Shown here: positions 1-64,000 of the stretch, in pieces | How positions within the stretch are numbered: position 1 is the first letter of the stretch | How the letters are laid out: the number at the start of each line of letters is the position of its first letter | Assembly (NCBI GenBank): GCA_022649165.1 | Contig: JALCNR010000002.1 | Span: forward strand, 1 to 64,000 | Reading direction: 5' to 3' | DNA length: 64,000 nt | Source: Actinomyces sp. | GTDB taxonomy: Bacteria; Actinomycetota; Actinomycetes; Actinomycetales; Actinomycetaceae | Program-made: the position numbers and the translations under genes | The notes under the pieces: generated by a model | What the model was told of the DNA's origin: nothing | Databases searched by the model: none | Seen by the model: only the letters and a program-made list of their open reading frames with translations

Positions 1-2
1 CA

Positions 3-488
3 GCGACACAGGCCATCGAGGAATACACCGAAGAGCACGCCGTCGAGGACGGCCTGCTCTGGGAAGCAGTCGAGGACGACAAGATCACCGCAACCACAGT
101 CAAGAAGCGGCTCCGCGCTGCCAAAGCCGAGGGGGGCGACCCCGACGAGATCGAGGCGCTGAACCACATCATGACTCTGTTCGCGGCCGAAACTGCTGCG
201 AAAAAAACGGTCAAGGACACGAAAACTCAGCTCGAGGAGCAGGCGCTTGCTCAATACGGAAAGCTCACGACCGACGACATCAAGAAGCTGGTTATCGATG
301 ATAAGTGGGGATCCACTATCGAGGCGGGCATCGAGAGCGAACTGGTGACAGCGGTGCAGAAGTTCACCGCGCGCCTGCGGGTGCTCGCCGAACGATACGA
401 AACCACGGTCGGGAAACTCGAAGCCGAGATCGAGGCGTTGAGTGCGAAGGTCGCAGGACATCTTGTGGCAATGGGGGTTTCGGTATGA
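3..488 (+). CDS. hsdM: Type I restriction-modification methyltransferase subunit HsdM, C-terminal part
   Basis: This is the last 161 codons of a gene that starts before the window; the frame is open from base 3. The fragment is charged and helical (many Glu/Lys/Asp), as in the C-terminal helical tail of HsdM that contacts HsdS. The N6-adenine methylase core with its NPPY motif lies outside the window, so the assignment rests on position and tail character. Its stop overlaps the hsdS start in an ATGA at 485-488, so the two are probably translationally coupled. In the family, two HsdM copies and one HsdS make the modification enzyme, and HsdR adds cleavage. Confidence 0.8.
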   Translation, partial: ATQAIEEYTEEHAVEDGLLWEAVEDDKITATTVKKRLRAAKAEGGDPDEIEALNHIMTLFAAETAAKKTVKDTKTQLEEQALAQYGKLTTDDIKKLVIDDKWGSTIEAGIESELVTAVQKFTARLRVLAERYETTVGKLEAEIEALSAKVAGHLVAMGVSV

Positions 489-1750
489 CCAGCTGGCCAA
501 TCGTCACTGTTGCAGACATTGCAGCGCGATCAAAAAACGCAATGGCCACGGGGCCGTTCGGATCCTCGATTGGCTCGCGCTTCTTTCGGCCTTTTGGTGT
601 GCCGATCGTGAGGGGCAGCAACCTCAGCACTGACCCAGAGATTCGCTTTAGCGATGCGGATCTGGTCTTCTTGGATGCAGAGAAAGCTATAGAGTTTTCC
701 CGGTCCATAGCGAAGCAAGGCGATTTAATCTTCAGCTGTTGGGGAACGATTAACCAAGTTGGGCTGCTAGACGGAACTTCGGCGTACCGCGAGTACGTCA
801 TATCCAACAAGCAGATGAAGTTGACTCCTGACCGGAACATCGTTCTTCCGGAGTTTTTGTACTACCTGTTCTCAGGGCCAGAAATGCAACGCGAGATCCT
901 TGGAGGCGCGGTCGGGACAGGAGTGCCGGGTTTTAACCTTACGCGTCTGAAGTCTCTACAGCTCCGCTTGCCGCCTATGGACGAACAGCGTGATATTGCA
1001 GCCGCTCTCTCATCGGGGGATCGGCTTGTCGCGGGTCTCGTGAATTTGATTTCCAAAAAGCGGAAGGTCAAGCAAGGCTTGATGCAGGAGTTGCTGACTG
1101 GGCGCACGCGGTTGCATGGCTTCAGAGGAGATTGGGTAGAACTTCGAGTTGCAAATGCCTCGCATCTTAAGGCTCGCATTGGTTGGCAAGGGCTAAGAAC
1201 TGATGAATATCGAAGCTCTGGCGAATATCGACTGGTGGGCGGCACTGATTTCAGAGCCGGTCGAGTTAACTGGGATTCGACCCCGTTCGTGGACAAGTGG
1301 AGATACGACCAAGATACGAATATTCAGCTTCAAGAAGGGGACATTCTCATCACTAAGGACGGCACCATAGGAAAAGTGGCACTAGTCGAAAACCTGCCTG
1401 GTCCTGCAACGCTCAATAGCGGTGTGTTCGTATTGCGACCGAAACGGAACTCGTACGATCCTCGTTTCATCTTCGCGATGCTGCGTTCGCAGTACTTTGA
1501 CAAGTTCGTGGCGGGGCTCAGCGCTGGATCAACAATTAATCACCTGTACCAGAAGGATCTGGTCACGCTTGCTTTCAGAGTCCCATCAGCCCGCGAAGAG
1601 CAGGAAGCCATCGCTCAAGTTCTACTCGACGCCGACGATGATATCGCCGCTTTGGAGCGTCGCCTCGCTTCTGCTCGGGCTATTAAACAGGGCATGATGC
1701 AGGAGTTGCTGACTGGGCGCACGCGTCTCACCGAGGGGGTTGCAGCATGA
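485..1750 (+). CDS. hsdS: Type I restriction-modification specificity subunit HsdS
   Basis: 421 residues, the usual length for HsdS, which recognises the bipartite DNA target and scaffolds HsdM and HsdR. Two target-recognition domains (about 1-170 and 212-375) are each followed by a conserved helical spacer ending in the repeated peptide QELLTGRTRL (about residues 200 and 405). The open frame continues upstream to 305, but ATG 485 overlaps the hsdM stop and the protein aligns with HsdS from there. The spacer peptides are encoded by a perfect 31-bp direct repeat. Base composition is less GC-rich than the chromosomal genes further right, which suggests acquisition of the TRDs by transfer. Confidence 0.95.
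   Translation: MTSWPIVTVADIAARSKNAMATGPFGSSIGSRFFRPFGVPIVRGSNLSTDPEIRFSDADLVFLDAEKAIEFSRSIAKQGDLIFSCWGTINQVGLLDGTSAYREYVISNKQMKLTPDRNIVLPEFLYYLFSGPEMQREILGGAVGTGVPGFNLTRLKSLQLRLPPMDEQRDIAAALSSGDRLVAGLVNLISKKRKVKQGLMQELLTGRTRLHGFRGDWVELRVANASHLKARIGWQGLRTDEYRSSGEYRLVGGTDFRAGRVNWDSTPFVDKWRYDQDTNIQLQEGDILITKDGTIGKVALVENLPGPATLNSGVFVLRPKRNSYDPRFIFAMLRSQYFDKFVAGLSAGSTINHLYQKDLVTLAFRVPSAREEQEAIAQVLLDADDDIAALERRLASARAIKQGMMQELLTGRTRLTEGVAA
1080..1110 (+). repeat. 31-bp direct repeat in hsdS, copy 1
   Basis: Encodes part of the central conserved spacer (peptide MQELLTGRTR). It is identical base for base to 1695-1725, 615 bp downstream. Identical repeats flanking a target-recognition domain are a known substrate for domain exchange in hsdS genes. 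Confidence 0.9.
1695..1725 (+). repeat. 31-bp direct repeat in hsdS, copy 2
   Basis: Second copy of the repeat at 1080-1110. It sits in the distal conserved spacer near the 3' end of hsdS. The two copies bracket the whole second target-recognition domain. Confidence 0.9.
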
Positions 1751-4700
1751 GCACCGTAGGTCAGATCGAGCGCAAGACGCAGAACCGTATCGTGGCTCTC
1801 TTCCGGGATCGGCTCGGCTACCAGTACGGCGGTAACCGTGAGGATCTCGACAACTGCAACATCGACGATGCTCTGCTGATCCAGAACCTAGAGGCTCGCG
1901 GCTACGACGACGAGTTGATTCGCCGTGCGGTCTCGCAGCTCCTGGCCGCCGCCTCTCTTGCGGATGGCCAGAAACTTTACGACTCGAACCGCAAGTTCTA
2001 CGAGCTGCTTCGCTACGGCGTCAAGGTCAAGCGCGACGTCGGAGAGACCACCGAGACGGTTTGGCCGATCAACTGGGAGAATCCGCAGGACAATCACTTT
2101 GTGGTGGCCGAGGAAGTCACCATCAAGGGCGAGCACACCAAGCGCCCCGACATCGTGCTCTACGTCAACGGCATCGCTATGGGCGTGATCGAGCTGAAAC
2201 GCTCATGGGTCAGCGTCAGCGAGGGCATCCGTCAGAACATTGGCAACCAGAAGCAGCACTTCGTGCGGCCGTTCTTCACGACCGTCCAGCTGCTGTTCGC
2301 GGGCAATGACGTCGAGGGCTTGCGCTACGGCGTGATCGATACCCCCGAGAAGTACTGGCTCGAGTGGAAGGAGTTCGGCGAGGAGTCGAACCCGCTCGAC
2401 CGTTCCCTGCTCCAGATGTGCTCCAAGGATCGGTTCCTGGAGATCATCCATGACTTTATCGTGTTCGACTCGGGAGTTAAGAAGACCGCCCGACACAACC
2501 AGTTCTTCGGCGTCAAGGCTGCTCAAGAGCGGGTCCGTAACCATGAGGGCGGCATCATCTGGCACACGCAGGGCTCGGGCAAGAGTCTGACGATGGTGTG
2601 GCTGGCGAAGTGGATTCGTGAGCATCAGACCGATGCCCGTGTCCTGATTATCACGGACCGCACCGAGCTTGATGAGCAGATCGACAAGGTCTTTGGCGGT
2701 GTCAACGAGTCGATCTACCGCACTACCTCGGGTGCCGACCTGATCGGCATGCTCAACCAGAGCCAACCGTGGCTGCTCTGCTCGCTTGTCCACAAGTTCC
2801 GCTCCGGCGACCAGAGTGATGAGTCGGATGAGACCGCCAGCGATGAGTTCATCAAGGAGTTGGGTTCCCGTGTCCCGACCGGCTTCAAGGTCAAGGGGAA
2901 CCTGTTCGTCTTCGTCGACGAGGCGCACCGCACCCAGAGTGGGAAGCTGCACAAGGCGATGACTGCCCTGCTGCCGGGCGCGATGTTCATCGGTTTCACT
3001 GGAACGCCGCTGCTCAAGGCCGACAAGGCGACGAGCATCGAGACGTTCGGCTCCTTTATCCACACCTACAAGTTCGATGAGGCTGTCCGGGATGGCGTGG
3101 TGCTGGACCTGCGTTACACGGCTCGCAACATCGACCAGGAGCTGATCGGTCCGGAGCGCGTCGACAAGTGGTTCGACGTCAAGACCAAGGGACTGACCGA
3201 CCTCAGCAAGGCGCGCCTCAAGAAGAAGTGGGGCACCATGCAGAAGGTCGTGTCGGCCCGTTCGCGTGCCGCCATGATCGTGCAGGACGTCCTGATGGAC
3301 TTCGAGCGTGAGCCTCGCCTGCTGTCTGGTCGCGGCAACGCCATGCTGGTGAGCGAAAGCGTCTACCAGGCCTGCAAGTTCTACGAGATGTTCGTCCAAG
3401 CGGGTTTCAAGGACAAGGTCGCCATCGTGTCGAGCTACGTCCCGACCGCTACCTCGATCTCAAAGGAGGATGCTGGCGAGGGCGACAACGAAGAGCTGAT
3501 CAAGTACGACATCTACCGCCAGATGCTGGCGGACTACTTCCGCGAGTCGGCAGACCAGGCAGTGCTGAGGGTCGAGGAGTTCGAGAAGGACGTCAAGCGT
3601 CGCTTCATTGAAGAGCCGGGTCAGATGCGACTGCTGATCGTGGTCGACAAGCTTCTGACCGGCTTCGACGCTCCGAGCGCCACGTACCTCTACATAGACA
3701 AGAAGATGAGGGACCACGGCCTGTTCCAGGCCATCTGCCGCGTCAACCGCCTCGACGGCGACGACAAGACCTACGGCTACGTCATCGACTACCGCGACCT
3801 GTTCCAATCGCTGGATCAAGCAATCACGGACTACACGTCCGGCGCCCTCGATGGCTACGCGAAGGAAGATATTGACGGACTGCTCAAAGACCGCACCCAG
3901 CAAGATCGTCAGGATCTGGACGAGGCGTTGGAGCGAGTCCGCGCCCTCTGCGAACCGGTGTCTCTGCCGAAGGGAACGCTGGAATACCAGCACTACTTCG
4001 TCTCCCTCGAGCCTGGCGATGCGGAGCAGATCAAGCTCAATGAGCCGAAGCGTGTCGAGCTGTACAAGTCGGTCGCTTCGCTGGTTCGCGCCTACGGCAC
4101 CCTGGCGAACGACATAGAGTCAGCTGGCTATACGGCTGCCGAAGCGGCATCCATCAAGAGCGAGGTCACCGACTACGTGGCCGTCCGTAACGAGGTCGAA
4201 CGTGGTGCCGGCGAGAACATCGACATGAAGCAGTTCGAAGCAGGCATGCGTTCGCTGCTCGACACCTACATCCTCGCCGAGCCGTCGGAGACAGTGGCGA
4301 CCCTGGACCAGGGCTTGGTGCAGCTGATCGTCGAACGCGGCGGCGGCGCCATCAACACCCTGCCGGAAGGTATTCGCAAGAATCCAGAGGCGGTGGCCGA
4401 GACCATCATCAACAACGTCCGCAAGACCATCGTCGATGAACGGGCACTGAACCCGAAGTACTACGGCCGGATGTCTTCACTGCTTGACGCCATCATTGAG
4501 CGTCGCCGCAAGGAAGCCGGGGCATACGCCGACTTCCTAAACGACCTGCTCTCCCTGACCGCTCAGGTCGGTAAGAAGGAGTCGGACGATACCTACCCTG
4601 CTTGGGCATCAACTCCTGCTCGTCGGGCGCTAGTCGACTTCAGCTGGCCGAGCGACATTACGATTGACGTCGAGTACTTGAGCGACTTCATCCAGAACAA

Positions 4701-4842
4701 CAAGGATCACGGCTGGGCAGGCAACCCGATGAAGGAGCGCGCCCTGAAGCGATCACTTCGTCGTGAACTGCCGGACGGATTCGGGCCGGAACGTCTAGAT
4801 GCACTCGTCAGGCTCCTGAAGGAGCACGATGAGTACCGCTAG
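1747..4842 (+). CDS. hsdR: Type I restriction endonuclease/translocase subunit HsdR
   Basis: 1031 residues, the normal HsdR length. This is the motor and nuclease of the type I enzyme. A PD-(D/E)xK nuclease core is visible near the N terminus (Asp near 135, then E-L-K near 149-151). It is followed by superfamily 2 helicase motifs: Walker A in GSGKS near 276-280, DEAH near 391-394, TGTP near 417-420, and motif VI region FQAICRVNRLDG near 660. The C-terminal third is the helical part that docks on the methylase. ATG 1747 overlaps the hsdS stop by four bases. The gene looks intact, so the system is probably active for restriction. Confidence 0.97.
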   Translation: MSTVGQIERKTQNRIVALFRDRLGYQYGGNREDLDNCNIDDALLIQNLEARGYDDELIRRAVSQLLAAASLADGQKLYDSNRKFYELLRYGVKVKRDVGETTETVWPINWENPQDNHFVVAEEVTIKGEHTKRPDIVLYVNGIAMGVIELKRSWVSVSEGIRQNIGNQKQHFVRPFFTTVQLLFAGNDVEGLRYGVIDTPEKYWLEWKEFGEESNPLDRSLLQMCSKDRFLEIIHDFIVFDSGVKKTARHNQFFGVKAAQERVRNHEGGIIWHTQGSGKSLTMVWLAKWIREHQTDARVLIITDRTELDEQIDKVFGGVNESIYRTTSGADLIGMLNQSQPWLLCSLVHKFRSGDQSDESDETASDEFIKELGSRVPTGFKVKGNLFVFVDEAHRTQSGKLHKAMTALLPGAMFIGFTGTPLLKADKATSIETFGSFIHTYKFDEAVRDGVVLDLRYTARNIDQELIGPERVDKWFDVKTKGLTDLSKARLKKKWGTMQKVVSARSRAAMIVQDVLMDFEREPRLLSGRGNAMLVSESVYQACKFYEMFVQAGFKDKVAIVSSYVPTATSISKEDAGEGDNEELIKYDIYRQMLADYFRESADQAVLRVEEFEKDVKRRFIEEPGQMRLLIVVDKLLTGFDAPSATYLYIDKKMRDHGLFQAICRVNRLDGDDKTYGYVIDYRDLFQSLDQAITDYTSGALDGYAKEDIDGLLKDRTQQDRQDLDEALERVRALCEPVSLPKGTLEYQHYFVSLEPGDAEQIKLNEPKRVELYKSVASLVRAYGTLANDIESAGYTAAEAASIKSEVTDYVAVRNEVERGAGENIDMKQFEAGMRSLLDTYILAEPSETVATLDQGLVQLIVERGGGAINTLPEGIRKNPEAVAETIINNVRKTIVDERALNPKYYGRMSSLLDAIIERRRKEAGAYADFLNDLLSLTAQVGKKESDDTYPAWASTPARRALVDFSWPSDITIDVEYLSDFIQNNKDHGWAGNPMKERALKRSLRRELPDGFGPERLDALVRLLKEHDEYR

Positions 4843-5554
4843 AGCCTACCTCACCGTGGCCGGCCTCGGCATCGACGTTGTCTACAAAGACATCAAGAAC
4901 CTGCACATCTCGGTTTACCCGCCAGTCGGGCGAGTCCGCGTTGCTGCACCGGATGCCCTCGACGAAGACACCATCCGCCTAGCGATCGTCCAACGTCTGC
5001 CGTGGATCAAGCAACAACGAGAGCGGCTGCAGCATGCAGATCGCCAGACCAAGCGGGAGATGCAATCCGGCGAAACCCACTACGTCTGGGGCCAGCGATA
5101 TCGGCTGGATGTCTCGCGCACCTCAGGTAACTTCCACGTTGAGACCAAGGGGCAAACGCTCTGGGTGGTAACGCCGGCTGACGCTGACGCTGACGCCAAG
5201 CGAGCCGCTCTGGACCGTTGGTACCGTCGCGAGCTCAAAGCCGCTCTGCCCTCCCTCCTGGCCAAGTGGCAGCCAATCGTGGGAGCCGAGGCGGACAAGA
5301 TCGTCGTTCGTCGCATGAAGACCAAGTGGGGCACATGCGTGACTCAATCCCGTACGATCTGGATCAATCCTGAGCTGGCTAAGAAGAACCCTCGCTGCCT
5401 CGAGTACATCGTTGTTCACGAACTGACGCACCTGCACGAGCGCAGCCACAACCAACGCTTCACTGACCTGATGGATCAGTTCCTGCCGGACTGGCGAGCA
5501 CGGCGCGACGAGCTGAACGACGCTCCGCTGGCCGACGAAGAGTGGGGGATGTAG
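4829..5554 (+). CDS. YgjP-like (DUF45/M48-type) zinc metallopeptidase
   Basis: 241 residues with the HExxH zinc motif (HELTH, about 197-201) followed by further histidines (HERSH). Upstream is the typical family segment around KTKWGTC, which precedes the metal site in YgjP/SprT-like proteins. No signal peptide or membrane segment, so probably cytosolic. The start overlaps the end of hsdR by 14 bp. Proteins of this family are often found directly after hsdR in type I loci (established association); their role there is unknown. Proteolytic control of the restriction complex or a cofactor role would be an inference. Confidence 0.9.
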   Translation: MSTARAYLTVAGLGIDVVYKDIKNLHISVYPPVGRVRVAAPDALDEDTIRLAIVQRLPWIKQQRERLQHADRQTKREMQSGETHYVWGQRYRLDVSRTSGNFHVETKGQTLWVVTPADADADAKRAALDRWYRRELKAALPSLLAKWQPIVGAEADKIVVRRMKTKWGTCVTQSRTIWINPELAKKNPRCLEYIVVHELTHLHERSHNQRFTDLMDQFLPDWRARRDELNDAPLADEEWGM

Positions 5555-6964
5555 ATGACGAACACACTTAGCCCTGGAGACGTGCGCGTGGGTCGCCTGT
5601 TCGATGGCGTTGATGACGCTGTTCCGGACCAGGCAGCGGCGCTGACCTTCAATGAGAAACACGGTGCTGAACTCACCATCCCCTACTACTACGAACCGGA
5701 CGGCGGTCCGAACCCTCAATATCTCAAGGCTCGCAAGTGGTTCGACATCGACAACAGCACCCTGCCGAAGACACTTGTCTTCGAGGACAACAAGGGCCAC
5801 GTCACTCTCGCCGGCACGATGTTTGGCGGTTACTCGGGCCTCGGTCGCGTCGTCGGAACTGTGAAGGCTCAGGCGACCATTTTCGAGCGTCCTCGGAACT
5901 ACAAGGACGAGTACCTCGTCAGAGAGTTCATCTCAAACATCGACGGCTTACGAGAGTTCGCGCGCTTCAGTCCAGTCCAACATGAATATGAGCAGAGCCG
6001 GGGTGAGAACGGTCACTACCGGACGACCGTGGTTCTCGACGCCAACGAGTCCGTCGAGTGGGAGACCGGCGGATTCAAATACACCGTCCAATCGAACGTT
6101 GCCTGGCACGGTACGCCGGGTCGCAGCTTCGTGATCGATGACAGCAATCCGTATATCAGCACCGTCAGCGAGAGCGGCGCGGCGATTGCCGATCACTTCT
6201 CAGCGCACTGGGCGGTACGGGTACTTCTGAGCCTGGTGTTTGGGCACAAGCTCGCATGGCGCTCCCACAAGTTGCGAGATGACGAGTTTCCTCTCTGGAT
6301 GATGGACGGCAGCGACCGCGGCGCTCACTCAGTGGAGGTGCAGATGTACGGTACCGTCGCACAGCACCGCGATCCTGTTCCGAAGAAGAACGCCTTCGTC
6401 TTTGGCCTGTTCCGGCTTGGCGACATCGGCGCGGACGGTATGCGTAAGTGGACCGAACTATATTCCGACAACGTTTTCAAACAAGCAGTTCAGCCTGCGG
6501 CTGAAGTGATCAACGGCGCGAGTCGCTTCCTTGAGCCTCAACTGATGATGCTCGCCATCTCTCTCGACCGCTTTGGCTACTACCGATTCAACGACAAAAG
6601 GCGACGTCCGATGTGTGGCCACATCGTCAAGTGCCTAGAGGCAGCTTATCTTGACTGGCCTGAGATTGGCAGTCGCATCGGCATCGCAAAGGCGATCTCA
6701 AGCGTCAACAACGACCTGAAGCACCCCGACCGAGAATCCTACCCCGACACTGACGTGTTGACCGGGGTCAAGGAACTTGCCGAGGTGATCGCGCGAGCCC
6801 AGCTATTCGATCTGCTCGGCGTTGACGACAAGCTTCGCCAGCAGTTCGTCAGTGGCAACGACGTGAGGAACGCGGTCGGGATCTTTGAACACGCCAAGCT
6901 CACTGTCACCGACGAGGGAGAATTTGTCCGGAACTCGAAAAGCGACGAAAGGCGGCTGACCTGA
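5555..6964 (+). CDS. Uncharacterised defence-operon protein, possible ApeA/HEPN-like
   Basis: 469 residues, not recognised with certainty. The N-terminal ~170 residues look beta-rich (strands around VTLAGT and VVGTVKAQATIF). The C-terminal half is helical and ends in a segment with NNDLKHPDR (about 384-392). That layout, a beta domain then a helical domain with an N/R...H motif, is reminiscent of ApeA-type HEPN proteins, but the canonical RxxxxH is not present: Arg is replaced by Asn. ATG 5555 follows the metalloprotease stop with no gap, so it belongs to the same transcript. No membrane segment. A ribonuclease effector or nucleic-acid sensor would be plausible but is unproven. Confidence 0.55.
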   Translation: MTNTLSPGDVRVGRLFDGVDDAVPDQAAALTFNEKHGAELTIPYYYEPDGGPNPQYLKARKWFDIDNSTLPKTLVFEDNKGHVTLAGTMFGGYSGLGRVVGTVKAQATIFERPRNYKDEYLVREFISNIDGLREFARFSPVQHEYEQSRGENGHYRTTVVLDANESVEWETGGFKYTVQSNVAWHGTPGRSFVIDDSNPYISTVSESGAAIADHFSAHWAVRVLLSLVFGHKLAWRSHKLRDDEFPLWMMDGSDRGAHSVEVQMYGTVAQHRDPVPKKNAFVFGLFRLGDIGADGMRKWTELYSDNVFKQAVQPAAEVINGASRFLEPQLMMLAISLDRFGYYRFNDKRRRPMCGHIVKCLEAAYLDWPEIGSRIGIAKAISSVNNDLKHPDRESYPDTDVLTGVKELAEVIARAQLFDLLGVDDKLRQQFVSGNDVRNAVGIFEHAKLTVTDEGEFVRNSKSDERRLT

Positions 6965-7041
6965 AGACTATAGATATCTCACGAGCACCGCGAGGCGAGT
7001 TAGCGGCGGCAGAACTTGTCGACGCTATCGCCGCGCACGGC

Positions 7042-8391
7042 TTGCTCGCCGACCTGACCGAACGTCACTACCTCGAACTCAAGGGGCCTGAGAATCTCAA
7101 TTCCAAGGCGGATAAGCAGAAGATCGCAAAGTTCATCCTGGGTGCAGCCAACCGATCACCGGAGCGAGCCGCAGAAGCATTCGAGGGTTATGGCGTGATG
7201 GTCATCGGCATCACAAAGAACGGGGCTGAAGGCATTGACCCGATCGAGACCCTGGAACTTCAAAAGGTCATCAAGCCCTTCCTTGGAGAAGCAGGCCCGC
7301 ACTGGGACGTCGTCCGAGTTCCAGTCGATGGATCGACCAAGCAAGTTCTGGTCGTTCTCGTAGACCCACCCAAGGTCGGCCAACCAGCTTTCATCTGCCG
7401 CGACAACGGGGACAAGCTCACCAGCGGCCACGTCTATTTCCGAGACGACGGCGAAACCCGCCAGGCCAACGCGGGCGAGATGGATATGATCGCCGCTGGC
7501 GGCGCTGCGAAATCAGCCGCGCCCGTTGATATCGCCGTCAGCGTGGTTGGCGTCGCGGTTCCCGTCATCATCGATGAGAAGCGCTCACTAGATAAGTGCA
7601 TCTCGGTCGAGCGAGAAGCCCTAATCGCGGCTCTGCCGCGGCTGAAGCCATCCAAACCCGCCTCGGCGCAGGGCGGACCCGGAGTTGCTATCGGGTACCA
7701 GAGCGCCATCGCCGAGCTATCTAAGAGCTTGAGTGCGGCCAACTTCTTTGGAGGCATCCCCGAGGAGCGAACAAGGGATGAGTACCTCGCTTCGATCGAT
7801 GACTGGGAAGCGAGATTCCGCAAGGCGTGGCCGAAGGCAGTACGCAGGTTTGCTGGCTACACACTCGACGCTGCCGAGGTTCAGGTTCTGAATCGAGCCA
7901 AGACATTCTTGCATGACGTTGAGGTGAAGGTCCATCTTGAGGGCGACGTGCGAGCACTCGACTACAAGGACCTGCCTAAGGACGCCGACGACATCCAGCT
8001 AAAGTTGCCCGCTCCACCGCGAGAGTGGGGTCCGCGACAACGAGATTTTGGTCTCGCCGGCATCAACCCATCGCTGTACGGCGGCCTCTCGATGAATCCG
8101 AACGACTTCAAGCCTTCTAGCTCAACGTGGAAGAACACCGGATCGGTCGACGTCAACGTCTACGTAGGAGACCTTCGCCCAGAGGACACCGTCACGACAG
8201 ACGACGAGGATTCCGTGCTCGTGTTCCTCGGCGAAGCACCAGAGTTTGTCCGGGCGACTTGGCGAGCAACTGCTCGCGGCTATGACGACGTGTTCACGGG
8301 GGAAACCAAGGTGGAGGTCGGTGAACCTCGTGATCTGACCGATGCGATGCGTTACGTCTTGGGTCTCGACGACGGAGATGACGAGGACTAA
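7042..8391 (+). CDS. AlbA_2/Schlafen-type putative DNA-binding protein
   Basis: About 449 residues from TTG 7042. The start contains the AlbA_2 hallmark YLELKG followed by a helix and GYGVMVIGI, then a strand-rich core ending in the conserved GHVYFRDDGETRQAN. This N-terminal nucleic-acid-binding domain is found in Schlafen-like and many phage-defence proteins. The rest (about 150-449) is not recognised. The start is uncertain: the frame is open upstream, and a CTG at 6961, overlapping the previous stop, has AAAGGCGG before it and would add 27 protein-like residues. The stop overlaps the next ATG by one base (TAATG, 8389-8393). Confidence 0.7.
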   Translation: MLADLTERHYLELKGPENLNSKADKQKIAKFILGAANRSPERAAEAFEGYGVMVIGITKNGAEGIDPIETLELQKVIKPFLGEAGPHWDVVRVPVDGSTKQVLVVLVDPPKVGQPAFICRDNGDKLTSGHVYFRDDGETRQANAGEMDMIAAGGAAKSAAPVDIAVSVVGVAVPVIIDEKRSLDKCISVEREALIAALPRLKPSKPASAQGGPGVAIGYQSAIAELSKSLSAANFFGGIPEERTRDEYLASIDDWEARFRKAWPKAVRRFAGYTLDAAEVQVLNRAKTFLHDVEVKVHLEGDVRALDYKDLPKDADDIQLKLPAPPREWGPRQRDFGLAGINPSLYGGLSMNPNDFKPSSSTWKNTGSVDVNVYVGDLRPEDTVTTDDEDSVLVFLGEAPEFVRATWRATARGYDDVFTGETKVEVGEPRDLTDAMRYVLGLDDGDDED

Positions 8392-8801
8392 TGGCGTCGG
8401 TCGACTCGCAGATTCGTAGCGCCGACGACGCGATCACCGGCAACATCGGCGCTCTGAAGGACAATCAGACACTGCTTTCGCAGAACCTCCTCTTGCAGAT
8501 ACGCAACTCGATCAAAGGACTGGCCGCTCACATCCACAACGGCGATCCAGATGCCGATCTCAACTACGCCACAATCAAGGCTAGAGTCGCGTACGTGCGA
8601 TCTAACGGCAGGCCCAGCTCGCCCCGTCTGTTCAGCGATCTTCTAAACACCAGCGCCTCACGCCATACGCTCGACGGCTATGTTTCCGCGCGACTAACGC
8701 TCAACTACTACGAGCATCTGCACCGAATCCGTGACCTGACTTGCGACATGTGCGACATCGACGACTATGCACGAGCCGTTGCTGAGAAATGGGGTTTGTA
8801 G
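8391..8801 (+). CDS. Small helical protein of unknown function in the defence operon
   Basis: 136 residues, mostly helical, with no membrane segment. Notable segments are LLSQNLLLQIRN with a His nine residues further on (about 35-50), and YEHLHRIRDL near 107. I do not recognise the family. It starts inside the stop of the AlbA_2 gene and ends 13 bp inside the ATPase gene, so its product is made in step with both. Small helical proteins in this position can be antitoxin-like partners or regulatory subunits of the neighbouring ATPase, but nothing in the sequence proves it. Confidence 0.65.
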   Translation: MASVDSQIRSADDAITGNIGALKDNQTLLSQNLLLQIRNSIKGLAAHIHNGDPDADLNYATIKARVAYVRSNGRPSSPRLFSDLLNTSASRHTLDGYVSARLTLNYYEHLHRIRDLTCDMCDIDDYARAVAEKWGL

Positions 8802-11212
8802 TGTTCAAGCGCTTGGAGTGGATCAGGAACAGCGGCATCTGGGTCGACTACAGGTGGGACATGTCTCTACCAGATCTCGCTCGAATCAACGTCATCTACG
8901 GACCAAACGGAGTTGGAAAGACCTCGCTGTCTAGGGCGCTGGATGCAACTCGCTCGATCCCGAACGGCTTCCAGCATCTCTCAATTCAGGTTGAAGAGTC
9001 CGGGGCGAAGCGCAGCACCAACGGTCAGGACGATGCGGTCTTTGACCGCCTCTATGTGTTCGGGGAAACCTACGTCGATCGGAGCCACCGCTTCCATGAG
9101 GGCAGTCCGAACATTGATGCAGTCCTGACACTTGGCGAACGCACGGCCGAAGCTGAAGAGCAGATCTCAACACTTCGCGAGGAGCTGGCCACAAAGACCT
9201 CGGAGCTGGAGCAGGCCAAACGCGACGTGAGCGCAGCCGAACGAGCGACGACCAGCGCGCAAGAGCGCGTCTCGACAGCCGTCGTCGGCGATCTTTCTCG
9301 CGTCGATGGCTACCGCAATCGCAGCAGCTACAACTCAAGGCGAGTTGGGCAAAAGTATGCCGGGGACCGTAGCTCCTGGAAGGCGCTCTCCGACGCAGAC
9401 CTCGCTTCGAAGAAGCAATTCGTAGCCAGCGATAATCGCGAGGCGCTGGACGGTGACCCGTTCTCGTTGACTCCGGACTCGACACTCAAGACTCAAGTAG
9501 AGAAATTGCTTGCCACAACACCGGTCACTATCGTGCTCGACACCCTTCAGTCGAACCCCGGTGCCTCCTCATGGGTTCAAGAAGGAGAGGCTCTGCACAA
9601 GCACTCCGATGTCTGTATCTTCTGTGGGCAGAAGATACCGGCGGGACGACTACATGATATCGAGCAGCACTTCTCTGATGAGGTCGCTCGGCTTCAGCAT
9701 GACCTCGATGCGCTTAACGCGACACTCGAATCCCTCGACTCTGACGCGGATACCATCGTCCGCCGCATTCCGAATCGCAGTCTCTTGTTCGACGACCTCC
9801 GCACCAACTTTGATGCAGCGGCTCAGAGTGTTCGGGACCAGTCGACCGCGCTGAAGAGCTGGGCCAACGAGCTCAGAGCGCGGGTACGGGCGAAGCGAGC
9901 AAACGTCCTCGAGGCGGTTGACGCGGAGGAGACCGAGGCTCCTGCGATCAACGGATCTTCACTTGAAACTGTTCTGAAGGAGCAGAACGACCGCGTCGCA
10001 CAGCACGCCACTCTCCTTGCGGCCGCAGCCGTAGAGATCGAGGGCCATCACCTCAAGTCTGAGGAAGCTGAGATTGACAAGCAGGTCGGAGCGCGAGCCA
10101 ACGCCGTAGCTCGGCGGACGGCTGCTCAGACACGGATCGACTCGATCAATGATGAGATCGCGAAGCTCGAGAGCGTGGAGGGTGACCCGACTCCGTCAGC
10201 CGAAGTGCTTACTCGGGAAGTCGCTCGACTGCTCGGTCGGAGTGAGCTCGCATTCTATGCGCGGGACGGAAAATACGTCGTGACTCGCGACGGTCAGCCA
10301 GCTATCGGACTCAGTGTCGGCGAACGGACCGCGATCGCACTGATCCACTTCCTCGAAGGGGTAGCCCACCATGACCGGAAGTCCAAGGGAAACCCAATCG
10401 TCGTCATCGACGACCCGGTATCCAGCCTCGACAGCAATGTCTTTATGGGCATCTCGACCTACCTCTGGACCGTGGCTACGAGGGACGACACGGATGAGCT
10501 TGTCGATCAGTTCATCCTCTTGACGCACAACTTCGAGCTTTTCAAGCAGTGGGACGTCCAACTCGAAAGCCTCCATCGCGGGGGCGGCATGAAGAAGAAG
10601 TATCCGGCGGAGCTGTACGAGTTGAAGTCTCGGCATGTTACATCGGGAGGACGCACCCGCCGCCAGCCGGTCATTGTGACATGGCCCGAGTCCGGCGCCG
10701 TTCGCAAGAAGATTCGATCGAGCTATCACCACGCATTTATCTCGGTCGTTGATGCGAAGAAGAAGCTCACCGAGAGCGACTCCCTCGAGAACCGCCTTGA
10801 TGCACAATTGCTATTCCCGAATGTCATTCGTCGCATCCTCGAGTCGTTCCTCGCGTTCAAGAGACCGGACTGGCTCGGGGACTTCACCGCCTCTATGCGT
10901 GATGCTGGGCAGCTTCTGGTCGACTCTGGATACCGAGGAGACGCCGATGCGCTTCGGCAGCAGCTCACTCGCTATGCCCATGCCTATTCGCACAGTCAGA
11001 CGCCCGAAACTGATGATACGGTAAGCCCAGATGAGATCAGTGCGGCGATCAGTACCGTCTTCGTATTCATGGACCAGCTTGACCACGAACACTTCGTCGG
11101 GCTCTGCACTGTTGTGGGCGCCGACCCGGTCGCCCTCTTGCCCGAGTCGGCAGCGGTAGACGATCCCGGGGCCACAGCCGAGACTCCAACCCATGACGAG
11201 TCGGATTCATGA
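8789..11212 (+). CDS. RloC-like ABC-type ATPase, putative anticodon nuclease with zinc hook
   Basis: 807 residues, the length of RloC-type proteins. Walker A is GPNGVGKTS (about 38-46). A long coiled coil follows, with a zinc-hook-like CIFCGQ (Cys276, Cys279), then more coiled coil, the ABC signature LSVGE (about 508-512), and Walker B with D-loop VVIDDPVSSLDS (about 537-548). In the C-terminal domain, Arg681-x3-Glu685 in NVIRRILESF and His735 in YSHS match the spacing and order of the Arg-Glu-His triad known from PrrC/RloC tRNA anticodon nucleases, though related AAA_13 proteins share this segment. RloC is classically linked to type I loci. GTG 8801 is an alternative start. Confidence 0.8.
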   Translation: MGFVVFKRLEWIRNSGIWVDYRWDMSLPDLARINVIYGPNGVGKTSLSRALDATRSIPNGFQHLSIQVEESGAKRSTNGQDDAVFDRLYVFGETYVDRSHRFHEGSPNIDAVLTLGERTAEAEEQISTLREELATKTSELEQAKRDVSAAERATTSAQERVSTAVVGDLSRVDGYRNRSSYNSRRVGQKYAGDRSSWKALSDADLASKKQFVASDNREALDGDPFSLTPDSTLKTQVEKLLATTPVTIVLDTLQSNPGASSWVQEGEALHKHSDVCIFCGQKIPAGRLHDIEQHFSDEVARLQHDLDALNATLESLDSDADTIVRRIPNRSLLFDDLRTNFDAAAQSVRDQSTALKSWANELRARVRAKRANVLEAVDAEETEAPAINGSSLETVLKEQNDRVAQHATLLAAAAVEIEGHHLKSEEAEIDKQVGARANAVARRTAAQTRIDSINDEIAKLESVEGDPTPSAEVLTREVARLLGRSELAFYARDGKYVVTRDGQPAIGLSVGERTAIALIHFLEGVAHHDRKSKGNPIVVIDDPVSSLDSNVFMGISTYLWTVATRDDTDELVDQFILLTHNFELFKQWDVQLESLHRGGGMKKKYPAELYELKSRHVTSGGRTRRQPVIVTWPESGAVRKKIRSSYHHAFISVVDAKKKLTESDSLENRLDAQLLFPNVIRRILESFLAFKRPDWLGDFTASMRDAGQLLVDSGYRGDADALRQQLTRYAHAYSHSQTPETDDTVSPDEISAAISTVFVFMDQLDHEHFVGLCTVVGADPVALLPESAAVDDPGATAETPTHDESDS

Positions 11213-11232
11213 ATCACGCCCCGTCGGCGGAC

Positions 11233-11800
11233 TGAATCGTCCCGGGTTTGATGGAGGCAGTGATTCTAGGAAGGATCGTTGTCATGCCAGCACCGAGGAG
11301 ATACCCGCAGGAGTTGCGTGAGAGGGCCACGAGGATGGCTCTGGACGCGTTGGAGGACCCGAGCGCACCGAAGGGAGTGTTTCGCCGTGTCGGCGACCAG
11401 TTGGGTGTCAATCCGGAGACTCTGCGTTGTTGGGTGCGCCAAGCCCAAATCGATGCCGGACAACGCGCGGGAGTCACGACCAGTGACCAGGAGCGCATCA
11501 AGGAACTGGAAGCAGAGAACCGGGAACTGCGCCGAGCGAACTCGATCCTGAAGAGCGCATCGGCTTTTTTCGCGGCGGAGCTCGACCGCCCCTCGCACTG
11601 ACCTGCCGTTACATCGAGGAGAACAAGGAGGAGTTCGGGGTCGAGCCGATCTGTGCGACGCTGGCCGAGGCCGGCGTGAAGATCGCCCCGAGCACCTATT
11701 ACGCGAGGAAGGACCGTCCCGCCTCCAGGCGGGCCGTGCGAGACGAGAAACTCGTGGAGGAGATCCACCAGGTCCACGAGAAGAACTATTCAGTGTTCGG
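11233..11800 (+). mobile_element. IS3-family insertion sequence remnant (left end, orfA, start of orfB)
   Basis: The left terminal repeat begins at 11233 with TGAATCGTCCCGGGTTTG, typical of actinobacterial IS3-family elements, only 21 bp after the last defence gene. orfA is complete. orfB is entered by a -1 frame and ends after KNYSVFG, where the sequence changes abruptly near 11800. The rest of orfB, with its DDE catalytic residues, and the right end are missing, so the element cannot move by itself. Confidence 0.85.
11284..11601 (+). CDS. IS3-family transposase OrfA
   Basis: 105 residues from ATG 11284. It has an N-terminal helix-turn-helix of the IS3 OrfA/HTH_Tnp_1 type (RRYPQELRERA...GVNPETLRCWVRQAQ) and a leucine-zipper-like coiled coil (RIKELEAENREL) at the C terminus. 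It normally binds the terminal repeats and is fused to OrfB by a -1 frameshift. The run TTTTTTC at 11565-11571 lies near its end and is a plausible slippery site. It is now part of a dead element. Confidence 0.85.
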   Translation: MPAPRRYPQELRERATRMALDALEDPSAPKGVFRRVGDQLGVNPETLRCWVRQAQIDAGQRAGVTTSDQERIKELEAENRELRRANSILKSASAFFAAELDRPSH

Positions 11801-11861
11801 TGAATATCCGCGGGTTTGGGGTCCTGTGATGGAGGGTTCGGGGGCTACGCCGTTTTCATAG
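11565..11861 (+). pseudogene. IS3-family transposase OrfB, N-terminal fragment
   Basis: In the -1 frame relative to orfA, the region reads RYIEENKEEFGVEPICATL... through APSTYYARK and KNYSVFG, the characteristic N terminus of IS3 OrfB. Near 11801 homology stops. The frame runs on with unrelated residues to a stop at 11859-11861. The integrase catalytic domain is absent. Confidence 0.85.
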
Positions 11862-12212
11862 CGGTGGTGTCGGCGGGGACCAGTGATGGTGTCGTTGGGC
11901 ACCGGTCTGCTTACGTTCCTCCCGCCGTGTGTATAGGGCACGCGGCGGAAGGAGCATTCTGGAATGGTACGGAAGATCAGAGCGAAGCTGGTGCTGCAGT
12001 TGCGGACTGAGGGCTTCTCTGGGCGGGCGATCTCGGCGTCGCAGGGCATGTCGCGCAAGTCCGTGAGGGCCGTGTTCGAAGCCGCTGACGCGGCGGGGAT
12101 CGGTTGGGATGACGTCGCTGAGCTGCGTGCGCGAACGCTCAGCGACGCGGCCGAGCAGATGCTCGAGCGGACGCGCCGCGCCGCGCAGATCCCTTCCCCG
12201 GCCATATCGTGA
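11801..12212 (+). mobile_element. IS21-family insertion sequence remnant
   Basis: Sequence that begins at the break in the IS3 orfB. It contains about 160 bp without a gene, then the start of an istA-like transposase. istB and the right end are missing. It appears to have inserted into, or recombined with, the IS3 element and then been cut back. No clear terminal repeat could be defined by eye. Confidence 0.6.
11964..12212 (+). pseudogene. istA: IS21-family transposase IstA, N-terminal fragment
   Basis: 82 residues beginning VRKIRAKLVLQLRTEG, then GRAISASQGMSRKSVRAV, the helix-turn-helix of actinobacterial IS21 IstA proteins. Full IstA is some 400-500 residues with a DDE domain. Here the resemblance ends after GWDDVAEL and a short unrelated tail follows, so the gene is truncated and not functional as a transposase. 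Confidence 0.75.
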
Positions 12213-12281
12213 CCTCGGCCACTAAGATGGGGGACGTCCCGGATCCCGTGCCGCGGGACCGGTTGGAGTGAGGGGGATGGC

Positions 12282-13229
12282 ATGGGCCGTCGCGTGGTAT
12301 TCGACCATTTCGGGGACATCGACCAACTTCACGTGATCGAGGAGGCGCCGCCCGCCGCGGGTGAGGGCGAGATCCGGGTTCGTGTGGCGTTCGCGGGGCT
12401 GAACCCCGTCGACTGGAAGATCCTGTCGGGGGGATCGGGGCCGATGGCGCCCGACCTGCCCTCCGGCAACGGCAACGACTTCTCCGGCGTCGTCGACCAG
12501 GTCGGGCCGGGGGTCCACGGCTTCAGCGCAGGCGACCTGGTGCTGGGCGGCGCCCGCTTCCTCGCCCAGGCGGACCACCTCGTCGTCGACGCGAGCCAGG
12601 TGAGCCACCTGCCTGCGGGGCTGGGGCTGGACACCGCCGGAGGCCTGCAGATCACCGCTCGCACGGCGGTGGCGGGGATCCGGGCGATCGGCCCGACGCC
12701 GACCGACACGGTGTTCGTCAGCGGCGCGGCGGGAGGCGTGGGGATGCTGGCGGCCCAACTGGCCCGGGCGGCCGGAGCCCACGTCATCGGCAGCGCCAGC
12801 CGTGAGAACCACGGGTTCCTCCGCGGCCTCGGGATCGTCCCCGTGGACTACGGGGAGGGGATGTGGGACCGTCTGCGGGAGCTCGCGCCGACCGGCGTGT
12901 CCGCCGCCCTCTCGACGCGCGACCTCGACGAGGTCCGCGGGCTCGTCCAGTTCGGCGTGCCGGCCGCCAGGATCGATGCGATCGCCGCCGGGCCCGGCGC
13001 GCACGACCTCGGCGCCCAGACCGTCGGGGGAGCGGGCGCGCTCCCGGGGGATCTGGGCAGGGTGGCCGAGGCGTTGGCGCGCGGTTCGTTGGTCTACCCG
13101 ATCGACTCCGTCTTCGATCTGACGGATGTGCGGCGCGCCTACGCCCGCCTGAAAAAGGGCCATCTGCGCGGCAAGATCCTGCTGCGCACGCACGCCGTGA
13201 CGGAGGCCGCGGACGTGCTCAGGGGTTGA
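12282..13229 (+). CDS. Zinc-independent NADPH:quinone oxidoreductase / MDR-family reductase
   Basis: 315 residues of the medium-chain dehydrogenase/reductase family. A GroES-like domain with GLNPVDWKI near 40 and G-N-D-F-SGVV near 65 lacks the zinc-binding cysteines. A Rossmann domain follows with VSGAAGGVGMLAAQLA (about 147-162). Such enzymes transfer hydride from NADPH to quinones or enones; the substrate cannot be read from the sequence. ATG 12282 has a purine-rich GAGGGGG a few bases upstream. It stands alone, convergent with der, with only 10 bp between the two stops. Confidence 0.88.
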   Translation: MGRRVVFDHFGDIDQLHVIEEAPPAAGEGEIRVRVAFAGLNPVDWKILSGGSGPMAPDLPSGNGNDFSGVVDQVGPGVHGFSAGDLVLGGARFLAQADHLVVDASQVSHLPAGLGLDTAGGLQITARTAVAGIRAIGPTPTDTVFVSGAAGGVGMLAAQLARAAGAHVIGSASRENHGFLRGLGIVPVDYGEGMWDRLRELAPTGVSAALSTRDLDEVRGLVQFGVPAARIDAIAAGPGAHDLGAQTVGGAGALPGDLGRVAEALARGSLVYPIDSVFDLTDVRRAYARLKKGHLRGKILLRTHAVTEAADVLRG

Positions 13230-13239
13230 CCCGCGCTCC

Positions 13240-14712
13240 TCAGCGCCGGCGACGCTCCCTCACGCGCACCGAGATCTGGATGGGGGAGCCCTCGAACCCG
13301 AACTCCTCGCGCATGCGCCGTTCGATGAAGCGCCGATACCCAGGGTCGAGGAACCCGGTGGTGAACAGCACGAAGCGCGGAGGGCGCGCCGAGACCTGCG
13401 TGCCGAAGAGGATGCGCGGCTGCTTCCCCCCTCGCAGGGGATGGGGATGGGCGGCGACCAGTTGGCCGAGGAACGCGTTGAGGCGTCCCGTCGGGATGCG
13501 GGTCGTCCACCCCGCGATGGCGGTGTCCAGCGCGCGGGCGATCCGGTTCGTGTGCCACGCCGTCCGGGCCGACAGGTTGATCCGGGGCGCCCACTGGACC
13601 TGGACCAGATCGCGCTCCTGCTCGGCGCGCAGACGAGGCTGGCGGTCCTCGTCGACGAGGTCCCACTTGTTGTTGACGATGACCACGGCGCGCCCGGCGT
13701 CGACCGCCTGCTGGACGACTCGGACATCCTGCTCGGTGAGCGGCTCGGAGGCGTCGAGGAGCACCATCGCGACCTCGGCCTTCTCCAAGGCCGCCTGCGT
13801 GCGGATCGAGGCATAGTAGTCGGCGCCCGTCGTCCGGTGCATCTTGCGGCGGATGCCTGCCGTGTCGACGAACCACCACGGACGCCCATCCAGCTCGATG
13901 AGCTCGTCGACCGGGTCGCGCGTGGTCCCCGCCGTCTCATCGACGACGACCCGGTCCGACCCGGCCAGCGCGTTGAGCAGGGACGACTTGCCGACGTTGG
14001 GCCGGCCGACCAGCGCGACGCGGCGTGGCCCCCCCTCCGGGGCCGCCGGAGCGACCGCCGACTCCTCCGGGAGCGCGTCGACCAACGCGTCGAGCAGGTC
14101 CCCGGTGCCCCGTCCGTGGAGGGCGGAGATCGGGTGGGGCTCGCCCAGCCCCAGCGACCACAGGGCCGTGGCGTCGGCCTCCTGCAGGGGCGAGTCGACC
14201 TTGTTGGCCGCCAGCACGACGGGCCGGCCGGAGGCGCGCAGGACGCGCACGATCCTCTCGTCGGTGGCCGTGACCCCGACCGTGGCGTCGACGACGAGGC
14301 AGACGGCGTCTGCCAAGCCGATGGCGGCCTCCGCCTGGTCGGCGACGGAGCGGTCGAGGCCCTTGACGTCGACCTCCCACCCGCCCGTGTCGACGACCGT
14401 GAAGTCCCGGCCCGCCCACTCGGCCGCATAGGCGACGCGATCGCGGGTGACGCCGGGGGTGTCCTGGACGACGGCCTCGCGTCGGCCGAGGATCCGGTTG
14501 ACCAGGGTCGACTTGCCGACATTGGGCCTGCCGACGACGGCGAGCACCGGCAGCCCGGCGGCCGGCCGCGACTCGTCCGGCGAGCCGTCGCCGGCCTCGA
14601 GCAGCGCGCGGTCGTCCTCGTCGAGCTCGTACTGCTCAAGGGAGGAGAGCATGGATCGGGCGCGCAGGTCGTCCTGGTCCGCGGGGGAGGCCCCGGTCTG
14701 GTCGTCGGTCAC
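13240..14712 (-). CDS. der: Ribosome-associated GTPase Der (EngA)
   Basis: 490 residues with two consecutive GTPase domains, the defining feature of Der. The first P-loop is [14 protein letters not shown] (about 61-74) and the second [14 protein letters not shown] (about 232-245), with NKVD near 174 and NNKWD near 352. A C-terminal KH-like domain ends in a basic tail. The N-terminal ~55 residues are an acidic extension, common in actinobacteria. Der acts in 50S subunit maturation. It lies just downstream of murE with about 50 bp between, probably cotranscribed. Confidence 0.97.
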
Positions 14713-14762
14713 GGGGCAATCCTAGACGAGGGCGTCCCGGCGGGACGGGGCGGAGTCCGTGC

Positions 14763-16334
14763 TCACACCCGGGCGCGCGGGTCCTGGCCGAGCACCTCGC
14801 GGGAGACGGGCACGTCGTTGTAGGCGTGCTTGATGCCGTCGATGTCCTGGTACCACTCCGCGCCCTTGCCGGTGATGAGCACCGTGTCCCGGGGGCCGGC
14901 CGCCAGGATCGCCCGCCGCACCGCGTCGCGCCGGCATGTCGCCACCTCGGTGACGTGGGCCAGGTCCGGCCGGACGGACGCGATCCCGCGGAGCAGCTGG
15001 GCGCGGATGGACGCGGCGTCCTCGGTGCGCGGGTTCTCGTCGGTGACCCAGAGGTCGTCGGCGCGGCGGGCGGCGATGGCGGCGAGCGGTTCGCGTTTGG
15101 TGGGGTCGCGGTCTCCGTCAGTGCCGAAGACGAGGACGATCCGCCCGCGCGTGAACTCCCGCGTCGACGCCAGCGTCCACTCCAGCCCCTCGGGCGTGTG
15201 CGCGTAGTCGACGACGACGAGGGGCTGACGGGGATCGGGGACAGGGTTGACCTTCTCCATGCGCCCGGGCACCTGCTCGGCGCGCTCCACGGCGGCGATC
15301 ACCGCGTCCACGTCCAGGCCCAGCCGCACGGCGCTGACGATGGCGAGGGCGGCGTTCTGGACGTTGACGTCGCCAAGGACCGGGGTGGCCACCGCATGGC
15401 CCGCGCCATCGGGGGAGACGAGGGTGAACACCGTGCGCGAGGTGTCCGCGTCGACATGCGCGTCCCGGACCGTCCATTGGGCGGGCTCGTCGGTGAGAGC
15501 AGAAACGGTGGTGACCGGCACCTCGGCCTCCCGCGCGAGCCGGCGCCCCCACTCGTCGTCCACGCAGACGACGCCCTGGCGCGAATGCGCCGGGGTGAAC
15601 AGAGCGCGCTTCGCCGCGAAGTAGTGCTCCATGTCGTGGTAGTAGTCGAGATGGTCGTGCTGGAGGTTCGTGAAGGCCGCGACGTCGAAGACGATGCCGT
15701 CGACGCGGTTGAGGCTCAAGGCGTGCGCGGACGTCTCGACCACCGCGGCGCCCAGCCCCTTCTGCCCGGCGAGGGCGAGGATGCGCTCGACGACGGGCGC
15801 CTCGCCGGTCGTGTGGTCGGACAGGATGCGCAGATCGCCGACGCGGGTCTCGACGGTCCCGCACAGGGCGGCATCCTCGTGGGCCGCGCCCAGGGCCGCG
15901 CGCATGAGGTACGAGGTCGTCGTCTTGCCGTTCGTCCCGGTGACCGCCATGGTCCGCAGCCTGCGGGCCGGATGCCCGTAGACCGTGGCCGCGACCGCGG
16001 CGGACGCCGCACGCGGATCCCCGACAACGGCCACCGGCAGTCCCAGCCCCTCCTCGGCGGCGCCTCGCGCGCCGATCGGATCCGTGAGGATCGCGGCCGC
16101 GCCCTCCTGCGCCGCGCGGTGCGCGAAACGGATCCCGTGCTGGGTGAGGCCGGGGATCGCGACGAACAGCCAGCCGGGGTCCACGTCGAGGGTCGACACC
16201 GTCACACCGCTGACCATCGCCCCGCGGGCCGGGGCTCCGGGTGCGTCCACCCATTCGAGCACATCGACGCCGGCGAGCGCCTGGGACAGGGGGAGCGGTT
16301 CCACAAGGGGGCGGATGTCGCGCACGGAGGTCAT
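14763..16334 (-). CDS. murE: UDP-N-acetylmuramyl-tripeptide synthetase MurE
   Basis: 523 residues from ATG 16334; the frame is open further upstream but the family similarity starts here (MTSVRDIRPL). This Mur ligase adds the third amino acid to UDP-MurNAc-L-Ala-D-Glu. Visible are the ATP-binding GTNGKTTTSYLMR (about 127-139), NLQHDHLDYYHDME (about 231-244), DYAHTPEGLEW and the C-terminal ENPRTED. The DNPR-like motif is usually taken as selecting meso-diaminopimelate, but Lys/Orn-type actinomycetes carry related motifs, so the substrate is left open. Confidence 0.95.
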   Translation of the reverse strand: MTSVRDIRPLVEPLPLSQALAGVDVLEWVDAPGAPARGAMVSGVTVSTLDVDPGWLFVAIPGLTQHGIRFAHRAAQEGAAAILTDPIGARGAAEEGLGLPVAVVGDPRAASAAVAATVYGHPARRLRTMAVTGTNGKTTTSYLMRAALGAAHEDAALCGTVETRVGDLRILSDHTTGEAPVVERILALAGQKGLGAAVVETSAHALSLNRVDGIVFDVAAFTNLQHDHLDYYHDMEHYFAAKRALFTPAHSRQGVVCVDDEWGRRLAREAEVPVTTVSALTDEPAQWTVRDAHVDADTSRTVFTLVSPDGAGHAVATPVLGDVNVQNAALAIVSAVRLGLDVDAVIAAVERAEQVPGRMEKVNPVPDPRQPLVVVDYAHTPEGLEWTLASTREFTRGRIVLVFGTDGDRDPTKREPLAAIAARRADDLWVTDENPRTEDAASIRAQLLRGIASVRPDLAHVTEVATCRRDAVRRAILAAGPRDTVLITGKGAEWYQDIDGIKHAYNDVPVSREVLGQDPRARV

Positions 16335-16400
16335 GGCGGCCACTCTAGATGAGCCGGCCGCCGCCGACCTTCCCCGGCGGGCAGGTCCTAGACTCGGGGC

Positions 16401-17324
16401 ATGGTCGCCACCCCTGTGCCCCGCAGCGCCTCCGCCGCGCCGGGATCCGGGACGAACCGGCAGGCGGCGCCGTCCTCGCCGGAGGACCCCGCGCGCCGGG
16501 GCGGGGAGTCCCCGCGCGACCCCGCGGCGTCGATGTCGCTGCTCACCCAGCTGCTCAACAACCCCTTGGACGCCGGATACCACGCCTACTCCGCGGAGGA
16601 GCGGGCTCGGCGCCAGCCGCTGTGGCGCAGAGCCCTGATCCTGCTGCTCGCCATCGCCCTGGGCGCCGGCTCCGCCATCGCGGTGCGCAACCTGCGGGCG
16701 CCGGCGGCCGGCGAGGTCGGGGAGACCCTGCTCGACCAGGCTCGCTCCCAGCTCTCCACCGTCCAGTCCCTGGACGCCGATGTCGCGTCGCTGTCCTCCC
16801 AGGTCGGAGCCGCTGCCGGAGCGAGTTCGGGGACCGGAGCCGACATCGGCGACGCGGTGGCCGTGGCCGCGGCGGTCGCCCCCGTGGAAGGGCCCGGCCT
16901 CGTCGTCACCCTGGACGACCGACCCGACTCGGCGCTGGACACCACGGGCGTGGAGGGGGCCGTCACCGACCAGGACCTGCGCGTCGTGGTCAACGCGCTG
17001 TGGAGCGGGGGAGCGGAGGCGATCACCGTCAACGGCCTGCGCATCGGGCCCGGCACCTTCGTCCGCCGCGCCGGAGCCGTCATCCTCGTCGACATCACGA
17101 CCGTCCAGGCGCCCTACGAGGTCGCGGCCATCGGCGATGCGAACGCCCTGGCGGTGGCCCTCGTCAGGGGCGACGCCGGCGATCATCTCTCGGCCGCCCG
17201 GTCCGTCCGCGGGATCACGATGGACACGCGCTCGGAGTCCTCCCTGGAGATGGACGCCCTGGACTCGCCCGCCACGACCACCGGCACCGGAACAGGCGCC
17301 GACACCGACAGCTCAGGAGACTGA
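16401..17324 (+). CDS. DUF881 family membrane-anchored protein (first copy)
   Basis: 307 residues. After a disordered Pro/Ala/Arg-rich start there is one membrane segment (about 74-92, LILLLAIALGAGSAIAV). A short coiled coil and the DUF881 domain follow (GPGLVVTLDDRP, VNALWSGGAEAITVNG, then PYEVAAIGD near 240). The domain should face outside. DUF881 genes flank the small membrane protein Sbp next to garA and ftsR in many actinobacteria, which links them to envelope or division functions, but no activity is known. Divergent from murE. The stop is two bases before the sbp GTG. Confidence 0.88.
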   Translation: MVATPVPRSASAAPGSGTNRQAAPSSPEDPARRGGESPRDPAASMSLLTQLLNNPLDAGYHAYSAEERARRQPLWRRALILLLAIALGAGSAIAVRNLRAPAAGEVGETLLDQARSQLSTVQSLDADVASLSSQVGAAAGASSGTGADIGDAVAVAAAVAPVEGPGLVVTLDDRPDSALDTTGVEGAVTDQDLRVVVNALWSGGAEAITVNGLRIGPGTFVRRAGAVILVDITTVQAPYEVAAIGDANALAVALVRGDAGDHLSAARSVRGITMDTRSESSLEMDALDSPATTTGTGTGADTDSSGD

Positions 17325-17325
17325 T

Positions 17326-17658
17326 GTGATCGCCGTCCTCGGACTCGCCCTGGGGATCCTCGTCGGGTTCCTCGTGGATCCCACCGTTCCCGTGTGGCTG
17401 CAGAGCTTCCTCCCGGTCGCCGTCGTGGCGGGGCTCGACGCCCTGTTCGGCGCGGCGCGGGCCTGGCTGGAGGGGACCTTCTCCGACCGGGTCTTCATCC
17501 TGTCGTTCTTCTGGAACGTCGTCGTCGCCTGCCTGCTGGTCTTCCTGGGGGCGCAGCTGGGGGTGGGCTCCGCGATGACGACGGCCGTGGTCGTCGTCCT
17601 GGGGATCCGGATCTTCTCCAACACGGCCTCCATCCGCCGGCTGATCTTCAAGGCGTGA
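17326..17658 (+). CDS. sbp: Small basic protein Sbp (DUF1290), membrane protein
   Basis: 110 residues, almost entirely membrane segments (about 3-20, 26-42, 59-80, 84-102). The conserved family segment is LPVAVVAGLDALFGAARAWLEG. GTG 17326 directly follows the DUF881 stop; the ATG two bases earlier is out of frame and runs into TGA. Members of this family lie between two DUF881 genes in firmicutes and actinobacteria; their biochemical role is not known. Confidence 0.88.
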   Translation: MIAVLGLALGILVGFLVDPTVPVWLQSFLPVAVVAGLDALFGAARAWLEGTFSDRVFILSFFWNVVVACLLVFLGAQLGVGSAMTTAVVVVLGIRIFSNTASIRRLIFKA

Positions 17659-17663
17659 ACGCC

Positions 17664-18401
17664 ATGGACGACGCCTCTCCCGCTCCGCGCCGGCCCGCGA
17701 TGTGGCGCCGGGTGCGCGGCGCGCTCTTCGCCCGCCCCCGCCCCCTCCACGTGGTCCTCCTCGTCATCTGCTTCGTCCTGGGAGCGGCGATGGTCACCCA
17801 GGTCCGCGCCCAGCAGACGGACCCGCTGGAGACGATGAACCAGCAGGACCTCGTCGCCCTGCTCGACGAGCTCTCCACCCGGGAGGAGACGCTGCGATCG
17901 GAGAAGTCCGATCTGCAGTCGCAACTCGCCGAGCTCCAGAACGCGGCCTCGGAGCAGCAGGCGGCCCGTTCGGCCGCCGAGCGGGCCGCGACGCAGGCCG
18001 CCGTCAACGCCGGAACGGTCCCCGTCCACGGCCCGGGACTCGTGATGACGGTGACCGACGGCGGCGGCGCCCTGGACTCCTCGCAGTTCGTCATGGCGCT
18101 GGGCGAGCTGCGCAACGCCGGCGCGGAGGCCGTCGCCCTCAACGGGGTCAGGCTCACCCCGCGATCCTGGTTCACCAGCGATTCCACGGGTGTCGTGGTG
18201 GACGGGACGCGGATCTCCTCGCCGTACACGTGGCAGATCCTCGGGGACGCCACCACCCTGGAGCCAGCGCTGGAGATCCAGGCCGGATCCGCCCAGCAGA
18301 TGCGGGCTCGCGGGGCCGGTGTGGACATCGCGGCCTCTGACGACCTCCAGATCACGGCCGTCGCCCCGGCTCCGAAGCCGCAGTGGGCGACGGTGAAGTG
18401 A
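17664..18401 (+). CDS. DUF881 family membrane-anchored protein (second copy)
   Basis: 245 residues from ATG 17664, preceded by AAGG about ten bases upstream. GTG 17655, overlapping the sbp stop, is an alternative adding three residues. One membrane segment near the start (VVLLVICFVLGAAMVTQV) is followed by a coiled coil (EELSTREETLRSEKSD region) and the DUF881 domain with GPGLVMTVTDGG, ELRNAGAEAVALNG and PYTWQILGD. It is a paralogue of the gene at 16401, as seen in many actinobacterial division clusters. Confidence 0.88.
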   Translation: MDDASPAPRRPAMWRRVRGALFARPRPLHVVLLVICFVLGAAMVTQVRAQQTDPLETMNQQDLVALLDELSTREETLRSEKSDLQSQLAELQNAASEQQAARSAAERAATQAAVNAGTVPVHGPGLVMTVTDGGGALDSSQFVMALGELRNAGAEAVALNGVRLTPRSWFTSDSTGVVVDGTRISSPYTWQILGDATTLEPALEIQAGSAQQMRARGAGVDIAASDDLQITAVAPAPKPQWATVK

Positions 18402-18467
18402 GTCCTTGGGGCGCCCGGCACACTACACTGGCGATAACGTGTCGCCGATCGACTCAAGGAGGGAAGA

Positions 18468-18899
18468 GTGGAGACCAACAAGGATTTCGATCCCACGGCC
18501 ACCTCGCTGTTCGGACTGCCCTCGGAGGATGAGGCGCTCAGCGGCCCGGTCCCGCTCTCGGCACGCGATCGCGACGCCGTCGACGCGCTGCCGGCGGGAT
18601 CCGCCCTGCTCATCGTCCAGCGCGGTCCGAACTCGGGAGCCCGTTTCCTCCTGGACCCGGAGGTGACGAACGCGGGGCGCTCCCCGAAGTCGGACATCTT
18701 CCTCGACGACGTCACCGTGTCGCGTCGCCACTGCCAGTTCCTCGCCCGCGACGGCGGCTACTACGTGCGCGACTCCGGCTCACTCAACGGGACCTATGTC
18801 AACCGGGAGCGGGTCGAGGAGGCCGAGCTGCACGCCGGAGACGAGGTGCAGATCGGCAAGTACCGGCTGACCTACCACCCATCTCCGCGCCAGGCATGA
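18468..18899 (+). CDS. garA: FHA-domain protein of the GarA/OdhI type
   Basis: 143 residues from GTG 18468, with a strong AAGGAGGG ribosome site. The C-terminal two thirds are an FHA phosphothreonine-binding domain with the conserved GRSPKSDIFLDD (about 67-78), VSRRHC and GSLNGTYVN. A flexible N terminus contains DPTATSLF, which resembles the threonine site that PknB/PknG phosphorylate in GarA. In mycobacteria and corynebacteria the unphosphorylated protein inhibits 2-oxoglutarate dehydrogenase and glutamate dehydrogenase. Its place before ftsR is the conserved one. TACACT at 18424-18429 could be a -10 box, but no convincing -35 is seen. Confidence 0.92.
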   Translation: METNKDFDPTATSLFGLPSEDEALSGPVPLSARDRDAVDALPAGSALLIVQRGPNSGARFLLDPEVTNAGRSPKSDIFLDDVTVSRRHCQFLARDGGYYVRDSGSLNGTYVNRERVEEAELHAGDEVQIGKYRLTYHPSPRQA

Positions 18900-19657
18900 G
18901 CGCGGCAGCCCCTGCTCCCGCCCCCGATGCGCGGGACGCTCCCGAGCCGTGGCCGCGGGGCGTCTCGCGGGACCCCGCGCTGTCCATCGGACAGGTGGTC
19001 GGCCTGCTGCGCGCGGAGTTCCCGGCAGTCACGGTCTCGAAGATCCGCTTCCTGGAGGACCAGGGGCTAGTGCGTCCCGTCCGCTCCGGGGCGGGATACC
19101 GCAAGTACTCCCGCGCCGACGTCGAGCGCCTGCGGTTTGTGCTCACCCAGCAGCGCGACTCCTACGCGCCGCTTCGCGTCATCGGGGACCAGCTGCGCGC
19201 CCTCGACGCGGGTCATGATGTCGAGCCCGCTCCGACGGCACGGGTCGTGACCTCGGAGGGGCATGTCGTCGTGCCCTCCAACCGGCCGTCCCTCCCCGCG
19301 CGGGAGCTTTCCGACCTCACGGGGGCGAGCATCGAGACCCTGGAGCGTTACACGGGGCTCGGGCTCATCACGCCGGACCTCGCCGGGTACTTCCCCTCCC
19401 GGTCGATCCAGGTCGTCACGCTGTTGCTCGCGTTGGAGGGCGAGGGCGTCGACGCGCGCGTCCTGAGGTCGGTGCGCACCGGCGCCGAGCGGAGCGCTGA
19501 CCTCATCGACCAGGCCGTGTCCTCCCAGCGCTCGAGGAGCCGGGCCAGCGATCTGGAGCGGGCGGGATCGCGGTCCATGGAGCTCGGCGAGCTCATGGCG
19601 GATCTCCATCGTGAGATGCTGCGTGTCTCACTGTCCCGTCTCAACGGGCTGTCGTAG
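18896..19657 (+). CDS. ftsR: MerR-family cell-division regulator FtsR
   Basis: 253 residues overlapping the end of garA by four bases (ATGA). A MerR-type winged helix occupies about 28-100 (LSIGQVVGLLRAEF...VSKIRFLEDQGLV...GYRKYSRADVERL). The C-terminal half has a second helical domain. In Corynebacterium FtsR activates ftsZ transcription, and this gene has the same place after garA. Effector unknown. Confidence 0.88.
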   Translation: MSAAAPAPAPDARDAPEPWPRGVSRDPALSIGQVVGLLRAEFPAVTVSKIRFLEDQGLVRPVRSGAGYRKYSRADVERLRFVLTQQRDSYAPLRVIGDQLRALDAGHDVEPAPTARVVTSEGHVVVPSNRPSLPARELSDLTGASIETLERYTGLGLITPDLAGYFPSRSIQVVTLLLALEGEGVDARVLRSVRTGAERSADLIDQAVSSQRSRSRASDLERAGSRSMELGELMADLHREMLRVSLSRLNGLS

Positions 19658-19679
19658 GCCGGCCGCGGCGAGCGCGAAC

Positions 19680-19692
19680 CCTCACGTTGAGG
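19680..19692. promoter_or_regulatory. Inverted repeat upstream of the second merR gene, possible MerR-type operator
   Basis: CCTCA-CGT-TGAGG is a perfect 5-bp inverted repeat with a 3-base spacer, about 30 bp upstream of the -35 box of the next gene. It is followed by GTGGAGGGTGAGG, which repeats half-site-like GGNGAGG elements. MerR-family proteins bind such repeats. Autoregulation by FtsR or the 19787 protein is an inference. Confidence 0.45.
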
Positions 19693-19720
19693 TGGAGGGT
19701 GAGGCGCGCCGGGAGGGTCG

Positions 19721-19749
19721 TTGACCCGGCCCCTCCCACTGCCTAGCGT
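19721..19749 (+). promoter_or_regulatory. Sigma-70-type promoter of the merR gene at 19787
   Basis: -35 TTGACC at 19721-19726, a 17-base spacer, and -10 TAGCGT at 19744-19749, in the 129-bp space after ftsR. Spacing is optimal and both boxes agree with the housekeeping consensus of GC-rich actinobacteria. Confidence 0.65.
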
Positions 19750-19786
19750 TGTCCCCATCAACGATCTGTCCCTCGAAGGAGCCGCC

Positions 19787-20350
19787 GTGAGCGCCCAGAC
19801 TCAGGATCCCCGGGTCACCGCCCGGCAGGGGATGCTCTTCGGCGACCCCTTGGAGGGCCTCGATGAGGAGCAGACCGGCTACCGCGGCCCCGTCGCCTGC
19901 GCCGTCACCGGCATCACCTACCGCCAGCTTGACTACTGGGCCCGCACAGGCCTGCTCGAGCCGTCGGTGCGGGCGGCCCGCGGATCGGGTTCGCAACGGC
20001 TCTACTCGTTCAAGGACCTCTTGGTGCTGCGCGTCGTCAAGAAGCTGCTCGACGCCGGCGTGTCCCTGCAGCAGGTGCGCACCGCCGTTCGGCAGCTCCA
20101 GGACCGCGGCGTCGACGACCTGGCGTCGATCACGCTGATGAGCGACGGTGCGTCCGTCTACGAGTGCACCTCCACCGATGAGGTCATCGATCTGCTCCAG
20201 GGGGGACAGGGGGTCTTCGGCATCGCGGTGGGGCGCGTGTGGCGCGAGATCGAGGGATCGCTGGCCGAGCTGCCGATCGAGCAGGCCGAGGCCGCGCCGA
20301 TGGTCGATGAGCTGGCCGAGAGGCGCCGCCGCAAGCGCTCCGCGTCCTGA
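19787..20350 (+). CDS. MerR-family transcriptional regulator of the garA-ftsR cluster
   Basis: 187 residues from GTG 19787, with GAAGGA at the right distance. Winged-helix MerR domain in about 39-110 (YRQLDYWARTGLLEPSVR...RLYSFKDLLVLRVVKKLLDAG), then a C-terminal region with SDGASVYECTS. This is the second MerR protein that accompanies garA in actinobacteria. It has no cysteine cluster of metal-sensing MerR proteins. Its own promoter and an inverted repeat lie just upstream. Convergent with the Hsp70-like gene, 15 bp between stops. Confidence 0.85.
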   Translation: MSAQTQDPRVTARQGMLFGDPLEGLDEEQTGYRGPVACAVTGITYRQLDYWARTGLLEPSVRAARGSGSQRLYSFKDLLVLRVVKKLLDAGVSLQQVRTAVRQLQDRGVDDLASITLMSDGASVYECTSTDEVIDLLQGGQGVFGIAVGRVWREIEGSLAELPIEQAEAAPMVDELAERRRRKRSAS

Positions 20351-20365
20351 GGCGCGGCGGGAGGT

Positions 20366-21892
20366 TCAGTCGGCGGCCAGGGACTGCCGGAGAGTGAAAC
20401 CCGTGTCGCAGTCGCGGATCTGGACCTCGACAATGCCGTTCGGATCCACCGAGTAACGTTCTTCGACAAGTGGTCCGTACTCGGTGCGCACGACCTCCTG
20501 GCCCGCAAGATCGACCTCGCCCCGACGGGATCCCTCCTGCAGCAGGGGATCGAAGGGCATGGCGATCCGACCGCGCGGCATGACGTCGCCGCGCGGGACG
20601 CCCTCGTCATCGGTGGAGGCGTACTCGACGAAGCGGAACCATCCGATGTTGTGGGCGGCGCGGTAGGTCCGGGTGACGGCCACGGTGTCCGATGCCGACA
20701 CCCGGAGATCGGGTTCCAACAGCGGATCGAAGGACACGCGCCGGCCCGACTCGGACTCCCGGAAGACACCGAGCCCCCGTGAGAGTCGTTCGGAGAGCGT
20801 GTATCCGGCGTCCGGGTCGGCGGCGATCGCGAGCCCGATGGCGGTGGAGGCGGCGGCGTGAGGGGAGCGGTGGACGCGCCGTCCGAACCGGGAGCGCAGC
20901 AGGCGCGAGACGATGGGCAGCTCCGACCCGCCCCCGACGACGTAGAGGCCGGCCACATCGCCGGGCAGGGCGGGGGAACCGTCCCGGTCGGGGACGGTCA
21001 GCGGCTCCATCGTCGCCAGCGCCGAGCGGACAAGGGGAGCGGCGTCCTCGTAGAACTCGCCGACCGGGACGGTGACGGCGCGCCCCGCGACCTCGAGCGC
21101 GATAAGGCGCGACTGGGAGGACAGGGACTCCTTGGCGGTGCGGGCCTCATCGAGAAGGCCCGCCCACCCGGACTCGCCCAACTCGGCGGGGGAGACCCCG
21201 GCGGCCCGCAGCGCGCACCGAGCGAGGACCTCGTCGAAGTCGTCCCCGCCCAGATGGTTGTCGCCGCACGAGCCGAGGACCTCGTGGGCGGTTCCGCGGA
21301 CCGCGACCAGCGAGGCGTCGAAGGTCCCGCCGCCGAGATCGAAGACGAGGACCCGGCCGCGCCGAGAGTTCACCGTGCCCGCATGGCGGTGCGTGTACTC
21401 GAACCCGGCGGCGGAGGGTTCGTTGACCATCGCCCTCACAGCGAACCCGGCCGCCCGGCAGGCCTCGAGCGTGAGGAGGCGCTGGGCCGAATGGGCATGG
21501 GCGGGAACGCCGACGACGATGTCGAGCGGAGCGCCCGCCAGGTCCTCGGCGACCGAGGACGAGGTGCGCAGACAGCCGGCCACCTCGTGGAGGAGCCCTG
21601 CGACGAGGTCGAGCACGCGGAGATCGCGCCCGCCCAGGCGCACCGTCGCGGCGGCCGTCACATGGGGATCCGAGAGAATGCGCTTGACGGAACGCAGATG
21701 CGGAGCGCCGGCCCGGGCCGCCTCCTCGGCGCGGAAGCCGAACACGGGACGGCCGTCCTCGAGGGCGATGAGGGAGGGGACGAACTCGCGGGCGTCCCCG
21801 CGCGGGTCCTCAAAGGAGACGACCGGGTAGTTGCCCCGGTCCGCGCCCGCGACGATCGTGCGGGTCGTGCCGAAGTCCACACCGAGTCTCAT
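20366..21892 (-). CDS. Hsp70/DnaK-family ATPase
   Basis: 508 residues, shorter than DnaK (about 600). The actin-type ATPase core is well kept: GVDFGTTRTIVA at 4-15, the second phosphate loop VLVFDLGGGTFDAS near 184-197, and the adenosine motif YVVGGGSELPIV near 318. The C-terminal part replaces the usual substrate-binding domain and lid with a shorter beta-rich region, and no EEVD-like tail is seen. It is therefore a DnaK paralogue, not the housekeeping chaperone. No GrpE or DnaJ gene is next to it. Divergent from the membrane protein at 22008. Confidence 0.85.
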   Translation of the reverse strand: MRLGVDFGTTRTIVAGADRGNYPVVSFEDPRGDAREFVPSLIALEDGRPVFGFRAEEAARAGAPHLRSVKRILSDPHVTAAATVRLGGRDLRVLDLVAGLLHEVAGCLRTSSSVAEDLAGAPLDIVVGVPAHAHSAQRLLTLEACRAAGFAVRAMVNEPSAAGFEYTHRHAGTVNSRRGRVLVFDLGGGTFDASLVAVRGTAHEVLGSCGDNHLGGDDFDEVLARCALRAAGVSPAELGESGWAGLLDEARTAKESLSSQSRLIALEVAGRAVTVPVGEFYEDAAPLVRSALATMEPLTVPDRDGSPALPGDVAGLYVVGGGSELPIVSRLLRSRFGRRVHRSPHAAASTAIGLAIAADPDAGYTLSERLSRGLGVFRESESGRRVSFDPLLEPDLRVSASDTVAVTRTYRAAHNIGWFRFVEYASTDDEGVPRGDVMPRGRIAMPFDPLLQEGSRRGEVDLAGQEVVRTEYGPLVEERYSVDPNGIVEVQIRDCDTGFTLRQSLAAD

Positions 21893-22007
21893 GCCCCCCA
21901 GTTTAAGTCGGCGCGCCCGGGGGGCGGCGGGACGGGGCTACGATGGACCTCCGCGCGACGGCGCGGAAGGGCGCGGAAGCCGGGCGGGCCGGGGGAGAGG
22001 GGATATC

Positions 22008-22637
22008 GTGTCCGTGTACGAGGTCATGGGATGGGCGGGCTCCGTGCTCGTGGTCGTCTCCCTCATGCTCCCGAGCGTGCGTCGCTTCCGGTGGCTGAAT
22101 CTCACCGGGTCCGCGCTGGCGACGATCTACAACGTGATCTTCGGGATCTGGCCGTTCGCCGCGATGAACCTGGCGATCACGCTCATCGACGCCTGGTGGA
22201 TCGTGCGGATCGAGCGCGACGCCCGGCGCGGCCGCTCCTACACGCTGCTCCCGATCGGGGCGGGCGAGGCCTATCTGGCCCACATGATCGGCTCCCTGGC
22301 CGAGGCGGTGGAGCGGTGGTACCCCCGGTTCCGCGCGATCCCGGAGGGCCCGGATCGGAGGGCGTTCCTGGTGCTGCACGGCGACGAGACAATCGGCGTC
22401 ATCGTCGCCGAGGTCCACTCGCAGTGGGCGGAGATCGTCCTGGACTTGGTCACGCCGCGTTTCCGCGACCTCAGTCCGGGGCGCTTCGTGTACTCGCAGG
22501 CCCGGCTGGCGGACGTGCTGGGCGTGTCCTCGCTGCGCGTGGCGGCGGGCACGACGACCGACCCCGGATACTTCCGGCGGGTGGGCTTCGTGGACGAGGG
22601 GGAGGATCTGGTCCTCGCGGTCCGATCGCCAATCTGA
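22008..22637 (+). CDS. Membrane protein with C-terminal GNAT-like domain
   Basis: 209 residues from GTG 22008, five bases after GAGAGGGG; a TACGAT at 21939-21944 may be the -10 box. The first 70 residues carry about three short membrane segments (VMGWAGSVLVVVSLMLPSV, IYNVIFGIWPFAAMNLAITL) resembling the YgjV-type inner membrane fold. The C-terminal part (about 115-209) resembles an acetyltransferase core (GVIVAEVHSQWAEIVLDLV, then DPGYFRRVGFVDEGED). It looks like a fusion of the two. Substrate unknown. Confidence 0.65.
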   Translation: MSVYEVMGWAGSVLVVVSLMLPSVRRFRWLNLTGSALATIYNVIFGIWPFAAMNLAITLIDAWWIVRIERDARRGRSYTLLPIGAGEAYLAHMIGSLAEAVERWYPRFRAIPEGPDRRAFLVLHGDETIGVIVAEVHSQWAEIVLDLVTPRFRDLSPGRFVYSQARLADVLGVSSLRVAAGTTTDPGYFRRVGFVDEGEDLVLAVRSPI

Positions 22638-22638
22638 C

Positions 22639-22652
22639 ATAATGTACATTAT
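22639..22652. repeat. AT-rich 14-bp palindrome in convergent spacer
   Basis: ATAATGTACATTAT is a perfect palindrome immediately after the stop of the 22008 gene, strikingly AT-rich for this genome. The rest of the 132-bp convergent spacer holds a possible hairpin (GTCCGG 22744-22749 with CCGGAC 22759-22764) and nothing else I can name. Confidence 0.5.
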
Positions 22653-22769
22653 CGGATCGTTGGGGAAGATCGGGATGAGGGTCCGCGAGAGGCGTCCGTC
22701 CAACCTCGGAGTCATCGTCGGCTGGGTGTCGAATCCGACCGAGGTCCGGCGTTCGTCCCCGGACGCGTG

Positions 22770-23510
22770 TCACCCTGCCGAGTGGTCGGCGAGCGCGCGG
22801 ATCGCGGGTGCGAGCGCCGAGGCCGACCACCAGGTGGGCCACGCGATCAGGACCAGCATGACGAGGTGCCAGATCCACCGGGGCGCACGTGTCAGAGAGG
22901 CCAGCGCACCGGGGTCATCGGCGCGGTCCCCGTGGACGACCACGGACGCGAACTGCCGCCACGCCCCGACCAGCAGCACGACGCCCGCCGCGCAGACCGC
23001 GGCCGACGTCAGCTCGATGCTCCCCCGCCACCAGGCGGCTCCTGTGGCCGCAAGAAGCGTCACCAGAGCCAGCGCCGTGTAGAGCGATCTGGCGCGGACC
23101 AGAGCGGCGATCATCAGGCCTCCGGCGATCACGAGGACGAGCGGGGCCCGCCCGCCCATGGCGGCAGCGATCATGACGGCGCCGACGGCCGCCGGCATCG
23201 GGTATCCGGCCACCGTCGTGAGCACCAGACCGATCCCGCGCGGCCGGCCCGCCGTGACCGTGTGGCCCGACATATCGGGATTGACGATGAAACCCGTGAA
23301 CCGGCGTCCGCACAGGACTCCCACCACCGCGTGGCCGAGTTCGTGGACGACGGTGACCAGCGGGCGGACGACGACCCACAGGGGCGTCGCCACGCACAGC
23401 GCGGCCAACGCCGCCGCGGCGGCCGTCCATGCGCCGATGGAGACGTCCTGCGCCACGAGACTCGCACCGAGGCGCTCCAGCACAGAGCGCCAGACCTCAT
23501 GCCATCCCAT
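22770..23510 (-). CDS. M50-like integral membrane metalloprotease
   Basis: 246 residues from ATG 23510. The motif HELGH (about 58-62) lies inside a membrane segment (VVVRPLVTVVHELGHAVVG), and a second polar site, MSGHTV, follows near 80. Five or six further hydrophobic segments are visible. This is the layout of M50B-like (YydH/SpoIVFB-related) proteins seen in actinobacteria. Substrate unknown. Divergent from rbpA, sharing an 84-bp intergenic region. Confidence 0.78.
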   Translation of the reverse strand: MGWHEVWRSVLERLGASLVAQDVSIGAWTAAAAALAALCVATPLWVVVRPLVTVVHELGHAVVGVLCGRRFTGFIVNPDMSGHTVTAGRPRGIGLVLTTVAGYPMPAAVGAVMIAAAMGGRAPLVLVIAGGLMIAALVRARSLYTALALVTLLAATGAAWWRGSIELTSAAVCAAGVVLLVGAWRQFASVVVHGDRADDPGALASLTRAPRWIWHLVMLVLIAWPTWWSASALAPAIRALADHSAG

Positions 23511-23534
23511 GGGAGAAGTGTCGATCCGTTGGAT

Positions 23535-23560
23535 GGAATATCCGGTAGAATCTCGTCGTT
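23535..23560 (+). promoter_or_regulatory. SigR/SigH-type promoter of rbpA
   Basis: GGAAT at 23535-23539 and GTT at 23558-23560 are separated by exactly 18 bases, the consensus of thiol-stress sigma factors SigR (Streptomyces) and SigH (mycobacteria). TAGAAT at 23546-23551 overlaps it and could be a housekeeping -10 box, but no -35 is seen at its proper distance. rbpA is a known SigR target in Streptomyces, which fits. Confidence 0.7.
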
Positions 23561-23594
23561 TGGGACTGTGCAGGCCAACATCTGAGGAGACGAC

Positions 23595-23960
23595 ATGGCG
23601 GATCGGGCGCTTCGGGGAATGCAGATCGGCGCGAAGTCGATGGAGTCCGAGGAGGGAGTCGTCTTCGCCGAGCGGTTCACCGCGAAGTACCTGTGCCCCA
23701 ACGGACACGAGTTCGAGGTGACCTTCGCCGCCGAGGCGACCCCGCCGGCGACCTGGGAATGCGCCTGCGGGGCGATCGCGGAGGTCGTCGGCGACGTCCC
23801 CGAGGACGAAGACCAGAAGCCGGCGAAGCCCGTGCGCACCCACTGGGACATGCTGCGCGAGCGCCGTTCCATCGAGGAGCTCGAGAAGGTCCTTGAGGAG
23901 CAGCTCACCCTGCTGCGTGAGGGACGTCTGCGTCCGGAGGGCTCCTACCGCAAGCCGTGA
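23595..23960 (+). CDS. rbpA: RNA polymerase-binding protein RbpA
   Basis: 121 residues, the family's length. It starts with the conserved MADRALRGMQIGAKSMESE, has the zinc-binding core CPNGHEF...WECACG (about 35-60), and ends in the sigma-binding region KPVRTHWDMLRERRSIEELE. RbpA is an actinobacterial essential factor that binds RNA polymerase and the principal sigma factor and stabilises the open complex. GAGGAG precedes the ATG. Its last 16 bases overlap the convergent ppm1 gene. Confidence 0.97.
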   Translation: MADRALRGMQIGAKSMESEEGVVFAERFTAKYLCPNGHEFEVTFAAEATPPATWECACGAIAEVVGDVPEDEDQKPAKPVRTHWDMLRERRSIEELEKVLEEQLTLLREGRLRPEGSYRKP

Positions 23961-24703
23961 CTCGTGGAGCCGAGCAATCGCCGGATCCCCCATTGAGTCA
24001 CCATCAATAGTTCTTCAATGAATATATCTCCTGAGAGTTTCGAGGCGCCGAACCGACGTTCGTCGAAGGCGATGGGCACCTCGGCGACCGCCGCCCCGCG
24101 CCGGGTTGCCGCCCAGGTCATCTCGACCTGGAAACCGTAGCCCCGCGCGCCGGCCTCGTCGAGGGCCCCTGAGCGCTCGAGCCATGCCGCTCGGTAGACC
24201 CGGAACCCCGCGGTCGCATCCGCGACGTCCATCCCGAGCATGGCGCGGATGTAGAGGTTCCCGGCGCGCGAGAGCGCGCGGCGCGGCAGCGGCCACCCGT
24301 GCACGGATCCGCCGGGCACCCAGCGCGATCCGATGACGAGGTCCGGATCGTCGGGCGCCCGGAACCGCGCGAGGAGGCGGGCCAGTTCCTCGGGACGATG
24401 GGAGCCGTCGGCGTCCATCTCCGCGAGATAACCGAAGCCGTGGTTCAGGCCCCACCGGAACCCTTGGACGTAGGCGCTGCCCAGTCCCGACCTGGGCGGC
24501 CGGTGGAGCACGCTGACCCGTCGGTCGTGGGCGCCCAGGTCCTCGGCCCACTCCCCCGTTCCGTCCGGGGAGGAGTCGTCGACGACGAGGACACGGACGC
24601 CCGGCATCGCCTCGAGAAGGCGTCGGAGCACGCCGGGCAGGGACTCGATCTCGTCGAAGGTCGGGACGACGACCAGGGTCTCGTCCTCGATCGCGGCGCT
24701 CAC
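23945..24703 (-). CDS. ppm1: Polyprenol monophosphomannose synthase Ppm1/Dpm1
   Basis: 252 residues of glycosyltransferase family 2. Visible motifs: VVVPTFDEIESLP (about 10-22), VVDDSSPDGTGEW (about 40-52) and the metal-binding AEMDADGSHRPEEL (about 93-106). It transfers mannose from GDP-mannose to polyprenol phosphate for lipoglycan and protein mannosylation. In mycobacteria it is fused to or operates with Lnt; here the two are separate with a four-base overlap (24700-24703). No membrane anchor of its own. It is convergent with rbpA, as in other actinobacteria. Confidence 0.94.
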   Translation of the reverse strand: MSAAIEDETLVVVPTFDEIESLPGVLRRLLEAMPGVRVLVVDDSSPDGTGEWAEDLGAHDRRVSVLHRPPRSGLGSAYVQGFRWGLNHGFGYLAEMDADGSHRPEELARLLARFRAPDDPDLVIGSRWVPGGSVHGWPLPRRALSRAGNLYIRAMLGMDVADATAGFRVYRAAWLERSGALDEAGARGYGFQVEMTWAATRRGAAVAEVPIAFDERRFGASKLSGDIFIEELLMVTQWGIRRLLGSTSHGLR

Positions 24704-26277
24704 GCGGACCTCCTGCCCAGGGCGATCGACGCCCCTCCCGAACCGACGGCCAGCGCGACGGTGAGGACGATGACCAGCCAGTCCGGGAAGTCCCCCATCC
24801 GGGCGGCGAGGGTCAGGGAGGTGCGCAACGGCACCTCGCCGGTGAGGAACGTGGCGACCTGCTTGCCGCTCTCGGCGATCACCGATCCATCGGGCCGCAC
24901 GATGAGCGAGGTGCCGTTCGTGGACGCCTGGATGGCGGATCGCGAGAATTCCATCGCTCGGAACCGCAGCATCTGGGCCTGTTGATCCGACTCCGCCGAA
25001 TACTGGAAGTGGTAGTTGTTCGTCGGGATGACGATGATCTGGCCACCCGCGCGCACCCCCTCCGACAGCAGCGGCTCATAGGCGACCTCGAAGCAGATGC
25101 CGACGGTCATCGGGATGCTCCGCCCGTCGACGGAGGGCACCTCCAGCAGCGAGGGGTTGTCCACCGCCACCATGTCGACGTTGACCCGGGCGGCCTCGGT
25201 CGCCAGGTGAGAGACGAAGGAGCGCCACGGGATGTACTCCCCGAAGGGGACGGGGTGCTGTTTGCCGTAGAACCCCTCTCTCAATCCGCTGCCCGGCTCC
25301 CACACGCCGATCCAATTCTCGCGGGTCGTCTGGTGGATCTCCTGCCAGCCCACGATCGTCGGCACGCCCACCTCCTCCACGGCGTCCGCGACCAGTTGAC
25401 TCGTCAGCGCGTTCGTGCGGGGATCCTTGTCAACGGAGTCCTCCCCCCACACGACTAGGTCGACCGCCCGCCCGGATTCCGCGAGCTCGCGGGTCACCCG
25501 GGCGTTGTTGCCCGTCACCTTCCCCACGATCTGGTAGGTCTGGTCGCCGGGGATCTCAACATCGCCCTGGACGACGCCGACGCGCAGGGATCCCGCTTCC
25601 TGCTGTGTCGGCAGATCAATCGCCAGCGGCGCCGCCAGAAGGGCGAGGGCCACGGCGAGTCCGGCCGGGCGAGCCCACCATTGCGGCGCGTCATGCGCCG
25701 GGGACAGGGAGAAAGCCCGTCTCAGCAGCACCGCGCACACCATGACCAGGAAGGACACGAGCACTTCGCCGCCCCAGGGGGCCAGGCGTCCCAGGGGGGC
25801 GTCGACCTGCGTGTATGCGATGTTCGCCCAGGGGAAACCCCCGAAGGGGACACGGGAGCGCAGCTGCTCGAACCCCGTCCACGTCAGGGCGAAGAGGACG
25901 GCCTGCCCCCAGGCGGGGCGGGTCCAGCGCCACACGCGGGCCACGGACACGGTCCACGCCCACGCCGCCACGGGCACGACCTGCGTGGCCGCCAGGGCGA
26001 CCCAAGGCAGCCATCCGCCCGTCGCGACGCGCACCCATTCGATGTGCCCCAGCCAGAACCCCGATGCGACCAGAGCCGCGTACCAGCTGGCGCGGCCCGC
26101 GCCCACGCGGTCGACGAGGGCGACGAGGACCGCCAGGGAAGGAACCGTCAGCCACCACCAGTCGGTCCCGGGGAACGAGGCCCACAGTCCGGCCGCGGCC
26201 ACGGCGACGCACAAGTAGTCGCGCGACCTCCGCAGGGGCGGTCTTCCGCCCGAGACGACGCCCTCACCGGGATTCAT
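24700..26277 (-). CDS. lnt: Apolipoprotein N-acyltransferase Lnt
   Basis: 525 residues from ATG 26277, chosen because AGGAGGAGGGG stands just upstream. Six or more membrane segments in the first ~210 residues precede a periplasmic carbon-nitrogen hydrolase domain. The catalytic triad is recognisable: Glu in VVWGEDSV, Lys in FYGKQHPVPFGEYIP, Cys in VGICFEVAYE. A last membrane segment closes the protein. It acylates the N-terminal cysteine of lipoproteins and works beside Ppm1, encoded next door. The frame extends nine codons upstream of the chosen start. Confidence 0.95.
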   Translation of the reverse strand: MNPGEGVVSGGRPPLRRSRDYLCVAVAAAGLWASFPGTDWWWLTVPSLAVLVALVDRVGAGRASWYAALVASGFWLGHIEWVRVATGGWLPWVALAATQVVPVAAWAWTVSVARVWRWTRPAWGQAVLFALTWTGFEQLRSRVPFGGFPWANIAYTQVDAPLGRLAPWGGEVLVSFLVMVCAVLLRRAFSLSPAHDAPQWWARPAGLAVALALLAAPLAIDLPTQQEAGSLRVGVVQGDVEIPGDQTYQIVGKVTGNNARVTRELAESGRAVDLVVWGEDSVDKDPRTNALTSQLVADAVEEVGVPTIVGWQEIHQTTRENWIGVWEPGSGLREGFYGKQHPVPFGEYIPWRSFVSHLATEAARVNVDMVAVDNPSLLEVPSVDGRSIPMTVGICFEVAYEPLLSEGVRAGGQIIVIPTNNYHFQYSAESDQQAQMLRFRAMEFSRSAIQASTNGTSLIVRPDGSVIAESGKQVATFLTGEVPLRTSLTLAARMGDFPDWLVIVLTVALAVGSGGASIALGRRSA

Positions 26278-26288
26278 GCCCCTCCTCC

Positions 26289-29111
26289 TCAGACCACAGA
26301 CCATGCGACGACCCCGCGCACGAGGAGGTCGCGGGCCGCGCGCGCCCGCGCGGCGAGCCCTGGCCGGTCGACATGGCGCAACTGGTCCAGCAGATCCATG
26401 ATCTGGCGGATCCGTCGGACGAAGTCACCGCCCTGCAGATCGGCGGCATCCAGGGCCGTCGACAGCGAGGCGCCCGAGGCCCACGCGTGCACGGCCGTCA
26501 TGAGGCCCGGCTCCACCTCCGGCGTGGGCGAGGCGCCGGCGCGAGCCTCGGCGTCGCTGACCCGTCCCTGGGCGGCGAGCGTCCCCGCCCACGCCCGGGC
26601 CAGGCCCCCCTGGGGGCCTCCGGGCAGCGCCGGCTCCAGGTCCCGGTCGCGGTCGGCGCGAGCCTCGAAGACGACGGTGGACGCGATGGCCGCCAGCTCC
26701 GGGCCCGAGAGGCCATCCCAGGCGCCGGAGCGGATCGCCTCGACGACGACCAGGTCACGCTCCCCGAACACGCGTCGCAGCTGCTGGCCCGCCTCCGTCA
26801 CCTCCCCGCCGTCGAGGAACCCCAGGAGGTCCAGGACCTCGCAGACCCGGTCGAACTCCTTGGCCACGGAGTTCGTGCGGCCCTCGATCGAGCGGGCGAG
26901 CCTCTCGTACTCGTGCCGCGCCCGCATCCAGGCATGGCCCGCGACGGCGTGGGTCTCGCGCTCGGGGCACTGGTGGACCGGGTGGGAGCGGATGCGGCGC
27001 TCCAACTCGAGGAGGTGGGGGTCCTGCCCTCCCTCGGCCCGACCGGGCGCCTCCTCGAGCGATCCGGAGCGCACGAGCCGGCGCAGCTCGTCGGCGAGCT
27101 CCGAGCGGTCCCGCGCGCGGCGGACCCGACGCAGGTCGGTGCCGGGAGCCAGGCGGCCGACGACGGCCACTCCCCCTCCCGCGTCCTCGGGCCCCAGCCG
27201 GCGCAGGCGGCCGTCGGTGCCGAGGACCTGGACGAGCGGCGCGTCGGACGAGCCCTGGGCCGGGGTCAGCGCCACGGCGTGGTTCCCGTGCCGGCCCCGG
27301 CGATACGCCAGGACGTCCCCGGGACGCACCTCCGCGAGGGCGCGGGCAGCGGCCCGGCGCCCCTCGCCGACCCGGCGCCGGGCGCGGGTCTTCTGGGCCG
27401 CCGCCAGCTCGTCGCGCAGGGCGAAGTACTCGCGGGCGTCTCCCAGCTCGCATGCCACCTGGGACTCGAGCTCGATCATCTCCCGTTCGCGCTCCCTGGC
27501 CTGGCGGGCGAGTCCGACGACGGCCCCGTCGGCCTGGAACTGCGCGAACGAGGTCTCCAGGACATCGCGGGTCGCCGCTCGCGAGGAGTGCGTCAGCAGG
27601 TTGACGACCATGTTGTACGTGGGGTGGAAGGCGCTGATCAGCGGGTAGGTGCGCCTGGAGGCGAGGGCCGCCACCTCCTCCGGAGCGACCCGCCCGCGGT
27701 GCAGGACGACGGCGTGCCCCTCCGAGTCGATGCCCCTGCGTCCGGCCCGGCCCGAGAGCTGGGTGTACTCCCCCGCGCTCAGCTGGACATGGGCGGCGCC
27801 GTTCCACTTCGTCAGCGACTCGATGACCACGGTGCGGGCGGGCATGTTGATGCCCAGCGCCAGGGTCTCCGTCGCGTAGACGACCTTGACCAGCCCCCGG
27901 GTGAACAGCTTCTCCACGGTCTCCTTCATGATGGGGAGCAGGCCCGCGTGGTGTGCGGCGATCCCCCGCTCGAGCCCCGCGGCCCACCGCGAGACGCCGA
28001 GCACCGCGTGATCCTCCGGCGGGATCGTCGCGACGGCCTCCTCGACGACGGAGCGGATCCGGTCGGCCTCGCCGCGCGACGTCAGGACGATGCCCGAGGC
28101 CAGCACCGCCGAGACGGCGTCGTCGCATCCGGCGCGGGAGAAGATGAAGACGATGGCTGGCAGCAGCCGCGCCCGGTCCAGGGTGATGAGCGCCTGGGGC
28201 CGCGACTCCCGCCGCCCGCGGGGGCGGGCGGGGGCGCCCTCGTCGGGGGACCAGCGCCCGCCCCCGCGCGGGCGGGGGCGCCGGGGCGCCTGGGTCGCGG
28301 CCACCAGCTCGGGGTTGAGCCGTCCGGACCCGTTGGACGAGGGCGCGTAGAGGTCGAAGAGGACGGAGCCCACCATCATGTGCTGGTAGAGCGGGACCGG
28401 GCGCCGTTCGGAGACGACGATCCGGCAGGACCCGCGGACCTCACGCATCCACGCCCCGAATTCCTCCGCATTGGAGACGGTCGCCGACAGGGCGACGACG
28501 CGGACGTGGGAGGGCAGGTGGATGATGACCTCCTCCCAGACGGGACCGCGGAAGCGGTCCGCCAGGTAGTGGACCTCGTCGAGGACGACATGGGAGAGGT
28601 CGGAGAGATCCGCGCCCGCGTAGATCATGTTGCGCAGGACCTCGGTGGTCATCACGACCACCGGGGCGCCCGGGTTGACGGAGACGTCGCCGGTGAGCAG
28701 GCCGACGTTGGCTTCGCCGAAGCGGGCCCGGAGGTCGACGTACTTCTGATTCGACAGCGCCTTGATTGGCGTCGTGTAGAAGGCCCGCTGGCCGCGCGAC
28801 ACCGCCAGGTCGCAGGCGAACTCGCCGACCACCGTCTTGCCCGCGCCCGTGGGGGCCGCGACCAGCACCGAGTCCCCGTCTTCGACGCCCTCCATCGCGT
28901 CGAGCTGGAAGGGATCCAGCTCGAAGCCCAGCGTGGCGGCGTAGTCGTGGCGGTGCGAGGCCTCGAAGGCCTGGTGCCGGCGGAAGACCTCGAAGCGCTC
29001 GGCGGCGCTCATGGGCTCCCGGATCTGCGCCGGGCCCCGGCTGACGGGCGTCTCCGGTTGGCCGGCGGGCCCTCCATGACGGCGTCTGACGCGACGGCGA
29101 GGGGGTGTCAT
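26289..29111 (-). CDS. helY: Ski2/Mtr4-like DEAD-box helicase (HelY)
   Basis: 940 residues from ATG 29111, overlapping the pafC stop by four bases. Superfamily 2 motifs: FELDPFQLDAM (Q-motif region), APTGAGKTVVGEF, VVLDEVHYLADRFRG (DEVH box), ALSATVSN, then in the second RecA domain INMPARTVVIESL and QLSGRAGRRGID. A winged helix and a helical DSHCT-type domain end the protein. This matches actinobacterial HelY. A low-complexity Arg/Pro/Gly insertion (28200-28290) sits between the RecA domains and contains a DNA inverted repeat. Role in RNA processing is inferred from the family. Confidence 0.93.
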   Translation of the reverse strand: MTPPRRRVRRRHGGPAGQPETPVSRGPAQIREPMSAAERFEVFRRHQAFEASHRHDYAATLGFELDPFQLDAMEGVEDGDSVLVAAPTGAGKTVVGEFACDLAVSRGQRAFYTTPIKALSNQKYVDLRARFGEANVGLLTGDVSVNPGAPVVVMTTEVLRNMIYAGADLSDLSHVVLDEVHYLADRFRGPVWEEVIIHLPSHVRVVALSATVSNAEEFGAWMREVRGSCRIVVSERRPVPLYQHMMVGSVLFDLYAPSSNGSGRLNPELVAATQAPRRPRPRGGGRWSPDEGAPARPRGRRESRPQALITLDRARLLPAIVFIFSRAGCDDAVSAVLASGIVLTSRGEADRIRSVVEEAVATIPPEDHAVLGVSRWAAGLERGIAAHHAGLLPIMKETVEKLFTRGLVKVVYATETLALGINMPARTVVIESLTKWNGAAHVQLSAGEYTQLSGRAGRRGIDSEGHAVVLHRGRVAPEEVAALASRRTYPLISAFHPTYNMVVNLLTHSSRAATRDVLETSFAQFQADGAVVGLARQAREREREMIELESQVACELGDAREYFALRDELAAAQKTRARRRVGEGRRAAARALAEVRPGDVLAYRRGRHGNHAVALTPAQGSSDAPLVQVLGTDGRLRRLGPEDAGGGVAVVGRLAPGTDLRRVRRARDRSELADELRRLVRSGSLEEAPGRAEGGQDPHLLELERRIRSHPVHQCPERETHAVAGHAWMRARHEYERLARSIEGRTNSVAKEFDRVCEVLDLLGFLDGGEVTEAGQQLRRVFGERDLVVVEAIRSGAWDGLSGPELAAIASTVVFEARADRDRDLEPALPGGPQGGLARAWAGTLAAQGRVSDAEARAGASPTPEVEPGLMTAVHAWASGASLSTALDAADLQGGDFVRRIRQIMDLLDQLRHVDRPGLAARARAARDLLVRGVVAWSVV
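28218..28267. repeat. GC-only inverted repeat inside helY
   Basis: GCGGGGGCGGGCG at 28218-28230 is matched by its exact reverse complement at 28255-28267, with a 24-base loop. It encodes part of an Arg/Pro/Gly-rich linker in the helicase. A direct repeat of related GGCGGGGGCGCC runs on both sides, so the linker probably grew by slippage. Confidence 0.7.
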
Positions 29112-30040
29112 CGCTCCTCCCAGACGTCGAGGGCGCGACGTGCCCTCTGCGCCATCGTCTGCGCCACGTCCGGCGGATCGACGTCGAGCAGATGCGGGGC
29201 CACGTCGATGAGCAGCGCCTCCACCCAGTCCCGGTCCCACACCTCGATCTCCGCGACGAAGCGGCCGGAGCCCTGCTCCGTCACGCGGCACGGGACCTCC
29301 TCAGCGACCCACCGGGCCGCGTCCGTGAGCGTGAGGCGGACGCGGGGGGCGTCCGGGCGGTCCTCGGCGGCTTTCCGGGGATGGTCCGCCAGGCTGTCGA
29401 GGACCGTCACGGCATCCATCCGCTCCAGCCGGAAGCTCCGCTCGCCGTCGGCCGCGTGGCACCAGCCGCGCAGCGTCCATCCCTCCGCGCCGCGGTGCAG
29501 ATCCCAGGGGTCGACCTCGCGGCGGCCCCGGCGCCCATCGAGGCTCGTGTACTCGAAACCGACCTGGCGGCCGGCCCGCATCGCCTCGTTGAGGATGTCC
29601 AAGCGCGCATCATGAGGCGGGGCGCCGGACACGACGACCTCGTCGGACACGCCGTCGGTGCCCGGCGAGAGGGCGGCGACCGCCATCGCGGTGCGCGGCA
29701 GGCGCGCCCTCAGATCGTCGTCGAGGACGGGGGCGATCGCATGCAAGCCGATGAGGACCGCCGACGCCTCCGCCGGGGTGAGGCGGGGCGGCAGGTCGAC
29801 GCCCATCGTCGTGCGGATGCGCAGGCGCTCCTCCCGGGCGAGGAGCTCCCAGTCGACCTCGAACGAGCTGCCGGGCAACGAGTCGTGGACGTCGCCCAGC
29901 AGATTCACGTCGCGGACCATCTGGTCGTGCGACCGCCCGAAGTGGTGGGCCGCGCGATCCAGCTCGGCGCCCGGATGCTCCCCGATCCAACTCACCAGGG
30001 ACAGCAGGCGCGCCATCTGGACCTCCGTGCGCTCAGGCAT
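29108..30040 (-). CDS. pafC: WYL-domain transcriptional regulator PafC
   Basis: 310 residues. An N-terminal winged helix (ARLLSLVSWIGEHP...HFGRSHDQMVRDVNLLGD) is followed by a WYL domain (GRQVGFEYTSLDGRRGRREVDPWDLHRG, then WTLRGWCHAADGERSFRLERM) and a C-terminal WCX extension. In mycobacteria PafB and PafC form a heterodimer that activates the RecA-independent DNA-damage response. Its start overlaps pafB by eight bases and its stop overlaps helY by four, so the three form one transcript. Confidence 0.92.
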   Translation of the reverse strand: MPERTEVQMARLLSLVSWIGEHPGAELDRAAHHFGRSHDQMVRDVNLLGDVHDSLPGSSFEVDWELLAREERLRIRTTMGVDLPPRLTPAEASAVLIGLHAIAPVLDDDLRARLPRTAMAVAALSPGTDGVSDEVVVSGAPPHDARLDILNEAMRAGRQVGFEYTSLDGRRGRREVDPWDLHRGAEGWTLRGWCHAADGERSFRLERMDAVTVLDSLADHPRKAAEDRPDAPRVRLTLTDAARWVAEEVPCRVTEQGSGRFVAEIEVWDRDWVEALLIDVAPHLLDVDPPDVAQTMAQRARRALDVWEER

Positions 30041-31022
30041 GACGCCCCCTCCGCGTCTGCGGCTCCCATTGGGCCGCGGCCCTCAGTCGGTCGAGGATCT
30101 CCCGGCGCAGATCCTCAGGCTCCACGACGACGACGTCCGGCGCCTCTCTCAGGATGCGCGAGATCCAGCCGCCGATCTCGTCGGGAAGGCCCCTGACCGT
30201 CTCCCATCCGGCGCCCGACGTGCTCCGGTCCGCAGGGGCGCCCCCGTCGGAGGGGCCCTCGTTCCCGGAGGCGACCGTGTGGAGCCGGACCCGTGGGGCT
30301 CCCCCCGGGCGTACCCGCAGCACGGGGGAGACGGTGAGCGCCTCGAAGGGATCGCCGGGATCCTCCGCGGGGGGCGGAGCGTCGCCCGGCTCGCCCAGGC
30401 GCTCGACCTCCCCGCGGATGCGGGACAGGCGGAACATCCTCGGCGCCTCACGGTCCAGGTCCAGGCCCTGGAGATACAGGCCGCTGCCGCGCAGCACCAG
30501 GCGCCACGGCTCGACCGAGCGCTCGCCGGTGCCCGACGACGCGGCGTAGGTGAACGCGATGGGCTGCCGGGCGCGGATCGCGTCCAGCACGTCGACCAGC
30601 CGCTGGGATCCGTCGAGGCCCAGCACCACGGGGACGAGCGCCCCGTCGGGACCGCGTTCGGCGCGCGAGGCCAGCTTCGAGCGGAGCATCTGCGCGCCCG
30701 CGGCGGGAACCGAGGACCACGCGGAGACGGCGAGGTCGACCAGGGCCAGATCGACGGCGCTCAGGTGTGCGCCTTCCTCCGGGAACGACTCGGCGGCCAC
30801 CCGGTAGCGCTCCTGGGCCGGACCGGGGACCAGTTCGAGGACGATGCCGGCCTCCCGCAGGGAGTCTTTGTCACGCTGGAAGGCGGACTCGAAGGCGGAG
30901 GGGCTGAGCTCCTCATACCCCGGGGAGCGCCTCACCTGGTCCTTGGTGCGTCCACGCTCGGACGTCAGCAGGTCGAAGAACAGGCTGAGGACGCGCAGAC
31001 TCGTCGGGACCTCGGGACTCAC
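30033..31022 (-). CDS. pafB: WYL-domain transcriptional regulator PafB
   Basis: 329 residues. N-terminal winged helix (LRVLSLFFDLLTSERGRTKDQVR...SAFESAFQRDKDSLREAGI), a WYL domain with PIAFTYAASSG, VEPWRLVLRGSGLYLQG and a C-terminal extension. It is the partner of PafC, with the same order as in mycobacteria. No pup or proteasome gene is adjacent here; only the regulators are kept. The 37 bp between its start and the hisG stop show no clear promoter. Confidence 0.92.
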   Translation of the reverse strand: MSPEVPTSLRVLSLFFDLLTSERGRTKDQVRRSPGYEELSPSAFESAFQRDKDSLREAGIVLELVPGPAQERYRVAAESFPEEGAHLSAVDLALVDLAVSAWSSVPAAGAQMLRSKLASRAERGPDGALVPVVLGLDGSQRLVDVLDAIRARQPIAFTYAASSGTGERSVEPWRLVLRGSGLYLQGLDLDREAPRMFRLSRIRGEVERLGEPGDAPPPAEDPGDPFEALTVSPVLRVRPGGAPRVRLHTVASGNEGPSDGGAPADRSTSGAGWETVRGLPDEIGGWISRILREAPDVVVVEPEDLRREILDRLRAAAQWEPQTRRGRHA

Positions 31023-31059
31023 TCCCCCAGCGTACGGCCCCGCGGGCCCTTCCCGCTCC

Positions 31060-31905
31060 TCACAGCCGGGAGGCGGTCAACTGGGTGACGATCACACCCC
31101 GCGCGCCGGCGTCATGCAGCCGGTCCATGACGGGATTGACCTCGTCGGCGTGGACCATCGCGCGAACCGCCACCCACTCGGAGTCGACCAGGGGGCTCAA
31201 CGTCGGCGAGTCGAATCCCGGCGTGATGCGGATCGCCTCCTCGAGGTCCCGCTGGCGCACGTTGTAGTCCAGGAGGACATAGGACCGCGCGACCCTCACC
31301 CCTTCGAGCCGCCGGTCGAGCGTGCCCAGACGCGGATCGTCGCGGAACTCCTCGCGGGTGATGAGGACCGCCTCGGACTCCAGCAGCGGCGGGCCGAAGA
31401 CGCTCAGCCCGGCGCTGGCCAGCGTCGCGCCGGTCTCCACGACGTCCGCGATGAGATCGGCCACGCCCAGCCGGACGGAGGACTCGACGGCACCCTCCAG
31501 GTGGACGACTTCCGCCTCGATCCCCTGCGCGGCCAGGTAGTCGCTGACCAGACGGTCGTAGGACGTGGCGACGCGCTTGCCGCGGACCTCCCCGAGATCC
31601 GTGATCGTGTCGGTGGGGGCCGCGAAGCGGAAGGTCGACCGGGCGAAGCCCAGCGCGCGGTACTCCACGGCGTCGGTCCCCGAGTCCAGCAGCAGGTCGC
31701 GTCCGGTGATGCCGACCTGGATCTGCCCGCGCCCGACGTACACGGCGATGTCGCGCGGACGCAGGAAGAAAAGCTCGACCCCGTTGGCGGCGTCCGTGAG
31801 GACCAGCTCCCGTCCGCGGCGGGAACTGCGGTAGCCGGCCTCGGCCAGCAGGGACACGGCGGGCTCGGAGAGGGATCCCTTGTTGGGCACGGCGATGCGC
31901 AGCAT
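31060..31905 (-). CDS. hisG: ATP phosphoribosyltransferase HisG, long form
   Basis: 281 residues from ATG 31905 (GAGGA eight bases upstream); GTG 31917, overlapping the hisE stop, is a possible longer start. It catalyses the first step of histidine biosynthesis, joining ATP and PRPP. Conserved segments: [10 protein letters not shown] at the start, [12 protein letters not shown], and GATLASAGL in the PRPP site region. The C-terminal ~75 residues form the regulatory domain ([16 protein letters not shown] onward) that binds histidine in the hexameric long form, so no HisZ is needed. Downstream of and coupled to hisE. Confidence 0.95.
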
Positions 31906-31913
31906 GGTGGTCC

Positions 31914-32177
31914 TCACAGGTGGGCGTAGACGTCGTCGAGGGTGAGGCCCTTGGCGATCATCATGACCTGGGCGTGGTACAGCAGCTGCGAGATCTCCAT
32001 CGCGCAGTCGTCGAGGCTCTCGTACTCGGCGGCCATCCAGACCTCGGCGGCCTCCTCCACGATCTTCTTACCGATGGCATGGACGCCGCGGTCCAGCTCG
32101 GCCACGGTCCCTGAGTCCTCCGGGCGTGTCCGGGACTTCTCAGTGAGCTCGGTGAACAGCGCGTCAAAAGTCGTCAC
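31914..32177 (-). CDS. hisE: Phosphoribosyl-ATP pyrophosphatase HisE
   Basis: 87 residues from GTG 32177, the usual size. It performs the second step of histidine biosynthesis, hydrolysing phosphoribosyl-ATP. The all-alpha MazG-like fold is recognisable by [22 protein letters not shown] and the C-terminal [21 protein letters not shown]. It starts four bases after the stop of the substrate-binding protein gene, so it is probably cotranscribed with the FMN-riboswitch transporter. Confidence 0.95.
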
Positions 32178-32181
32178 CCCG

Positions 32182-33237
32182 TCAGGGTACCTGCACGTAG
32201 TCGTTCGTGACGGCGGCGTCCATGTCGGGAGCGGAGGACAGCATGCCCGGGATGCCGGTGAGGAAGGACCCCATCGCCTTCCACCGGTCGAGGTCCTGCT
32301 TCCCGGTGACCGCGCCGTCCTCGTCCGTGAACAGGGGGGTCGTCGCCGCCAGGACGGCGCGCGCCCCGCTCAGGGCCTCGGCGCCGCTGAGCGTGTCGTC
32401 GTAGGCCTCTGTGGCCTCCACGGCGTGGTCCGGATCGTCGACGACCCGCTGGATGCCGGCAACCGTGCCGGCCACGACGGCCCGCGCCTCGTCCGGGTGG
32501 GCGTCGAGCCAGGAGCGCGTGGAGATGAGCGAGGCTCCCACCAGCGGGGTCGTGTCGGGGTCCAGATCGATCGTGCGGACCGCCATGCCGGCCTGCTGGA
32601 ACTGGACGAGGTCGTTGTTGGTGAAACCGACCACGGCGTCGACCTCTCCCCCGGCCAGGGCCGCCTGCTGGGTGTAGCCGATCGAGACGACGGTGACATC
32701 CTGGTCGGTCAGGGACGCCGCGTCCAGGGCGGCGAGCAGCCCCAGCCACGTCGACCCGTACTCGCCGGGCACCCCGATCCGCCGACCCTCGAGATCCCCC
32801 GTCGAGGTGATCGGCGAGTCCTCGGGGACGATGATGGTCACGGGATAGGACTGGTAGTAGGCGCTGATCGAGACCAGGTCCAGTCCCTGGTCCCGGGCCT
32901 GGAGGACCTCGTCGCCCGACGCCAGGACGACATCCTCCTCCCCCGCCGCCAGCGCCGTGAACAGGCCCTCGTCGGTGCCGTGGTGGCGGATCGTCGTGTC
33001 GATCCCCTCCGAGGCGTAGATCCCATCCTCCTGCGCGACGTAGACGGGCGAGAACTGGACGTTCGGGATGTAGGTGAGCCCGATCGTCACGCCGCCGGCG
33101 CCGTCCCCCGACTGCGCGCCGCCGGACGAGGGCGCTCCCGATTGCTCCGCCGACTGCTGGTCCTGGCCCGCGCATCCGGCCAACCCCAGCGCGAGCGCGA
33201 GCGGCACGGCCGTCAGCGCGATCAGATGTCTCCTCAT
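32182..33237 (-). CDS. ribY: ABC transporter substrate-binding lipoprotein, RibY-like
   Basis: 351 residues. Lipoprotein signal peptide with lipobox LAGC (Cys about 22), then an NMT1/THI5-like binding domain with [20 protein letters not shown] and [16 protein letters not shown]. The family binds thiamine precursors, but control by an FMN riboswitch and the partner permease point to riboflavin or a precursor, as described for RibY of RibXY systems. It follows the permease by about 10 bp. No ATP-binding subunit is encoded here. Confidence 0.82.
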
Positions 33238-33247
33238 GAGTCCTCCT

Positions 33248-34024
33248 TCAGGACAGCTCGCCGGCGCGGCGCCGGCCCTTCTCGATGCGGTAGATGGCGC
33301 CGTAGGCGCTCATCGCCAGCAGGCACAGGATCCCGATGGTGACGAACATGCCCGCGGTGTCCAGGTTCTGGCGCTGCTGGCCCAGCACGCCGCCCAGGCC
33401 GCTGCCGCCCATCACCATCTCCCCCACGACCGCGCCCGTGACGGAGAGCGTGAACCCGTTGCGCAGCCCGGCGAGGATCGAGGGCGCCGCCAGGGGCAGC
33501 TCGATGAAACGGGCCATGACCCAGCCCGACGCCCCGTCGAGCTCCGCGGCCGCGAGGATGTCGCGGTCCAGGTGGCGCAGGCCCAGAACGCTCGAGACGA
33601 GGATCGGGAAGAACACCATGAGGGCGCACAACGTCACGATGGGCGCCAGCCCGTATCCGACCCACAGGACGAGCAACGGGGCCAGGGCGATCGCGGGAAT
33701 CGCCTGGGTGGCCCCGAGGAAGGGCTCGACGGCCGCCTGGAACAGCCTGAAACGGTAGATGGCGTAGCTCATCGGCAGCGCCACGAAGGCCCCGGCGAGG
33801 GACCCCATCAGAGCCTCGAACGCGGTGACGCCCATGCGCCGCCAGGTCGAGGGCTGGGCGAGCAGCTCCGCCCCGCGCCGTGCCACGGCGCCGGGCCCGG
33901 GCAGACGCCACGCCTCGACGCCCGTGAGGGCGGTACCCGCCCACCACAGGAGCAGCAGAGCCGCCAGCAGGACCGCGGGCGCGATCACCGCGACCGCGCC
34001 GGAAGGTTGTGACCCGCGTCTCAC
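33248..34024 (-). CDS. ribX: ABC transporter permease, RibX-like
   Basis: 258 residues from GTG 34024, preceded by GGAGAGGG. Six membrane segments (first about 10-30, VIAPAVLLAALLLLWWAG) and the BPD_transp_1 permease fold. The EAA loop lies around 165-185 (LDRDILAAAELDGASGWVMARFIELPLA region), where the ATPase docks. Directly downstream of an FMN riboswitch, which marks it as a flavin transporter component. ATG at 34055 in another frame was not used. Confidence 0.82.
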   Translation of the reverse strand: MRRGSQPSGAVAVIAPAVLLAALLLLWWAGTALTGVEAWRLPGPGAVARRGAELLAQPSTWRRMGVTAFEALMGSLAGAFVALPMSYAIYRFRLFQAAVEPFLGATQAIPAIALAPLLVLWVGYGLAPIVTLCALMVFFPILVSSVLGLRHLDRDILAAAELDGASGWVMARFIELPLAAPSILAGLRNGFTLSVTGAVVGEMVMGGSGLGGVLGQQRQNLDTAGMFVTIGILCLLAMSAYGAIYRIEKGRRRAGELS

Positions 34025-34065
34025 GACCGCCCTCTCCGCACACCGGGGCGACCATGAGTCAACGC

Positions 34066-34080
34066 GACGCCACGGGCGTC
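34066..34080 (-). other. Hairpin between FMN aptamer and ribX
   Basis: GACGCC-CGT-GGCGTC (minus strand) is a perfect 6-bp stem with a three-base loop between the aptamer and the ribX start. No U-run follows, so it is not a clear intrinsic terminator. It may belong to the expression platform acting on translation or on Rho access. Confidence 0.5.
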
Positions 34081-34088
34081 ACGCCGTT

Positions 34089-34203
34089 GCTCCTCCCATC
34101 CGGACTTTCACCGTCGGCGCCGGAATTCCACCGGCTCAACCGTCCCATCAGGAACGGGTCGCGGACTGTCACCGCCGGTTCGGGTTTTCACCGACCCCGG
34201 AGC
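34089..34203 (-). promoter_or_regulatory. FMN riboswitch (RFN element)
   Basis: Read on the minus strand, the conserved blocks occur in order: GGTCGGTGAAAACCCG, ACCGGCGGTGACAGTCCGCGA, GAGCCGGTGGAATTCCGG and GACGGTGAAAGTCCGGATGG, closed by P1 arms GCTCC (34199-34203) and GGAGC (34089-34093). These match the FMN aptamer consensus. It should lower ribX/ribY expression when FMN is plentiful. CACAAT at 34212-34217 is a possible -10 box just upstream. Confidence 0.95.
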
Positions 34204-34231
34204 ATGGGGCCATTGTGCCACGTCGCAGCGC

Positions 34232-34894
34232 TCAGTGGCAGTGCCTGCCGGCCAGCGCCCGCAGCGCGTCGACCTCCGCTGCGGCGTCCTCGGCCCGGAA
34301 CACCGCGGAGCCGGCCACGAAGTTGTCGGCCCCGGCCTCGGCGGCGCGTTCGATCGTCTCCCGCGACACGCCGCCGTCGACCTGGACGGAGATCTGCAGC
34401 CCGGAAGCGCTGATCGCCGCGCGGGTGCGCCGGACCTTCTCGAGCATCGGCTCCAGGAAACGCTGGCCGCCGAATCCCGGTTCGACGGTCATGACGAGGA
34501 TCATGTCGAACTCTCCGAGCAGACCCGCATAGGGGGCGATGTCCGTGGCGGGGCGCAGCCCCAGGCCGGCGCGCGCCCCGAGGCGGCGGATCTCGCGGGC
34601 CAGGCGGATGGGGGCGGTGGCCGCCTCGGCGTGGAAGGTCACCGAGGCGCATCCGGCCTCCGCATAGGCCGGCGCCCACCGATCGGGATCCTCGATCATC
34701 AGATGCGCGTCGACGGGGAGGACGTCGGCCCTCACGCAGGCCTCGACGACGGGCAGGCCCCACGTGAGATTCGGCACGAAATGGTTGTCCATGACATCGA
34801 CATGGGCGACGTCCGCACCGCTGATCAGCCGGAGCTGGCCGCGGAGGTCCCCGATGTCGGAATTCAGGATCGACGGCGAGATCGTGGGTTTCAT
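34232..34894 (-). CDS. rpe: Ribulose-phosphate 3-epimerase
   Basis: 220 residues from ATG 34894, the family's size. It interconverts ribulose 5-phosphate and xylulose 5-phosphate in the pentose phosphate pathway. TIM-barrel motifs: SPSILNSD at the start, [12 protein letters not shown] (metal ligands), [32 protein letters not shown] and the final phosphate site [12 protein letters not shown] overlaps the rsmB stop by four bases. In related actinobacteria it precedes the riboflavin genes; here it precedes the riboswitch transporter. Confidence 0.96.
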
Positions 34895-36423
34895 GCGCCC
34901 AGCGTATCGGCTGCCATACGCCGCATGACCGCGATGAACATCAGGTCGGTGCCGTTGCGGTGCCCCCACAGCTGGAGGGTGCGCCCGGGGACGGCGCGGC
35001 CGCGGCGGTCCGCCACCAGGCCCGCGCCCTCCGGGACGCCGAGCGGCCCCGCTGCCAGCCCGTCGGCGACCGCGGCCGTGTCGAGCAACTCCACGCTGCC
35101 GCCGGCGAGGAGGCGCTCGACCTGGTCGCGGGTCTCCGCCCGGTGCGGCGAACAGGTGACGTAGGCGAGGACCCCACCGGGGCGCAGGAGCCGCACCGCC
35201 CGGTCGAGCAGGGCGGACTGCAGGGCCGTGAGATCCGCCAGATCAGACTCCTTCCGGCGCCAGCGGGACTCCGGACGCCGCCGCAGCGACCCCATGCCCG
35301 TGCAGGGGGCGTCGACGAGGATCCGGTCGAAGGAGCCGTCCGGCCAGGGGGTGCGGGGACCGCCGAAGGAACGGCCGTCGCCGGAGACGACCTCGACGGT
35401 CCCCTCCGGCAGGGCGCGCACCGTGCGCTCCACGAGGCGCGCGCGATGGGGATGGACCTCGTTGGCGACCACGTGGGCCCCCCGGCGCGCGGCGAGGGCG
35501 CCGAGCAGCGCGGCCTTCCCGCCGGGCCCGGCGCACAGGTCCAGCCACAGGCCGTCGGGGCCGTCCCCTCCGGACCGCTCGGGAGCGACGGGTGCCGTGG
35601 CGGCTACGAGCGCCGCCAGCTGCGAGCCCTCGTCCTGGGCTCCCGCCCGACCGCTGCGCACCGACGGCAGGGCGGCGGGATCCCCGGACTCCAACAGGAC
35701 GGCGAGGTCGCAGACGTCGCCGGGGGCGACCCGCGTGTCGAGGATCTCCTCGGCCTCGTCGGCAAGCTCCGGCGGGGTGACGAGGCCGGGGCGGGCGACC
35801 AGCGTGACCACGGGCGCTTCGTTGTCGGCCGCGAGGAGGTCCTCAAGCTCGCTGTCCGGCGCACCGTGGGCGGACAGGGCGTCGCGGAAGGCGCGGACCA
35901 TCCACTCGGGGTGGGAGTGGAGCACGGCGAGGCGGCGGTCCGGGTCCGCGATGGCCTCGATGTCCGCCCGGATGCCCTCGGCTCCCTCGCGGGTGAGCGA
36001 CCGCAGGACCGCGTTGACCATGCCGACCGGTCCGGCCGTCGACACCTCGCGGGTCAGGTCGACGGTGGCGGCGACGGCCGCATGGTCCGGCACCCGCATG
36101 TCGAGGATCTGATGGGCCCCCAGGCGCAGCAGATCCGCGACCTCCGGGTCGAGGGTGTCCAGGGGGCGCGTGAGATGGCGGGCGAGCACCCAGTCCAGAC
36201 GACCCCGCGTGCGCAGCGTCCCGTAGACGAGCTCGGAGGCGAAGGCGGCGTCGCGGGAGGTGAAGCGCGGCACGTCGGTGCGGGCCCGGCGCAGGGCGCG
36301 CGGCAGCGCGAGGTTCGCGTAGGCGCCGGCGTCGACCTCCCGCAGGACCTCGTAGGCGACACGGCGGGCGGGGTCGGCCCCCTTCGCCGGGCGATATCCC
36401 TCGCGGTACCGGTGGACGCCCAT
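34891..36423 (-). CDS. rsmB: 16S rRNA (cytosine-967-C5)-methyltransferase RsmB
   Basis: 510 residues from ATG 36423. The N-terminal NusB-like RNA-binding domain ([26 protein letters not shown]) is followed by the SAM-dependent methyltransferase domain: [21 protein letters not shown] (SAM site), [19 protein letters not shown] with the first catalytic Cys, and [13 protein letters not shown] with the second. It methylates C967 of 16S rRNA. Start overlaps the fmt stop by one base (TGATG). Confidence 0.95.
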
Positions 36424-37436
36424 CAGCGGGACCCCGCCCGGTCCGGGGAGCCGGGCCTCGGTTCCTGCGGCGGGGCGGCGCCCAGCCGCGCCCCGTCCTC
36501 CAGGCGGGCGCCGCGGGCCCACGCAGCGGCGTCCATCCACCCGCGTCCGGCGGGGGCGACCTGGCCCAGGCGGACCGCTCCCCGCGCACAGGCCACCTCG
36601 ACCCGTTGACGCGACACGACGAGCCGGCCCGCTCCCCGCGCCGGCGTCGGTGAGTGCGGCACGGGCTCGACCGGGCCGAGCGCCAGCCGGCGCCCGTCCG
36701 GCAGGGTGGTCCAGGCCCCCGGGTTCGGCGTGACGGCGCGGATGCGGCGGTCGACCTCCTCGGCCGGGGAGGAGAAGTCGACGAAGCCGTCGCCGTGGGT
36801 GAGCCTGCGCGCGCGTGTGATCCGCTCGCCGTGATCGCCGATGTTCTGGGGGGCGGGGCGCGCCGTGCCCGCCTCAAGGGCGTCGACGGCCTCGACGACC
36901 TGGCGGGACCCGAGGTCGGCCATGCGGGCGAGCAGCTCGCCGGCGGTCTCCCGGCCGATGGCGACGGGGAGGCGGGACAGGACGGCTCCCGTGTCGAGCC
37001 CGGCCTCCAGCTGGAAGACCGAGGAGGCGGTGCGGGCGTCCCCCGCCAAGAGCGCCCATTGCACGGGCGCGGCCCCCCGCCACCGGGGCAGGTCAGAGAA
37101 GTGGAGGTTGATCCAGCCCAGGGGCGGGATGTCGAGGACCTCCTGGGGGATCAGGGCTCCGTAGGCGACGACGACCCCCAGGTCGGCGCGGGCCCCCCGC
37201 ACGGCTGCGCGAGCGGCGCTGCCCGCGGCCCCGTCCTCTCTGAGCGTCGACGCCTCGATGACCGGGATCCCCCGGTCGCGCGCGACCTCGGCGACCGGGG
37301 ACGGCCGCAGGGCCCGTCCGCGTCCGGAGCGCGCCGGGGGGCGTGTGAGGACCGCCGCCACCTCATGGGCGGAGGCCAGCAGGGCGAGGAGCGTGGGGAC
37401 GGCCGCATCCGGCGTCCCGGCGAAGATGATGCGCAC
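36423..37436 (-). CDS. fmt: Methionyl-tRNA formyltransferase
   Basis: 337 residues. It formylates initiator Met-tRNA with 10-formyl-THF. Motifs: RIIFAGTPDAAVPTLLALL at the start, VVAYGALIPQEVLDIP, and the catalytic loop INLHFSDLPRWRGAAPVQWAL, where the common SLLP is SDLP. The C-terminal OB-like domain binds tRNA; its last ~40 residues are Arg/Ala/Pro-rich and look disordered. Part of fmt-rsmB-rpe, a conserved actinobacterial order. Confidence 0.96.
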   Translation of the reverse strand: MRIIFAGTPDAAVPTLLALLASAHEVAAVLTRPPARSGRGRALRPSPVAEVARDRGIPVIEASTLREDGAAGSAARAAVRGARADLGVVVAYGALIPQEVLDIPPLGWINLHFSDLPRWRGAAPVQWALLAGDARTASSVFQLEAGLDTGAVLSRLPVAIGRETAGELLARMADLGSRQVVEAVDALEAGTARPAPQNIGDHGERITRARRLTHGDGFVDFSSPAEEVDRRIRAVTPNPGAWTTLPDGRRLALGPVEPVPHSPTPARGAGRLVVSRQRVEVACARGAVRLGQVAPAGRGWMDAAAWARGARLEDGARLGAAPPQEPRPGSPDRAGSR

Positions 37437-37468
37437 CGGCCCAGTCTAGGCGAGGCCCGTCCGCATCC

Positions 37469-38107
37469 TCATTGGGCGCGGTCCCCGGGAGGGGCTCCGA
37501 TGAGGCCGCGGTGGCGCAGGGCCTGGCGCAGCGCCTCCGCCCCGGTGAAGAGGATCGCGTCGATCCCCAGAGCGGCCGCCCCCTCGATATTGTCCGCCGA
37601 GTCGTCGACGAAGACCGTGTCCTCCGGACGAGTCCCGAAACGCTCGAGCATCAGGCGGTAGATCCGGGCCTCCGGCTTGCGCATGCCCTCGAACCCGGAG
37701 ACCACGACGTCCTCGAGTCGCGAGACCACCGGGACCAGGTCCACCGCGTGGTGGAAGAGCTCCCCGGGCCAGTTCGACAGTCCGCCGATCCGCACGCCGC
37801 CGTCGAGCAGGTCGGCGACCAGGCGGTCCATTCCCGCCACGGTCCCCCGGATGGAGGCCGGATAGTTCGCCACGTACCGGTCGAGGAAGTCGACGTCCCC
37901 GGGGTAGCGCTCCGCGAACCACTGCCGGGCGCGGCTCAGGGGGAGGCCTGCGTCGAGCCGCTGGTTGAAAGCCCAGAAGTCGGTGCGCGCGACGAACGCC
38001 TTCCACTCCCCCGCGTCGGCCACCGGCTCCTGGGTCGCCTCGGGATGCCAGTCCACGAGGACTTGGCCGAGGTCGAAGACGACGATGCCGGGGGTATGGA
38101 TGGTCAT
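37469..38107 (-). CDS. HAD-superfamily hydrolase
   Basis: 212 residues from ATG 38107. Motif I VFDLGQVLVDWH with the nucleophile Asp (the second Asp of the canonical DxD is replaced by Gly-Gln, as in a known HAD subgroup), motif II LSNWP, a Lys in RKPEARIY, and motif III FVDDSADNIEGA. A helical cap lies between motifs I and II. YihX/epoxide-hydrolase-like HAD proteins have this DxGxV-type pattern. Substrate unknown, probably a small phosphorylated metabolite. It lies between priA and fmt. Confidence 0.88.
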   Translation of the reverse strand: MTIHTPGIVVFDLGQVLVDWHPEATQEPVADAGEWKAFVARTDFWAFNQRLDAGLPLSRARQWFAERYPGDVDFLDRYVANYPASIRGTVAGMDRLVADLLDGGVRIGGLSNWPGELFHHAVDLVPVVSRLEDVVVSGFEGMRKPEARIYRLMLERFGTRPEDTVFVDDSADNIEGAAALGIDAILFTGAEALRQALRHRGLIGAPPGDRAQ

Positions 38108-38117
38108 GGGAGCCCTC

Positions 38118-40115
38118 TCAGAAGAGTTCGGGTGGGTTGACGGTGATCCGGACCATGGGAAGGCGGTGGGCCGCGCGGTGCTGCTGGATCCGGGCGAGAG
38201 CGCCGAGGAGCCCGGGCGCGTCCCCGTGCGCGACGCGGACGAGGGCGCGCACCTCGGGCGTCGCCTCCTCCTCTCCCTCCCCCGTCGCGCCTCCGGGCTG
38301 CGGCCCGCTCCTCGGCACGATCCCCATGAGCTCCCCTCCCGAGCCGGCCGCGACCTCCTCGACATCGGGGGCGGGGCCGTCCAGCGCGACGATCGTGGTC
38401 GCCGGAAAGAACCCGAGGGCCTCCCGCTCGTCGAGGAGGCGGTCGGCCAGGCCGGCGGGATCCCATCGCACGAGGGCCTGGGAGAGCACCGGATCGAGGC
38501 CCCCCAGGACCAGGGCGGGCGCGCCGGCGCGCACCAGCGAGAGCGCGTTGAGCCAGCGCCGCAGCGCCTCCTCCGGCGCCCAGAGCTCCGGCCTGCCGGC
38601 GATGGCCGGCGCGTCGAGGATGAGGGCTGCGGCGTAGCCGTTCTCGGCCCGCGGCTCGGCCCCGGGCGTGGCGACGACGAGACGCGGCTCGGCCCCGATG
38701 GACCGGGTGATCTCCCGTGTCGAGGAGGAGACCGTGAGGGGGACGCCGGGGAAGGCGCGGCCGAGTTCCTCGCCGGTGCGCTCCGACCCCACTCTGACGG
38801 CCCGGAGCCGCGTGCCCGCGCACTGGGGGCACCGCCATTCCTGGGTGCCGCGCCCGCACCACGCGCAGCGCACCGTCCGGTCGGGCCCCAGCGACAGCGT
38901 CCCCCCGCAGTGGGCGCACCGGGCGACCCGCCGGCATCGGTCGCAGGAGACCACGGGCACGTACCCCGCCGAGGGCACCTGGATGAGCACCGGCCCGTGA
39001 CCGAGTTCGCGGCGCAGCGCCTGCTGGGCGCGCGGAGGCAGCCTGGAGGCGCCGGCGGGCCCCTCGCGCTCGCGGTCGAGCTCGTCGGGGACTGCGACCC
39101 GCGGGGTCGAGGCGCGCAGGGCGGGGCGCTCGGGCGCCAGAGAGGCCGCCCAGCCCGAGCGGACCAGGGCCTGGGCCTTCACGGATCGCGAGAACGCCCC
39201 GGCGATGAGCCCCGCCCCCTCGAGGTGCGCGCGGGCGACGGCCACGTCCAGGGCGGAGACCCGCGGGGCGCGCTGCTCCTGGAGGCGGTCGTCGCCGTCG
39301 TCCCAGACGACGACCAGGCCGAGGTCGCGCACGGGGGTCCAGACGGCCGACCGGGTGCCCACCACGAGGCGGGCGCGTCCCGACAGGGCCTCCAGGTGGA
39401 CGCGGTAGCGCCGGGCGGCGGGCAGGTCGGCGGCGGTGACGGACACGGCGGACTCGCCCAGCACGCCGGCGAGCATGTCGGCGACGGCCCCGGCCTGGGT
39501 GGACGTCGGGGCGGTGACGACGACCGAACGCCCGGATGACAGTGCGGCCGCCACGGCGTCAGCCAGCTGGGCGTCGCGCGTGGGCGCCAGGGCCGTCCAG
39601 ACGGCGCGGGGAGACTCCCCGGCGGCGAGGCGCCTGAGCAGGGCGCCGCCCCCTGGATGGGAGCCCCAGGAGGCGCCCGCCGGGGCCTCGGGCCGTGTCA
39701 GGGCCGGGTCGGCCTCCGCCAGGACCTTCCGTTCGGTGGCGGCGTGGCGGTCGGGGACGGCCAGGCTCAGCACCTGTGAGGCGGTGGAGACGGTGCGGTC
39801 GGCGATGTAGCGGGCCAGGCGCAGCAGCTCGGGCGAGACCACCTCCGTGTCCGAGGCGACGGAGAGGAGGGGCTGCAGGCGGCCGGGGTGCTCGCTCGAG
39901 TTGGCGCGCGCCACGATCCATCCGAGGTGCTTCGCCCCGCCCAGGCGCACCCGAACGAGGCGGCCGGGTCGGGCCGTGTCGAGCAGCTCCGCGGGCACCG
40001 CATAGTCGAGCGGGTGGTCGAGGTGGGGGAGGTCGACGTCGACGAGGACGCGGGCGACGGCCTGCGGGGCCGCTGGGCCCCCCAGGTCGATGAGCGTGCC
40101 CTGTGCGTCCTCCAT
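38118..40115 (-). CDS. priA: Primosomal protein PriA, actinobacterial type without P-loop
   Basis: 665 residues from ATG 40115. The N-terminal 3'-DNA-binding domain (VARVLVDVDLPHLDHPLDYAVP) is typical of PriA. The zinc-binding region is present with CDRCRRVARCAHCGG and CAWCGRGTQEWRCPQC (about 395-435). The Walker A position reads VVVTAPTSTQAG, without the GxGKT lysine, and the DEAH box is WDDGDD, so ATPase and helicase activity are probably absent, as in mycobacterial PriA. It would then serve as a loading platform for replication restart. Confidence 0.93.
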   Translation of the reverse strand: MEDAQGTLIDLGGPAAPQAVARVLVDVDLPHLDHPLDYAVPAELLDTARPGRLVRVRLGGAKHLGWIVARANSSEHPGRLQPLLSVASDTEVVSPELLRLARYIADRTVSTASQVLSLAVPDRHAATERKVLAEADPALTRPEAPAGASWGSHPGGGALLRRLAAGESPRAVWTALAPTRDAQLADAVAAALSSGRSVVVTAPTSTQAGAVADMLAGVLGESAVSVTAADLPAARRYRVHLEALSGRARLVVGTRSAVWTPVRDLGLVVVWDDGDDRLQEQRAPRVSALDVAVARAHLEGAGLIAGAFSRSVKAQALVRSGWAASLAPERPALRASTPRVAVPDELDREREGPAGASRLPPRAQQALRRELGHGPVLIQVPSAGYVPVVSCDRCRRVARCAHCGGTLSLGPDRTVRCAWCGRGTQEWRCPQCAGTRLRAVRVGSERTGEELGRAFPGVPLTVSSSTREITRSIGAEPRLVVATPGAEPRAENGYAAALILDAPAIAGRPELWAPEEALRRWLNALSLVRAGAPALVLGGLDPVLSQALVRWDPAGLADRLLDEREALGFFPATTIVALDGPAPDVEEVAAGSGGELMGIVPRSGPQPGGATGEGEEEATPEVRALVRVAHGDAPGLLGALARIQQHRAAHRLPMVRITVNPPELF

Positions 40116-40159
40116 GCCTCCATTGGACCACGACGCGCCCCCGTCTGGGGCCGAGGAAC

Positions 40160-40816
40160 TCAGCCGAGCAGCGCCGTCCCGTAGCGGAGGGCCACCATGG
40201 CCAGGAGGACGACCAGGACCAGTCCGGTCAGCGTCCAGTCGGTGCCGGCCTGGATGAAGCGCCGCCACGAGGCGGGGGCCGGCAGGACGCTGTCCCTGAT
40301 GTTGATCCGCGTCAGGCCCGCCCACACCAGCGTCGTCGTCAGCGTGACGAGCAGGCACCACGGGCACAGCACGTGGATGACGAAGTAGGACTGCATGAAC
40401 AGCCACAGGGCGAACGCCAGGGCGACCGTGTAGAGCGCCTCCACGCAGCGCATGTACCAGCGGGGGAAGCGCACGCCGGCGAGCATCCCGACCGAGACCG
40501 CCAGAACGACCGACTCGAAGGCGATGCCGAGGAAGGCGTTGGGGAAGCCGAGGACGCGGGCCTGCGGGGTCATCGCCACGGCGGAGCAGGACAGGACCTC
40601 GGAGATGTCGCAGGCGAAGGTCGTCTGCGAGTCCGCGGCCAACCGCCAGGCCTCGATCGACAGCGTGAACGAGGCGTAGAGGCCCAGGCAGCCCGAGACG
40701 ATCATCTCGATCGCGGTGCGCGCCCGCCAGGACTGCGGCGCGGGGCCCCGCAGCTCCAGATCGACGTCGAAGCCGTCGGGGTCGGTGTCCGCGTCTGCTG
40801 CTACCGCCTGCTCCAT
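40160..40816 (-). CDS. Vitamin K epoxide reductase (VKOR) family membrane protein
   Basis: 218 residues from ATG 40816, with AGGAGG four bases upstream. Four to five membrane segments. The periplasmic loop has CDISEVLSCS, whose two cysteines act as the shuttle pair in VKOR, and the active-site HVLCPWCLLV gives the quinone-proximal CxxC. It reoxidises a DsbA-like thiol oxidase at the expense of quinone in actinobacteria, which lack DsbB. No DsbA-type gene is adjacent. It lies between metK and priA. Confidence 0.92.
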   Translation of the reverse strand: MEQAVAADADTDPDGFDVDLELRGPAPQSWRARTAIEMIVSGCLGLYASFTLSIEAWRLAADSQTTFACDISEVLSCSAVAMTPQARVLGFPNAFLGIAFESVVLAVSVGMLAGVRFPRWYMRCVEALYTVALAFALWLFMQSYFVIHVLCPWCLLVTLTTTLVWAGLTRINIRDSVLPAPASWRRFIQAGTDWTLTGLVLVVLLAMVALRYGTALLG

Positions 40817-40845
40817 GCATCCTCCTGAGGGTGTCGGGGACACGA

Positions 40846-40860
40846 TACCCCACGGGGGTA
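40846..40860 (-). terminator. Hairpin downstream of metK
   Basis: TACCCC-ACG-GGGGTA on the plus strand forms a perfect 6-bp stem with a 3-base loop, 28 bases past the metK stop and before the VKOR start. No U-run follows on the transcript, so it is a weak terminator candidate or a processing site. Confidence 0.4.
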
Positions 40861-40888
40861 CCGGGTGGCGACGTCCGACCGGCTCCGC

Positions 40889-42091
40889 TCAGGCGCCGAC
40901 GGCGCTGCGGAGCGCCTCCACGCGGGAGGTCTCCTCCCACGAGAAACCCGGCCGGCCGAAGTGCCCGTAGCACGAGGTCCGGGCGTAGATCGGACGCAAC
41001 AGGTCGAGGTCCTCGATCATGCCGCGCGGCCGGAGGTCGAAGACCTCGCGGACCGCGTCGGCGATCGCCGCGTCGGAGGCCTCCCCCGTGCCGAAGGTGT
41101 CGACGTAGAGCCCGACGGGGCGGGCGCGTCCGATGGCGTAGGCCGCCTGGATCTCGCACCGGCGCGCCAGGCCCGCGGCGACGACGTTCTTCGCGACCCA
41201 GCGCAGGGCGTAGGCGGCCGAGCGGTCCACCTTCGAGGGGTCCTTCCCGGAGAAGGCGCCGCCCCCGTGGCGCGCCATGCCGCCGTAGGTGTCGACGATG
41301 ATCTTGCGGCCCGTGAGCCCGGCGTCCCCCGCCGGCCCCCCGATGACGAAGCGGCCCGAGGGGTTGACCAGCACGTCCGTGCGGGAGCGGTCGAGGTCGA
41401 GGCCGGCCTCCTCGAGGACCGGGTCGATGACGTGGACGCGCATCGCGGAGTCCAGCTGGCCGAGGGTGAGGTCGTCGTCGTGCTGGGTCGAGATGACCAC
41501 GGTCTCCAGGCTGACGGGCCGGTCGCCCTCGTATCCGAGGGTGACCTGCGTCTTGCCGTCGGGGCGCAGGCCCTCGACGATGCCGCGATGGCGGACCTCG
41601 GACAGGCGGCGGGCCAGTCGGTGCGCCAGCCAGATCGGGGCGGGCATGAGGTCAGGGGTGTCGGTGCAGGCGTAGCCGAACATCAGGCCCTGGTCCCCGG
41701 CGCCCTGCCGTTCGCGCTCGTCGACGGCGCGGGAGTCATCGCGCGACTCCAGGGACTTGTCGACCCCCTGGGCGATGTCCGGGCTCTGCTGCCCGATCGA
41801 GACGGACACGCCGCAGGACGCCCCGTCGAAGCCGATGCGCGAGGACGTGTACCCGATGCGGGTGATCTCCGACCGGACGATCTGGGGGATCTCCACGTAG
41901 GCGTGCTCGGTGGTCACCTCGCCGGCCACGTGGACGAGGCCGGTCGTGACCATCGTCTCGACGGCCACGCGGGCCTCGCGGTCCTGCTCGAGGATCGCGT
42001 CGAGGATGGAGTCGGAGATCCTGTCGCAGATCTTGTCGGGGTGCCCCTCCGTGACGGACTCGGAGGTGAAGAGTCGAAGTGCCGAAGTCAC
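40889..42091 (-). CDS. metK: S-adenosylmethionine synthetase MetK
   Basis: 400 residues from GTG 42091, overlapping the coaBC stop by four bases. It makes S-adenosylmethionine from methionine and ATP. Signatures: [18 protein letters not shown] at the start, [27 protein letters not shown], and the P-loop-like [19 protein letters not shown]. Full length. Confidence 0.97.
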
Positions 42092-43302
42092 CTGGCCATC
42101 GTAGCGAGCAGGCGCCCGATATGGTCGAGCAGAGCGCGGGCGACCTCCCGCTTCGTGCCGCTGATCACGTCGAGCTGCTCTCCCCGGCCGTCCACGAGGT
42201 GCACCGTGGTGGGCACGTCGCCGAAGCCGCGGCCGCCGCCCACGGCGTTGACGGCGAGGAGATCGGCCCCCTTGCGCCGGGCCTTCTCCCGCCCGGCGGC
42301 CAGCACGGCCGGCGTGTCCCCCGTCTGCGCGGCGAAGCCGACGACGACGCGCGGCCGGTCGGGTGCGGTCGCGGCCCCCGCCAGGATGTCGGGGGTCCGC
42401 TCGAGCTCCAGCACCGGCGCGGCGTCGCTGTCGGGGTCCTTGCGGATCTTCTCCTCGGCGACTCTCGCCGGCCGAAAGTCCGCGACGGCGGCGGCCATGA
42501 TGAGGACATCCGCTCCGGCGAGGCGCTTCGTGACGGCCTCCCCCATGAGGGCGGCCGTCGAGGCCTGGACGACCTCCACGCCGGCGGGTACGAGGGGCGG
42601 CTCCACATTGGCGAGGACCAGGGTCACCTGAGCGCCGCGGTCGCGGGCCTCCGCCGCGAGTTCGCACCCCTGGCGCCCCGAGGAGCTGTTGCCGAGGAAC
42701 CGAACCGGATCCAGCGGCTCCCGCGTCCCCCCTGCCGTGATGAGCACGCGACGGCCTTCGAGGTCGCGCGGCGGCGCGCCGAGGGCGTCCAGCGCGGCGC
42801 GGACGATGACCTCCGGGTCCGCCAGCCGGCCGACGCCGCTGTCCCCGGAACTCAGCGCCCCTGACGCGGGGTCGACGACATGGACTCCGCGCCGGCGCAG
42901 CGCCGCGACGTTGTCCCGGGTCGCCGGGTTCTCCCACATGGCGGAGTGCATGGCGGGAGCCGCGACCACCGGGCACCGTGCGGCCAGCGCGGTGGCGGTC
43001 AGGAGGCTGTCGCCCAGCCCGAGGCGCAGGCGGGCCAATAGGTCGGCCGTCGCCGGCGCGATGAGGACCAGGTCCGCCCGGCGCGCGAGCTCCACGTGGT
43101 CGGCGCCGCCGGCGTCGAAGACCCCGGTGCGCACGGCCCGGCCCGTCAGGGCCTCCCACGTCGCCGTTCCGACGAATCGCAGAGAATCGGGCGTGGGAGC
43201 GACGATGACGTCGATCCCACGCCCGATGAGGTCGCGGACGACCAGGGCCGTCTTGTACGCGGCGATACTGGCGCCGACGCCGACGACGACGGTGGGCGGC
43301 AT
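42088..43302 (-). CDS. coaBC: Bifunctional phosphopantothenoylcysteine synthetase/decarboxylase CoaBC
   Basis: 404 residues from ATG 43302. The N-terminal CoaC flavoprotein half decarboxylates: [51 protein letters not shown] with the active-site Cys region. The C-terminal CoaB half (from about 185, [20 protein letters not shown]) ligates cysteine to phosphopantothenate using [15 protein letters not shown] and VGFAAQTGD. Both acts are steps to coenzyme A. The frame is open upstream to 43671, but the family start is here, two bases after the rpoZ stop. Confidence 0.96.
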
Positions 43303-43304
43303 GC

Positions 43305-43565
43305 TCAGTCCGTGGACTCGAGGGTCAGCAGCCCCTCGTCGATCTCCCGCAGTGCGATGGCCAGCGGCTTCTCGTCGGGCTCCGTCTCGACGACGGGACC
43401 GACGAACTGCACCATGTTCTGCTCGAGCTGGAGCATGTAGGAGTTGATCTGCCGGGCGCGCTTGGCCGCGAAGATCACCAGGGCGTACTTCGAGTCGACG
43501 TGCTCGAGGAGATCGTCGATCGGCGGGTAGGTGATGCCCTCGGGGTGGGCGACCATTCCGGACAT
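43305..43565 (-). CDS. rpoZ: RNA polymerase omega subunit
   Basis: 86 residues from ATG 43565; ATG 43556 (MVAHPEG) is an alternative. The core [18 protein letters not shown] matches RpoZ, which helps assemble the beta' subunit. The C terminus [15 protein letters not shown] is the conserved helix. It lies between gmk and coaBC as is usual in actinobacteria. Confidence 0.95.
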
Positions 43566-43621
43566 GTAGCCTCTTCTCGTGGACTCGGACGCCCGCCCGT
43601 GAACCGGAGGGCGTGAGCAGT

Positions 43622-44176
43622 CTACTCCAGGCCCATGCACCGGGCGAGTTCCGCGGCGGCCTCCTCGACATCGGAGTTCGTCACAATGCGATCGAACTCC
43701 GCCCGGGCGCCCATCTCCGCGCGCGCGATGCGCAACCGTTCCTCGCGTTCCTCGTCGGTCTCGGTGCCACGGCCGGCCAGACGCCGCCTGAGCTCCTCCC
43801 ACGACGGCGGGACGAGGAAGACCAGGAGGGCGTCGGGCATGGCGTCGCGCACCTGCCGCGCGCCGTTGACGTCGATCTCAAGGACGACCGGCCGGCCCTG
43901 GGCGAGCGCCTCCTCGACCGGCTCGCGAGGCGTCCCATAGCGGTGGTCCCCGTACCGGTTCCACTCGAGCATGCGTCCTTCGCGTACGAGCTCGTCGAAG
44001 CGGCCCTCGCTCACGTAGAAGTACGTGGTGCCGGGGATCTCTCCCGGACGCGGATCCCGGGTCGTGGCCGAGACGGAGACCACGACCTCGGGATGCCGGC
44101 GACGCAACGCGCTGACAACGGTCCCCTTGCCGACAGCGCTGGGACCTGCGAGGACAGTGAGGCGGGCGGCAGTCAT
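43622..44176 (-). CDS. gmk: Guanylate kinase
   Basis: 184 residues. It phosphorylates GMP to GDP. P-loop [11 protein letters not shown] (about 12-22), the GMP-binding [22 protein letters not shown], and [23 protein letters not shown] are all standard. Preceded by mihF with 19 bp between. Confidence 0.97.
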
Positions 44177-44195
44177 GCCCCCGATTCTGCCACGC

Positions 44196-44507
44196 TCATC
44201 CGAAACGACGGACGAGCTCCTCGCGCTGGACCGGCCCCAGTCCCCGCACCCTGCGGGAGGGGGCGATCCGCACCTCCTCCATGAGGTGCGCGGCCGTGTT
44301 GGCCCCCACGCGCGGCAGGGACTCCAGGAGCGCCTGGACCTTCATCTTGGCGATCGCCTCGTCCGTGTCGGCGAGCGCCAGCGCCTCCGACAAAGACATG
44401 GACCGCGACTTCAACGCGGCCTTCACCTCGGCGCGCCGCCTGCGCGCCACCGTTGCCTTCTCAAGCGCCGCGGCACGCTGCTCGGGCGTCAGATCGGGAA
44501 GAGCCAT
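44196..44507 (-). CDS. mihF: Actinobacterial integration host factor mIHF
   Basis: 103 residues, the usual length. It contains the actinobacterial IHF motif, KVQALLESLPRVGANTAAHLMEEVRI, and RRVRGLGPVQREELVRRFG at the C terminus, which form the S13-like helix-two-turns-helix that bends DNA. The nucleoid protein is essential in mycobacteria and a growth regulator in Streptomyces. It starts a gene group with gmk and rpoZ. The 78 bp before it hold AAGGGG as ribosome site but no certain promoter. Confidence 0.96.
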   Translation of the reverse strand: MALPDLTPEQRAAALEKATVARRRRAEVKAALKSRSMSLSEALALADTDEAIAKMKVQALLESLPRVGANTAAHLMEEVRIAPSRRVRGLGPVQREELVRRFG

Positions 44508-44585
44508 GGTGAATCACCCCTTGACTGATGTGACTACTGACACAGACAGCATGGCATCCCGGCCGCTCCCCCGCGTCCGTCTCGG

Positions 44586-45468
44586 TCAGCGATTTGCGCC
44601 GGTCAGGATGGGTTGGAGCTGGTCACAGGCCTGGCTGGCGGCCCGGCGCAGCCCGGCGACGCTGGGTCCCTGGGCCAGGACCGCCCGCGACGACGATGGG
44701 AGCACACGGTCCAGCGCTCCCTTAAAAACAGCCCTGACCTGCTCAGATCCAGCGCCCTGAGCGCCGAAACCGGGGGCGAGGATGGGGCCGTGGAAGTCGG
44801 CGAGTGGGACGCCGAAGCGCCGGGTGGCATCTCCCACGGTGGCGCCGACGACGACTCCGCCGGGTGCAATGTGAGAGAAATCACATCCATGGTTCCATCG
44901 CTCCACGCCGCCGACGACGCCCGCCGCCACCGTGCGCCCGTCGGGGCCTGCCGCCCCCTGGACCGAGGCACCCTCCGGATTGGAGGTCAGGGCCAGGACG
45001 AACACGCCGCGCCCCGACTTCCGCGCCGCGTCGAGGGCCGGCAGGAGCGACCCCAGACCCAGATACGGCGAGAGCGTGACGGCATCCCCCGCCAGCGGGG
45101 ATCCCTCCCCCAGATAGGCGTCCGCATAGCCGGCCATCGTCGAGCCGATGTCCCCGCGTTTGGCGTCGACGAGGCACTGCGTCCCAGTGCCGCGGCACCC
45201 GGCGATGACCTCCTCGAGGACGGCCACGCCCGCGGAGCCGTGGCGTTCGAAGAACGCGGCCTGCGGTTTGAGCGCCGCCACCCGGCCGGCCAGCGCCTCG
45301 ACCACCGTCAACGAGAACCGGCGCAGGCCCTCGACATCGTCCTCCAGCCCCCAGGCCCGCAGCAGGGAGGCGTGCGGGTCGACGCCCACGCACAACGGCC
45401 CGAACTCGGACATCGCACCGGCGAGTCGGTCCCCGAAGCCGCCCGCCCGGATGGCCGCGCCGCCCTCG

Positions 45469-45476
<8 letters not shown>
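44586..45476 (-). CDS. pyrF: Orotidine 5'-phosphate decarboxylase
   Basis: 296 residues, type 2 (long) OMP decarboxylase. It forms [19 protein letters not shown] near 30, the catalytic [11 protein letters not shown] (about 88-98), and VVVGATVGD. The start overlaps the end of carB by eight bases. It is the last gene of the pyr run. Confidence 0.96.
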
Positions 45477-48779
<3,303 letters not shown>

Positions 48780-48780
<1 letters not shown>

Positions 48781-49970
48781 CAGCGGTTCTCCTTCATCAT
48801 CTCGACGAAGCGGTCGAACAGGTGTTCGCCGTCGTGCGGGCCGGCTGCGGCCTCGGGGTGGTACTGGACGGAGAAGGCCGGGATGTCGAGGGCGCGCAGC
48901 CCCTCGACCACCCCGTCGTTGAGGTCGACGTGGGAGACCTCGACGCGCCCGTAGCGCCCCTCCTCGAAGGGCGCCTCGATGGGGCGCCCGACCGGCGCGT
49001 CGACGGCGAAACCGTGGTTGTGCGCCGTGATCTCGACGCGGCCCGTGCGCAGGTCGCGCACCGGCTGGTTGACGCCGCGGTGGCCGAACTCCAGCTTGTA
49101 GGTGCCGAACCCCAGGGCCCGCCCGAAAAGCTGGTGGCCGAAGCAGATCCCGAAGAAGGGGATCCCGCTGTCGAGCACCGCCCGGAGCAGGTCGATCTCC
49201 TCCTCCGCCGTGGCCGGGTCCCCGGGCCCGTTGGAGAAGAACACGCCGTCGGGTCCCAGGGCCCGGATCTCGGCGAAAGTCGCGTCGGCGGGCACGACGT
49301 GGACCTCGGCGCCGCGGGCAGCCAGCTGCTCGGGCGTGCGGGCCTTGATCCCGAGGTCCACGGCCACCACGCGCACGGGGTCCGTGACGTCCTGCGCGGG
49401 TGCCACCACGTAGGCGCGGTCCGTGCTCACCTCGGCCGCCAGCGCGGCGCCCGCCATGCCGGGCTGCGCGGCGACGACGGCCACGAGCGCGTCTCGGACC
49501 TGGGAGGTCAGGTGCTCGGCGCCGGCGGGCAGGGCGTCCCCGGAGAAGATGCCGGCGCGCATCGCGCCGTGTGAGCGGATGTGCCGGGTGATCGCCCGGG
49601 TGTCGACGTCGCAGATGCCGACGACGCCCTGGTCGCGCAGGTCGTCCTCGAGCTCGCGCCGGGCCCGCCAGTTCGAGGCGCGCCGCGCGGGATCGCGGAC
49701 GACGAACCCCGACACCCAGATGCGCGCGGACTCCGGGTCCTCGTCGTTGACCCCTGTGTTGCCGATGTGGGGAGCGGTCATCACGACGATCTGTCGGTGG
49801 TAGGACGGATCCGTCAGCGTCTCCTGGTAGCCCGTCATCCCCGTCGAGAACACGATCTCGCCGAGCGTGCGTCCCGCCGCCCCCCACTTCCTGCCGCGGA
49901 AGACCGATCCGTCCTCGAGGACCAGCAACGCCAGCCCCCGTCCCTCCTGTGGAATCTGGCCCTCGCTCAC
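48780..49970 (-). CDS. carA: Carbamoyl-phosphate synthase small subunit
   Basis: 396 residues. The glutaminase partner of CarB. An N-terminal small-chain domain ([27 protein letters not shown]) precedes the class I glutamine amidotransferase with the nucleophile in [14 protein letters not shown] (about 257-270) and catalytic His in [15 protein letters not shown]. It overlaps pyrC by four bases and carB by one. Confidence 0.97.
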
Positions 49971-51298
49971 CGGCGCTCCTCCCGTGGCACGGGGGCGCCC
50001 TCGACGACGGTGCGCTCCCCGCGATGGATCGTGTGCCAGACCCTACCCGGCAGCTCCATCCCCCCGTACGGGGTGTTCGACGACCGGGACCAGCGGGCCG
50101 CCTCGCCCACCGGCGTGCGGGCGGCCGGATCGACCAGCGCGACGTCGGCGGGCGCCCCCGCGGCGAGTCCGCGCCCCAGGCCCTCGACCCTTCCGATGCG
50201 CGCCGGCGTGGTGGACATCACCCGCGCGACGTCCGCCCAGGCCAGGAGCCCGGGCTCCACCATCGTGCGGATGACGACCGAGAGGGCGGTCTCGAGCCCG
50301 ATCATCCCGAACGCCCCGGCCTGCCACTCGCAGTCCTTGTCCTCCAGAGGGTGGGGCGCGTGGTCCGTCGCCACGGCGTCGATCGTCCCGTCGGCGAGCC
50401 CCGCCCGCACCGCCTCGACGTCCTCGGCGGTGCGCAGCGGCGGGTTGACCTTGTAGATCGGATCGTAGGTCGAGGCCAGGTCCTCGGTGAGCAGGAGGTG
50501 GTGGGGGGTGACCTCGGCGGTGACGTCGACCCCCTGCGCCTTGCCCCAGCGGATGAGGTCCACGGAGCCGGCGGTCGAGACGTGGCAGACGTGCAGACGC
50601 GAACCGACGTGCTTGGCCAGCAGGATGTCGCGCGCGATGACGGCCTCCTCGGCGACCGCCGGCCAGCCCGTGAGGCCGAGCTCGCCGGAGAGCGCCGACT
50701 CGTTCATCTGCGCGCCGTCGGTGAGCAGGGGGTCCTGGGCGTGTTGGGCGACGACGCCGTCGAAGGCCTTGACGTACTCAAGGGCGCGGCGCATGACGAC
50801 GGGATCGGACACGCACCGCCCGTCGTCGGAGAAGACGCGGACCCGGGCGCGCGAGCGCGCCATCGCCCCCATCGCCGAGAGGTGGCGCCCCTCGAGGCCC
50901 TCGGTGACGGCGCCCACCGGGCGGACGTCGACCCAGCCGGCCTCCCGGCCCAGCTCCCAGACCTGGTCGACGACCGAGGCCGTGTCGGCCACGGGCGTCG
51001 TGTTCGCCATGGCGTGGACGCAGGTGTAGCCGCCGGCCGCGGCGGCCCGCGTGCCGGTGAACACCGTCTCTGCGTCCTCGCGTCCCGGCTCGCGCAGGTG
51101 GGTGTGCAGGTCGACGAGCCCCGGCAGGGCGACAAGGCCATCGGCGTCGAGGACCTCCGCTCCCGCGCGGGCCTCCTCGGCGGCGTCCGCTCCGACGGCG
51201 ACCAGACGGCCGCCGCGCACGAGAAGGTCGCCCCGCCCGGGCCGTCCCGCAGCGGAGAGGTCGGCGGCGCGGATGAGCAGATCGGGGGCGTCAGTCAC
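49967..51298 (-). CDS. pyrC: Dihydroorotase, class I
   Basis: 443 residues from GTG 51298, overlapping the pyrB end by eight bases. An amidohydrolase: the metal ligands are in [13 protein letters not shown] (about 55-67), a later His in HVCHVSTAG and the Asp in [17 protein letters not shown]. It closes the dihydroorotate ring. The long class I form is usual in actinobacterial pyr operons. Confidence 0.96.
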
Positions 51299-52271
51299 GG
51301 GAGGCTCCTTCGGGGGCGAGCAGCAGGTAGAGGGCGGCCATGCGCACCGACACGCCGTTGGCCACCTGTTCGACGACGACGGAGCGGGGCGAGTCGGCCG
51401 CCTCCGCACAGATCTCGAGCCCGCGGTTCATCGGGCCGGGGTGCATGACGGCAGTGTGGCCGGGCAGCCGCGAGAACCGCTGGACGTCGAGGCCGTAGCT
51501 CGCGTGGTACTCGCCGGGCGAGGGGAAGAACCCTCCCCCTGCGGCGCTCATGCGCTCGCGCTGGACGCGCAGCATCATGACGGCGTCCGGCTCCTGCGCG
51601 GCGAGCGCGTGGTCGAGGTCGTAGTCCACGTCGCACGGCCACTTCCCGACCCCCACCGGAAGGAGCGTGGGCGGGGCGACCAGCGTCACCTGGGCGCCGA
51701 GGAGCGTGAGCAGGTCGACGTCGGAGCGCGCGACCCGGCTGTGGAGGATATCGCCGACGATGACGACCCGTGCGCCCGCCAGGTCGGTGCCGGGGGCGAT
51801 GGGGCCGTCCTCCGCCGCGAGGTGACGGCGCAGGGTCATCGCGTCAAGCAGAGCCTGCGTGGGGTGCTGGTGGGTGCCGTCTCCGGCGTTGAGGACCGGA
51901 AGGTGGATCCATCCCGCGTGGGCGAGGCGGTGGGCGGCGCCTGAGGACTGGTGGCGGATCACGACGGCATCCGCCCCCATCGCCTGGAGGGTGAGGGCCG
52001 TGTCCTTGAGGGACTCGCCCTTGGACACGCTGGAGCCCTTCGCCGTGAAGTTGATGACGTCGGCGGACAGGCGTTTCGCCGCCGCTTCGAAGGACAGGCG
52101 CGTGCGGGTGGAGTCCTCGAAGAACAGGTTGATGACGGTCCGCCCGTGCAGGGTGGGCAGCTTCTTGACGCGGCGCGACTGGGTGGCGGCCATCGCCTCC
52201 GCCGTGTCGAGGAGCAGGAGCGCCTCGCGCCGGTCGAGGTCTCGGATCGAGATGAGGTGGTCGAGCGACAT
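51291..52271 (-). CDS. pyrB: Aspartate carbamoyltransferase catalytic subunit
   Basis: 326 residues from ATG 52271. Carbamoyl-phosphate site [13 protein letters not shown] (about 49-61), then [30 protein letters not shown] and [12 protein letters not shown]. It commits carbamoyl phosphate and aspartate to pyrimidine synthesis. No pyrI regulatory subunit nearby, as usual where PyrR controls the operon. One base separates it from pyrR. Confidence 0.97.
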
Positions 52272-52272
52272 G

Positions 52273-52887
52273 TCAAGCCCTCCCGCCCGCGCGCCGGCCG
52301 ATGAGGACCGCGTCGCGCCCATCGTCCTCCGTCAGCAGGATCCGTACCGTCTCCTCATGCGAGGTGGGGAGGTTCTTGCCGACATAGTCCGGGCGGATCG
52401 GCAGCTCGCGGTGTCCGCGGTCGACCAGGACCGCCAGCTGGACGGCGGCGGGTCGACCCAACGTGGACAGCGCGTCGAGCGCCGCCTTGATCGTGCGTCC
52501 CGTGTAGAGGACGTCGTCGACCACGACGACGGTGCGCCCCTCGATGCCCCGGTCGGGAATGCGGGTGGGATGCGGGGATCGCAGCGGTTGGGAGGCCAGG
52601 TCGTCGCGGAACATCGTGGTGTCGATCGTCGCGAGATCGCAGCGGGCGCCCCCGACCTGTTCGATCCGGGAGACGATCCGTTCGGCGAGCGTGGCGCCGC
52701 GGGTCGGGATCCCGGCGATCACCAGGTCGCCGCCGCCGTGGTTGCGCTCGAGGATCTCGAAGGCGATGCGGGTGAGGGAGCGGGCGATGTCATCGGCGTC
52801 CAGGACCTCGCGGCCGTGCGGGTCGGGGCCGGAGCCCGGCGGATCGCTCGTGGGGATCGCGGCCGGGTTCGAGTATGACGGGTCCAT
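52273..52887 (-). CDS. pyrR: Bifunctional pyr operon regulator / uracil phosphoribosyltransferase PyrR
   Basis: 204 residues, with a longer-than-usual Pro/Ser/Gly-rich N-terminal extension of about 25 residues. The PRTase fold has the PRPP motif [18 protein letters not shown] (about 117-134) and the family's [16 protein letters not shown]. PyrR binds its leader RNA in the presence of UMP/UTP and lowers expression. A matching RNA site overlaps its own ribosome-binding site, as in mycobacteria. Confidence 0.95.
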
Positions 52888-52890
52888 GCG

Positions 52891-52915
52891 GACCTCCTTC
52901 TCCGCCTCACGGGAC
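52891..52915 (-). promoter_or_regulatory. PyrR-binding leader overlapping the pyrR ribosome-binding site
   Basis: Minus strand reads GTCCCGTGAGGCGGAGAAGG followed by AGGTC and, three bases on, the pyrR ATG. GTCCNGTGAGGCNGNGAAGG is the conserved PyrR-binding loop, and the AGAAGGAGG part is also the Shine-Dalgarno. In Mycobacterium smegmatis this arrangement gives translational repression by PyrR. No terminator/antiterminator pair is seen. Confidence 0.85.
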
Positions 52916-52993
52916 GGGCTTCAAGGGGGTGTGTTCCGCGCGCCAGGGTACACCCTGCCGGGCCCTGCGCCGCCCTGGCGTCCGCCGCAGGGT

Positions 52994-55591
52994 TCAGCCG
53001 CGTGCCGGCCGGCGGTCCAGCGAGGCACCCTCGATGTCGAGGTCGGGCAGGATGCGGTCCAGCCACTTCGGCAGCCACCAGGCGGCGTCGCCCATGAGGT
53101 GCATGGCGCCGGGGATGATGAGCATGCGCACCAGGAAGGCGTCCAGCAGGACGCCCAGCGACAGGGAGAACCCGATCGACTTCACCATCAGCGAGTCGTT
53201 GAGGATGAAGCCCGCGAACACGGAGACCATGATGATCGCCGAGCAGGTGACCACGGCCCGTCCCATCCGCCTGCCCCGGCGCACGGACACCCGCGCAGGA
53301 GATCCCTGCACGTAGGCCTCGCGCATGCCCGAGACCAGGAACAGCTGATAGTCCATCGCCAACCCGAACAGGACGCCCGTCTGGATGATCGGGAGGAAGC
53401 TCAGCACGGGAGCCGGATCGTGCACGCCGAACAGGGACGACCCCCAACCCAGCTGGAACACGGCCGTCACGCCGCCGAACGCGGCCAGGATCGACAGCAC
53501 GAATCCGAGGGTGGCGGTGAGCGGCACCAGGATCGACCGGAATACGACGATCAGGATGAGGAAGGACAGACCGACGACGACCGCGAGGTAGATGGGCAGG
53601 ACGTCGGAGAGCTTCTCGGAGATGTCGATGTTGCCGGAGGCCGATCCGGCGACGCCGAGCGTCACGGCGTCGCCGGCGCTGTCGGTGGCGTCCAATGCCC
53701 GCAGGTTGTGGACCAGGGCCTCGGTCGACTCGGCGGAGGGGCCCTGAGTCGGAACGACCTGGAAAGCCAGCGTCGTCGCGTCCTGCGACAAGCCGATCGG
53801 GACCACAGACTGGACGTCGGCCAGGGCGGACAGCTGTCCGCCGATCGCGGCCTCCTCATGCACCGCGGCCTCCTGGTCGAGCGCGCCCGGCAACGTGGCT
53901 GTCACCAGGAGCGGGCTGTTCATGCCGGGTCCGAACTCCTCGGCGATCGCGGTGAAGGCCCGATGGGCGCTGGAGTCCACCGGCTCGGAGGACCCGTCGG
54001 GCAGGCCCAGGCGCATCTGGAGGGCCGGCAGGGCCATCGCCACCAGCACGGCGATCCCCACCACGACCGAGGCGATCGCCTGCCATCGAGGCATCGGCGT
54101 CGTCGGCAGCGTGCTCGGGTGGGTCCCCGCCTCCGCGGCAGCAGTCCCCGCCCCTCCGGCCGACGCCCCGGCTCCGGCGCCCTGATCCAGGCGCGCCCGC
54201 TCCGCGCGCCGCAGGATCCGCGGTCCCATCAGCGACAGGGCGGCCGGCGTCACCGTCAGCGCGACCAGGACGGCCATGGCGATCGAGACGGCGCCGACGG
54301 TGCCCAGCAGTCCCAGGAACGGGATCCCGGTGAGGTTGAGCGCCAGCAGCGCGATGAACACGGTGAGCCCGGCGAAGAGCACGGCATTGCCGGAGGTCCC
54401 GTTCGCCCGCGCGATCGATTCGCGCAGGTCCATCCCGTGGCGCAACTGGACGCGGTGCCGGTTGATGATGAACAGCGAGTAGTCGATGCCGACGGCCAGG
54501 CCCAGCATGACCCCGAGGATCGGGGTGATCGAGAGCATCTCGATGGTCCCCGACAGGGCGAGCGTCCCGATGACGGACACGGCGACGCCCAGCAGGGCGT
54601 TGAGCAGCGGCAATCCGACGCCCACCAAGGTGCCGAGCATGACGAACAGGACGATCGCGGCGACGGCCAGGCCCAGCATCTCCCCGCCCCCCAGGCTGGG
54701 GATGCCCTGGGCGACGTCGTAGCTCGGCAGCACCGTGACGCCCTGGATCGGCGTGGAGGTCAGCTGGTCGACGACCGGGTCGATGATCTCTGTGGGCAGC
54801 GCCGTGTCGGTGCTCGCGAACTGGATCTGGGCCAGGGCGGTCGAACCGTCCTCGGACACCGTCCGCATGCCGTTCAGCTGGTCGAGCAGCGCCTGCCCGT
54901 CCTCCAGCTGGGCGCTCTGGGCGCTCAGCTGATCCCGGCCCGCGTCGAGGGCCTTCTGCTGCTGGTCCAGCTGCGCGGCCCCCTGCTCCAGCTGGGAGCG
55001 TTGGGCGTCCAGCTGGGCCTGCTGGTCGGCGACCATGGCCGTCGCGCTCGCCTGGTCCAGGCCCTGGCTCATCGCCTGCTGGACGCCGGCGTCGATCTGC
55101 GCCTGGGCGGCGTCGAGTTGGGCCGTCCCCGCGTCGAGTTGCGTGCGGGCGGCGTCCAGCTGGGTCTGCCCGTCCTGGAGCTGCGTGCGCGCCGCGTCGA
55201 TCTGGGTCTGGCCGTCCGCGACCTGGGCCGCCTGCTGATCCAGCTGGGCCTGCGCGTCGAACGGGTTGACGACGTTCTTCACGCCCTCCAGCGCCGCGGT
55301 GCCGGCGAGCAGGTCACCGATCTGCTGCTTCTGCTCGTCGGTGAACGCCGAGCCGTCGTCGGTGCGGATCACCACGGTGCCGGACTTCCCGGCGGCGTCG
55401 GGAAACTCGGCGGCCAGGGAGTCGGCGACCTCCTGGGTCGCGGTCCCCGGGATGGACACGGCGGTCGTCAGCTCCCCGTGGCCCACGGCGAATCCGCCGA
55501 TCGCGGCGGCCAGGACGACCAGCCAGGTGAGCAGCACCGCCCAGGGGCGGCGGGCCGAGAACCGGCCCAATCGAGCGAGAAGCTTCGCCAT
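52994..55591 (-). CDS. MMPL-family (RND) exporter
   Basis: 865 residues from ATG 55591. Two halves each carry an RND membrane bundle: an N-terminal segment WAVLLTWLVVLAAAIGGF, five more near 345-510, then a second set near 575-600 and 715-850. The first extracytoplasmic loop contains an unusually long run of Gln/Asp/Ala heptads (about 120-270, repeated TQLDAARTQLDAG-like units), probably a coiled coil. GIDYSLFIINRHR and AMDYQLFLVSGMREA are the conserved membrane motifs. Divided from its TetR regulator by about 70 bp, same strand. Substrate probably a lipid or drug. Confidence 0.9.
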   Translation of the reverse strand: MAKLLARLGRFSARRPWAVLLTWLVVLAAAIGGFAVGHGELTTAVSIPGTATQEVADSLAAEFPDAAGKSGTVVIRTDDGSAFTDEQKQQIGDLLAGTAALEGVKNVVNPFDAQAQLDQQAAQVADGQTQIDAARTQLQDGQTQLDAARTQLDAGTAQLDAAQAQIDAGVQQAMSQGLDQASATAMVADQQAQLDAQRSQLEQGAAQLDQQQKALDAGRDQLSAQSAQLEDGQALLDQLNGMRTVSEDGSTALAQIQFASTDTALPTEIIDPVVDQLTSTPIQGVTVLPSYDVAQGIPSLGGGEMLGLAVAAIVLFVMLGTLVGVGLPLLNALLGVAVSVIGTLALSGTIEMLSITPILGVMLGLAVGIDYSLFIINRHRVQLRHGMDLRESIARANGTSGNAVLFAGLTVFIALLALNLTGIPFLGLLGTVGAVSIAMAVLVALTVTPAALSLMGPRILRRAERARLDQGAGAGASAGGAGTAAAEAGTHPSTLPTTPMPRWQAIASVVVGIAVLVAMALPALQMRLGLPDGSSEPVDSSAHRAFTAIAEEFGPGMNSPLLVTATLPGALDQEAAVHEEAAIGGQLSALADVQSVVPIGLSQDATTLAFQVVPTQGPSAESTEALVHNLRALDATDSAGDAVTLGVAGSASGNIDISEKLSDVLPIYLAVVVGLSFLILIVVFRSILVPLTATLGFVLSILAAFGGVTAVFQLGWGSSLFGVHDPAPVLSFLPIIQTGVLFGLAMDYQLFLVSGMREAYVQGSPARVSVRRGRRMGRAVVTCSAIIMVSVFAGFILNDSLMVKSIGFSLSLGVLLDAFLVRMLIIPGAMHLMGDAAWWLPKWLDRILPDLDIEGASLDRRPARG

Positions 55592-55662
55592 CACATCTTC
55601 CTTGCAGCTGGGGGGGACACAGAAGTGGCAGATATCGACGAGGGCGGACCCGCGTGGCCGGG

Positions 55663-56301
55663 TCAGGCGTACCCGGTGCGGATCTGGTCGATGACGGCGC
55701 TGAGGAGCCCATCCCACTGCTCCCGCGCCCCGCGGCCCGCCGGGTCCTGGCTGACCAGGTCCTGTCCCGACAGTGACTGAGCCCACAGGATCGCGGCGGA
55801 GGCCAGCCCCTGGACCAGGGAGCCAACCAGCACGCGGATCTCCAGGGGGTCCACCTGGTCGAAGCGTTGGGCCAGCGCGCCGGTGAGGTCCGCCTCGACT
55901 CGGAAGAAGATGACGGCCAGCCTGTCGGGACGCGCCTTGGCGTCGTCGAAACCGCCGACCGCCCGCCAGATGTACAGCAGCGGGGTGAGGACATCCGTGC
56001 CGGTCAGGACCGCGGCCAGCGCCTCGAAGGCGGCCCGCCGGTCGGTTCCCTTGGCCGCTGAGACGACCGCCTCCCGGACCTGGTCGACCGTCCCGGACAG
56101 CTCTTCCAGACAGGACTGGACCAGCACGTCCTCCAGTGAGGCGAAATGGTTGAAGACCGTCCGCCGCGCCACGTCGGCGCGCTCCGCCAGCTGGTCGACG
56201 TTGAAACCGTCGCCTCCCTGCTCCATGACCAGGTCATGGGCAGCGGTCAGGATCGTCTCGCGATGGCGGGCCTTGAGTGCAGCGCGGCGGTCGATATCCA
56301 T
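55663..56301 (-). CDS. TetR-family transcriptional regulator
   Basis: 212 residues from ATG 56301. N-terminal helix-turn-helix in about 10-57 (RETILTAAHDLVMEQGGDGFNVDQLAERADVARRTVFNHFASLEDVL region) and a helical ligand-binding domain with no close relatives I can name. It is followed on the same strand by the MMPL exporter, so it very probably represses its own operon. A palindrome 20 bp upstream is its likely operator. Confidence 0.9.
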   Translation of the reverse strand: MDIDRRAALKARHRETILTAAHDLVMEQGGDGFNVDQLAERADVARRTVFNHFASLEDVLVQSCLEELSGTVDQVREAVVSAAKGTDRRAAFEALAAVLTGTDVLTPLLYIWRAVGGFDDAKARPDRLAVIFFRVEADLTGALAQRFDQVDPLEIRVLVGSLVQGLASAAILWAQSLSGQDLVSQDPAGRGAREQWDGLLSAVIDQIRTGYA

Positions 56302-56322
56302 AGCGCCCAGCATATGGCACGG

Positions 56323-56338
56323 TGTGCAACGATGCACA
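56323..56338. promoter_or_regulatory. Palindromic operator upstream of tetR-mmpL
   Basis: TGTGCA-ACGA-TGCACA is a perfect 6-bp inverted repeat with four-base spacer, 22 bp upstream of the tetR start. A further GTGCAT half-site follows at 56341. Size and place suit a TetR dimer. Confidence 0.65.
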
Positions 56339-56370
56339 GCGTGCATTTCTTTCGAGAGAACGCCTCCCAG

Positions 56371-56574
56371 TCAGGCGTCCCGCATCCGCACGACGCGGAC
56401 ACGGCAGGCCAGTCCGCGCAGCGTCCGGGCGTGCGCGTCCTCGCGCAGGGCGTGGACCAGCGCCCCGGACGGCTTCCCGCCCTCGCCGAACTGGGAGAAC
56501 GCGGCATGCAGAACGGCGACGACCTCGGCCAGCGTGCCCGAGGGCACGTCCAGGTCGAGCTCGATGTCGGCCAT
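56371..56574 (-). CDS. Small protein of unknown function between nusB and tetR
   Basis: 67 residues from ATG 56574; ATG 56598, overlapping the nusB stop, would add eight. It begins ADIELDLDVPSGTLAEVVAVLHAAFSQFG and ends in a basic strand RGLACRVRVVRMRDA. No membrane segment, no known motif. It lies on the same strand just after nusB, so it is probably cotranscribed. Function unknown. Confidence 0.6.
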   Translation of the reverse strand: MADIELDLDVPSGTLAEVVAVLHAAFSQFGEGGKPSGALVHALREDAHARTLRGLACRVRVVRMRDA

Positions 56575-56587
56575 GGCCAGTGGTCGC

Positions 56588-57298
56588 TCAGTACTCATCA
56601 AGCAGCTCATCCAGGCTCGCCAGGTCCATCTCGCCCAGCTCCTCGAGAGTCGGGTGCCTGTCCCCCGGCTCCAGAGCGCCCGACGAGGGCGCCCCCGTGG
56701 CGGGCTCGGGCGCCTCCGCGACGTCCTCGGGCGCGCGGTCCTCGGCGTCCGCCGCCACTGGTTCGGACGCGACCGGCTCGCCCGCAGGGCCGTCCTCGTC
56801 AGTGTCCTCCGACGGCGCGGACTCCCCCTCGGCGACAGGGCGCCGTGACCAGGCGGGCGCGCCGATCTCGCGGCGCACGGCGTCAAGGACCGCGTTGACG
56901 AACCCCGGCGACGTGTCGGTCGAGATCGACTTCACGATCATGACGGCCTGGTCGATCGCCGTCACATCGGCGACATCGGAGGCCTCGTCGAGCATCTCCC
57001 ACACCGCGACGCGCATGACCGCCAGGTCCACCGGCGGGATCCGGTCGAGTCCGGGGACCTCGGCATGCGCCTCGATGAGTCCGTCGATGCGCCGAAGGTT
57101 CGCGGCGACGCCTTCGATCAGCGCGATCGAGTACTCGGGCAGGGGCGTCTGCGCGGCGGTGAGCACGCGCCGCTCGCGCAGCAGGTCCTCCAGCACCCGC
57201 GGGTTGCGTCCCATCCCGCGCTGGTCAGCCTCGAAGACGACATCGGCCGCCCGTTTGCGCGCCTTCGTCCGCGAGGTGAATCCTCGGTGCTCCGCCAC
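56588..57298 (-). CDS. nusB: Transcription antitermination factor NusB with acidic C-terminal extension
   Basis: 236 residues from GTG 57298. The first ~145 form the NusB fold (FTSRTKARKRAADVVFEADQRG, YSIALIEGVAANLRRID, VDLAVMRVAVWEML, VIAIDQAVMIVKS-like, FVNAVLDAVRREIG). NusB binds boxA RNA with S10 in rRNA antitermination. The usual protein ends about there; here ~90 Glu/Asp/Ala/Pro-rich residues follow, ending DLASLDELLDEY. Two bases after the efp stop, so coupled to efp. Confidence 0.95.
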   Translation of the reverse strand: MAEHRGFTSRTKARKRAADVVFEADQRGMGRNPRVLEDLLRERRVLTAAQTPLPEYSIALIEGVAANLRRIDGLIEAHAEVPGLDRIPPVDLAVMRVAVWEMLDEASDVADVTAIDQAVMIVKSISTDTSPGFVNAVLDAVRREIGAPAWSRRPVAEGESAPSEDTDEDGPAGEPVASEPVAADAEDRAPEDVAEAPEPATGAPSSGALEPGDRHPTLEELGEMDLASLDELLDEY

Positions 57299-57300
57299 GA

Positions 57301-57864
57301 TCAGTCCGCGGCCCGTCCGGAGTAGGAGCCGTCGCGGGTATCGACCTTGACGCGGGTGCCCTCTTCGAGGAACAGCGGCACCTGGATCTCGTAGCCGGTC
57401 TCCAGCGTCGCAGGCTTGGTCCCCGCGGAGGAGCGGTCGCCCTGCAGACCGGGCTCCGTGTGGGCGATGGTGAGGACCACCGTCGCCGGAAGCTCGACGA
57501 AGAGCACCGTGCCGTCGTTCTGGGAGACGATGACGTCCTGGTTCTCGACCAGGAAGTTCCGCGCGTCCCCGACGACCTCCGACGGCACGCTGAGCTGCTC
57601 GAAGGTCGTCTGGTCCATGAAGATGTAGTCGCTGCCGTCGTTGTACAGGTACGTCATGTCGCGGCGGTCCACCGTCGCCGTCTCGATCTTCACGCCGGCG
57701 TTGAAGGTGCGGTCCACCGTTTTGCCCGAGAGGATGTTCTTGATCTTCGTGCGCACAAAGGCCGGGCCCTTGCCGGGCTTCACGTGCTGGAACTCGACGA
57801 CCTGCCAGAGCTGTCCGTCGATGACCATGACCAGGCCGTTCTTGAGATCGTTCGTGGTTGCCAC
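57301..57864 (-). CDS. efp: Translation elongation factor P
   Basis: 187 residues, the standard length with three beta domains. EF-P relieves ribosome stalling at polyproline. The loop [14 protein letters not shown] carries the lysine at the tip of domain [30 protein letters not shown] and [18 protein letters not shown] complete the family signature. No modification enzyme is encoded nearby. Confidence 0.97.
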
Positions 57865-57906
57865 GGGGCGCGCCTTCTTCTCGGGGATTTCGGACCGCCC
57901 GCAAGT

Positions 57907-58449
57907 CTACAACGCGGCGAGAACCCGGTCGCGGACCTCCTCCGGCGCGACGCCGCCCGTGTCCACCGACACATCGGCGAACTCCCGATAGACCTCCCGC
58001 AGTTCGCGCGCCATCCGGGCGAGCATCGCGCGAGGCGCGCCCAGCGCCACCGAACGGGGGGCGTTGAGACCCTCGCGCCGGGCGATCTCGCCCGTGTCCG
58101 CCACGAGCTCCACGACACGGGCCCCGCCGGCGCGCGCCGCCCGCAGGGCGCGACCGGCCTCCGGATCCGCCGGCAGCGAGGCGCCCAGCGTCACGACAGC
58201 GCCGCTGCCGCGCCCCCCCGGGGCGAGCGCCTCCACGGCCGCCCGGCGCGAGAGGCCCGGCAAGCGCGGGTCCTGGGAGACCACCAGCTGGGCGACCGAC
58301 AGCTGCGTGTGCTCGACCAGCAGCTCGTCCGTCTCCACGAGGGCGACCCCCAGACGGTCGGCGAGCAGCCTGCCCACGGTGGTCTTCCCGGCCCCGGACA
58401 CGCCGATGAGGACGACGGCCGGTCCCCGGGTCGTCGGGTCAGTGGACAT
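57907..58449 (-). CDS. Degenerate shikimate-kinase-like P-loop protein
   Basis: 180 residues. Walker A GVSGAGKTTVGRLLADRLG and VETDELLVEH follow the shikimate kinase pattern, but the substrate-binding Arg after the Asp and the GGG motif are altered (here VVTLGASLP, where the neighbouring AroK half has ISLGGGAIT). It is probably a paralogue that has lost or changed its substrate, perhaps a gluconate-kinase-like or nucleotide-binding protein. Start overlaps the aroKB end by 11 bases. Kept in the same operon as aroC-aroKB. Confidence 0.7.
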   Translation of the reverse strand: MSTDPTTRGPAVVLIGVSGAGKTTVGRLLADRLGVALVETDELLVEHTQLSVAQLVVSQDPRLPGLSRRAAVEALAPGGRGSGAVVTLGASLPADPEAGRALRAARAGGARVVELVADTGEIARREGLNAPRSVALGAPRAMLARMARELREVYREFADVSVDTGGVAPEEVRDRVLAAL

Positions 58450-60070
58450 CGATGCCGGTCCTCTCTGCCGGGGCGCGGAGGAGCTCCGGCGCCACCGCGC
58501 GCACGACGGGATGCTGGAGGCCGTCGAGCAGGACGAAACGCAGATGCCCGCCTCGGACCTTCTTGTCGGAGAGCATGGCTTCGGTCAGGTCCTTCAGGCG
58601 CGCGCCCTGCGGGTAGGCGGTGGGCAGGCCCACCGAGGCGAATGCCCGGCGGTGGAGGCCGACCTCATCGGCTCCCAGAAGACCGAGCTCCCGGGCCACC
58701 TCGGCGGCGAAGACGCAGCCGACGGCGACCGCGTCCCCGTGCCGCCATGTGAAGCCCTCGCACTTCTCGATGGCGTGGGCCAGGGTGTGCCCGTAGTTGA
58801 GGACCTCCCGCAGCCCCGACTCGGCGAGATCCTCGCCCACGATCCGGGCCTTGACCGCGACCGAGCGCTCGACCAGCTCCGCCAGGCGCGGCGAAGCCGG
58901 GTCCTGAGCGGCCTGCGGGTCGTCCTCGACGAGGGAGAGGATCTGCGGATCCGCGATGAGCCCGCACTTGATCACCTCGCCGAGCCCGGCCCGCAGGTCG
59001 GCAGCGGGCAGGGTGGACAGCAGGTCGAGGTCCTCGACGACGCGCACGGGCGTGTGGAACGCCCCGACCAGGTTCTTGCCGGCCGCCGTGTTGATCCCGG
59101 TCTTTCCCCCCACCGCGGCGTCGACCATCGCCAGGAGCGTCGTGGGCACCTGGATGACGTCCACGCCGCGCAGCCACGTGGCGGCGATGAAGCCGGCGAC
59201 GTCCGTCGTCGCCCCCCCGCCGAGGCCGATGACGGCATCCGCGCGGCCCAGGCGCGCCGCGCCGGCGGCCTCCCACCCCGCCCGGGCGACTTCCAGGGTC
59301 TTGCCAGCCTCCGCGTCGGGATGGACCAGCGTGTGCACCTCCAGGCCCCGGGCTCGGGCCGCCCCGGCGATGGCGCTGGCCGCGGCTCCCACGGACGCCG
59401 GGTGGACGAGGAGGAGCCGGGTCGCCTGGGGCCCGACGCCCTCCACGACGGGGCCGGCGCCCACTGCGCGCCCGATGACCACCGGATAGGGCCGACTGCC
59501 CCCGACCTCGACGATCCTCGTCGCCTCGGGCCGCGCGGGGGCCTCCATCAACGAGAGGACCTGGTCGATGACGCGCGCGGCGGGACGCGCGTCCGATCGC
59601 ACGCGAGCGGTCGCCACCTCCCGGTACCACGCCTCGCGCTCCTGGCGCAGCCTGCGCAGGGCCGCGTCGGGGTCCGGCCGGAGGAGCGGGCGGTGGGTGC
59701 GACCCGAGGTGCGTCGCAGAAGCTCCCTGTGGGGCGCGTCCAGCCAGACGACGGAGTGCCCGCGGAGCATCTCCCGCACGGCGCGGGTCGTGATCGCCCC
59801 GCCGCCCAAGGAGATGACGGCCCTCTCTCCAAGGGCGAGCCGGACGGCCCGGGCCTCGCGCTCGCGGAAGGAGGCTTCGCCCTCGTCGGCGAAGATCTGC
59901 CCGATCGGCACGCCGGCCTCGGCCTCGACGAGATCGTCCGTGTCGACATGGGGCACACCGAGCCGCCGGGCCAGCGTCCGGCCGACCTTCGACTTCCCAG
60001 AGCCGGGAAGCCCCACCAGGACGACGGGAAGGGCCAGGGCCCCCTGCGGGTCCGGGGTCGCCGCGCTCAT
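58439..60070 (-). CDS. aroKB: Shikimate kinase / 3-dehydroquinate synthase fusion AroKB
   Basis: 543 residues. The N-terminal ~175 residues are a complete shikimate kinase (GLPGSGKSKVGRTLARRLG; DTDDLVEAEAGV; FREREARAV; SLGGGAI; THRPLL lid). The C-terminal ~360 are 3-dehydroquinate synthase: DAVIGLGGGATTDVAGFIAATW, PTTLLAMVDAAVGGKTGIN, GLGEVIKCGLI, and the metal ligands in LNYGHTLAHAIE and WRHGDAVAVG. The two steps, five and two of the shikimate pathway, are thus made as one polypeptide. It overlaps aroC by four bases. Confidence 0.95.
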   Translation of the reverse strand: MSAATPDPQGALALPVVLVGLPGSGKSKVGRTLARRLGVPHVDTDDLVEAEAGVPIGQIFADEGEASFREREARAVRLALGERAVISLGGGAITTRAVREMLRGHSVVWLDAPHRELLRRTSGRTHRPLLRPDPDAALRRLRQEREAWYREVATARVRSDARPAARVIDQVLSLMEAPARPEATRIVEVGGSRPYPVVIGRAVGAGPVVEGVGPQATRLLLVHPASVGAAASAIAGAARARGLEVHTLVHPDAEAGKTLEVARAGWEAAGAARLGRADAVIGLGGGATTDVAGFIAATWLRGVDVIQVPTTLLAMVDAAVGGKTGINTAAGKNLVGAFHTPVRVVEDLDLLSTLPAADLRAGLGEVIKCGLIADPQILSLVEDDPQAAQDPASPRLAELVERSVAVKARIVGEDLAESGLREVLNYGHTLAHAIEKCEGFTWRHGDAVAVGCVFAAEVARELGLLGADEVGLHRRAFASVGLPTAYPQGARLKDLTEAMLSDKKVRGGHLRFVLLDGLQHPVVRAVAPELLRAPAERTGIDVH

Positions 60071-61275
60071 GCCCGCTCCCGCACGCGGTCGAGGTAGGCG
60101 GACAGGTTGCGGCGCGCCTCGGCGACGGAGTTGCCGCCCGCGTGGTCGCCGAGCGCGTCCGCGAGGACGAGCGCCGCCTCCGCCTGGGCGATGACGGCGC
60201 CCGGGACGACCTGGCAGGTATCGGAACGCTGGTGGAGTGCCGTCGTGTCCCCGCCGGTCGCCAGGTCGACGGTGCGCAGGGCGCGGGGCACGGTCGAGAT
60301 CGGTTTGAAGGCCGCGCGCACGACGATCGGCTCTCCGTCGGATGTGCCGCCCTCGATGCCGCCCGCGTGGTTCGACGTGCGGGTGAGGCGCCCGTCGGGT
60401 CCGCGGACGATCTCGTCATGGGCGCGGCTGCCGGGAAGGGCCGCCTGGGCGAAGCCGTCGCCGACCTCGACGCCCTTGACCGACTGGATCGACATGAGGG
60501 CGCCGGCCAGCCGGGCGTCCAGACGGCGGTCGGCCTGCACATGGGTGCCGAGGCCCACCGGGACGCCCCAGGCGATGACCTCGGCGATGCCCCCGATCGT
60601 GTCACCGGCCCGCCGGGCGGCGTCGATCGCCTCCACGAAACGGCGTTCGGCCCGCGGATCCAGCGTGCGCACCGGTGAGGCGTCCAGCGCGGCGGCATCC
60701 TCCGGACGGGGAGCGTGGCCCCCGCTGGCCCGCTCGGCGCCGACGGAGACCACGTGGCTCACCAGGCGGATCCCGGCGACCTGCTCGAGATAGGCCTCCG
60801 CCAACGCCCCCAGCGCGACGCGCGCGGCCGTCTCGCGGGCGCTCGCCCGCTCGAGGACAGGACGGGCCTCCGCCAGGTCGTAGGACAGCATGCCCGCGAG
60901 GTCCGCATGCCCCGGGCGGGGGCGCGTGAGCGCCCGGTTGCGCGCCACCTCTCGTTCGTCCCCGGTGCCGGCGTCGACCAGGAGGGCCTCCGGGGGCACG
61001 GGGTCGGCAGACATCACGACCTCCCACTTCGGCCACTCGGCGTTCGCGATCTCCACGGCGATCGGCGCACCGGTGGTCGCTCCGTGGCGCACCCCGCCCA
61101 GGAGGCGGACCTCGTCACGCTCGAAGGACTGCCGGGCGCCCCGCCCGTACCCCAGCCTGCGTCGCGCGAGGGCGTCCCGCACCGTCTCCGTGGTGATCCG
61201 CACGCCCGAGGGCACTCCATCCAGCGTGGCCACCAGCGCCGGACCGTGCGACTCCCCTGCGGTCAGCCATCTCAT
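60067..61275 (-). CDS. aroC: Chorismate synthase
   Basis: 402 residues. It makes chorismate from EPSP with reduced FMN. Signatures: GESHGPALVATLDGVPSG near 7, the conserved RPGHADLAGMLSYDL (about 110-124), RASARETAARVALGALA, and FMN-site SNHAGGIEGGTSDGEPIVVRAAFKPI near 300. Full length. First gene of an aroC-aroKB run that ends with efp and nusB. The 72 bp before it, up to the prepilin peptidase stop, show nothing I can name. Confidence 0.97.
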   Translation of the reverse strand: MRWLTAGESHGPALVATLDGVPSGVRITTETVRDALARRRLGYGRGARQSFERDEVRLLGGVRHGATTGAPIAVEIANAEWPKWEVVMSADPVPPEALLVDAGTGDEREVARNRALTRPRPGHADLAGMLSYDLAEARPVLERASARETAARVALGALAEAYLEQVAGIRLVSHVVSVGAERASGGHAPRPEDAAALDASPVRTLDPRAERRFVEAIDAARRAGDTIGGIAEVIAWGVPVGLGTHVQADRRLDARLAGALMSIQSVKGVEVGDGFAQAALPGSRAHDEIVRGPDGRLTRTSNHAGGIEGGTSDGEPIVVRAAFKPISTVPRALRTVDLATGGDTTALHQRSDTCQVVPGAVIAQAEAALVLADALGDHAGGNSVAEARRNLSAYLDRVRERA

Positions 61276-61347
61276 GGCCCCAGTCTCCCACAGGGCGAGG
61301 CGGTGGCGTCGTCGCGTTCACCGCCGCCGGAGACCGGCGGGATCCGC

Positions 61348-62055
61348 TCAGGCGGGGACGGGAAGCGTCCAGAGGGTCCACGCGGCGAGCGCCCCGCCGA
61401 TCAGCCACGGGCCCATCGCCAGGCGCGTGCGCAGATCCGCCCGGCCGCGGGCGACGGCGGCCAGCGCCCGGGCGCCCGCCGCCACGAAGGCGATGACCAG
61501 TCCCCCGAGCGCCGCGTCCCAACCGGCGAGGCCCAGGAAGGCGCCCAGGACGGGCGCGAGCTTGAGATCGCCCCCGCCGACTCCCGCGCGGGCCAGACGC
61601 CCCAGGACCAGGGGAGCCGCCCAGATCGCCGCCCCCACGCCAGCGGACAGGAGAACGGCGCCCGGTCCGCCGATCCCCGCGGAGGAGGCCGACGCGCATG
61701 CCAGACCGGCCAGGACGCCTCCGGCCATCACAAGGGTGAGCACGTCGGGCAGGCGATGGGTCCTCGCATCGACCAGGATCGACATGGTCCCCGCCATCGC
61801 GACGACCGTCGCCGCCGGCGCCCCGGGTTCACGGTAGCTGACCGCCATCGCCACGGCACCGGCCAGCAGGACCAGCCACGTCAGCGTCAGACGGGGGAAC
61901 GGCCGGGAACCCCCGTCGCCCAGGTAGCGGGCCGTCACCTCCGCGCCACGCCACCACGTCCACGCCCCGACGGCGGCCCAGCAGGCCAGGGCGACCCAGA
62001 CCGCGACCGCGTCCGCGGTCCCCGCGCCGGCCGCACCTCCCCCGCCGAGGAGCAT
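61348..62055 (-). CDS. Prepilin peptidase (type IV leader peptidase, A24)
   Basis: 235 residues from ATG 62055, two bases after the aroE stop. Six or seven membrane segments. The two catalytic aspartates are in SILVDARTHRLPD and in GVGGGDLKLAPVLGAF (GxGD motif). The N-terminal methylase domain with its cysteines is missing, as in short actinobacterial forms such as the Flp/Tad peptidases. Between aroE and aroC, where mltG-aroE-A24-aroC is a common order in actinobacteria. Confidence 0.9.
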   Translation of the reverse strand: MLLGGGGAAGAGTADAVAVWVALACWAAVGAWTWWRGAEVTARYLGDGGSRPFPRLTLTWLVLLAGAVAMAVSYREPGAPAATVVAMAGTMSILVDARTHRLPDVLTLVMAGGVLAGLACASASSAGIGGPGAVLLSAGVGAAIWAAPLVLGRLARAGVGGGDLKLAPVLGAFLGLAGWDAALGGLVIAFVAAGARALAAVARGRADLRTRLAMGPWLIGGALAAWTLWTLPVPA

Positions 62056-62057
62056 CC

Positions 62058-62930
62058 TCAAATCCCGCGCCGCGCCAGCTCGTCCCGCATCGCCCGGCGC
62101 ATCGCCGTGACGTCGGGGTGGCGTCCGGTCTCCAGGACGACCTGCTGGGCCGCCTGGTGGAGCAGCATCTCCGTCCCCCAGGCGACGCCCGCGCCCGCGC
62201 CTTGGAACGCCCGGACCAGGCCGGTCTCCCGGGGGGCGTAGACGACGTCGAGCAGCATCTGGTCCGGGCGCGGGGCGGCCGCGCCGACCAGTGATCCGGC
62301 CAGGTCGTCCGCGGCGCCTGCCGGCACCGTGGAGATCAGGATGTCCGCCGCGGCGATCGCAGCCCGCGTCCGGTCCCCGTGCGACCACAGTACCGGCTCG
62401 ACCGCGATCCCCAGCCTCGCCGCGGCCACGGATGCGGACCCCGGGCCGGAGAACCGCCGTGCGACGATCGCCACGTCGTCGACGCGCATCTGGGCGAGGG
62501 CCGCCAGTGCCGACGACGCCGTGGCCCCCGCCCCCAGGACCACCGCGGACCGCGGCGGAGGCATGGCCGCGCGCGCCTCGGTCACGGCGGTGACGATTCC
62601 ATGGACATCCGTGTTGAAACCCGTCAGCAGGCCCCCCGACGGCACCACCGTGTTGACGGCGCCCACGGCCTCGGCCAGGGGCTCCACGGCGTCGAGCAGC
62701 GGGATCACCGCCTGCTTGCACGGCATCGTCACCGACAGGCCCAGGCAGTCCCCGTCGAGCCCCGCGACGAGCGCCGGAAGGGTCTGCGGCGTCTGCTCGA
62801 TGCGGTCGAACCGCCAGGGACCGCCCTCGCCAGGGCCTCCCAGGCCCAGCGACGCCCACGCCGCCCGGTGCAACGCCGGCGAGAGCGAGTGGGCGACCGG
62901 CGATCCGATGACGGCGGCCCACCGGCTCAC
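62058..62930 (-). CDS. aroE: Shikimate dehydrogenase
   Basis: 290 residues from GTG 62930, overlapping the mltG stop by four bases, with GGGGA upstream; GTG 62939 is an alternative. NADP-dependent step four of the shikimate pathway. GSPVAHSLSPALHRAAW (shikimate site), VTMPCKQAVIPL, where the usual catalytic K of the NVTIPHK motif is CK, then NTVVPSGGLLTGFNTD and the Rossmann VVLGAGATASSALAAL. Full length. Confidence 0.93.
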   Translation of the reverse strand: MSRWAAVIGSPVAHSLSPALHRAAWASLGLGGPGEGGPWRFDRIEQTPQTLPALVAGLDGDCLGLSVTMPCKQAVIPLLDAVEPLAEAVGAVNTVVPSGGLLTGFNTDVHGIVTAVTEARAAMPPPRSAVVLGAGATASSALAALAQMRVDDVAIVARRFSGPGSASVAAARLGIAVEPVLWSHGDRTRAAIAAADILISTVPAGAADDLAGSLVGAAAPRPDQMLLDVVYAPRETGLVRAFQGAGAGVAWGTEMLLHQAAQQVVLETGRHPDVTAMRRAMRDELARRGI

Positions 62931-64000
62931 GAGGTGCACTTCCCCGGGTGGGACGCGCAGTACTCGTTGAAACGCGTCTTGTTCTGCTCCTGCTCGTCCA
63001 GTGTGGTGGCGAAGAGGGTCTCCCCCGTGTCGAGGTCCACCGTGACGAAGTACAGCCAGGATCCGTCAGCCGGGTGGAGCGTGGCCTCCAGGGACTTCTC
63101 CGACGGTTGGCTGATCGGGGTGGGCGGAAGCCCCGCATGGAGGTACGTGTTGTACGGGTTGTCGTCTTGGTAGTCCGCGTCGGTGGGCACCCCGCCCGTC
63201 TTCCCGACGCCGTAGAGGACCGTGGAGTCCATTTGGAGCAGGCCCTTCGTCTCCCCGCCGGAGTCGTCCAGCCGGTTGTCGATGACGCGGGCGACCTGGG
63301 GCAGATACTCGTCGATGTTCATCTCGCGCTCGAGGATCGACGCCTTGGTGAGGACCGTCTGACGGTCTCCCTCGGCGACGCCCAGCCGGTCCAGCTCGTC
63401 CACCCTGGCGGCCACCATTTGGGAGAAGAGGCTTTGCGGAGTGTCCGAGGAGGAGACCTCATAGGTCCCCGGCTCGAGCCATCCCTCGACGTCGCCGCCG
63501 GCCTCCTCCGGCAGGCCGATCGCCTGGGCGTCCTTCATGGCGGCGTCGATGTCGTCGGCGGAGAAGTCCGTGACGCTCGCCATCTTCTCCGCGACCTGCG
63601 CAGCGGTCTGCCCCTCGATGACGGTGACGGTGTTGTCGGAGCGGTTCGCGTCGTCCAGCAGCGCCGCCACGGCCTCCGAGGCGCTCATCTGCTGCTTGAG
63701 CGTGTAGGTCCCGGGCTTGATCGAGGTCGCCGCCCTGTTCGCGTCGAAGGCCCGCGTGAAGGCGGCCAGGGACTTCACGACATCCTGGTCGACGAGCTTC
63801 TGCCCGATGTCGGTGCCGACGTCTCCCGACTCGACGGTGACCTGCACGGAGCCCGATCCGGGGCCCGGGTAGTCGTCGGACTGCGGTGACGACCCGCCGC
63901 CGCGGACCTTCCCCCAGGCGAACCATAGGCCGCCGCCGAGGAGGGCGAGGACGACGACGAGGATGACGCCGGTGCGGATCCGCTGGTTGCGCCGCCGGCG
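62927..64000 (-). CDS. mltG: Endolytic murein transglycosylase MltG, start cut by window edge
   Basis: At least 357 residues; the frame stays open to base 64000, so the N terminus is outside. An N-terminal basic stretch and membrane segment (IRTGVILVVVLALLGGGLWFAW) are visible at the edge. The YceG/MltG domain follows with VTVIEGQTAAQVAEKM and the catalytic Glu in LTKASILEREMN (E. coli ASIVEKE). It cuts nascent glycan strands and sets their length. The GTG at 63847 is internal, not the start. Confidence 0.95.
   Translation of the reverse strand, partial: RRRRNQRIRTGVILVVVLALLGGGLWFAWGKVRGGGSSPQSDDYPGPGSGSVQVTVESGDVGTDIGQKLVDQDVVKSLAAFTRAFDANRAATSIKPGTYTLKQQMSASEAVAALLDDANRSDNTVTVIEGQTAAQVAEKMASVTDFSADDIDAAMKDAQAIGLPEEAGGDVEGWLEPGTYEVSSSDTPQSLFSQMVAARVDELDRLGVAEGDRQTVLTKASILEREMNIDEYLPQVARVIDNRLDDSGGETKGLLQMDSTVLYGVGKTGGVPTDADYQDDNPYNTYLHAGLPPTPISQPSEKSLEATLHPADGSWLYFVTVDLDTGETLFATTLDEQEQNKTRFNEYCASHPGKCTS

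Follow-up and report, generated by a model that had tools for sequence, protein, structure and literature searches.

Eight open reading frames lie on the forward strand between positions 3 and 11,212 of the window, the 64,000-nucleotide stretch of DNA analysed here, and the open reading frame listing confirmed the presence of all of them, from hsdM through to an ATPase gene (Table 1). The tight packing and the defence setting proposed in a first-pass annotation were both borne out, as was its claim that every junction abuts or overlaps (7 of 7), with the starts of the AlbA_2-like and ATPase genes now refined by homology. The hsdM/hsdS and hsdS/hsdR junctions are ATGA overlaps (485-488 and 1747-1750), hsdR and the YgjP gene share 14 bp (4829-4842), and the YgjP stop codon (5552-5554) is followed at zero gap by the ATG of ORF469 at 5555. 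The ORF469 stop codon (6962-6964) shares letters with a CTG at 6961 (CTGA), AlbA_2 and ORF136 meet in a TAATG starting at 8389, and ORF136 and the ATPase overlap by 13 bp given an ATG at 8789. Outside the block, with every start set at its most upstream position, 13 of 25 adjacent same-direction gene pairs of the window are separated by at most 3 bp, so the tightness of the block is unusual, not extraordinary. A promoter and terminator scan returned nothing beyond shuffled sequences and no promoter-like site on the forward strand, the scan being a simple one that covers actinobacterial promoters poorly.

Table 1. Genes of the block, their coordinates in the window and the evidence for each assignment
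Feature	Position	Strand	Evidence
hsdM, 3' end only	3..488	+	PADLOC MTase_I 4.9e-39
hsdS specificity subunit	485..1750	+	PF01420 3.1e-28
hsdR	1747..4842	+	PADLOC REase_I E=0; TIGR00348 8.2e-160
YgjP-type metallopeptidase	4829..5554	+	PF01863 2.4e-61
ORF469, ApeA-like, atypical HEPN motif VNNDLKH	5555..6964	+	PF18862 ApeA_NTD1 2e-11; alignment
AlbA_2-like protein, likely CTG start 6961	6961..8391	+	family alignment; SLFN_AlbA_2 in 2/9 relatives
ORF136, free-standing PDC-S53 N-terminal domain	8391..8801	+	PDLC05035 4.1e-22, positions 1-123 of 900; alignment
RloC-like ABC ATPase, CxxC hook, C-terminal R-E-H triad	8789..11212	+	PF13166 (AAA_13) 7e-122; motifs vs RloC definition

HsdS and HsdR are whole, and HsdM is represented by its 3' end alone because the contig begins inside hsdM; no match to N6_Mtase was found anywhere in the assembly (33 contigs, 96% complete). 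Relatives of hsdR were collected from genomes (nine found, the window's own set aside and two with 32% and 29% identity left out) and from plasmids (16 of 35 records opened). YgjP lay behind hsdR in 21 of the 22 relatives opened, the remaining one stopping at the record end, and the 14-bp hsdR/YgjP overlap of the window was also seen in 10 of 11 actinobacterial loci. Within these 22 loci the hsdM fragment was unmatched in L201, L214 and L219, and hsdS in L214. The order hsdM-hsdS-hsdR-YgjP is a recurrent four-gene core, and YgjP is the standard gene behind this hsdR type.

The N-terminal domain of ApeA was recognised in ORF469 with 44.3 bits against a cut-off of 25.5. The earlier guess of a HEPN-like protein probably holds, though the HEPN motif is atypical. 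At E up to 1, the HEPN_Apea profile for the C-terminal HEPN domain hit 4 of 8 family members (best 7.9e-5) and left the window protein unmatched; the HEPN Rx4-6H motif was absent from the window protein, and 7 of 8 rows have no Arg so placed. ORF469 resembles ApeA in its N-terminal domain and in a conserved KH in its C-terminal part, and differs from it in having no Arg 5-7 residues ahead of the His. These alignments leave out L011 (gene split in two), L020 and L010, and 2 of 4 plasmid records with ORF469 were opened. Six ORF469 relatives had matches in their wider loci, and none of them was accompanied by another gene of the window. Table 1 of PMC3710099 places ApeA inside R-M operons of epsilonproteobacteria.

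The last gene of the block encodes an ATPase that has the sequence features of RloC; it is predicted to be an anticodon nuclease, probably a tRNA-cutting suicide enzyme. RloC is defined in PMC2610378 by ABC motifs, a CXXC hook in an insert, an Arg-X3-Glu-X36-52-His triad often with Ser before the His, and a length of 658-897 aa; the same paper credits the naming of rlo genes to a Campylobacter study (Miller et al. 2005). Eight rows were aligned from 23 matches, leaving out L047 and weaker matches, and all eight kept Walker A, LSxGE, DD and D-loop, linchpin H580, the zinc hook CXXC (C276/C279) and R681-X3-E685-X49-H735 with S734 before the His. The hook and the triad uphold the RloC-like assignment made at first pass, and the window protein measures 807 aa from ATG 8789. 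An alternative start is GTG 8801 (TAGTG, 1-nt overlap), and a 66% relative has the same TAGTG-type junction behind a different hsdR; GTG 8801 is probably the true start. The ATPase start overlapped the preceding stop in 4 of 9 loci, each time behind a gene unrelated to the others, namely ORF136, hsdR (L044), x409 (L046) and a 1197-aa gene (L049), and an overlapping upstream gene was absent from the other five, L047 among them. The ATPase stands behind type I genes in L044 and L046; for RloC, linkage to R-M has been described as rare (8 of 73; PMC2610378). Plasmids gave no ATPase match at E up to 1e-40, and solved structures gave no convincing one. The idea that RloC relatives usually have ORF136 as a partner was rejected, with no match to it in the wide ATPase loci L044-L054.

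The AlbA_2-like gene is likely to start at CTG 6961, since homology extends upstream of TTG 7042 (the match began ahead of that point in 9 of 9 rows, with P9 and G11 invariant there) and the frame offers no ATG, GTG or TTG further upstream. SLFN_AlbA_2 was matched by 2 of 9 family members (best 5.7e-6), Pfam left the window protein unmatched at E up to 1, and the family profile found no convincing match among solved structures. The family is scattered and actinobacterial, with at least 69 loci, a lower bound because one peptide pattern was used; the two locus samples partly share genomes (for example L105/L129 and L106/L130), and 2 of 16 plasmid records were opened. Its members follow an hsdR or res gene within 0.7 kb in at least 6 of the 69 loci, again a lower bound because R-M partners were sought with a reference set from earlier loci. 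The R-M genes of L124 are only fragments, and the gap in L129 is about 0.6 kb. The labels Mod/res, BREX, PglX, IS3 and IS21, and hsdM in L103, L106, L114 and L117, are putative and were given by the appearance of the sequence. The ties of single modules, AlbA_2 and the ATPase, to R-M are real.

The ORF469, AlbA_2 and ATPase families each also occur alone elsewhere, and 56 of the 69 AlbA_2 loci had no partner recognised by the reference set, as would be expected if ORF469, AlbA_2 and RloC were independent passengers that a defence island gathered by chance and if not even AlbA_2, ORF136 and RloC worked together. We regard this as possible, if on the unlikely side. The TAATG and TAGTG junctions argue against it, however, as does the order AlbA_2 then S53 in L103, L123, L124 and L126, of which three do not count as independent cases: L103 and L123 (hsdR 98% identical to each other) and also L124 are closely related.

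PDC-S53 shares its N-terminal domain with ORF136 and follows the same AlbA_2 family in those four loci. In contrast to PDC-S53, the SF1 helicase part is missing here: ORF136 ends after the domain, and an RloC-like ATPase gene takes the helicase's place. Elsewhere the ORF136-type domain lay within an S53 gene: in all 7 additional genomes among the matches listed (one of them split), in all 24 loci on viral contigs (two split) and in all three plasmids (two fused, one split). ORF136, the oddest part of the cargo, is either an adaptor now connected to another effector or a truncated gene that persists. According to the second of these, the core would be as in a modular block and ORF136 a functionless leftover of an AlbA_2/PDC-S53 pair that lost its helicase when RloC arrived, which we consider unlikely. 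The residence of the domain in S53 genes in these samples is consistent with a leftover, as are S53 genes broken elsewhere and the divergence of ORF136, which departs from the nine other rows at 9 of the 24 columns on which they all agree, compared with at most 3 for any other row and 2 of 17 for the comparably distant L116, the counts of the other rows being lowered because they have close relatives in the set (the first alignment leaves out L124). ORF136 is at most a candidate HEPN domain; where the nine S53 rows all have a His, the window protein has an Arg. Against a leftover, the ORF136 frame is intact and its GC at third positions, 0.71, matches that of the adjacent genes, 15 invariant residues are kept in the alignment, and the TAATG and TAGTG/13-bp junctions link ORF136 to both neighbours. 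Conversely, AlbA_2 and the ORF136 domain could form a sensor/adaptor pair with an exchangeable effector, helicase-fused elsewhere and here cut free and re-wired to the RloC anticodon nuclease, a proposal that we hold to be doubtful. If true, one recognition module would drive tRNA cleavage instead of a helicase, giving a small testable case of an adaptor switching effector.

The genes behind YgjP differed widely among the hsdR relatives. PADLOC identified Gabija, a CBASS cyclase, QatA/C/D, Hachiman and a weak, partial Ppl-like match in 5 of 6 genomes; two plasmids carried SIR2 with DUF87 and TIR with HIT by annotation, and L201 had no cargo that could be named, nor did a number of plasmids (for example L205, L207, L208, L210 and L213). 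ORF469, this AlbA_2, ORF136 and this ATPase occurred in none of the 22 relatives within flanks of 7-9 kb, so the proposed tie of five extra proteins to the restriction enzyme is supported for YgjP and unsupported for the other four. The five genes were not found next to hsdR as a conserved unit in the samples searched, and they were mostly apart: AlbA_2 had ORF469 nearby in 0 of 69 loci and a distant relative of the ATPase in one, on the opposite strand. In the order sample, ORF469 was present in 9 and the ATPase in 22 of 396 genomes, the window's own being the sole genome on both lists. Because the CBASS operon of L199 also overlaps YgjP by ATGA, gene overlap should not be taken as proof of a single system, and the argument from overlap for the four late proteins is weakened; PHP/SMC-like genes are tightly joined in the slot as well (L202). 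The window junctions are nevertheless tighter than those of Gabija (136 bp) and Hachiman (87 bp), which leaves room for real coupling. One integrated eight-gene system, with all proteins co-translated and needed and the late ones acting after restriction failure, would suit the uninterrupted tight junctions and the empty promoter scan, poor as that scan is for actinobacteria, but it is very improbable given that the samples yielded no second locus with the four late genes together, that independent systems occupy the slot, one by ATGA overlap, and that 13 of the 25 other pairs are equally tight.

Since relatives bear quite different defence systems in the slot, stacked modular cargo describes the locus better than a fixed eight-gene machine, and we favour, with moderate confidence, an acquired block of defence modules: an R-M core, and a variable slot holding an ApeA-like effector and an AlbA_2/ORF136/RloC unit. 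Weighing against this view are the loci with no nameable cargo behind YgjP, the junctions tighter than those of Gabija and Hachiman, the rarity of R-M linkage described for RloC and the five of nine ATPase loci that lack an overlapping upstream gene. It is plausible that the late proteins act once restriction fails, as proposed earlier for HEPN proteins in R-M loci (PMC3710099) and for RloC (PMC2610378). The interactions, triggers and activities that we infer for the modular block are as follows. In the first module, hsdM to YgjP, the type I enzyme would cut unmethylated incoming DNA, and YgjP would most likely trim or remove HsdR or another island protein, limiting self-damage. The second module would fill the slot with ORF469, as a separate single-gene effector, and the AlbA_2/ORF136/RloC unit. 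RloC would serve as a fail-safe triggered by blocked restriction or broken DNA, its Rad50-like ATPase releasing the C-terminal anticodon nuclease so that translation stops in the infected cell, and AlbA_2 (nucleic-acid binding) and ORF136 (a domain helicase-fused elsewhere) may recruit or gate it. The position behind hsdR-YgjP is an address where whole anti-phage systems swap in and out, and a practical spot in which to search for new defence genes.

New defences embedded within prokaryotic immune systems were reportedly described by Payne et al. in 2024. No description of an AlbA_2, ORF136 and RloC module was recognised in the literature searched, a body that excludes most subscription papers and bioRxiv. 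Published precedents exist for RloC in R-M loci, for defence by HEPN plus R-M and for an hsdMSR-M48 island. The RRDM island of enteropathogenic E. coli (PMC12255303) has type I hsdM-hsdS-hsdR, an M48 metallopeptidase gene behind hsdR and more defence genes in the block, and thus shares with the window a peptidase (M48/YgjP) behind hsdR and further defence genes; in an E. coli plasmid locus with the RRDM-like hsdM-hsdS-hsdR-M48 order (L213), HsdR is 57% identical to that of the window. RRDM has DarTG2 between hsdS and hsdR, whereas in the window these genes overlap by ATGA with no DarTG there and the cargo lies behind the peptidase; the repressor gene rptR precedes hsdM in RRDM, whereas the contig here begins inside hsdM. 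RloC and the window ATPase have the same ABC motifs, hook, triad spacing and length range, but the latter, a predicted anticodon nuclease, stands behind ORF136 in a composite island. PrrC, as presented in PMC3710099 and PMC12707154, is triggered by Stp, silenced by the R-M enzyme and devoid of the zinc-hook insert, whereas the window ATPase has the CxxC hook. With EcoprrI and its PrrC, as those papers present them, the window shares a type I R-M locus backed by an anticodon nuclease, predicted here, as a second line of defence.

The genome comprises 2.80 Mb in 33 contigs, and the window spans 64 kb from the start of contig 2. Its eight-gene operon, as described by the first-pass annotation, is confirmed in the sequence, every junction overlapping or abutting. 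Measured in 2-kb steps, GC content lies at 0.56-0.61 up to 12 kb and at 0.69-0.78 thereafter, and fragments at 11248-12212, which we take to be IS3-OrfA-like and IS21-IstA-like, come after the last operon gene. Because of this GC step and the transposase-like fragments, the operon looks like an acquired block. The contig starts within hsdM (positions 1-488) and no N6_Mtase match was found in any other part of the assembly; the assembly thus lacks the front of hsdM, which does not by itself show it to be lost, and the upstream end of the island either lies in an assembly gap or has been lost.

Operon genes, neighboring transposase-like ORFs, and genes found behind YgjP in related loci
Feature	Location	Strand	Source or remark
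hsdM 3' end, hsdS, hsdR, YgjP-type metallopeptidase, ORF469, AlbA_2-like gene, ORF136, large ATPase	from the first bases of the window	+	
IS3-OrfA-like ORF	11248-11601		between last cargo gene and high-GC chromosome
IS21-IstA-like fragment	11964-12212		between last cargo gene and high-GC chromosome
Gabija	L198, behind YgjP		PADLOC
CBASS cyclase	L199, behind YgjP		PADLOC
QatA, QatC, QatD	L200, behind YgjP		PADLOC
Ppl-like protein	L202, behind YgjP		PADLOC, partial and weak
Hachiman	L203, behind YgjP		PADLOC; HamB strong, HamA weak
SIR2 and DUF87	L204, behind YgjP		record annotation
TIR and HIT	L206, behind YgjP		record annotation

A search with hsdR across 396 genomes of the order returned nine genomes with a match at 1e-60 or better, including the genome itself. 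We opened the six loci with 65-80% identity, together with 16 of the 35 plasmid records with matches (actinobacteria, proteobacteria, and one cyanobacterium), giving 22 loci. A YgjP homologue stands directly behind hsdR in 21 of them, and in the remaining one the record stops there. The overlap between them is 14 bp long in the window, a length shared by 10 of 11 actinobacterial loci (17 bp in L201), and measures 11 or 1 bp in seven proteobacterial loci. Given this constant position and the recurrent overlaps, hsdM-hsdS-hsdR-YgjP is, judged by gene order, a standing four-gene unit; hsdM or hsdS is lost in three or four of the 22 loci.

The gene content behind YgjP changes from one locus to another, with nothing nameable there in several plasmids and in L201. 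Content also varies between hsdS and hsdR (L198-L203 and L204-L213); this second slot holds genes annotated as GIY-YIG, TIGR02391, DUF262 pairs, TrlF with an RNA-binding-domain protein, and DUF4433 with macro genes. ORF469, the window-type AlbA_2, ORF136, and the window-type ATPase occurred in none of the 22 loci within the flanks examined. The proposal that all five extra proteins are functionally tied to the restriction enzyme is therefore upheld for YgjP, but not for the four late genes. Nor does gene overlap carry that argument: the 196-aa gene before the CBASS cyclase of L199 overlaps YgjP by ATGA and the gene next after YgjP in L202 likewise overlaps, so overlap alone is insufficient proof of one system. 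A separate system can be inserted behind YgjP with gene overlap. Pointing the other way, Gabija stands 136 bp and Hachiman 87 bp from YgjP, so that the junctions in the window are tighter than these. Elsewhere in the window, a gap of ≤3 bp was counted for 13 of 25 neighboring co-directional pairs, each start being placed at its most upstream position, and tight packing as such is not rare there.

ORF469 matches ApeA_NTD1 (2e-11) and has relatives in nine of the 396 genomes, its own included. Seven wider loci were fetched and the match was regained in six; no other window gene was found near the relatives in these loci, and no hsd genes are annotated near two opened plasmid relatives. At E up to 1, ApeA_NTD1 was detected in all eight aligned proteins (best 2.1e-34) and HEPN_Apea in four (best 7.9e-5), the window protein being without a match to the latter. 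The C-terminal motif is mostly YNxxKH across the alignment and NNDLKH in the window, and seven of eight rows lack an Arg at the spacing of the classical HEPN motif, given as Rx4-6H in PMC3710099. We read ORF469 as an ApeA-like effector that stands alone and whose catalytic power is uncertain.

The AlbA_2 family is present in 15 of the 396 genomes, own included, and scanning 84,980 genomes with one peptide pattern yielded 69 loci (a lower bound), actinobacterial going by their titles. Comparison with the reference set revealed no recognised partner in 56 of these. In at least six (L123, L124, L129, L130, L154, L161) AlbA_2 comes ≤0.7 kb after an hsdR, fragments of one, or a res gene, presumably type III-like, and in three (L123, L124, L126) it is followed by PDC-S53, a PADLOC family. 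L103 reads hsdM (our assumed name)-hsdS-x246-hsdR-AlbA_2-S53, the last base of hsdR being the first of AlbA_2; since L103, L123, and L124 have nearly identical gene sets, they are not independent cases. The closest relatives of the window's AlbA_2 (54-55%), in L120 (366-5456) and L133 (3832-8919), are preceded in both genera by the same pair of 318-aa and 871-aa genes.

In PDC-S53 proteins (~900 aa), an SF1 helicase comes after the ORF136 domain (1-123). Among the matches listed, the domain lies within an S53 gene, intact or split, in all seven further genomes, three with hsdR nearby (L103, L114, L117) and four without. On viral contigs (24 of 24 loci) and plasmids (3 of 3) it is likewise part of an S53 gene, intact or split. 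Only the window, among the loci found, carries the domain as its own short gene, directly preceding another kind of ATPase. Of 24 columns on which the other nine rows all agree, ORF136 departs from 9, more than any other row does, and the comparably distant L116 departs from 2 of 17; for the other rows, near relatives within the alignment set lower these counts. This divergence would fit either a changed partner or decay. On six viral contigs (L229, L231, L233, L237, L239, L242; ~4700-6000), the S53 helicase gene has a co-oriented gene closely ahead of it, 278-413 aa long and differing in kind, as if S53 were an effector able to change its upstream partner.

The ATPase matches AAA_13 and PDC-S06, another PADLOC family, and has relatives in 22 of the 396 genomes, own included. 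PMC2610378 defines RloC as a protein of 658-897 aa with ABC motifs, a zinc hook of CXXC type, and Arg-X3-Glu-X36-52-His, in which a Ser often stands right before the His. The RloC-like guess proved sound, as the 807-aa window protein has every listed feature in its sequence (C276/C279, R681, E685, S734-H735, X49), these residues being invariant in eight of eight aligned rows. Among 11 wider loci opened, a different hsdR stands before the ATPase in L044 and L046, and L052 has an hsdR-like remnant, by eye, ahead of a fragmentary ATPase. In the window, L044, L046, and L049, the ATPase begins before the gene ahead of it has ended, and these four preceding genes are unrelated; no such overlap was seen in the five remaining loci inspected. 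In L049 (3930-19501), which we take to be a BREX locus, the RloC-type ATPase is directly followed by a 498-aa gene, AlbA_2-like by eye.

The arrangement would best be read as a restriction core that brings its own peptidase, plus stacked cargo. RloC would be a putative abortive fail-safe, following a published suggestion that, in R-M loci, HEPN nucleases come into action once restriction is beaten (PMC3710099) and the reported response of RloC to DNA breaks (PMC3874168; PMC12707154), and AlbA_2/ORF136 may gate it. ORF136 in front of RloC is the most interesting piece. The same composition was not met elsewhere in the sets searched; the parts are of known kinds. PMC2610378 relates that RloC-type genes first came to notice as insertions within type I loci of Campylobacter, and gives linkage to type I or III systems for 8 of the 73 RloC genes counted. 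The RRDM island of enteropathogenic E. coli, as described in PMC12255303, has the same core order with an M48 metallopeptidase at the end, but differs in carrying DarTG2 between hsdS and hsdR.
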